Origin: a virus
IMG/VR virus record: IMGVR_UViG_3300030104_005486
Span: 1 to 30,122 of that record
DNA length: 30,122 nt
Direction: 5' to 3' (one strand)
Below the pieces are notes generated by a model, which was given only the letters and a program-made list of their open reading frames with translations, had not been told where the DNA came from and made no database searches. Each line of letters begins with the position of its first letter. Position 1 is the first letter of the stretch. This document shows positions 1 to 30,122 of the stretch, piece after piece. Both the position numbers and the translations under genes were made by a program.

Positions 1-98
1 TCAGGCTATACAGTTTCAAGAAATCTGACCTAAGATGGGCAGATTTGCTTACTTTTTGGACCCAACCCCCAAAAAAATAAGATCTTTTGGCAAGCGGC
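1..98. repeat. Left copy of 98-bp terminal direct repeat
   Basis: Bases 1-98 are identical to 30024-30121. The next base differs: T at 99, A at 30122. This either shows that the contig closes on itself as a circle, or is a true direct terminal repeat. The repeat lies inside a non-coding stretch and contains one AAGATCTTT palindrome (79-87) and a hairpin (AAATCTG at 21-27 with CAGATTT at 40-46). Confidence 0.95.
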
Positions 99-150
99 TA
101 CTGTGAAAAAAAACTCTCGTATTTTTGCTTAAAAGGTTAAAAGATCTTTA
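1..150 (+). ncRNA. Right part of junction-spanning structured non-coding region
   Basis: This continues the gene-free region that begins at 29572. Read around the circle the region is about 600 nt. It lies between the stop of the last rightward small gene and the stop of the leftward secreted-protein gene. Visible structure: hairpin 21-27/40-46 (7 bp), CCAAAA 69-74 with TTTTGG 85-90, and AAAGATCTTT at 140-149, which can pair over 10 bp with the identical palindrome at 29571-29580 and so close the whole region. I see no credible ORF. That it is one RNA, and its strand, are inferences. It could instead be an origin, a packaging site or an operator array. Confidence 0.4.
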
Positions 151-151
151 C
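138..151. repeat. Palindrome-containing direct repeat, copy at right boundary of non-coding region
   Basis: The 14-mer TAAAAGATCTTTAC here is identical to 29569-29582. The two copies flank the non-coding region. The core AAAGATCTTT is a perfect 10-bp palindrome. Related copies (TAAGATCTTT) occur at 78-87/30101-30110 and 29866-29875. They could be protein-binding sites or RNA pairing partners. Confidence 0.8.
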
Positions 152-609
152 TAAAATATCTCAAGTTCGCAAGGTTGCGTGCCAGTTGAAGCAGTTAAGC
201 CCACAAAAGGTATGCCACCTTGACCACCAACCCTGAAATGGTCCAGCAACGATACGGTCAAGGTGAGGTCAGTCATAGTGTGGCTCAGGTCTGCTGATCC
301 TGATTTTGTTGCGAGGTGCGTGGCCGTTAAAACACCATTTTCAATCGTTCCAGTAAAGTTCTCAGTCCAACCGTAGGCCACGAAGTCAATGGTGTAGCCA
401 GTCGCCACAGTTCTTGAACTGTTTATCAAACTGTTCGTGGTTTTGGAGTTTATCCGCACGGTCGCGGCCTGTGTGTAAGCGGGTGAGTCAGAGTCAGCGA
501 AACAGTTGATCTGTCCCGTGTGGCTCACTGTGAAGTAGTCCGTGTCGCAACCGTTGTTGGCCACGAGGAACACCGCACACACCAGAATCTTGATCATTTT
601 GCCAAACAT
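151..609 (-). CDS. Putative secreted or membrane-anchored moron protein, function unknown
   Basis: A 152-residue protein read leftward, against all its virion-gene neighbours. ATG at 609 is preceded by GAGGTGA at good spacing, and a second ATG four codons in is possible. The N-terminus is a classic export signal: two lysines within the first seven residues, the hydrophobic run ILVCAVFLVA, then NNGC. The residues before that Cys do not fit a standard lipobox, so lipidation is uncertain. The mature part is Thr/Ser/Gly rich with alternating hydrophobic residues, suggesting beta structure, with further Cys residues at about 36 and 147. Base composition is about 50% G+C (30 of 60 in 181-240), against roughly 40% in the capsid gene, which suggests acquisition. 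Its own promoter and reverse orientation fit a lysogeny-expressed moron such as a surface or superinfection-exclusion protein, but no family is recognised. Confidence 0.7.
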   Translation of the reverse strand: MFGKMIKILVCAVFLVANNGCDTDYFTVSHTGQINCFADSDSPAYTQAATVRINSKTTNSLINSSRTVATGYTIDFVAYGWTENFTGTIENGVLTATHLATKSGSADLSHTMTDLTLTVSLLDHFRVGGQGGIPFVGLTASTGTQPCELEIF

Positions 610-657
610 ATGTCACCTCAGTTCAGCAAAGGAGTGATCAAGTCCTCTGCATCTATG

Positions 658-685
658 AACATATGGTAGATTCCGATTATTTCAA
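658..685 (-). promoter_or_regulatory. Candidate promoter for the leftward secreted-protein gene
   Basis: On the minus strand TTGAAA (680-685) and TATGTT (658-663) are separated by 16 bases, about 50 bases upstream of the ATG at 609. The -35 matches 5/6 of consensus and the -10 4/6. The -35 overlaps the left arm of the inverted repeat 681-690/740-749, so the site could be regulated. Confidence 0.4.
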
Positions 686-749
686 CAGTAAATTGTAATA
701 ATATAACAGTAAAATTTAGTGGTAAATTTCAGGAGTAAATACTGTTGAA
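681..749. repeat. 10-bp inverted repeat between divergent genes
   Basis: TTCAACAGTA (681-690) is the exact reverse complement of TACTGTTGAA (740-749). A third AACAGTAAA lies at 705-713. The arms sit between the leftward secreted-protein gene and the rightward HNH gene. They could be operator half-sites, or a hairpin in the HNH leader just before its ribosome binding site (AGAGAGG, 751-757). Confidence 0.6.
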
Positions 750-763
750 CAGAGAGGACCCCA

Positions 764-1090
764 GTGTCAAGAAAGCCGCTTACCTACACAGCCAAGAGTC
801 TGAACGCACACAAGATAGTGAGTGGTCGCGGCTGTTGGCTATGGCAGAAGACCATAAACACACAGGGCTACGGAGTCTGCACACACCTCAAGCGGGTTTG
901 GTTGGTGCATAGGCTCAGTGCCAAACTGAACCGTGTGAAGAACCACCGTTATCTTGACGGTAATGTGGTGTTGCACCTTTGTGACAATCCCAAGTGTTTC
1001 AATCCCCGGCATCTGCAGATAGGCACACAACGGGAAAATATGAAAGATATGAAGAGGAAAGGCAGATGGAACAGATTCAACCGCGGTTAG
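764..1090 (+). CDS. HNH homing endonuclease (HNH_3-like)
   Basis: A 108-residue protein starting at GTG 764 after AGAGAGG at 751-757. The N-terminus has the GCWLWQ and GYG elements common in phage HNH proteins. The C-terminal half carries the HNH core LHLCDNPKCFNPRHL, with catalytic His, Asn and His and zinc-type Cys spacing, followed by GTQRENMKDMKRKGR, the usual basic DNA-binding tail. Such free-standing enzymes cut unoccupied alleles and spread themselves and flanking DNA by repair. It sits between scaffold and capsid genes, an intron-less homing position, next to an acquired reverse gene and a non-coding region. G+C is about 55% in 841-900, well above the structural genes, which supports recent transfer. 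Confidence 0.92.
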   Translation: MSRKPLTYTAKSLNAHKIVSGRGCWLWQKTINTQGYGVCTHLKRVWLVHRLSAKLNRVKNHRYLDGNVVLHLCDNPKCFNPRHLQIGTQRENMKDMKRKGRWNRFNRG

Positions 1091-1245
1091 ATTCATTTCC
1101 TGCCGTGCATATGACCTTTGAACTGTGGGTCAATTATGTGTACGGTTATTCGCACACGGAATTTGACGAACACATACAAAAATTAAAAATCGCATACGAC
1201 CAGATTGAGTGGTCAAAGGCTATAAATACAAACAGCAAACAATAG
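1066..1245 (+). CDS. Small hypothetical protein (59 aa)
   Basis: The ATG at 1066 has a strong site (AGGAAAGG) just upstream and overlaps the last 25 bases of the HNH gene in another frame, suggesting translational coupling. An earlier in-frame ATG at 994 lies deep inside the HNH motif and is less likely. The product is rich in aromatic and charged residues (FELWVNYVYGY, then a Glu/Lys helix ending in INTNSKQ). No family recognised. It may belong with the HNH cassette. Confidence 0.5.
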   Translation: MEQIQPRLDSFPAVHMTFELWVNYVYGYSHTEFDEHIQKLKIAYDQIEWSKAINTNSKQ

Positions 1246-1400
1246 ACCTGACCCTAACGGACAATCTTGTTTAGAGTTTGTGAGTTCGCGAACCCAAACT
1301 ATGAGAGGACAATCTCGCAAGAGACCCTACATACAAGGATAATTCATTAACGTTTTAACATTAACTATGAACATTCATTAATTTGAAAGGAAAATAAACT
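1246..1400 (+). promoter_or_regulatory. Leader of the major capsid gene with small hairpins and repeats
   Basis: This 155-base leader holds GTTTG/CAAAC arms around the perfect palindrome GTTCGCGAAC (about 1284-1293), a TCTC-GCAA-GAGA hairpin with a GNRA-type tetraloop, a repeated GGACAATCT before each, and ATTCATTAA twice near the start codon. The capsid ribosome site is GAAAGGA before ATG 1401. The small stems may stabilise the mRNA or help expression of the abundant coat protein. No clear sigma-70 promoter is seen. Confidence 0.35.
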
Positions 1401-2282
1401 ATGGCAATAACTATAGACAACGCATTTTCTACTATGTTCTCTGACCAAGTGACTCACAATGCACAACAAAAAGCATCAAAGTTACAAGGTGCTGTTAGAA
1501 CAGTTAGAAATGTAACAGGTAGCACTTACAAGTTTCCAGTATTAGGAAAAGCAGGTGCAGTAAAAAACAAAGTTTCACATCAAGACATTGAAGCACTATC
1601 AACTTTCGCAGGAACACCGTCACCAGCAGGTGCGGCTACTTGGGTTGGTGCGACAGGTGCCCCAATGAACTTTGGAACTTCAGCAACAGCAACTATTGAC
1701 ACTTACTCAGCAGGTGAGTACGCAGATGATTTTGATATTTTGAAGACAAATGCGGATGTTAGAGATGCTTATGCGACTTCAATCGCGGCGGCTATGAACA
1801 GAGCCTATGACAATGCAATTATTTCTGCATTAGATGCCTCTGTATCAGCACAGACTTTAGCGGCTGAATTAACAAATAACACACTTAACGAAGCAGGTTT
1901 AATTGCTATCCATAAAGCATTGAACGACCAAGACGCTGACGAAAATGACAGATACTTACTTGTATCACCAAACGGATACAGTGAGTTAATCACAAATTTT
2001 GGTAACAAAGCAGATGGTCCATTCAACAGAGCATTTACGGATGGTTCTATCCCTAACGTGTTAGGTTTCAATGTTATTATGCACACAGGCTTATCAGCAG
2101 GTTCAAACTCAGATCACAAATCTTATGCGTGGTCTAAGAATTCAGTTGGTATGGCAGTGGGTAAAGATATTTCAACTTCTGTAAATTATGTTCCACAAAA
2201 ATTGGCTACATTAATTTCATCTGAGTTCTCAGGTGGTGCAGTTGTGATTGATCCTTTATCAGTAGTATCATTCGAAGCATAA
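1401..2282 (+). CDS. Major capsid protein
   Basis: A 293-residue protein, start supported by GAAAGGA. Early residues (DNAFSTMFSDQVTHNAQQK) and the central TYSAGEYADDFDILKTNADVR resemble coat proteins of marine T7-like phages. Composition is Ala/Ser/Thr/Gly rich with no membrane segment, as expected of an HK97-fold shell protein. It precedes the tail tube genes directly, the usual podovirus order. An excellent terminator follows, which would allow a separate abundant capsid transcript. The scaffold gene, normally next door, lies about 2.3 kb upstream around the circle. Assigned from position, size and sequence character; fold not tested. Confidence 0.85.
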   Translation: MAITIDNAFSTMFSDQVTHNAQQKASKLQGAVRTVRNVTGSTYKFPVLGKAGAVKNKVSHQDIEALSTFAGTPSPAGAATWVGATGAPMNFGTSATATIDTYSAGEYADDFDILKTNADVRDAYATSIAAAMNRAYDNAIISALDASVSAQTLAAELTNNTLNEAGLIAIHKALNDQDADENDRYLLVSPNGYSELITNFGNKADGPFNRAFTDGSIPNVLGFNVIMHTGLSAGSNSDHKSYAWSKNSVGMAVGKDISTSVNYVPQKLATLISSEFSGGAVVIDPLSVVSFEA

Positions 2283-2310
2283 TTCTAATTTTTTTAGGAT
2301 TGCAAACTTT

Positions 2311-2339
2311 AAAGGGCGGTGGCGACATCGCCCTTTTTT
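2311..2339 (+). terminator. Rho-independent terminator after capsid gene
   Basis: AAAGGGCG (2311-2318) pairs perfectly with CGCCCTTT (2329-2336) across a 10-base loop, followed by more T's. The 8-bp GC-rich stem plus T-tract is textbook and sits 29 bases after the capsid stop. Confidence 0.9.
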
Positions 2340-2373
2340 AATGACTAAATAATACACATAAGGATCTTATAAA

Positions 2374-2979
2374 ATGGCAACAACAAAATTCACAATAGCA
2401 ACACAATCACTCTTGAAAATTGGTGGCAATCCAATTTCAAGTTTTGCGGGCAACGACAGAGAATCAATAGTGGTATCCAATATGTACGATGACACAAAGA
2501 AATCATTGTTGTATTACACGTTTTGGAACTTCGCCACACAGAAAGCGACAGTATCAGCATTGGTAGAAACCATCACTGACGCCAGTTACAAATATGTGTA
2601 TCAATTACCAGGTGACTACATCAGAGTTAAAGGTATCTTTGATGCGAGTGGAACCAAGCACACAGACTATTCAATTGAGAAGAACAAAGTGTATGCAAAC
2701 ATATCACCTTTGAACATAGAGTACATACAAAACAAAGATGAGTCAGAGTTCCCACCTTTCTTCACAGAAGTTTTGATCGCAAAATTGGCTTTTGAAATAT
2801 GTGAAGCGGTCACAGGTGTTGGCACACTACAGGATAGGCTCGCACAGGACTATGAGAGAAAACTTAAAACTGCCAAGACAGTTGATGGTCAAGAAAATCC
2901 ACCTCGTACATTGTTAGATGAAGGTAGATTGAACAAAGCAAGAGTTGGTCGTTCAACAGTAATATATCCAAGGGGTTAA
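2374..2979 (+). CDS. Tail tubular protein A (T7 gp11-like, gatekeeper/connector)
   Basis: A 201-residue protein starting after AAGGATC. The N-terminal TIATQSLLKIGGNPISSF and following NMYDDTKKSLLYYTFWNFA match the pattern of podovirus tail tubular protein A, in which an N-terminal helix precedes a conserved aromatic segment (SLL..Y.WNFA). In T7 this protein forms the ring between portal and nozzle. Length is close to T7 gp11 (about 196 residues). It is followed after four bases by the much larger nozzle gene, the normal A-B pair. Confidence 0.85.
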   Translation: MATTKFTIATQSLLKIGGNPISSFAGNDRESIVVSNMYDDTKKSLLYYTFWNFATQKATVSALVETITDASYKYVYQLPGDYIRVKGIFDASGTKHTDYSIEKNKVYANISPLNIEYIQNKDESEFPPFFTEVLIAKLAFEICEAVTGVGTLQDRLAQDYERKLKTAKTVDGQENPPRTLLDEGRLNKARVGRSTVIYPRG

Positions 2980-2983
2980 TTAG

Positions 2984-5035
2984 ATGGCACAGATCAAAGT
3001 CGTCCAAAACTCTTTTACATCAGGTGAAGTAGGCGAGTATCTTGATGCAAGAGAAGACTTGGACATTTATACCACAGGTGCAAAGACGGTTGAGAACTTT
3101 TTCGTATTACCACAGGGTGGTCTTTTAAGAAGAACAGGTTTTGAATACATCGCAGGTGTCAATCTAAACGGAACAGATGAAACACATTTGGGTTTTGAAA
3201 CTAATGCAAGATTGATACCATTTAGATTTTCAACAGATCAGGAATACGTTTTAATTTTAGAACACAACACTAATGATGGTGGCAAGTTCCACGTCTATAA
3301 AAATGGTGCCAAGGCGACCACAGTCACAGATGCATTGTGTGGTTGGACAGCCGATAACATCAATGAGTGGCGATTCACACAGACATTTGACACAATGATT
3401 TTGACACACGAAGACTATGCACCAGTACAGATAACAAGGCAATCACACACCAGTTGGTCAATAGCCAATGTGAGCCACACTTTCTTACCTATGGCTAACT
3501 TTGACACAGGTATAACACTTCAACCAGACACAGGATCAAATGGTATTGATGTTGGTTCATCAAAAACTTTGACAGCATCAGCAGATCCAAGTTCGCATTT
3601 CAGCAACGGTGATTACATCAGAGTGAATGGTGGCTTATACAAAATCACATCAGTATCAAGTTCAACGACTATAACCTGTGACATTGAAGAAAAACCACAA
3701 AACACATTGTTGGCAGGTTCAACAGAATACCAACAGACGGCTTTCAGTGCCACAAAAGGTTATCCAAAATCAGTGACCTTCCACCAGAACAGATTGATAT
3801 ATGGTGGTACTAAAAACAAACCACAGACAATATTTGGATCACAGACAGGTGACTTCTTCAACTTCAAACCCACAGTGGCTTCAGTAGAAAATGATATCAC
3901 AGTAGGTACAGTGACAGATGATAGTGCATTCGCATTCACGATTGGTGCTGACACTTCAAACGTTATTAGACACGTTGTTTCCAAACAGACCTTATTCATC
4001 TTTACCAGTGATGGTGAGTTTGAAATGGTTGGGTCACCAGTGACACCGTCTAACGTGAATGTTAGACTACAGACCAAGTATGGTAGTGTAGCCGGTGCAC
4101 TGAATCCAACCACAGTTGACAACGAAGTATTATTTTGTAGTGCCAATGGTAGAGAACTTAGAGGTTTCGTGTTTGATTTCAACTCAGATTCCTTCTATGC
4201 GAAGAACTACACGATCATATCACACGATGTATTAAGCAATCCGCAAGACATCGCATTTATGAGAGCCCACAGGAACACAAACCAAAACTATGTTTTCATC
4301 ATTAACGCAGATGGCGAACTTGCAGTATTGGGATTGAACGTAGAGAAACAGGTTGCGGGTTGGTCAAGATTCAAGACAGATGGAAAATTTAAAAAAGTAG
4401 TTGCAGTTCACGATTCAGATACTGATCCAGAAACACAGAGATTGTATGCACTTGTAGAAAGAACAAGAACCAAAGATGACGGTTCAACTATCACAGGCTT
4501 ACATTTAGAAAGATTGACAGAAGACAATGTTTATTTAGATGGCTATATGACCAAGAACACAGGTTCAACATTTAGCACAATTGGTTCAGCACATCCATTC
4601 GCCAACCAAACAGTTAATATAGAAGCAGATGGTATAGTACACTCAGACAAAACAGTGGGTTCATTCAGCAGTGGAGCAAACATCACGTTAGATGACAGTT
4701 ACAGTGATGTACATATAGGTAAAAATTTCACATCAACATTAAAAACATTGACTTTGCCAGTATCGTTGAACGGACAACCATATAGAGGTGAGCAGATAAC
4801 AAAGATAAGTGCCTTGGCTAACTTGAACAACACACAGGCACTCAAGATAGATGGATCTGAACTTGATTTTAGATTTGCAGGACAGAACTTGGGAACAGCG
4901 ATCAATCCATTCACAGGAACCAAAAAAATATTTGTGAGTGGTGTATCAACTGACCCATTTGTTACATTGACAGTGGACACGCCATTGAAATCTACAATCT
5001 TAGGAATAACAACAGAGGTCAAATTTGGCACATAA
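2984..5035 (+). CDS. Tail tubular protein B (T7 gp12-like nozzle)
   Basis: A 683-residue protein. Its opening, NSFTSGEVGEYLDAREDLDIY followed by TGAKTVENFFVLPQGGLLRRTGFEYIAGV, is characteristic of podovirus tail nozzle or stabilisation proteins: a conserved GE.s..l..R.DL motif, then a PQGG..rRpGt.. motif. The remainder is beta-rich with many Thr/Ser/Asn, consistent with a propeller-like body. Length is near T7 gp12 (about 794) and related marine phage proteins. It starts four bases after tail protein A, so the two are probably co-translated. It forms the end of the tail that contacts the fibres. Confidence 0.88.
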   Translation: MAQIKVVQNSFTSGEVGEYLDAREDLDIYTTGAKTVENFFVLPQGGLLRRTGFEYIAGVNLNGTDETHLGFETNARLIPFRFSTDQEYVLILEHNTNDGGKFHVYKNGAKATTVTDALCGWTADNINEWRFTQTFDTMILTHEDYAPVQITRQSHTSWSIANVSHTFLPMANFDTGITLQPDTGSNGIDVGSSKTLTASADPSSHFSNGDYIRVNGGLYKITSVSSSTTITCDIEEKPQNTLLAGSTEYQQTAFSATKGYPKSVTFHQNRLIYGGTKNKPQTIFGSQTGDFFNFKPTVASVENDITVGTVTDDSAFAFTIGADTSNVIRHVVSKQTLFIFTSDGEFEMVGSPVTPSNVNVRLQTKYGSVAGALNPTTVDNEVLFCSANGRELRGFVFDFNSDSFYAKNYTIISHDVLSNPQDIAFMRAHRNTNQNYVFIINADGELAVLGLNVEKQVAGWSRFKTDGKFKKVVAVHDSDTDPETQRLYALVERTRTKDDGSTITGLHLERLTEDNVYLDGYMTKNTGSTFSTIGSAHPFANQTVNIEADGIVHSDKTVGSFSSGANITLDDSYSDVHIGKNFTSTLKTLTLPVSLNGQPYRGEQITKISALANLNNTQALKIDGSELDFRFAGQNLGTAINPFTGTKKIFVSGVSTDPFVTLTVDTPLKSTILGITTEVKFGT

Positions 5036-5059
5036 ATATTTGAAAGCAAGGAACTAACT

Positions 5060-5515
5060 ATGCCACAACTATTACCAGCATTACCAACATTAGCACAAGT
5101 GGGAACAGCCCTAACGACAGCGGCACCTTATATTGCGGCGGCAGGTACTATGTATATGGCTAATCAAAACATACAACTTGCGAACCAACAAGCGGCCATC
5201 AGTGAATACCAAGCGGCCAATGAGGCTATTGCTTTAAATGAGAGAAGTAACGAAAGACAAAGACGTTTACGAAGAACCATTGGAGCACAGCGAGCCTTGT
5301 ATAGTGCGAGTGGTGTTAGTTTAGAAGGAACACCAACAGATATATTTTCAGATACGGCGGCTGAATTCGCTTATGAAGATTATGCAGATAGATTTGACAC
5401 ATATGGAAGAATGGGATCAAAATCTATGGAAGCAGATGCGTACAGAAGATCAGGCAAACAGAAAGCATTTGGCAATCTGTTAGACTTTGGAATTACTTGG
5501 GGAATGAGAGGTTAA
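5060..5515 (+). CDS. Internal virion protein (T7 gp14-like)
   Basis: A 151-residue protein. The N-terminal third is hydrophobic and Ala-rich (LTTAAPYIAAAGTMYMANQ). It is followed by a long Gln/Ala/Glu coiled helix and the motif RRLRRTIGAQRALYSASGVSL with TPTDIF, seen in small internal core proteins of many podoviruses. In T7-like phages such proteins are ejected with the DNA and help form the channel across the envelope. It follows the nozzle gene and precedes the large internal proteins, as in T7. GGAACTAA before ATG 5060 is the likely ribosome site. Confidence 0.75.
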   Translation: MPQLLPALPTLAQVGTALTTAAPYIAAAGTMYMANQNIQLANQQAAISEYQAANEAIALNERSNERQRRLRRTIGAQRALYSASGVSLEGTPTDIFSDTAAEFAYEDYADRFDTYGRMGSKSMEADAYRRSGKQKAFGNLLDFGITWGMRG

Positions 5516-5519
5516 TTAT

Positions 5520-5657
5520 TTGAGTTTTGATCAGTGGTTTAGACAAAAGTACAACAAACAACCAAAAGATATTTTTTGGTATGATTTAGCCACTGTATAT
5601 TTAGATCAATACAAAAGAGAAACAGGAGAAATGAACAATGCCAAAAGTAGGAAGTAA
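5520..5657 (+). CDS. Small hypothetical protein (45 aa, TTG start)
   Basis: An open frame begins at TTG 5520, about nine bases after GAGAGG and four after the preceding stop, and runs 45 codons. The product opens SFDQWFRQKYNKQPKDIFWY, aromatic and charged like a real small soluble protein rather than random sequence, and its frame fills the gap between two genes. There is no ATG start. Its end overlaps the next small gene by 20 bases. Function unknown. Confidence 0.45.
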   Translation: MSFDQWFRQKYNKQPKDIFWYDLATVYLDQYKRETGEMNNAKSRK

Positions 5658-5748
5658 AAAATTTAGTTATACAAAAGCAGGTAAGAAGAAAGCCAAGTCT
5701 TATGCAAAGAAGACAGGTAAAAAAGTAAGTTACAGGAAAAAATATTAA
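5638..5748 (+). CDS. Very basic 36-aa protein
   Basis: ATG 5638 follows AGGAG, and the stop overlaps the next start (TAATG at 5746-5750), a strong sign of translation. Of 36 residues about 15 are Lys or Arg, with repeated SYxKK-like units (KKFSYTKAGKKKAKSYAKK). Size and charge suggest a nucleic-acid-binding or DNA-condensing peptide packed with the genome, comparable in character to viral protamine-like peptides. That role is inferred from composition and its place among internal virion genes. Confidence 0.65.
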   Translation: MPKVGSKKFSYTKAGKKKAKSYAKKTGKKVSYRKKY

Positions 5749-8666
5749 TGGCAACATACAAAGGTCAGAATTTTGAGACAAACTCAGGTAGGAGTAGTGC
5801 AACAAGAATAAATCAATACTCCGCAGGCAGAGTGCCAACAGGCAGAGTGCCAAGACCAAACCTACCAGACTCATCTGTTGATATAGCCAGTAAGGTTGTG
5901 AGAGTATCTAACAAGATATTAGATGCCAAAGCAGAAAGAGAAGGCCTACAGGCAGGGTTTGAAGCAATAGAACAAGGCACACAAACTATCGATCAAGCAG
6001 AAGCAACACCAATGACTATAAGAGGTGATGCATTTAAAAAAGGTGCAAGAGATGCCTTTGTAGCCAAAACAAAAAACGAATTAGAAATTGAATTAACAAA
6101 ACTATACAGTGACACAACGATCAACACTGATCCAGAAGCATTCGCACTCAAGACACAAGAACTGAGAGATAAAATTGCAGATTCAACTCCATCAAGTTTG
6201 GCACCAAAATTGTTACCTGTGGTTGATGATGCTATCAATCATTATAACAATAAAACTTTAGCATTGAGCATAGCAACAGAAGATGCAAACAACACAGCAA
6301 CGTTGAAAGATAGATTATTCACAATTATCATTCCAAGGATCCAAGAAAACATTTTAAAAGGTAACAGAGTTGATAGTGACTTGGGTGAAAGTTTAGGAAT
6401 ATTAGAAAGTTTAAGAGATCAAAATAAAATATCTCAAGAAGAATTTTTACAAAATAAAAATATTCTTTTCTCAAGTGTGGTAGAACCTTTCATAAGACAA
6501 AAGTTTGAGTCAGCAGAAGACAAGGCAGACTTCTTAGAAAAATTTAAAAATAATGAAAACACAGCAGAAATAATGGCTGACTTATATGAACAGTATGGTG
6601 ATGAATTTGAAAATGCGGTGGGTGAAGATACATTTCCAAAAACATTAGACATTGATTCATATGACAAGTTGGCTAACATCTTAGAAAAAGAACTTAACAC
6701 AAAAATTAAAGGTTTGAGAACAGAAAGAACTGTTTATGAAAATGGTTTCTCGACAAAGATAGATGAAGCAATCAAAAATGGTGATAGGTTAGAAAACGTC
6801 ATTGACCTAAATGATTTTGAAAATGAATTAGACAGTTTGCTTTACAGCGAAGAAGACAAAGAGGCCTTGTATGCACTTTATAAAGAAGGTGTGATAGTCA
6901 CGGAGTACACACAAAATTTAAGTTCAATCACAATGAATGCTATTGAAGGTAGAATTCAGGCAGTTGATGACAAATTAAAATTGATAGCAGGTGATGACCA
7001 AGTTGATGCTGACACAAATATTCAATTGATGGCTTTGAACAAAGCAAAAGGATATTTGGTTGCCAAACAGAGCGAACTTTTGACCGCTTACAATGGTGGT
7101 AACATATATGGTTACCTAAAAGTAAATGATGTTGAAACGTACGACACAACCATTGATGAGTTATTCCAAAAGAATATATTTGAATTAACAGAAGCAGATC
7201 TAATAAAAAGAAGAGAGTTGGCCGCATTACAATTAGGAATTGATAATGTTGAAGGTATGCCATTGTTAGATGAAACAGAAATAACTCAAGTAAAAGAAAG
7301 TCTAACACAAGCAACAACGGCCAAGGAGTTAACAAGTGCAATTAATCTTATCAATCAAATGGACTTGCCTTCAAACATATATTTAGAAATGGATCTACCT
7401 GCTGAATTAGAAAGTTTGTTTATATTGAGTGGTGGTGGAGCATCAACTTCATTCAAGTTCGCGGCGGAGGCCTATTTAGGTAAAGAAGATAATTTAAAAG
7501 CGGCGAACATCAGTAAGAAAGATGCCAACACAGTGGCAAATGACTTTTTAAGTGATGATAAATTTATAGGTATCACAGCAGATGTGACTACTAAAAATGC
7601 AATGGTAGATGTGTATGCTTCTTTCTATGCCAAAGCACTTACGACCACAGAAGGTGACACAGAAGCCGCAGAACGAATTGCAAAAAATCATTTTGATAAA
7701 GCATTTAGGATTGAAGAAGTTGAATGGAATGGACAAAATGTTTTGATCCCAAACAATATTTCAACAGCAGACTTCAATAAAACTTTAGAAGATGCAGAAG
7801 AAATTTTAAACAATCCATTGAAGTATGGAATTATGCTATCTGAAAATGCAGGTATAACTGATTTTGATTTAGCAGAAAACACTATTATTATTAGACAAGG
7901 TGATAAACTTTTATTCCAGATCGCTAACAAAAATGATCTAACAGCAAATGATGATGGTAACTTAACTTATTATCAAATCCAAAGTAATGGTAAAAATGGT
8001 AAAGCACCAACAGAAACTCTTGCTATCAATATTGATCCTAACAAAAGAGTTGTAGCACCAAAAGATATAGAAAACAATCCTGCTTGGAGTGTTATTGTTG
8101 AAACAGACAAACAGGCACCTGAGTTAAGTAAAAATCAAAACACATTTGAAAATTATTATATTGATATAGCAAAACAAGGTGGCTATGAAATTGGTGTGGT
8201 AGAAAAATTTGCCACAAACATTGATCCAACAGATGGTGACAAACAACTTATACTGACAGGTATAGGTGTTAAACTAAACAATGGTTCTATATCACAAGAT
8301 GAATTCAATTGGTTGAACACTAACTATCCAGAAGTGTTTGACGGATTGATGATCCCTGAAGTACAGGCAGAAGTTCAATTGCTGTATAGTGTGTTCAAAG
8401 AAAATGGTGGATATTCCACATTGAGAACAGGTAAGAAATTATCACCTTTAGCAACTTTATATATTGTTCATCAAGAAGCCTATGTGAAATACTTGGAAGG
8501 TGAGTTGGCAACGTTGAAAGAGTCAACAGGTGAAGCCACAAATATATTTGATGCAAACCCAGACAAAGAAGGAACACAAATATTTAATTTTGATTCTTCC
8601 ACAAACCAACAAAGCAAGAAAAACAAAATCAAAGAATTAGAAAAAGAATTAGATCAGGAGTCCTAA
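5748..8666 (+). CDS. Large internal virion protein (T7 gp15-like by position)
   Basis: A 972-residue protein, very rich in Glu, Asp, Lys, Asn and long predicted helices, with no signal peptide or membrane segment. A short Arg/Ser/Asn-rich N-terminus (FETNSGRSSATRINQYSAGR) precedes residues 45-60, where the helical body begins. The C-terminus ends in a Lys/Glu helix. In T7 the equivalent position holds gp15, which forms part of the periplasmic DNA-ejection tube. Length is larger than T7 gp15 (747). It begins on the stop of the basic peptide gene and ends one base before the next gene. No lytic enzyme motif is evident. Assignment rests on position and character. Confidence 0.65.
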   Translation: MATYKGQNFETNSGRSSATRINQYSAGRVPTGRVPRPNLPDSSVDIASKVVRVSNKILDAKAEREGLQAGFEAIEQGTQTIDQAEATPMTIRGDAFKKGARDAFVAKTKNELEIELTKLYSDTTINTDPEAFALKTQELRDKIADSTPSSLAPKLLPVVDDAINHYNNKTLALSIATEDANNTATLKDRLFTIIIPRIQENILKGNRVDSDLGESLGILESLRDQNKISQEEFLQNKNILFSSVVEPFIRQKFESAEDKADFLEKFKNNENTAEIMADLYEQYGDEFENAVGEDTFPKTLDIDSYDKLANILEKELNTKIKGLRTERTVYENGFSTKIDEAIKNGDRLENVIDLNDFENELDSLLYSEEDKEALYALYKEGVIVTEYTQNLSSITMNAIEGRIQAVDDKLKLIAGDDQVDADTNIQLMALNKAKGYLVAKQSELLTAYNGGNIYGYLKVNDVETYDTTIDELFQKNIFELTEADLIKRRELAALQLGIDNVEGMPLLDETEITQVKESLTQATTAKELTSAINLINQMDLPSNIYLEMDLPAELESLFILSGGGASTSFKFAAEAYLGKEDNLKAANISKKDANTVANDFLSDDKFIGITADVTTKNAMVDVYASFYAKALTTTEGDTEAAERIAKNHFDKAFRIEEVEWNGQNVLIPNNISTADFNKTLEDAEEILNNPLKYGIMLSENAGITDFDLAENTIIIRQGDKLLFQIANKNDLTANDDGNLTYYQIQSNGKNGKAPTETLAINIDPNKRVVAPKDIENNPAWSVIVETDKQAPELSKNQNTFENYYIDIAKQGGYEIGVVEKFATNIDPTDGDKQLILTGIGVKLNNGSISQDEFNWLNTNYPEVFDGLMIPEVQAEVQLLYSVFKENGGYSTLRTGKKLSPLATLYIVHQEAYVKYLEGELATLKESTGEATNIFDANPDKEGTQIFNFDSSTNQQSKKNKIKELEKELDQES

Positions 8667-8667
8667 G

Positions 8668-10401
8668 ATGAAAAAATACCAGTTAGGCTATACAACTGAT
8701 GAATTCTTTACACCGTTGTCCAAAGCGACTTCAGGTGAGAATGCCAGTATTGCCTATCGAGATGGAAGATCAAACACATTTGGAAAAATGGGTGTAGATC
8801 TATTTGAAGATCTAAATGATTCAACAGCATACATTGAAGAACAAGATTGGACGCCAAAAAATAGATATTGGCGAGAAGGTTTAGAATGGACACCTGACTT
8901 GACTGTGGGTGGAGCGGCCAAATTAGCAGAAGTTTATGATTTAGATAGACAATATGAATACATAAAAAATAGATCAGGCACCTTTGACAATGTTATGAGA
9001 GGTACGTTGAACATTGGTACTATGATGATAGTAGATGAAGTCAATCTTATACCATTCGTAGGACAGTTTGCTAAAATTGGACAAGGTATAAAAGCAACAA
9101 CAACGGTTGGTAAAGCAGTGAAAGCCTTGACAGTAGGAACTAAATCAAAAACGGCAGGTGGTGCATTTGTGTCAGGTGCAATACAGACAACACCTTACAC
9201 AGCAATAGAGGCCTTTTACCTAACACCACAATCAGAACAGATCAGAAGACAACAAGATATCAGTTTTATGAATCAGTTGTTTGGCTTCACTTTAGGCACA
9301 GCGGCAGGTGGTGCCTTTGGTGCCGCGGGTTACGGTTTCAGGAAATGGTTACAGAACACAAAAAATGATCCAAAGATCAACAATCCTTTAGATGAACAAA
9401 CACCAGAAGCATTAGCAAGGAAAGAAATAGTTGATACGGAAGTATCAAAATTAGACATAAAAGACAGCAACCTTGTAGATGTTGAAGTACAATCAAGACC
9501 TGATGTGGATGAATTTGATTTAGAAAATATTAGTTTAGACAACAAAACTAAAAAAACAAGTTTCACTGAAGATGGATTATTATCAAAAGATGCAACAGCA
9601 CCAACAGTGATCAATTCAGTGAGAGGTGTGTTATCAATAACAACCAAAAAGAAATTATTACAACAAGTATTAGAGTCTATCAGACCAGAAAATTTAAAAT
9701 CAGATACTATCAAAATAAAAGTTAGAGGCACCAACCAAAGATATATTTTTACAAAACAACAGGTGCTTGAAATCACACCAGTGTTAGAAAGATTTGGTCT
9801 CAAGAAAACTAAAATCAATAAAAAGAGAACTATGTTGGAAGTCAAGTTTGAAGGTGATACGTATGCTATAACAAACAATGAAAAAACAGGACAACCAATT
9901 GCATATAAAAAAGGTGCAGATGGAAAATACACTACACCAGAAGATGAAATAACAAGTAAAAAAATATTTCACGGTGCAGTAACAAAAGATCCAAGTATCA
10001 AAGCACAAATAAAACAAGACATAGATGGACAAAACAAAATTGAAAGTGAAGCCACAGATGCAGTTGAAGAAACTGTTGATGTTAGAGGCAAACACAAAAA
10101 CAAAACATATGATGAAGTGACAGATGAATTAACAGGTGAAGGTTATGCTAATATAACAACACCACAACAGTTAGACACATTACCTGAAACACTTGGTGTT
10201 AAAAAGGAATGGGTCAAAGCAGTCAATGATGGTCAAACATCAATTAAAAGAACAGTATTTGTTGATGGTAAGAAAGTAGAAAAAATTACAGACCTTACTG
10301 AATTAAAAACACAGATAGATGAGATTGCACAAAACAAACAACTATTAGAGGAAGTGGAAAGCAAATTAGACGATTTGATGATTTGTAACGCGACGAATTA
10401 A
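8668..10401 (+). CDS. Internal/ejection protein with membrane-like central segment
   Basis: A 577-residue protein starting after CAGGAG. Residues about 110-220 are Gly/Ala/Thr rich with hydrophobic stretches (TLNIGTMMIVDEVNLIPFVG and FGFTLGTAAGGAFGAAGYGF), a pattern seen in podovirus ejection proteins that cross membranes. The remainder is charged and Lys-rich. It lies between two other large internal proteins and is separated from the next by a single base. Together with that gene it probably fills the place of T7 gp16, split in two here. No transglycosylase motif was recognised. Exact role is an inference. Confidence 0.6.
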   Translation: MKKYQLGYTTDEFFTPLSKATSGENASIAYRDGRSNTFGKMGVDLFEDLNDSTAYIEEQDWTPKNRYWREGLEWTPDLTVGGAAKLAEVYDLDRQYEYIKNRSGTFDNVMRGTLNIGTMMIVDEVNLIPFVGQFAKIGQGIKATTTVGKAVKALTVGTKSKTAGGAFVSGAIQTTPYTAIEAFYLTPQSEQIRRQQDISFMNQLFGFTLGTAAGGAFGAAGYGFRKWLQNTKNDPKINNPLDEQTPEALARKEIVDTEVSKLDIKDSNLVDVEVQSRPDVDEFDLENISLDNKTKKTSFTEDGLLSKDATAPTVINSVRGVLSITTKKKLLQQVLESIRPENLKSDTIKIKVRGTNQRYIFTKQQVLEITPVLERFGLKKTKINKKRTMLEVKFEGDTYAITNNEKTGQPIAYKKGADGKYTTPEDEITSKKIFHGAVTKDPSIKAQIKQDIDGQNKIESEATDAVEETVDVRGKHKNKTYDEVTDELTGEGYANITTPQQLDTLPETLGVKKEWVKAVNDGQTSIKRTVFVDGKKVEKITDLTELKTQIDEIAQNKQLLEEVESKLDDLMICNATN

Positions 10402-10402
10402 T

Positions 10403-12988
10403 ATGGCAAACAAACAATGTAGCATTAATGTATTAGGTGATGACTTACTTAACAAATTAAGAAGAGCAGGTATCTTAGAAGATATTGAATCTAAAATAGA
10501 TGATGCTGTTAAAAAATTTGAAGGTGATAGTTTAGATACTGCCAAACTTACTGAAATAAGAAATGGTGTTATCAATAATGAAGTAAGCAAAATGAAGAAA
10601 CAACTTAAACCAAAAGTTGTAGAAACTAAAAATGCAATCACAATGGTTGAAAAATTAGAAGACAAATTAGATTGGTTTGTGACTAATTTTCCAAATAGTC
10701 CATTGATTAAAAGTTATAAAAAAGGCGACAAAGAAAAATTACTTAATAATATATTGATAGGTGCTTTGTATGAATCAAACTATTCCAAAGGTGCTAATTT
10801 AGAAAGAGTAACACAAAGTACATTAGGAACTTATTGGGGTAATTTAATTGATAGAAGACTCACAAATGAAATTGGTGAAGATTGGCACAAACACACAAAA
10901 GGTAGAGAAAATGCAGAAAAAATAATGGAAGACATTATTGCAATACAAAAAGATCCTGCAAGAAAAACTTCTGTAAACAATAGCAACACACCACATTACA
11001 AAATAGCAAGAGCAATAGCAGATTCATTTGAGAAAATGGTTGCAGAGAATAATGTTGTTGGTGGTAAGATGACAATGTTGAATTTGGTGCCTAAAGTTAG
11101 ATTAAACGTTAACAAAATTAAAAATAAAAAAGAAGAATTTATAAATGACTTCGCAGAATATTTAAGTGACCAAGATATAATTCAAAAATATGGAATCACT
11201 GATCCCGCAAAGATCAAAGCATACAAAAGAGAGATTGCATTAAAAGAATATGACAGAGTGACGTCAGCGAGTCCTGATATGGACACGTTTGGTAATGAAC
11301 TTGATATGACCATCAATAGAGATTATCAAATTGCATCAAGTGGTAAGAGTTACTTTGATATCACTGCCAAATATACAAGTGAACAAGATATGGAAAGTAT
11401 GTTTTTTGGACAGTTCCAAAAATTATCAGAACAACACGCGATGACTAAAATGTTTGGTGCAAGTCCTTTGACATTTATTAACAAATTAAAAAAACAATTA
11501 TCAAAGAGTGCAACATTGTCCAGTGCCGCAAATGGTAAAGGAATGGACATATTAGAAAAAGGATTAAAAAACAAAATAGAAAGAAGACCAATAGCAAGAG
11601 GTTGGTTTATGAGCACATTACAAAATTTAAGAAATGTTACTTTAGGTAAGTTGGGTTTTGTATTTGTTGATCAAGTGATTATGGAGCCTGTGTTTAGTGC
11701 ATTTAGATTGTTCACAAGAGGTGATAACACTATGAAAAATATGCTTGGCAATATGTCACCATTCCAAGGCAAGAAGAAAAGAAATGTAGCAAGATTCCAC
11801 GCAGTGGCTATGGAACATTACATAGGTGCAGTCAATAACAGATATTTTGGTGAAGTGTTTGAAGCAGGTGGTCGTGTAACAGATGCAACAAGAAATTTAG
11901 CAAATAAATTTATGAGAATAACAGGTTCAACTTATTTTTCAGATGGACAGGCGGCGGCAGGTTTTGCTGTTCAAAGAATGGATGTGACAGATGCATTAAA
12001 GTCAGGAAGAAAATGGAAACAACTGAAAGCAGATAAAAAAACAAAAAGATTCATACTTGATTTAGAACAAGCAGGTATTGATGAAGGTGCTTGGGATGAT
12101 GCTGTAAGACAACTTGACAAATATTTAGATGAAGATGGGTTGTTTGATCCATTTGCATTACCAGTAATCAACAACACTTTAAGATCAAGAGGACAAACAA
12201 GATACGATGCTTGGATGGCTTATTTCCAAAAAAGAGTTGATGGCTTATCAAGAATGAAACCGGGTGAAATAGAAAATGCAAGATTAACTTTTTTCAATGA
12301 TGGAAAAGAAATGAATGCAGTCATTAAAACATTAGTACAGTTCAAATCATTTGCATTCTCAATAGGTAGAAGAGTGTATGGTGATGCTTACTTGCACGGT
12401 GGCAAGATTGGTGTAATGAAACAAGCGGCAGGATTAGCAATACCAATGTTCACAGCAGGTATAGTAGCAACACAGGCCAGAGAAATGATGAAAGGTAATG
12501 CTCCTTTGAGTTTTGACTTCACAGAAGATTCAACATTGTTAGAAAGAGCATTTCAACGTTCAGGTATAACGGCAATATTTGCACCATTTATAGATCCGTT
12601 TGTAGAAACTCAATTTCAAGCAATATATGAAAATTCAACTAACAACAGAAATCTACAAAATGATTATGAAAGAGAAGTTTTAGGTCCAAGTATTTCGTCT
12701 ATGATTGATGTGATGTCAGGAGCAGGTTCAACTGTGGCTTCTGTGTTTACTAAAAAAGAAGATTTTAAAAAGAGTGCATTTGGTTTCACGAGAGACTTGG
12801 GTGCTATGTTTTTACCAAATGGTTTGGGTTTCTCGAAGTTACAAAAATATCTGTTGTATGATGTTTTAGAACAAAACCTATTACCAAAGGAATACAAGAA
12901 GAGAAAAAGACGAGATAAAAAATTAGCAATTAAACAACGTGATAAAAAAGCCACAAACATTTTGGAGTGGGCGGACAGGATCAATTAA
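10403..12988 (+). CDS. Large internal virion protein (T7 gp16 C-terminal-like by position)
   Basis: An 861-residue protein starting at ATG 10403 right after the preceding stop. The first 350 residues are charged, helical and Asn/Lys-rich. The later part has amphipathic segments and a hydrophobic stretch near residue 670 (GLAIPMFTAGIVATQAREMM). It also has many aromatic-basic pairs, and ends in a strongly basic tail (EYKKRKRRDKKLAIKQRDKK) fitting DNA contact. Local G+C is among the lowest in the genome. It is the last internal gene before the tail fibre, as in T7. No enzymatic motif recognised. Confidence 0.6.
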   Translation: MANKQCSINVLGDDLLNKLRRAGILEDIESKIDDAVKKFEGDSLDTAKLTEIRNGVINNEVSKMKKQLKPKVVETKNAITMVEKLEDKLDWFVTNFPNSPLIKSYKKGDKEKLLNNILIGALYESNYSKGANLERVTQSTLGTYWGNLIDRRLTNEIGEDWHKHTKGRENAEKIMEDIIAIQKDPARKTSVNNSNTPHYKIARAIADSFEKMVAENNVVGGKMTMLNLVPKVRLNVNKIKNKKEEFINDFAEYLSDQDIIQKYGITDPAKIKAYKREIALKEYDRVTSASPDMDTFGNELDMTINRDYQIASSGKSYFDITAKYTSEQDMESMFFGQFQKLSEQHAMTKMFGASPLTFINKLKKQLSKSATLSSAANGKGMDILEKGLKNKIERRPIARGWFMSTLQNLRNVTLGKLGFVFVDQVIMEPVFSAFRLFTRGDNTMKNMLGNMSPFQGKKKRNVARFHAVAMEHYIGAVNNRYFGEVFEAGGRVTDATRNLANKFMRITGSTYFSDGQAAAGFAVQRMDVTDALKSGRKWKQLKADKKTKRFILDLEQAGIDEGAWDDAVRQLDKYLDEDGLFDPFALPVINNTLRSRGQTRYDAWMAYFQKRVDGLSRMKPGEIENARLTFFNDGKEMNAVIKTLVQFKSFAFSIGRRVYGDAYLHGGKIGVMKQAAGLAIPMFTAGIVATQAREMMKGNAPLSFDFTEDSTLLERAFQRSGITAIFAPFIDPFVETQFQAIYENSTNNRNLQNDYEREVLGPSISSMIDVMSGAGSTVASVFTKKEDFKKSAFGFTRDLGAMFLPNGLGFSKLQKYLLYDVLEQNLLPKEYKKRKRRDKKLAIKQRDKKATNILEWADRIN

Positions 12989-13022
12989 TTGGAATAAATA
13001 TTAAAGTTAAGGATAATTTTAT

Positions 13023-16000
13023 ATGGCAGTAACAAGCACAACACCAAGCATTCAATACACAGCAAACGGTTCTACTACTGAGTTTGCTTTCACATTCGTT
13101 GTTCCCGCAAGTGATTCAGGCGGAACGATATCATCAAGCACAGGATCAATATCAAGCAGTAGCAACTCATTGACAGTTACAGATTCAAACTTCTTCTACA
13201 CCAATGACCTACAAGGCAAAGCGATAACGATAGCAGGAGCAGGATCAGGTTCTGCAACATTAGAGACAACTATCACGACTGTTAATTCAGCAACAAATGT
13301 AACTCTTGGAACAACAGCATCAACAACAGTTTCAGGTCAGAACGTTGTTGTCACTACAGGTACATATGCAACGACACTAAACAACAATTCAGATATTCAG
13401 GTGTTTGTTAATGGTGTTCAGAAAACTATTGGTGCAGGAAATGACTACACGGTTTTATTGAACGTGGGTGATGACGCCAACAAGGCAGGTAAAGTAATTT
13501 TCAATTCAGCACCAACAGACACACACATAGTCACAATCAAAAGAGATGTGACGTTAGCAAGAACGACAGACTTCCAGACAGGTGGTGCGTTAACAGCCAA
13601 GACATTGAACTCAGAATTTGACACAATGATTATGGCAATCCAAGACACACAGTATGATACCACAGCGGGTGCAGTTAAATTCCCAGAAGATGAAACACCA
13701 ACAAGTTCATTCTTACCTGCTGTCTCAACAAGACGACACAAACTTTTAGCATTTGATAGTGCAGGTGAATTTTCAATGAAAGATGACATTTCAACAGGAA
13801 ATTTTGCAATCACAGGAACAACAGTACGAGGCACAACTGCTTTAAAAACACCAATGTTACAAAGCACATCAGCCAATGATGCTTTAGGTATCACGTCAGA
13901 TGGTCACTTAACAGTTTCACAAAGTTTAACAGCAGGCACAGTTGACATAAATGGTGGTGCCATAGACGGCACAACAATAGGTGCCTCAACACCAAGCACA
14001 GGTGTATTCACAACTTTACAAACGTCAGGCAACACGGTGATCAATGGTTTAACATATCCATCGTCAGATGGCTCAGCAGGATACGTCCTAAAAACAGACG
14101 GATCAGGTGCACTTGCATTTGATAGTGTTGCCGGGCTGAGTTTATTCACGGCACTGACAGACACACCTGCGAATTACACAGGTCACGCAAACAAATATCT
14201 CAAAATCAATGGTGCGGAAAATGGTATTGGTTTTGATGCATTACAGACATCAGAAGTAACTGAAGACACAAATTTGTACTACACGGACGCGAGGGTTGAT
14301 TCAAGGATCACAAGCACTTGGTTCGTTGATGAAGACAATATGTCTTCAAATAGTGCAACAAAATTTCCAACTCAACAAAGTGTCAAGGCTTATGTGGATT
14401 CACAGATCTTATCAAAAGACAACAGTGATGAAATAACAGAGGGGTCAAGTAATTTATATTTCACCGATGCAAGAGCCAGAGGTGCAGTTTCAGTAACTGA
14501 CTCAGGTGGTGATGGCAGTTTAGCATACAACAATTCAACAGGTGTCTTTACATACACGGGTCCAAGTGCCAGTGAAGTGAGAGCACATATCACAGGAACA
14601 TCACCTGTATCAATTTCAAGTGGTGCGATATCAGTTGCTGATGCTTCAGCCACAGACAAAGGTATAGCCGCATTCCATAACACCAACTTCACAGTAAGTT
14701 CAGGTACAGTATCAATCAAGACAGATGGTGTTGATAACACACATTTAGATTTTGGAACCACAGGAAATAAAATATCAACAGATGACATACCAGAAGGTTC
14801 AAATAATAAATTCTTCACAACAAATGGTGGAGCCTTGAATGCAGACTCACTGCCAGAAGGTTCAACTAACTTATATTTCACAACTGCCAGAGCAGATGCA
14901 AGAATTGCCAATGCAAGTATAACAGCATTGAGTGACACACCTGCTTCACTGTCAGGTATGGGTGGCAAGTTTTTAAAAGTAAATGCAGGTGCCAATGCGA
15001 TTGATTTTGTGACACACACTTTCATTCAATCTGTCTTGGAAGACACCACTCCAGAATTAGGTGGTAACTTGAACGTCAATGATAAAATTATTGAGAACAC
15101 TACAACCAACAATGGTCACATCAAATTCAAACCAGATCAAACAAGTGCGACAGGCAACTATGGTCACGCAGGTGGTTGGGGTTGGGCAGGTGGAACCACT
15201 CACTTCAACGGTCCATTGTCAATCACAGAAGATGACACTCCAGACATAGGTGAAATATACAACCAAGGTATTCAGATAACAGCAACAGGTGACAGTTTTC
15301 CTGCTGTGGTATTACAGGCCAAATCAGACAATGATAGATTTGGTAACATTTGGTTCCTGAGATCAGGTTCAGATAGTGGTGATGCCAGAGTAAGTGATGG
15401 AAACACATTGGGTGGTTTTTATGCTTCAGGTTTTGCCGCGGCAGGATCAGGACAGAATTACAACACGGTGAGTTCAGCCTGTTACTTCGTGGCGGCAGGT
15501 GATCACAGTGACTCAAACTCAGGTGGTTACTTCCAAGTAAGATCAACCAATGAAGGTTCAACATCACAGAGAACAATAGTTGACTTCAAAGGTAACAGGG
15601 CACACTTCAACCCAAGCAATGAAAATGTAGATTTCAGGGTTGATGGTGACACCAATGACAACATCTTCTTCGTAGATGCAGGCAACGAGAGGGTTGGTGT
15701 AAAGACCAGTTCGCCAGACACAGATTTCCACGTTGCGGGAACATTCAAGGCAGACACACTTGACTCAAGTTTCGTGTTAAGCAAGATACACAATGTTCAC
15801 ACAGCGACACCAACAGATGGACAGTTCTTGAAATACGTGAATGCCAACTCAAGATGGGAACCAGCAACAATTGGTTACGTGGCGACACAGGCCGCGGATC
15901 AGATCACAAATGGTTTTATGATCAAAGACACATTGAACGCAACTGTGGGAAGCGGTTGGACAGGTGCAAACAACACAGGCAGTGATGGTGCAACAGGTGT

Positions 16001-17465
16001 TGATTCAACAAATTCAACAAATATGGGCTTGTTCTTAGATGGTGGAACAGTCCAGTTTGAAGACGACGGCGGTGTAACAAGAACTATGCAGAAAGACATC
16101 AATATGTATGGTGCCAGTATGTTCTTGAAGTTAGGTTCAGCAGATTCAAGTTACACAGCAACAGAATCTGAAGTGATTTTTGGTCACTCAATTGTGACAG
16201 ATGACTTTGGCAATGAATATATGAGTGACTATCAACACCAGTATCCTCAAAACTCAAACAGGTTCAAGAGAAGATACAACTATCCTACAATGTTGTTCTC
16301 AAGTGCAAAACATCCATCCAACACAAAATTTGGTGGTTTCATATCCACTATCAATGGACATCCATCAGGTGGTCAAACTACAGGTTGTGCGGATATGTAT
16401 ATAGGTGCTTATCCAGTTAGTTTAGGTGTCACGGACTCAGCCGCAAATATGGACGCACTGAACACAGGTAAAGTCAGTATCATAGTTGGTGGTAAATCAG
16501 CACAGACATTTTCAACATATGGTGGAAGCACAGATTACAAATACAGAATAAAAGAAGTTGTGAAATATGATATGCCAACAACAGGAACAGTGGCAGGTGG
16601 CAACTTGGTAGAACAGGGTGCGAGAGCAACATTCTTGGAACCTTTTGTTTTAGCAAACAAGACAACGACGGAAAGAAATACCTATGGTGCCGCGGAAGGT
16701 ATGACAATTTGGAACACAACGACTGATCAACTTGAAATCTACAATGGTTCAAGTTGGGGTCCATTGGGTTCAACAACAATCAACAACAATGCAGATAACA
16801 GAGTTATTACAGGTAGTGGCACATCAAATACTTTAGAAGGTGAGGCTAACTTAACTTTTGATGGTAGTAAATTAGATATTACAAATTCTGGATCTGGAGA
16901 TTCTTTTACAGTTACCAATTCTTCTGGTGCTATGGCTAATGATGCGGCGGCTGTAAAAATTAATGTAACTGATACTTCAGATACAGATAATTGGTATGCT
17001 TTACATATCTTAAATAATGGCACTTCTAAATTTTCTATTACAGGAAGTGGTCTAACAACAATAAATTATTTGGCACAAAATTCTGATGTCCAAACAAACA
17101 ATGCAAGACAATTAACAACTTCATCAGATATGAGGTTAAAAAATGATAAAGGTTTATTAACTGATGCAACAACAAAAATTAAACAATTAAAACCTCGTTA
17201 TTTTAAATGGAAAGATGATGTTGAAAAAAATGGCGAAGATAATGCTTTGCAACAATTAGGTTTCTTTTCACAAGAAGTAAATCCAATTATACCAGAAGCC
17301 GCTTGTAAAGTAGCATTAAAAGATGAAGATGGAAATGCTATATTAGATAGTGAAGGCAATCAAGATTATAGTTGGGGATTAAACACAAGAGCCATAGTAG
17401 CAACTTTGGTAAAAACTGTTCAAGAACTTGAAGCAAGAATTAAAACATTAGAGGACAATCAATAA
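13023..17465 (+). CDS. Tail fibre with T7-type N-terminus and S74 chaperone C-terminus
   Basis: A 1480-residue protein. Residues 1-230 form the T7 tail-fibre attachment domain: YTANGSTTEFAFTF at the start, then VFVNGVQKTIGAGNDYTV, HIVTIKRDV and LNSEFD. The shaft has repeated units: E..NLYYTDAR/NLYFTDAR/NLYFTTAR near 414, 473 and 612, a degenerate copy near 590, and a DTPA unit near 379 and 636. The end, from SSDMRLKND at about 1368 through LGFFSQEVNPIIPEA, is a Peptidase_S74 intramolecular chaperone, which cuts itself off after trimer folding. G+C falls from about 43% (15961-16020) to about 25% (16981-17160), so the tip-to-chaperone end looks exchanged from another source. It probably determines host range. 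Confidence 0.92.
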   Translation: MAVTSTTPSIQYTANGSTTEFAFTFVVPASDSGGTISSSTGSISSSSNSLTVTDSNFFYTNDLQGKAITIAGAGSGSATLETTITTVNSATNVTLGTTASTTVSGQNVVVTTGTYATTLNNNSDIQVFVNGVQKTIGAGNDYTVLLNVGDDANKAGKVIFNSAPTDTHIVTIKRDVTLARTTDFQTGGALTAKTLNSEFDTMIMAIQDTQYDTTAGAVKFPEDETPTSSFLPAVSTRRHKLLAFDSAGEFSMKDDISTGNFAITGTTVRGTTALKTPMLQSTSANDALGITSDGHLTVSQSLTAGTVDINGGAIDGTTIGASTPSTGVFTTLQTSGNTVINGLTYPSSDGSAGYVLKTDGSGALAFDSVAGLSLFTALTDTPANYTGHANKYLKINGAENGIGFDALQTSEVTEDTNLYYTDARVDSRITSTWFVDEDNMSSNSATKFPTQQSVKAYVDSQILSKDNSDEITEGSSNLYFTDARARGAVSVTDSGGDGSLAYNNSTGVFTYTGPSASEVRAHITGTSPVSISSGAISVADASATDKGIAAFHNTNFTVSSGTVSIKTDGVDNTHLDFGTTGNKISTDDIPEGSNNKFFTTNGGALNADSLPEGSTNLYFTTARADARIANASITALSDTPASLSGMGGKFLKVNAGANAIDFVTHTFIQSVLEDTTPELGGNLNVNDKIIENTTTNNGHIKFKPDQTSATGNYGHAGGWGWAGGTTHFNGPLSITEDDTPDIGEIYNQGIQITATGDSFPAVVLQAKSDNDRFGNIWFLRSGSDSGDARVSDGNTLGGFYASGFAAAGSGQNYNTVSSACYFVAAGDHSDSNSGGYFQVRSTNEGSTSQRTIVDFKGNRAHFNPSNENVDFRVDGDTNDNIFFVDAGNERVGVKTSSPDTDFHVAGTFKADTLDSSFVLSKIHNVHTATPTDGQFLKYVNANSRWEPATIGYVATQAADQITNGFMIKDTLNATVGSGWTGANNTGSDGATGVDSTNSTNMGLFLDGGTVQFEDDGGVTRTMQKDINMYGASMFLKLGSADSSYTATESEVIFGHSIVTDDFGNEYMSDYQHQYPQNSNRFKRRYNYPTMLFSSAKHPSNTKFGGFISTINGHPSGGQTTGCADMYIGAYPVSLGVTDSAANMDALNTGKVSIIVGGKSAQTFSTYGGSTDYKYRIKEVVKYDMPTTGTVAGGNLVEQGARATFLEPFVLANKTTTERNTYGAAEGMTIWNTTTDQLEIYNGSSWGPLGSTTINNNADNRVITGSGTSNTLEGEANLTFDGSKLDITNSGSGDSFTVTNSSGAMANDAAAVKINVTDTSDTDNWYALHILNNGTSKFSITGSGLTTINYLAQNSDVQTNNARQLTTSSDMRLKNDKGLLTDATTKIKQLKPRYFKWKDDVEKNGEDNALQQLGFFSQEVNPIIPEAACKVALKDEDGNAILDSEGNQDYSWGLNTRAIVATLVKTVQELEARIKTLEDNQ

Positions 17466-17566
17466 TGGCAAAATTCAAAGTGTGCAGATGTATATGTGTG
17501 TGGTGTGCTATAAAGAAACCATTCAAGGCATATTGGAAATGGACTATGGGCGGCTATGACAAATAA
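17465..17566 (+). CDS. Small Cys-rich basic protein (33 aa)
   Basis: The ATG overlaps the tail-fibre stop (TAATG at 17463-17467), and the frame runs 33 codons. The product has four cysteines in CxCxCxxC (VCRCICVWCAIKK), then a Trp/Lys-rich tail (YWKWTMGGYDK). It overlaps the holin-like gene by 11 bases, so the three genes may be translationally coupled. The Cys cluster could bind metal or the membrane. Function unknown; it may be a lysis accessory. Confidence 0.5.
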   Translation: MAKFKVCRCICVWCAIKKPFKAYWKWTMGGYDK

Positions 17567-17735
17567 GAATTCAACAGCAGAGAGATTGGCACGTTTGGAA
17601 ACAAAATTAGATCTCTTGATGTCAAACCACCTTCATCACGTGGAAAAAAGATTAACACGATTGGAAGGTGGAATGATTGGCCTGTTGGTGTTTGCTGTTA
17701 CAAACTTATTGGTTGTTGTTTGGAATCTGCTGTAG
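17556..17735 (+). CDS. XhlA-like holin / lysis membrane protein
   Basis: A 59-residue protein starting at ATG 17556. The N-terminal half is a short amphipathic coiled coil with RLARLETKLDLL and HHVEKRLTRLEGG. The C-terminal half is a single membrane segment (MIGLLVFAVTNLLVVVWNLL) ending at the stop. This coiled coil plus C-terminal membrane helix is the layout of the haemolysin XhlA family, linked to host lysis. The position after the tail fibre is where lysis genes often occur. Its last 38 bases overlap the convergent leftward gene. No endolysin is recognised nearby. Topology and layout are seen; function is inferred. Confidence 0.7.
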   Translation: MTNKNSTAERLARLETKLDLLMSNHLHHVEKRLTRLEGGMIGLLVFAVTNLLVVVWNLL

Positions 17736-18375
17736 GCAGTAAATTATCTAAATCAACACTCGTGTTCCTATTAGGATTATCTAAATCAACAAAATCTATC
17801 ATCAATTTATTCAGTTGTTGTTCAATATGTTCAATGCCTGTTTCAATTTTTTTACCTTTGAAATCACGATAATATTTTCTTATTGATCCAACCCTCTCAG
17901 GATGATTGCTGTTATTGAGCCAAATAATATTGATCCTTTTCAGTTCTTCATCTATCTGATCTCGCAAATAATTAACAAATCTATTTTGATTTTTGATCAT
18001 CTCTAAACTTGGTTGTTCATTGTCAGGATCATTTATAACCCTTGCGTATTTTTGGATCATACCTGAAGCAAGTCTATATGGTGATTGTTTCCATTCAGCA
18101 TCGTACTTGTCTATTTGTTTTTTCCTAAATATGTTGGTCGCTTTGGTAAACATCTTTCCAAATACAGGTTTTATTATTGTATTGCCTTTGCATTTGACTT
18201 TTTGATTTGATCCACCATTACTCATTGCTTTGAACAGTTGATGTTTTTTTGCATTCAGTTCCATTAGAGTTGAAAATGCTTCAATGCTTTTCGTAGCAAG
18301 TTCAACATTTTGATCGCTCAAACAGTAAACGTTATCAACTCTCTTTGTGTTGATTGTATATTCGTAATATATCAT
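17698..18375 (-). CDS. Hypothetical protein, second gene of leftward operon
   Basis: A 225-residue protein. I choose ATG 18375 because AAGGAATA lies just before it, within the end of the upstream gene, and an earlier start would overlap that gene. The sequence is polar and helical. The N-terminus (IYYEYTINTKRVDNVYCLSD) is followed by a Lys-rich middle (MFTKATNIFRKKQIDKYDAEWK) and a C-terminus with RVGSIRKYYRDFKGKK. No domain recognised. With the gene before it, it forms the only leftward pair other than integrase, divergent from the non-coding RNA. That is a typical place for early, regulatory or recombination functions, but nothing in the sequence proves this. Confidence 0.65.
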   Translation of the reverse strand: MIYYEYTINTKRVDNVYCLSDQNVELATKSIEAFSTLMELNAKKHQLFKAMSNGGSNQKVKCKGNTIIKPVFGKMFTKATNIFRKKQIDKYDAEWKQSPYRLASGMIQKYARVINDPDNEQPSLEMIKNQNRFVNYLRDQIDEELKRINIIWLNNSNHPERVGSIRKYYRDFKGKKIETGIEHIEQQLNKLMIDFVDLDNPNRNTSVDLDNLLPTADSKQQPISL

Positions 18376-18376
18376 A

Positions 18377-18988
18377 TTATTCCTTATCTGCGATTGTGTT
18401 ATCGTCTTGTTGTATTTGTTCCATTGCACTCAGTTCGTTTTTCATTGATTCCATCTGTGCTTTCCTTTTTGCTTTTTCTAATGCTTCACTCCAATCAGGT
18501 ATCGCGGGTGCCGATTGTTCTGCCAACATCTTTTGGGCCATATCTACGAACCTATTGGTTGATTTGGTCTTGTCGTGGTATGCAACCCTTGTCCCCAATT
18601 CCATTTTATAGCCGTAAAGTTTACCTGCCAAATGAGTTGCCATTTCTTCAGGTATGTCCATACCTTTCAAAGTTTCGATCAGTGTCAAAGGTGAGTTCTT
18701 GTTAATCAGTTCAACAAGATCTTTATCAATTGACCATATGTAACTTCTATCGGCAGAACTCACAGTGAGTTTTTTTAGATATTCAAAACCAGTTATGATG
18801 GTCAGTAATCTTCCAACCACTTTGTTGTCTGTTTTACCTGTAACTAATTTTGGTGTTATGATTCTCTGTGACACGCCCACGTCATCATCTAATTGTGATT
18901 TTGTCTTGATCTTGATGTTACCTGTGATTGCCACTGAATAGTCATTTTTGTCAAACGTACATAATGTATATATTGTTGCTGTTGCCAT
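18377..18988 (-). CDS. Hypothetical protein, first gene of leftward operon
   Basis: A 203-residue protein. ATG 18988 has AAAAAGGAA upstream. The first half has beta-like segments (TIYTLCTFDKNDYSVAITGN, RIITPKLVTG). The middle includes LLTIITGFEYLKKL and a helical portion with GMDIPEEMATHLAGKLYGYK. The C-terminal 60 residues are an Ala/Glu/Lys/Gln-rich helix likely to form a coiled coil. It is separated by one base from the downstream leftward gene. I do not recognise a family. Single-strand annealing or repressor functions are conceivable from position alone. Confidence 0.65.
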   Translation of the reverse strand: MATATIYTLCTFDKNDYSVAITGNIKIKTKSQLDDDVGVSQRIITPKLVTGKTDNKVVGRLLTIITGFEYLKKLTVSSADRSYIWSIDKDLVELINKNSPLTLIETLKGMDIPEEMATHLAGKLYGYKMELGTRVAYHDKTKSTNRFVDMAQKMLAEQSAPAIPDWSEALEKAKRKAQMESMKNELSAMEQIQQDDNTIADKE

Positions 18989-19020
18989 TGTTTAAATTCC
19001 TTTTTGTTGAGTTTTAATTA

Positions 19021-19050
19021 TTTATGTTTATTTTAATATTTTACGGTCAA
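19021..19050 (-). promoter_or_regulatory. Candidate promoter of leftward operon
   Basis: On the minus strand TTGACC (19045-19050) and CATAAA (19021-19026) are 18 bases apart, about 33 bases before ATG 18988. The -35 matches 5/6 and the -10 4/6. Alternative -10 registers exist in this AT-rich leader. Confidence 0.4.
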
Positions 19051-19089
19051 ACGGCTGAAATATACGACCTTTTTGTTTGCCACTTTTGT

Positions 19090-19119
19090 TTGAGGGGTAA
19101 AAACAGGGTTTTATATAAA
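19090..19119 (+). promoter_or_regulatory. Secondary rightward promoter candidate
   Basis: TTGAGG (19090-19095), 18 bases, TATAAA (19114-19119). It lies upstream of the better promoter at 19147-19176 and would start transcription near 19126. Confidence 0.3.
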
Positions 19120-19146
19120 TACAAATATAGAAGGAAAATTATGTTA

Positions 19147-19176
19147 TTGACTTTTTCAAGCACAATGCGTTACAAT
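19147..19176 (+). promoter_or_regulatory. Strong sigma-70-type promoter for the non-coding RNA
   Basis: TTGACT (19147-19152) and TACAAT (19171-19176) are 18 bases apart; each hexamer matches 5/6 of consensus. The predicted start is about 19182-19185, a few bases before the arm CCACTGT (19189-19195) that can close the following structured region. It is among the best promoter matches I saw in the window. Confidence 0.65.
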
Positions 19177-19182
19177 TAGATA

Positions 19183-19197
19183 TTAACCCCACTGTAT
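19183..19197 (+). repeat. 15-bp repeat, copy at 5' end of the non-coding RNA
   Basis: TTAACCCCACTGTAT is identical to 21324-21338, the last codons of the methyltransferase gene. The copies bound a 2.1-kb block of RNA, small genes and methyltransferase. A match this long somewhere in 30 kb is not very unlikely by chance, so any link to cassette movement is speculative. Confidence 0.5.
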
Positions 19198-19647
19198 CCT
19201 TCGCTAAGACGGTTTAAAGGTGGGATTATAGGCACGATAACCAAGGCAATTACAGGCTCACATAGGCGATATACTCTCCCAACAAAAACGGAAACTACTC
19301 TGTAACAACAGCGGCGAATTCCAAGAGAGATGTGGTGTTGCATTATCAACAATAGACAGATGCTATGAACACGCAGTCACCTGAAAGTGTTCTTAAAAAT
19401 CGATACAGTATGGTAAGGATAAAGAGCCAAAGCAGAATACTGTCTATAAAAACTGTTTCACCCGTAGCAGGGTGACCTATTGGCCAAATGAAAAACACTA
19501 TCCCACTTATCAATTAGAGAGATACTTTAACAACGAGTGACAACGAGTTGTTAGGCCAAACGTAGTTTGTGCCTGACCATACCACCAAAGAGATTGGCAA
19601 AATCAATGGTCGCATCTGACCAAATCAATTTGCTATAATCAAGTTAT

Positions 19648-19706
19648 GGCGTCAGGCAGATATCTCTATTAGGTCATAATCTCTGTTTGATGCCACTCCA
19701 TTTTTT
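19648..19706 (+). terminator. 3' stem and T-tract of the non-coding RNA
   Basis: GGCGTCAGGCAGA (19648-19660) pairs with TCTGTTTGATGCC (19682-19694) over 13 continuous base pairs, three of them G-T, with a 21-base loop. Six bases later come six T's (19701-19706). The gap before the T's is longer than ideal, so this may be a weak terminator or a 3' processing stem. Part of the stem competes with pairing to 19571-19577. Confidence 0.5.
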
Positions 19707-19786
19707 ATGAAATATATAATTGCTATCACAGTGGTGCATTTGTTGTTTGGGATATATCTGTATCTTTATCTTCAATAAATATTTGT

Positions 19787-20107
19787 ATGAGATCAGGAAG
19801 GCCACAGAACCCGGTAGTCAAGTCAAAGACAGATCACAAGGGATACGAGATCCAATTGCAGTCAGTGGATCAGGTGTACCAACTCACATATGATCACCGG
19901 ATCGCGTTGATCAGGTCAGACAGGAAAGTGATCAACTGTGGTTTCAAGTACGTCAAGACCTGTTGGAGCACCAGAGCCAGTGCCATCAATGCGGTCCGCA
20001 AATACAACCGGTTCTACAACACCACCCAGTTTGGTTTCATTGAGGTTGATATGTTCGGCAATCCAGAACAAGGAGTAGCCATATGGCCAAAGTCAAAGAA
20101 CAAATAA
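19787..20107 (+). CDS. Hypothetical protein (106 aa) after the non-coding RNA
   Basis: A 106-residue basic protein. The sequence mixes strands and aromatics (YEIQLQSVDQVYQLTYDHR, VINCGFKYVKTCWSTRASA, YNTTQFGFIEVDMFGN) and ends KSKNK. ATG 19787 lacks a clear ribosome site, so the start is uncertain and translation may be weak or controlled by the upstream RNA. Base composition is higher in G+C than the virion genes. The next small gene starts inside its 3' end, with AAGGAG provided by this gene, suggesting coupling. No family recognised. Confidence 0.55.
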   Translation: MRSGRPQNPVVKSKTDHKGYEIQLQSVDQVYQLTYDHRIALIRSDRKVINCGFKYVKTCWSTRASAINAVRKYNRFYNTTQFGFIEVDMFGNPEQGVAIWPKSKNK

Positions 20108-20217
20108 CTCACGAACCTGTGTTCCATAAGACCAGCATTGGTAGGAAACCTTCCACCTGTAAGATGAACAAATCAAAGAGAAGAAGTTTCAAGAAATACA
20201 GAGGACAGGGAAAATAG
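20083..20217 (+). CDS. Small basic marine-phage-type protein (44 aa)
   Basis: ATG 20083 follows AAGGAGTAGCC at good spacing and overlaps the preceding gene by 25 bases. The product reads HEPVFHKTSIGRKPST in the middle and ends MNKSKRRSFKKYRGQGK. I recall the same HKTSIGR...NKxKRRSxKKYRGQG pattern from small conserved proteins of marine phages, so this is probably a real gene of unknown function. It is strongly basic and may bind nucleic acid. The methyltransferase gene begins five bases after it. Confidence 0.7.
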   Translation: MAKVKEQITHEPVFHKTSIGRKPSTCKMNKSKRRSFKKYRGQGK

Positions 20218-20221
20218 CATT

Positions 20222-21340
20222 ATGCAATTCCAAATAATAAACAAAAACAACATAGAATATCTCAAGACACAACCAGACAATTTATTTGATTCAATCGTAA
20301 CAGACCCACCATATGGCATAGAATTTTTAGACAAAGATTGGGATTCAAACACCGGTGCCGTAGAAACTTGGCAGGAGTGTTTGAGGACACTGAAACCGGG
20401 TGGATACCTGTTGGCCTTTAGTGCCGCGAGGACGTATCACCACTTGGCCACCAACATAGAACAAGTGGGATTTGAAATAAGAGATCAACTGATGTGGTTG
20501 TATGCCTCAGGCTTTCCCAAAGCACAAAAGATCAAAGGACACGAAGGTTGGAAAACGGCACTTAAACCAGCACACGAACCCATAGTGATGGCACGAAAAC
20601 CATTCAAAGGTAGCACATATAAAAATATGGAACAACACGGTGTTGGAGCACTCAACATAGATGAGTCAAGGGTGCCATATGAAAATGAAAGAGATTTAGA
20701 CATATATGTGAATAATATTAAAGGCCCTTTAGAAAGAAGCACAGCCAAAGCGGGTGACAATATAGGAATGCACGAAGGCAAGACAGGATTCAAAGCACAG
20801 AAAGGCAAAGTGGGTGAGGATTTTTATACACCAGAGCAAGGTAGATATCCATCTAATGTGTTGGGCGAAGTGGAAGGTCATCAGCAGTATTTCTATTGTC
20901 CCAAAGTGAGTAGGAAAGAAAGGCATTGTGGATTTGAGACAATACCATACCAAGGAAACAGTGAGCCAAGTGGTATGTATGGACCCAATCAAGCGGCGGC
21001 AAGAAAAAATCAATCTACTAAAGGCAACAACCACCCAACCGTGAAGCCAGTAGAACTAATGAAGTATTTGATCAAGTTGGTCACACCTAAAAATGGTCAA
21101 GTGTTGGATCCATTTTGCGGATCAGGATCAACAGGTATGGCCGCAGTAGAACTTGGACATACATTTACAGGTATTGAATTAGATCCCAACTACGTTGATA
21201 TATCAAACCGTAGGATAGCGGCTTGGAACAAGAAGACACCACAACAGGAACAATTTGAAAAGGTATTTGAAAATGTGGATTTAGATCAAATCCACGGGGG
21301 TAGTAACACCCCACCCAGAGGCTTTAACCCCACTGTATGA
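20222..21340 (+). CDS. DNA methyltransferase, beta-class (N6-adenine or N4-cytosine)
   Basis: A 372-residue protein; start supported by AGGGAAA. The catalytic motif IV TDPPYGIEF is at residues 27-35, and the AdoMet-binding motif I VLDPFCGSGSTGMAAVELG is near 294-312. Catalytic motif before AdoMet motif is the beta-class order of the N6_N4_Mtase family. DPPY favours N6-adenine over SPPY-type cytosine. The central part (about 110-240) is the variable target-recognition region. No restriction endonuclease partner is visible, so it is an orphan enzyme. It probably protects phage DNA or alters its regulation. The gene converges on integrase, with about 80 bases between. Confidence 0.93.
   Translation: MQFQIINKNNIEYLKTQPDNLFDSIVTDPPYGIEFLDKDWDSNTGAVETWQECLRTLKPGGYLLAFSAARTYHHLATNIEQVGFEIRDQLMWLYASGFPKAQKIKGHEGWKTALKPAHEPIVMARKPFKGSTYKNMEQHGVGALNIDESRVPYENERDLDIYVNNIKGPLERSTAKAGDNIGMHEGKTGFKAQKGKVGEDFYTPEQGRYPSNVLGEVEGHQQYFYCPKVSRKERHCGFETIPYQGNSEPSGMYGPNQAAARKNQSTKGNNHPTVKPVELMKYLIKLVTPKNGQVLDPFCGSGSTGMAAVELGHTFTGIELDPNYVDISNRRIAAWNKKTPQQEQFEKVFENVDLDQIHGGSNTPPRGFNPTV
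21324..21338 (+). repeat. 15-bp repeat, copy at 3' end of methyltransferase gene
   Basis: Second copy of TTAACCCCACTGTAT, encoding the C-terminal residues NPTV and running into the stop TGA at 21338-21340. See the copy at 19183-19197. Confidence 0.5.
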
Positions 21341-21372
21341 CGCTTAAAATGAATCTTTTTTAGGCAGTAAGT

Positions 21373-21395
21373 AGCAAATATATGATGATATTGCT
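21373..21395. other. Hairpin between convergent methyltransferase and integrase genes
   Basis: AGCAAATAT (21373-21381) pairs with ATATTGCT (21388-21395) with one bulged A and a six-base loop. It sits where two convergent genes end and could slow transcription both ways, but neither side has a T-run. Confidence 0.3.
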
Positions 21396-21419
21396 TATTA
21401 TGATGATTTCCATATTTTT

Positions 21420-22640
21420 CTATTCCTCAAACAATTCTGAATATTGTGTGTCTAATATCTTGAAGTCCACACTATCTTCATCCAAAGCAACCACTTTGTT
21501 CTTAGCAAGTAGTGGTACGACATTACTATAATGTTCTTCAATCATCTTGACTGAAGTTCCACATTGTGAAGCGATGAGATCTGACGTGACACCTGCCAAC
21601 AATCTGTTTGTGATATATGTATGCCTCAAACTGTACACAGAATATGACGCACCTGTGATGGGTTCAATCTTCATATTGTTCCTTACCAACAAGTTATCAA
21701 AACCTTCATCAAAACTTTTATGGTTGGGCCAAAACTTATCAGTTAGATCAACACCAAGTTTTTGATATTTCTTGATGTGCTTTTTTATTACATCATAAAC
21801 ATCGGGCATAAACACGGCAGTACGTTTGTGTGATCTCTTACCTGAAATAGTTTTAGTTTTCTCAAGCAATTGAACAGCAAAAGTTTTTCTCGTCTTGCCT
21901 TTTTGTTTGACTGTGATTTCACTCAAATGTTTTAGACCTATACTTGCGAGTTCGCCTGATCTACTACCACAGGCCAACATCATTCTAATATAGGTATAGA
22001 GATCTTCTCTTTTAGATCTTATGCTTGAATTCTTTTCTCTTTCAAAACTGTTCCTTGCCAACACGATCAATTTCTTATCCAACCCATTTATGAAAGCAGG
22101 TCGTCTCTGTGATTCAACTTTGAACTTGGGGAACTCAGGTATTTCTACTTTTCTGATATATCCAGTTGCCACACAAAATTTATAGAAGTTCATCAAATAA
22201 ACAAGTTCATTGTGTATGGTTGAACTTGTTGGTATTTTCTTCTGCGGTGTTAACACAGTCTTACGCCACTCTAACCAATTTTGCAGATCTTGTTCTTGGA
22301 CTTCTTTTATCTGCTTGGATCCAAATTGGAATAAAAAGTATTTGGTGAAACCATTTTTATATTGTCTATATTTCTTGTCTTTGAATTCACTTCTAATGTA
22401 CTTTTCCCAATCAACAAATATTGTAGAGAACTTTGGTGACTTTTCTAAAGTGCCACCTTGCTTGACTACCAAACGTAGATCATCAAACTTTGAATATGCG
22501 ATTGACTTGGCAGTTTCTAAATCAGATGTGCCACAAGTTTCTCTGATAAGTGTACGATCAACTTTTAATTTCATATGCCAATTGTGTCCTCTCTTAACAA
22601 GAGTGATGGCACCGTCATTTAGTTTAACATTGTTTAACAT
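21420..22640 (-). CDS. int: Tyrosine recombinase integrase
   Basis: A 406-residue protein with start at ATG 22640, chosen because AAAGGA lies seven bases upstream; an upstream in-frame ATG at 22745 would overlap the promoter. The N-terminal 60 residues hold an arm-binding-like segment, 75-165 the core-binding SAM-like domain, and the rest the catalytic domain. Active-site residues: Arg227 in CGSRSGEL, Lys near 261-263 in LEKTKT, Arg339-His340 in YSLRHTY (the first His of HxxRH is Tyr, a tolerated variant), and nucleophile Tyr371 in EEHYSNV. It inserts phage DNA by recombining attP with a host tRNA gene. A same-strand tRNA-Asn lies 260 bases upstream and is the obvious attachment site. Confidence 0.95.
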   Translation of the reverse strand: MLNNVKLNDGAITLVKRGHNWHMKLKVDRTLIRETCGTSDLETAKSIAYSKFDDLRLVVKQGGTLEKSPKFSTIFVDWEKYIRSEFKDKKYRQYKNGFTKYFLFQFGSKQIKEVQEQDLQNWLEWRKTVLTPQKKIPTSSTIHNELVYLMNFYKFCVATGYIRKVEIPEFPKFKVESQRRPAFINGLDKKLIVLARNSFEREKNSSIRSKREDLYTYIRMMLACGSRSGELASIGLKHLSEITVKQKGKTRKTFAVQLLEKTKTISGKRSHKRTAVFMPDVYDVIKKHIKKYQKLGVDLTDKFWPNHKSFDEGFDNLLVRNNMKIEPITGASYSVYSLRHTYITNRLLAGVTSDLIASQCGTSVKMIEEHYSNVVPLLAKNKVVALDEDSVDFKILDTQYSELFEE

Positions 22641-22688
22641 TGTATATCCTTTTCTACCAAAGCCAGCACAAGCAATAGGAAACAAAAA

Positions 22689-22705
22689 TTGTGCTGACTT
22701 TGTGC
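22689..22705 (+). repeat. Pair of TTGTGC repeats upstream of integrase
   Basis: TTGTGC at 22689-22694 and 22700-22705, 11 bases apart, about one helical turn. The same motif and spacing recur at 22870-22890. This suggests binding by one protein, probably integrase arm-type sites or an excisionase/repressor. Confidence 0.5.
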
Positions 22706-22719
22706 TTATATTATAGCAC
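22702..22719 (-). promoter_or_regulatory. Extended -10 promoter of integrase within an inverted repeat
   Basis: On the minus strand TGCTATAAT occupies 22710-22718, a perfect extended -10, 70 bases before ATG 22640, with no good -35. The arms GTGCT (22702-22706) and AGCAC (22715-22719) form an inverted repeat overlapping the -10. A protein bound there would block transcription, so self-regulation by Int or control by a repressor is plausible. Confidence 0.55.
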
Positions 22720-22869
22720 ATTTTTGAAATTTGTATACCTGACAAAACCTAAGAAAACAGCGGTTTTTTTAACTAATTTTGCCTATTTTTTTGATGACGG
22801 CTTATTTTAACAGAAAAACCATTCATCTACAAATGGCGGAAAACAGCGAAATAATTTTGTGTTTTTTTG

Positions 22870-22890
22870 TTTGTGCCAACTTTGTGCCAA
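22870..22890 (+). repeat. Tandem TTTGTGCCAA repeats beside tRNA-Asn
   Basis: TTTGTGCCAA at 22870-22879 and 22881-22890, exactly 11 bases apart, ten bases from the tRNA 3' end. Direct repeats with helical-turn spacing next to the presumed core are typical of attP arm sites. Confidence 0.6.
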
Positions 22891-22899
22891 AAAAAATAT

Positions 22900-22975
22900 T
22901 GGCTCCGCGGACTGGACTCGAACCAGTGACCCTCTGATTAACAGTCAGATGCACTACCAACTGTGCTACCGCGGA
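22900..22975 (-). tRNA. tRNA-Asn (anticodon GTT), complete with CCA; probable attP locus
   Basis: Read leftward: acceptor TCCGCGG (22975-22969) pairs with CCGCGGA (22910-22904), D stem GCAC/GTGC around AGTTGGTA, anticodon stem TCTGA/TCAGA with loop CTGTTAA (anticodon GTT), five-base variable loop, T stem ACTGG/CCAGT with loop TTCGAGT, discriminator G and encoded CCA (22902-22900). All stems are perfect. It resembles proteobacterial tRNA-Asn. A phage usually carries only the 3' part of its target tRNA; the whole gene here means either that integration leaves two functional copies or that the tRNA serves the phage. Which part is the crossover core cannot be told without the host junction. Confidence 0.95.
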
Positions 22976-23016
22976 ACACAATTGAACTATTACAACAAAA
23001 CATTTATAAAAACAAT

Positions 23017-23181
23017 ATGAGTATAGAAAAAATACAAGACGGTGACACAGAAGTAATTAAATTAAAAGGACATATAGAATTCACACTTGCAGGTTATCCA
23101 AGTGTGGAAGAATGGATTGAAAATGAACCAGAAGATAGTGTCAAATCCTTACTTTTAGACGTATTTGAGCAGTTAAAATAA
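23017..23181 (+). CDS. Small acidic hypothetical protein (54 aa)
   Basis: ATG 23017 is chosen because the upstream in-frame ATG lies inside the tRNA. No strong ribosome site is visible. The product is acidic (IQDGDTEVIKLKG, then WIENEPEDSVKSLLLDVFEQ) with a probable C-terminal helix. It stands alone before a strong terminator, with the terminase operon after it. The position near attP fits a small regulator or excisionase, but it lacks the basic character usual for Xis and no motif is recognised. Confidence 0.5.
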   Translation: MSIEKIQDGDTEVIKLKGHIEFTLAGYPSVEEWIENEPEDSVKSLLLDVFEQLK

Positions 23182-23258
23182 TAAATCGGATAAATAATAG
23201 CAGTATTTGATAAGTCTATTGGACATATTAGATGCTCCTTAAATTGTATATCGTGTAG

Positions 23259-23294
23259 AAAAGGCCCTCGTAGCAATATGGGGGTCTTTTTTTT
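23259..23294 (+). terminator. Rho-independent terminator before the terminase operon
   Basis: AAAAGGCCCTC (23259-23269) pairs with GGGGGTCTTTT (23280-23290) over 11 bp with two G-T pairs and a ten-base loop, running into eight T's (23287-23294). It separates the att region from the late operon and would insulate virion genes in a prophage. Confidence 0.9.
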
Positions 23295-23341
23295 GTGGCT
23301 AAATATTTTTAACTTAACTTGAATAGAAAGGTACTAATATA

Positions 23342-23707
23342 ATGGCAGGACGAAAAAAGATAGTTGATGACAACTATGAAAAAATCTTAAAAGAATTTTC
23401 AAACAAATATTTTGACAACGAATTACAACACGGCAATGATCTTTTCAGTGAAGATGCTTGGCCTAAAAAAGAAGACAAGGATTACGTCAAGAAGGCAACT
23501 TTCCTAACAAACTGTAGAAAGTCTCATCTTATGTTGCTTAAACAAATGGCAACCCACATTTCAGGTTTGAATAACGCAAGTGAAACAGAACCTAACAAAG
23601 ATGGTGAAGCAGAAAAATTATTGAAAAAAGCAATGGAACGAATGGCACCCAAAGAAGATACAAATGAAACCGTTAATGATGGTAATCCAGTGAACAAAGA
23701 TGAATAA
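23342..23707 (+). CDS. Terminase small subunit (by position)
   Basis: A 121-residue protein, GAAAGG upstream. The N-terminus is basic (AGRKKIVDDNYEKILKEFSN), the middle is helical, and the C-terminus is acidic and Glu/Lys-rich. The stop overlaps the start of the large terminase gene (TAATG). Size, charge pattern and pairing with TerL fit the small subunit that recognises packaging DNA and regulates the motor. No helix-turn-helix is obvious, so the call is mostly positional. Confidence 0.7.
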   Translation: MAGRKKIVDDNYEKILKEFSNKYFDNELQHGNDLFSEDAWPKKEDKDYVKKATFLTNCRKSHLMLLKQMATHISGLNNASETEPNKDGEAEKLLKKAMERMAPKEDTNETVNDGNPVNKDE

Positions 23708-25134
23708 TGAAAGTACCTTTCAAAGTTTTTTTAGACACCCAAAATATTTTAAGTGGAATGGAAACACCACCACTTCATCAAGATGTTGCAGAATGGTTGG
23801 AAAGAAATAGAAACCAACCAAGAAAGATATTACAAGTATTCAGGCACGCAGGTAAGAGTTACATACTTTGTTGTTATGTGGCTTGGAAATTATTAACAGA
23901 TCCAAACTACACTTGTATCATTGTTTCAGCAAAGAAGAATTTGGCAATGAGGAACTCAATGATGATACGTTCTATCATTGAATCAAATCCTTTGACCCAA
24001 CATTTGAAAAGTGATCTGTATAGTTGGCAAGCAAGCCAATTCACAGTTGAGAGAGATTCAATACAATTGAACCCAAGTGTCACAGTAACTTCAATGGTAT
24101 CAAGTTTCACAGGTATGCACGCCGATGAAATAATTGGTGATGATATTGAAGTGGCAACCAATGTACTGACACAAGATGCAAGGAATATGATCAAAGATAG
24201 AACAATGGAGTTTGGTAAGATAGCCAAAAGGATATTGTTAGTTGGAACGCCACACAGTGAAGATTCCATTTACAGACATTGTAAGAGTATTGGTTATGAC
24301 AAAGAACTAAAGATACCAGTGTATAACAAAGAAGGCGAACTTGCTTGGCCTGATCACCCTGAAAATATGTTCACTTGGGAATGGTTAGAAAGAATAAAAA
24401 ATGAATCCACGGAAGGTGACTTCAAATCACAGTATCTACTGATACCTGCAAAAACTTATGACACATTGATAGATCTAAATAAAATTAAAGTTTATGATGA
24501 AGAACTTACATATCAACACTTACCACAACCTATGGGCAATTATATTCCAATAGTTAGGATAGGTGAAAACCAAATACAAAGAATGGTAGCAAGTTGGGAT
24601 CCTGCTTTAGGGTTGAGAGGCCGTGATGATAGTGTATTGGCTGTGACCTGTAGAGATGTGAATGGTACTGTTTATGTCCACGACACTATTGAACTGTCAG
24701 GAGCAAAAGATAAAGAATTTGATCAACAATGTGAAGAAATAATCAGGGCTTGTGACAAATACAAAATAGGTCACGTTTATTTAGAGGAAAACTTTTCGCC
24801 AACGTTGAAGACAGAACTCAAAAGAAAAATATTAGAAAGAAAAAAGAAAATTGTGGTCATTGGTGAATTCAGAAATAGTAACAAATTAAACTTCTTAGCA
24901 CAAACACTTGAACCTATCATCAAGGTAGGCAAATTGAAAATACACAAACGAGTAGCAGAACACGGTAAGTTTATGAATCAACTTGAAGAATTTCCATACA
25001 ACAAGATGGACGACTTTATAGATGCCACAGCAATGAGTATCAGCAAACTACCTGAACCTGCTGTAGATGTGTCTAAAATACCAATGATACAATCACCGCT
25101 GTCTTTTGCGGGTGGCAAATCCAAGATCACATAA
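23707..25134 (+). CDS. terL: Terminase large subunit (T7 gp19-like DNA packaging motor)
   Basis: A 475-residue protein. The ATPase part has a degenerate Walker A RHAGKS at 46-51, then LTDPNYTCIIVSAKKNLA, and Walker B-like ADEIIGDDIEV near 139-149. Coupling motif LLVGTPH is near 178-184. The RNase H-like nuclease part begins with SWDPALG (Asp about 298), VYLEENF (Glu about 360) and NKMDDFIDA (Asp about 435), the expected three-acid site. Length is somewhat below T7 gp19 (586). It cuts concatemeric DNA and drives it into the prohead. Overlap with the small subunit supports coupled translation. Confidence 0.93.
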   Translation: MKVPFKVFLDTQNILSGMETPPLHQDVAEWLERNRNQPRKILQVFRHAGKSYILCCYVAWKLLTDPNYTCIIVSAKKNLAMRNSMMIRSIIESNPLTQHLKSDLYSWQASQFTVERDSIQLNPSVTVTSMVSSFTGMHADEIIGDDIEVATNVLTQDARNMIKDRTMEFGKIAKRILLVGTPHSEDSIYRHCKSIGYDKELKIPVYNKEGELAWPDHPENMFTWEWLERIKNESTEGDFKSQYLLIPAKTYDTLIDLNKIKVYDEELTYQHLPQPMGNYIPIVRIGENQIQRMVASWDPALGLRGRDDSVLAVTCRDVNGTVYVHDTIELSGAKDKEFDQQCEEIIRACDKYKIGHVYLEENFSPTLKTELKRKILERKKKIVVIGEFRNSNKLNFLAQTLEPIIKVGKLKIHKRVAEHGKFMNQLEEFPYNKMDDFIDATAMSISKLPEPAVDVSKIPMIQSPLSFAGGKSKIT

Positions 25135-25160
25135 ATACAACTGTTAGAAAAGGTAATTTT

Positions 25161-25820
25161 ATGGGAAGATCAAGCGGTTCATCAGGCGGTGGAAACAACA
25201 ACAATAACAGAGGTTATCAAGGTCCAAAAGGGCCAGTAGCCCCACCAAGCATACAAACACCAAAAGTAAACAAGCAAAGATACGACAGAATTGTTGAAAA
25301 TACTGTTCAATCAATAACAAAAAAACAAACATCTGATCCTACAAGAATGAAAGGTAGTGCAGATAGAAAAGCAGTAACAAAAGCAGTATCAATGAGACCC
25401 GGAAACTATGTGGTTGATTCAAAAGGTATGCCATTGAGAACGAAGTCAGGTGGTATTGTTTTGACAAGCAAAGGTCAAAAAGAAGTAAAATCCAATATGA
25501 GAAGAATACCTATTTCAAAAGCACAATATGATTCACAAAAGAAAATATCAAACGTGATGACTATACCACTTATGTTGGTTCCAGGTGGTGGATTGATCAG
25601 AGCAGGTATAAAAAACAAACAAGAAAACAACGTGTTTGAAGGTGGTAGTATTGTCAGCACATATGGCGGTGAAAACTTATTAAGTGATGCTGAAAGAAAT
25701 GCAGTAGCATCAGCACAGGCAGGAAAAACAGTAGATCTAAGAAGTAGAAAAAAGAAAACATTATTAAGCACGGTATTTGACAGCACCGTAGGTAAACTTG
25801 GTGTTGGGGGAAATTTATAA
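25161..25820 (+). CDS. Hypothetical virion-operon protein with Gly/Ser/Asn-rich N-terminus
   Basis: A 219-residue protein, AAAAGG before ATG 25161. Residues 1-25 are Gly/Ser/Asn repeats (SSGSSGGGNNNNNRG), followed by Pro-rich and basic sequence. One hydrophobic stretch lies near 135-150 (VMTIPLMLVPGGGLIRAG). The rest is Lys/Arg/Ser rich. It sits between terminase and portal genes, where marine phages often carry small structural proteins. No family is recognised. The hydrophobic patch could be a membrane-active segment. Confidence 0.65.
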   Translation: MGRSSGSSGGGNNNNNRGYQGPKGPVAPPSIQTPKVNKQRYDRIVENTVQSITKKQTSDPTRMKGSADRKAVTKAVSMRPGNYVVDSKGMPLRTKSGGIVLTSKGQKEVKSNMRRIPISKAQYDSQKKISNVMTIPLMLVPGGGLIRAGIKNKQENNVFEGGSIVSTYGGENLLSDAERNAVASAQAGKTVDLRSRKKKTLLSTVFDSTVGKLGVGGNL

Positions 25821-25860
25821 TGAAAGTAAATACAAACATAACAAACGGGAGATTATTATA

Positions 25861-26121
25861 ATGGGTAAAGTATTTAGAAAACCTAAAGCACCAGATCCAG
25901 TAGCAGTAGCAAGAGCACAGGCTAAAGTACAGCAAGAAATAATTGCTGAACAAGAAGCAAACGCGGCGGCTGACACAGCGGCGGCACAGGCACAATTTGC
26001 CTCAAGTGCAGAGAGAAAAAGACAGATGAACAGAAAAGGAAGAAGAACTATGATTGCTACACCTTATGGTTATTTGGGTGACACATCAACATTTGGCACA
26101 GACGGTTCTTTGTTAACATAA
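25861..26121 (+). CDS. Small Ala/Gln-rich protein upstream of portal
   Basis: An 86-residue protein starting at ATG 25861 after GGGAGA; upstream in-frame codons overlap the previous gene and are less likely. The N-terminus is KVFRKPKAPDPVAVARAQA, followed by an Ala/Gln/Glu helix, a basic MNRKGRRTMIATP segment and a short polar tail. Small proteins with this KAP-helix-Arg layout occur beside portal genes in marine podoviruses. It ends one base before the portal gene. It may be a connector or internal protein. Confidence 0.65.
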   Translation: MGKVFRKPKAPDPVAVARAQAKVQQEIIAEQEANAAADTAAAQAQFASSAERKRQMNRKGRRTMIATPYGYLGDTSTFGTDGSLLT

Positions 26122-26122
26122 T

Positions 26123-27658
26123 ATGGCAGAAGCAAATTTTTCATATGTAAAAAATCTGTTGAGTAAAGCCAAACAGGCAAGACAGAAACACGAGAGTGAA
26201 ATAAGTGAAGCATATTCATACACATATCCTGACAGGGATATTTGGGTGAAAGATGATCACACAGGCGATAGAAACAAGATCTATGATAACACAGCATTAG
26301 AGAGTGTTGCCAATCTTACTTCAACCGTACTATCGCTGTTAATACCACAGAATCAACAATGGGCTTACATTGACGTTAGATCAGAAGTCAAAGGTAAAAT
26401 AGCACCTGACATCAGAAGAATGTTAGACACGGCGAACAAGACTGTGTTCAACACTTTGAAGAACAGTAACTTCTATGTGGCGGCAGGTGAATCAATAACA
26501 GACTGTATCATATCAGGAACAGGTGCAATCTGTGTTATGAATCCAATGCAAGGAAATGGTATGGATTTTATGAGTATACCAACAAGCCAATTGTATTTCT
26601 TAGCAAACTACAAAGATGACATTGATGTTGTTTTCAGAGAACACGAGTTATCAGCACAGAGCGTATTTGAAAGATATGGCGATCAGACTCCTGAATTATT
26701 GGAACTTGCAAAAAAAGATCCTGAAAAAAAATTACCAGTATTAGAAGCAGTATTCAGAGAAGTTGGCGACACTGATTTCTGTTATCACGTGTATGTTGGC
26801 AAAGATATGCAACTCGTTTCAAAAGATTATATGCCAGTGAATCCATTCATCATTTTTAGATTTTCAAAAGTGATTGGTCAAATATGGGGTATGGGGCCTT
26901 GTCGTTCCGCACTTGCACATATTCGTACTGTGAATGAAATGCAAAAAATGTTGTTGCAATCAGTGAGTTGGCAGACAATGGGTGCTTGGATGGTTAACAG
27001 TGATACCACAGTGAATTTTTCAAATATGAAATTACAACCGGGTGAAATAATCACAGTTGATCAACCATTACAGCCAGTACCTTTCCCGGGTTCATTCAAT
27101 GTGAGTCAGGTGGCGATACAAGATGCACAGAGCACTATCAGAAGACATCTATACAACGATGCTATGTTACCGCCGGGTGAATCAAAGTATATGACAGCAA
27201 CAGAGATACAGGCAAGACAAGCGGAGTTCTATAGAAGAACAGCACCGTTTGGTTTGAGACTTGAACAAGAATTCCTAAGACCTTTGATCAATACATTGGT
27301 TACTAAATTACAATTGAGAGGTTTAGTTCCTGAGTTTGTATTAGATAACAATGCATTTGAATTAGTAGTAAATTCAGCAGTTAAAAAAGGTATAGCAATG
27401 ACTGAGATCAACAGAGATATGCAGTTATTGAGTATGGTTTCACAGTTGGGTCCAGAGGCTATGCAGGCAGTAGATACAGCCAAATTGGCAAGGAAGATAT
27501 TGACTGATGGTGATATGAGTCCTGATGTGATTAGATCAGAACAAGAAATTCAACAAAAGAATGAGCAGATGAGAGAACAAATGGCACAGCAACAATTAAT
27601 GCAAACAGCACAGCAAGTTATAGATCCAGATGGCTCACAAGAACCAGAACAACAGTAA
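26123..27658 (+). CDS. Portal / head-to-tail connector protein
   Basis: A 511-residue protein matching the podovirus head-tail connecting family. The N-terminal YSYTYPDRDIWVKDDHTGDR and NKIYDNTALESVANLTSTV are the hallmark region. Later come IIFRFSKVIGQIWGMGPCRSA, DQPLQPVPFPG and the crown helix with MTATEIQARQAEFYRRTAPF. The C-terminus is a Gln/Met-rich coiled tail. Length is near T7 gp8 (536). Twelve copies form the DNA channel at one capsid vertex. The following gene begins inside its last codons. Confidence 0.93.
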   Translation: MAEANFSYVKNLLSKAKQARQKHESEISEAYSYTYPDRDIWVKDDHTGDRNKIYDNTALESVANLTSTVLSLLIPQNQQWAYIDVRSEVKGKIAPDIRRMLDTANKTVFNTLKNSNFYVAAGESITDCIISGTGAICVMNPMQGNGMDFMSIPTSQLYFLANYKDDIDVVFREHELSAQSVFERYGDQTPELLELAKKDPEKKLPVLEAVFREVGDTDFCYHVYVGKDMQLVSKDYMPVNPFIIFRFSKVIGQIWGMGPCRSALAHIRTVNEMQKMLLQSVSWQTMGAWMVNSDTTVNFSNMKLQPGEIITVDQPLQPVPFPGSFNVSQVAIQDAQSTIRRHLYNDAMLPPGESKYMTATEIQARQAEFYRRTAPFGLRLEQEFLRPLINTLVTKLQLRGLVPEFVLDNNAFELVVNSAVKKGIAMTEINRDMQLLSMVSQLGPEAMQAVDTAKLARKILTDGDMSPDVIRSEQEIQQKNEQMREQMAQQQLMQTAQQVIDPDGSQEPEQQ

Positions 27659-28109
27659 CATTAAATTCGTAACAGGTAGAGACTACGATAACCCCAATGG
27701 GTTCCAGATCCTCTACGATATGGTCAAGCGACAGGTAGATACCACATATCCTGATCAATATGATCCACAGTGGCTTACTTGGATGACCAGATTAGATCAA
27801 CAACGCAATGGTTTCACGATAGGTATTGAACAAGATGGCGAACTCAGATGTTTGTTGGTGGCTGAATGGCAATACAATATGTGGCGAAACATAAAAGAAA
27901 TAAACATAGTTGGTATCCTTACTGCCTTGAAATGCCATTACAGTTTCGTAGATATGATGTTGGACAGGTTAGAACTGTGGGGAAAACAACAGGACTGTGA
28001 CAGCATAAATATTTTTACTTGGGACAGCAGAAAAGCATACCAACGTTGGTGCGAACGGAAAGGATTCAGTTTGCAACAATACACTTACACAAAGGAACTG
28101 AAACGATGA
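27630..28109 (+). CDS. Acyltransferase-like (GNAT/T7 gp13-like) virion protein
   Basis: A 159-residue protein whose ATG 27630 lies inside the portal gene. A later start cannot be excluded because the ribosome site is weak. The pattern of FTIGIEQDGELRCLLVAEW, a helix with MLDRLELWGKQ, then IFTWDSRKAYQRWCERKGF and a final strand YTYTKEL resembles the GNAT fold, especially the end sequence seen in T7 gp13-type proteins. The canonical acetyl-CoA loop is not obvious, so it may be non-catalytic. The stop overlaps the next start (ATGA). Confidence 0.6.
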   Translation: MAHKNQNNSNIKFVTGRDYDNPNGFQILYDMVKRQVDTTYPDQYDPQWLTWMTRLDQQRNGFTIGIEQDGELRCLLVAEWQYNMWRNIKEINIVGILTALKCHYSFVDMMLDRLELWGKQQDCDSINIFTWDSRKAYQRWCERKGFSLQQYTYTKELKR

Positions 28110-28336
28110 AACAAGAAGAACTAAAGAAGGTATACAAAGAGGTGTTCACAACACCCGCGGGGAAGAAAGTGTTCTATGACTTACATAGGATAGCAAATCA
28201 AAGCAGATTAGATCAAGATGCACCTAATCCATATGCCTGTGTTTATAAAGTTGCACAACAGGCTTTGCTAAAACGAATAGAAAATATGTGCGACACAGAA
28301 AGAACAGAAACAACTAACATAATAGAACGGAGATAA
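28106..28336 (+). CDS. Bbp19-like small phage protein
   Basis: A 76-residue protein with ATG overlapping the preceding TGA. VYKEVFTTPAGKKVFYDLHR followed by NPYACVYKVAQQALLKRI matches the layout of Bbp19-like phage proteins (F.t..G..vl..L, then G...v...I). It lies between portal and scaffold, its usual neighbourhood. Function is not established; a head assembly role is likely. Confidence 0.75.
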   Translation: MKQEELKKVYKEVFTTPAGKKVFYDLHRIANQSRLDQDAPNPYACVYKVAQQALLKRIENMCDTERTETTNIIERR

Positions 28337-28341
28337 CAACA

Positions 28342-29118
28342 ATGGCAGACGAAAACCAAACAGTATCAACAGAAGCAACACCAGAACAAACTAACTTATT
28401 AGGTGAAGCACCTGCACAGGATACCAATCAAACAGTAAAAACAGAAGAAGTGACAACGGAAACCACAGAAGGAAGACCAGAGTGGTTGCCAGAGAAGTTC
28501 AAGACACCAGAAGACTTCGCAAAGAGTTACACTGAACTTGAAACCAAGATAAGTGAATCACCCAAAGCACCTGAGAAGTATGACTTCAGTTTCGCCAAGG
28601 ATATGGAACTTGATATGAACGAGACCCAAGAGAAAGAGACCACAGAGATGTTCAAGCAGTACAATCTAACACAGGAACAGGCCAAAGGTATGTTGGCACT
28701 ATACTCAGACTCAATGAAAGCATTCGCTGAACAGTACGCGAACCAAGGTCCGCAGATTGACGCCACAATGGAACAAGGTAAGTTGAAGAGCACTTGGGGT
28801 AATGACTACGACAACAACATAGCGGCTATGCGGAACTTCACAAACACTTTGAGCAAAGACACACTGAACGCACCCTTGGCCAACACGGCAGAAGGTGTGC
28901 AGTTGATATTGGATGCTATGAAGTACAGGCAGGGTGGCCGTCCAATAACTGACACCAACACACAACCACAGGTCAATTCAATATCGATACGTAAGAAGAT
29001 AGCAGAACTGAGGGAGTCAAAGGAATACCAGTTACCGCAAGGCACTGAGTTGGGTGACAACACCCGTGCTGAGATATACAGGTTGTATCAGCAGTTGGAC
29101 AGATTACCAAGAGACTGA
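28342..29118 (+). CDS. Capsid scaffolding protein
   Basis: A 258-residue acidic protein after GGAGATAAC. A disordered Thr/Glu/Gln-rich N-terminus is followed by RPEWLPEKFKTPEDFAKSY, the very common scaffold signature (PEWLPEKF.tpE.la.sY..LE.ki). Then come helical segments and a C-terminal helix (RAEIYRLYQQLDRLPRD) likely to touch the coat protein. It guides capsid assembly and then leaves. It is followed not by the capsid gene but by small genes and a foreign-looking block. The stop overlaps the next start. Confidence 0.9.
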   Translation: MADENQTVSTEATPEQTNLLGEAPAQDTNQTVKTEEVTTETTEGRPEWLPEKFKTPEDFAKSYTELETKISESPKAPEKYDFSFAKDMELDMNETQEKETTEMFKQYNLTQEQAKGMLALYSDSMKAFAEQYANQGPQIDATMEQGKLKSTWGNDYDNNIAAMRNFTNTLSKDTLNAPLANTAEGVQLILDAMKYRQGGRPITDTNTQPQVNSISIRKKIAELRESKEYQLPQGTELGDNTRAEIYRLYQQLDRLPRD

Positions 29119-29339
29119 TGCAGATAAGATTGGTGCCACAGATCTACAAGACCAACAGGGTTTTGGTGCGTGACTTGGAACGAGCCCTGCTACACCAACA
29201 GCAATATCGTGGCACTGATCCCGTATTACTATTATTACACAAAACTAATGTTGAATGGCGACAAGGTATAATAGCCCAACGCAGACAACATCCCAATAGC
29301 AAAGCAAGATTGGGCAGACCAAGGTTCATCAATGAGTAA
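29118..29339 (+). CDS. Small basic hypothetical protein (73 aa)
   Basis: ATG 29118 overlaps the scaffold stop (TGATG), suggesting coupling. The product is rich in Arg, Gln and Leu (LVRDLERALLHQQQYRG, WRQGIIAQRRQHPNSK) with an RPRF end; about a fifth of it is basic. It overlaps the next gene by eight bases. No family is recognised. It may be nucleic-acid binding. Confidence 0.55.
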   Translation: MQIRLVPQIYKTNRVLVRDLERALLHQQQYRGTDPVLLLLHKTNVEWRQGIIAQRRQHPNSKARLGRPRFINE

Positions 29340-29571
29340 GCCCAACATACAACACGTGGTTGAGTTTGACTACCTGAGCAAAGAAGATATGAAACGTGTG
29401 CTGAAGTGGTGTAACACCTGTTGCTTTGGACCTTACACAACACACATAACTGATCGCAGTTACAAATTCTTATTCAAGAGCAAGTACGATTGCCAATTGT
29501 TTATACTACAACACAGATGGTTCTTTGATGATCCCTCTACAGACAGTTGGATAGAAGAACAACTTGACTAA
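29332..29571 (+). CDS. Small aromatic-rich hypothetical protein (79 aa)
   Basis: ATG 29332 overlaps the previous gene. The product has VVEFDYLSKEDMKRVLKWCN, two adjacent Cys (CC), then FLFKSKYDCQLFILQHRWFF and an acidic end. It reads like a compact alpha/beta protein. It is the last gene before the non-coding region. Its final codons contain TTGACT, a possible -35 for a downstream transcript. Function unknown. Confidence 0.55.
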   Translation: MSKPNIQHVVEFDYLSKEDMKRVLKWCNTCCFGPYTTHITDRSYKFLFKSKYDCQLFILQHRWFFDDPSTDSWIEEQLD

Positions 29572-29582
29572 AAGATCTTTAC
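29569..29582. repeat. Palindrome-containing direct repeat, copy at left boundary of non-coding region
   Basis: TAAAAGATCTTTAC, identical to 138-151. The core AAAGATCTTT is self-complementary. A related TAAGATCTTT occurs at 29866-29875 and 30101-30110. Four copies within 600 bases, against one AAGATCTTT noticed elsewhere (near 18715), is a clear local enrichment. Confidence 0.8.
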
Positions 29583-30122
29583 ACAAATTATAGAATTACT
29601 ACTATTACTGATACTATTGGATTAATATAAGAGTGATGTGCTGTATTAACATTATGTTATTAACAATAGGAATGTCTTAGAAGGACTTACAACACACCAC
29701 TCTATTACAGATTATAATACAAGGTGAATATTATTAACCTTGCACTACAAACATATTTATAAACATATTGAGAACAGTGATCTAAGGTGGGAAATTGGGC
29801 TCGCAGTTTTCGTAGTTAGGGAACTATGGCCACTGTGATTTATGTGATGCTTTGTATATTACATATAAGATCTTTCTGATGCCGCCGCTTATGGGGAAAG
29901 CATTGCCATTTAAAAGCCAAAGGTAGGCACTATATCCTGTGGTTCTGCACACATTAGAACACGGTGGCCTAATATGGCCCAAATCCTTCCATATTCTGCT
30001 GTAAATTTCACGACACAATCGCTTCAGGCTATACAGTTTCAAGAAATCTGACCTAAGATGGGCAGATTTGCTTACTTTTTGGACCCAACCCCCAAAAAAA
30101 TAAGATCTTTTGGCAAGCGGCA
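29572..30122 (+). ncRNA. Left part of junction-spanning structured non-coding region
   Basis: No credible gene from 29572 to the contig end, continuing to 150 at the other end. Helices seen: 29630-29644 with 29689-29703 (13 pairs with two mismatches), CAAGGT/ACCTTG 29720-29725/29737-29742, ACAGTG/CACTGT 29774-29779/29831-29836 enclosing TAGTT-AGGG-AACTA (29813-29826), 29878-29882/29900-29904, CTGTG-TTCT/AGAA-CACGG 29937-29964 with one bulge, GGCC-TAATAT-GGCC (29966-29979), and AAATCTG/CAGATTT 30044-30050/30063-30069. GCCGCTT (29884-29890) can pair with AAGCGGC (30115-30121). A weak promoter (TTGACT 29564-29569, TATAGA 29589-29594, 19-base spacer) could drive it. Whether it is an RNA gene, an origin or a packaging region is undecided. 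Confidence 0.45.
30024..30121. repeat. Right copy of 98-bp terminal direct repeat
   Basis: Identical to 1-98; base 30122 (A) differs from base 99 (T). See the left copy. Confidence 0.95.

What the first reader, a model, noticed from the sequence alone, without database searches (positions are those of the whole stretch)
19147..19706. Free-standing large structured RNA in a compact phage genome
Seen: 800 bases without a gene (18989-19786); a sigma-70 promoter (TTGACT, 18-base spacer, TACAAT) whose start point falls just before the arm CCACTGT, which can pair with ACAGTGG at 19728-19734; many nested hairpins; a 9-bp long-range helix 19218-19226/19500-19508; and a 13-bp terminal stem followed by six T's. 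Known: phages carry large ornate RNAs such as GOLLD and ROOL, often in prophages and near tRNAs. Inference: this is an independent RNA gene of about 520 nt, a new class or a divergent member of a known one. Caveat: around eight perfect 7-bp pairings are expected by chance in this length, so single helices prove little.
Basis: partly seen in the sequence, partly recalled or inferred. Interest (0 to 1): 0.85.

Follow-up and report, generated by a model that had tools for sequence, protein, structure and literature searches.

The report
New large structured phage RNA gene
A stretch of an uncultured marine virus that looked empty of genes encodes a roughly 530-letter structured RNA; relatives of it occur in many uncultured bacterial viruses but in no cultured phage record searched, and its job is unknown.

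Summary
The interval 19183-~19710 is an independent RNA gene of a small, podovirus-like phage with an integrase. Rfam 15 does not recognise it. A covariance model built only from 18 freshwater-type relatives finds the window (30.9 bits, E 1.3e-4) and about 87 further loci, on contigs from 4 kb up to 372 kb. Covariation is decisive. In the core, 90% of cells pair, against 37-45% when partners are slid. There are 588 two-sided changes against 167 in shuffles. Three helices cross others (pseudoknots). The window's own marine clade shows the same (89% against 27-38%). Freshwater members also carry a 5' domain with its own covariation. That domain's invariant hairpin recurs in at least 120 viral stretches with other middle modules. 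In nine of those loci it falls inside the Rfam motif Polynucleobacter-1, so that 141-nt motif is probably a fragment of a modular superclass of large phage RNAs. No match was found in 50,697 GenBank phages, and only four of the bacterial genomes examined have one. Function is unknown. The best clue is a 3' strand that pairs either with its own hairpin or with the P1 loop: a switch, or assembly of copies.

The parts
19147..19176 (+). sigma-70-type promoter, TTGACT-18-TACAAT
   Evidence: TTGACA-18-TACAAT in L002, TTGACT-TATAAT in L012 and TTGACA-18-TACAAT in L048
19183..19710 (+). RNA gene (both ends inferred: start from the promoter, end from the terminal stem)
19188..19224 (+). 5' hairpin, 19188-19192 with 19220-19224; two compensatory changes in L002
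19229..19266 (+). four AGGC repeats of the 5' leader (19230, 19244, 19254, 19264)
   Evidence: AGGC enriched in leaders of relatives, 37 against 9.0 in shuffles
19336..19351 (+). hairpin TGTTG-CATTAT-CAACA, conserved in the marine clade
19352..19447 (+). P4: 19352-19359 with 19440-19447, plus 19362-19363 with 19432-19433
19367..19392 (+). P1: 19367-19372 with 19387-19392
   Evidence: 98-100% of cells paired, two-sided changes
19376..19381 (+). strand a (GTCACC) in the P1 loop; pairs with strand d at 19471-19476
19393..19401 (+). conserved unpaired UUAAAAAUC (its invariance is partly imposed by the search pattern)
19403..19420 (+). pseudoknot PK: 19403-19404 with 19419-19420
19406..19455 (+). 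P2: 19406-19409 with 19452-19455; crosses P4 (pseudoknot)
19411..19429 (+). P3 hairpin UGG[UAAGGAUAAAGAG]CCA
19459..19476 (+). competing hairpin c.d: 19459-19463 with 19470-19474; strand d is 19471-19476
19648..19694 (+). terminal stem, 13 bp, followed by T6 at 19701-19706
   Evidence: a 12-bp stem is visible in the L003 sequence
18377..18988 (-). upstream neighbour, unknown protein of 203 aa, divergent to the RNA
19787..20107 (+). downstream neighbour, unknown protein of 106 aa
20222..21340 (+). DNA methyltransferase
21420..22745 (-). integrase
22900..22975 (-). tRNA-Asn (gtt) near the integrase

Best explanation
Shown by computation: a free-standing phage RNA gene with its own promoter-like site and a compact core of crossing helices, belonging to a previously undescribed, modular superclass of phage RNAs. 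Inferred: it is a structural (architectural) RNA made during infection, working in the manner of GOLLD and ROOL. Copies assemble with each other, possibly with a phage or host partner. The 3' strand d, held near-isoenergetically either by its own hairpin arm c or by the P1 loop a, is the exchange point: pairing a.d within one molecule closes the core, and pairing a.d between neighbours would bridge copies. The stated confidence is for the assembly or strand-exchange mechanism; I put the existence of the RNA class at about 0.97.
For: Covariation in the core and in the window's marine clade. The model built without the window recovers it. The P1-loop region contains a 6-mer whose exact reverse complement lies downstream in 64 of 71 homologues, against 27.9 +/- 3.8 with partners swapped; about eleven different 6-mers are involved, mostly at +76 to +79 or +111 to +140. 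The alternative hairpin partner c of the same strand averages 1.06 G.U and 0.2 mismatches per 6 bp and equals a in only 8 of 62; mean computed energies are -12.8 (hairpin) and -11.9 kcal/mol (a.d). Size, ornate pseudoknotted fold and phage context resemble GOLLD and ROOL, which form RNA-only cages with intermolecular bridges, one of them first seen as covariation (PMC12286853). Flanking genes vary, so it is not the leader of one gene. Promoter-like sites are enriched upstream (>=10 of 12 in 30% against 6.6% of shuffles).
Against: No transcript or biochemistry. Competing helices could be an intramolecular switch with no assembly. The a.d 6-mers were picked as exact matches, which biases toward imperfect c.d, and homologues are related, so the swap test is not a probability. 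No consistent association with tRNA arrays (a few loci only). Near relatives without a detected integrase also show no RNA, so it is accessory.
Confidence: 0.38

Rival explanations
1. Trans-acting regulator or sponge: exposed repeats (AGGC leader, and in relatives the twin words CUC-X-AA / AUCU-X-AA) bind a host RNA or protein, and the pseudoknotted core only stabilises the RNA.
For: AGGC repeats enriched in leaders. In 32 of 71 homologues two words flanking the 3' hairpin carry the same 3-5 nt X, with 10 different X, and X has no complement within the RNA beyond chance, as expected if its partner lies elsewhere.
Against: The window itself seems to have only one such word; most covariation lies in folding, not in exposed parts; no target identified.
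Confidence: 0.27
2. Intramolecular RNA switch or ribozyme: the pseudoknotted core with near-invariant loops is a catalytic or ligand-binding centre and a/d/c strand exchange is the switch.
For: Crossing helices P2 x P4, PK x P2 and P1-loop x K, each covarying; balanced competing helices.
Against: No consistent downstream gene, so not a riboswitch; no match to Rfam ribozymes or introns.
Confidence: 0.17
3. Packaging-motor RNA or another virion-associated RNA.
For: Found mainly in viruses; one homologue (L092) lies directly before a small terminase gene.
Against: Other homologues have unrelated neighbours; relatives with about 80% identical large terminase (L007, L010, L014) show no core match in the DNA held.
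Confidence: 0.07
4. Long 5' leader or chance folding of an AT-rich gap.
For: The 106-aa ORF follows at 19787.
Against: Covariation; unrelated downstream genes in homologues; a terminal stem before the ORF.
Confidence: 0.04

Closest known systems
Polynucleobacter-1 RNA (RF01718, Weinberg 2010, PMC2864571)
   Same: Its 141-nt model matches, above the gathering score, nine viral loci that carry the same invariant 5' hairpin as freshwater relatives of the window, and one core-bearing relative below it (L016, 30.6 of 37 bits).
   Different: Listed as a motif of Burkholderiales and fresh water; here it looks like the 5' domain of large viral RNAs. The window does not match it, and loci above its gathering score have a different middle module.
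GOLLD RNA
   Same: Large, ornate, phage-encoded RNA with one conserved region and one less conserved region.
   Different: No Rfam match in any scan; not recognisably the same sequence or helices.
ROOL RNA
   Same: Large pseudoknotted phage RNA of similar length (ROOL env-120 is 659 nt), unknown function.
   Different: No Rfam match; tRNA islands near only a few members.
OLE and HEARO RNAs
   Same: Large ornate bacterial RNAs.
   Different: No Rfam match; different hosts and context.

Membership tests
GOLLD | match to its Rfam covariance model | tested here: not met
   window; relatives
GOLLD | homo-oligomeric nanocage | not testable with these tools
   needs cryo-EM; known for GOLLD from PMC12286853
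ROOL | match to its Rfam covariance model | tested here: not met
ROOL | location near tRNA islands | tested here: inconclusive
   only a few of 51 loci have tRNA arrays; the window has one tRNA 3.2 kb away
Polynucleobacter-1 (RF01718) | match at or above gathering score 37 | tested here: not met
   window: none even at E 10; relative L016 30.6 bits
Polynucleobacter-1 (RF01718) | shared 5' domain in relatives of the window's class | tested here: met
   the 22-mer AATCCRTTCTGATGTGTGAYGG occurs both in core-bearing loci (L018, L031, L037, L039, L040, L041, L045, L047) and in loci above RF01718 gathering; the window itself lacks it
tmRNA, tRNA, introns and ribozymes in Rfam | match to Rfam model or ARAGORN | tested here: not met
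This new class (core model R1) | match to the R1 core model built without the window | tested here: met
   window 19352-19466, 30.9 bits, E 1.3e-4
This new class (core model R1) | discrete transcript | not testable with these tools
   no expression data held

The most novel reading that the evidence does not exclude
A modular superclass of large phage RNAs, common in uncultured viruses and missing from the cultured phages searched, shares a 5' domain and (in several types) a 3' twin-repeat hairpin, swaps its middle modules, and self-assembles through an evolutionarily balanced strand exchange. It would be a further architecture of RNA-only phage machinery beside GOLLD and ROOL.
Probability: 0.33. 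Interest if true: 0.95.

Novelty: new variant of a known kind. Interest (0 to 1): 0.85.

Why it matters
Only a handful of large ornate RNA classes are known, and GOLLD and ROOL turned out to form RNA cages of unknown purpose. A further class, with covariation strong enough to fix its core fold, modular variants and well over a hundred natural sequences, gives a comparative handle on what such RNAs do for phages. It also explains an orphan Rfam motif (Polynucleobacter-1) as a probable fragment of something much larger.

Tried and rejected
The apparent duplication in contig 3300030328_002956 (L002/L003) is probably a scaffold gap between two variants. A cis partner for the twin word X was sought and not found. 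blastn against GenBank phages with representatives of several types gave nothing beyond chance; plasmids gave nothing. RF01718 in 251 genomes of the Limnohabitans relative's family found nothing, but its control did not ring, so it shows nothing. The 22-mer is absent from 369 genomes of the same class. No paper on Polynucleobacter-1 beyond its first listing was found, and none holding the invariant hairpin; the library lacks most subscription papers. The T run after the terminal stem is not conserved in L003, so it is not claimed as a terminator.

Full report
What is there. The window is a whole virus record of 30,122 bases with a major head protein, large terminase, a DNA methyltransferase, an integrase and a tRNA-Asn. 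Between a leftward 203-aa ORF and a rightward 106-aa ORF lie about 800 bases without a gene. A promoter-like site ends at 19176, and 19183-19740 folds better than all 100 shuffles (z -3.5). Rfam 15 has no meaningful match in this stretch, even with E up to 10.

Relatives. Proteins of the window brought in neighbours of the same phage group. Two keep the locus: contig 3300030328_002956 (L002/L003, 85-87% identity) and the much more distant L012, where the RNA sits directly beside the integrase. Both keep the promoter. Comparing the three already showed compensatory changes. A degenerate pattern from the core found 96 viral stretches, of which about 70 distinct ones are real, on contigs up to 372 kb. 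Three bacterial genomes also carry it: a Limnohabitans isolate, a beta- and an alphaproteobacterial MAG. A further genome of the class of the alphaproteobacterial MAG matches the core model. It is rare in bacteria (1 of 399 genomes of the Limnohabitans relative's order, that one being the relative itself). No GenBank phage matched beyond chance.

Caution on bias. UUAAAAAU, GGUAAG and AGAGC were required by the pattern, so their invariance is not evidence. The covariation below concerns other positions, except part of P3, whose inner two pairs are fixed by the pattern.

Structure of the core. A model from 18 freshwater-type sequences (R1), without the window, recovers the window at E 1.3e-4 and about 87 others. 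On 73 distinct rows the proposed 32 pairs give 90.3% paired cells, against 37-45% when partners are slid by 1-3 columns; two-sided changes number 588, against 167 +/- 10 in shuffles; 30 of 32 pairs show them. That alignment was fitted to P1, P3 and P4, so their counts lean towards the structure; P2, PK and the P1-loop helix were not in the model and covary as well. The fold is P4 enclosing P1, a linker and P3, with P2 crossing P4, a short pseudoknot from the linker into the P3 loop, and the P1 loop pairing after P2. Nine marine sequences, including the window, aligned by MAFFT without any structure, give the same result: 89.1% against 27-38%, and 33 two-sided changes against 10.5. One window-type difference: the P1 loop there pairs with the hairpin arm at +78, not with a separate strand directly after P2.

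A contested strand. The P1 loop (strand a) has an exact 6-nt reverse complement (strand d) downstream in 64 of 71 homologues, against 27.9 +/- 3.8 when partners are swapped. Strand d is usually also the 3' arm of a hairpin whose 5' arm (c) resembles a but typically carries a wobble pair. The two alternatives have similar computed energy. I read this as a maintained strand exchange. Whether it happens within one molecule (switch) or between copies (assembly) cannot be told from sequence.

The larger picture. Freshwater relatives carry a 5' domain with its own covariation (85.6% against 27-48%; 157 two-sided changes against 59; the last helices are poorly aligned). Only 8 of 72 new loci have the window's core by R1; most of the rest have other middles, though a few are cut off by contig ends. 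Nine loci match Polynucleobacter-1 above its gathering score. A 3' hairpin flanked by twin words is shared between loci of the window's class and loci with the other middles (27 of 71 and 42 of 78, against less than 1 expected from shuffles). So RF01718 appears to be one domain of a modular superclass. The window has a reduced 5' part; its relation to that domain is not shown.

Function. Neighbours differ from locus to locus: nucleotide cyclase, desaturase, rubrerythrin, peroxiredoxin, homing endonucleases, small terminase. This argues for a separate RNA gene. By size, ornate fold and viral home it resembles GOLLD and ROOL, which form RNA-only cages, but it fails their sequence tests. I favour an assembling structural RNA at about 0.38, a trans-acting binder at 0.27, and a switch or ribozyme at 0.17.

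Noticed in passing
L086, L044, L069, L055, L035, L042, L037 (downstream of the core): In 32 of 71 homologues two words flanking the 3' hairpin, CUC-X-AA and AUCU-X-AA, carry the same X (AGCA, AGCG, AGAU, AACA, ACAU, GCAU and others), with no complement inside the RNA beyond chance. Identity that co-varies in this way is unexplained (the search asked for identical X, but ten different X occur).
   Followed up: partly
L024, L039, L044, L046, L081: A predicted CHASE2 plus nucleotide-cyclase protein (Pfam-tested in L024; similar-length ORFs in the others) is encoded after the RNA in several phage contigs; an unusual phage cargo.
   Followed up: no
L026, L051, L062, L064: Phage contigs with the RNA also carry a permuted or betaproteobacterial-type tmRNA.
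   Followed up: no
L132, L133, L139, L160, L161: The invariant 22-mer hairpin sits in a quite different, conserved sequence context in another group of contigs, possibly another RNA type.
   Followed up: no
window 21420-22975: Integrase near a tRNA-Asn, also in several relatives (L004, L009, L011, L013); likely attachment site. Near relatives without a detected integrase (L007, L010, L014) show no RNA core in the DNA held.
   Followed up: partly
L110:2713-2817: Sub-threshold match to the Rhizobiales sRNA Atu_At1 (49.2 of 60 bits).
   Followed up: no
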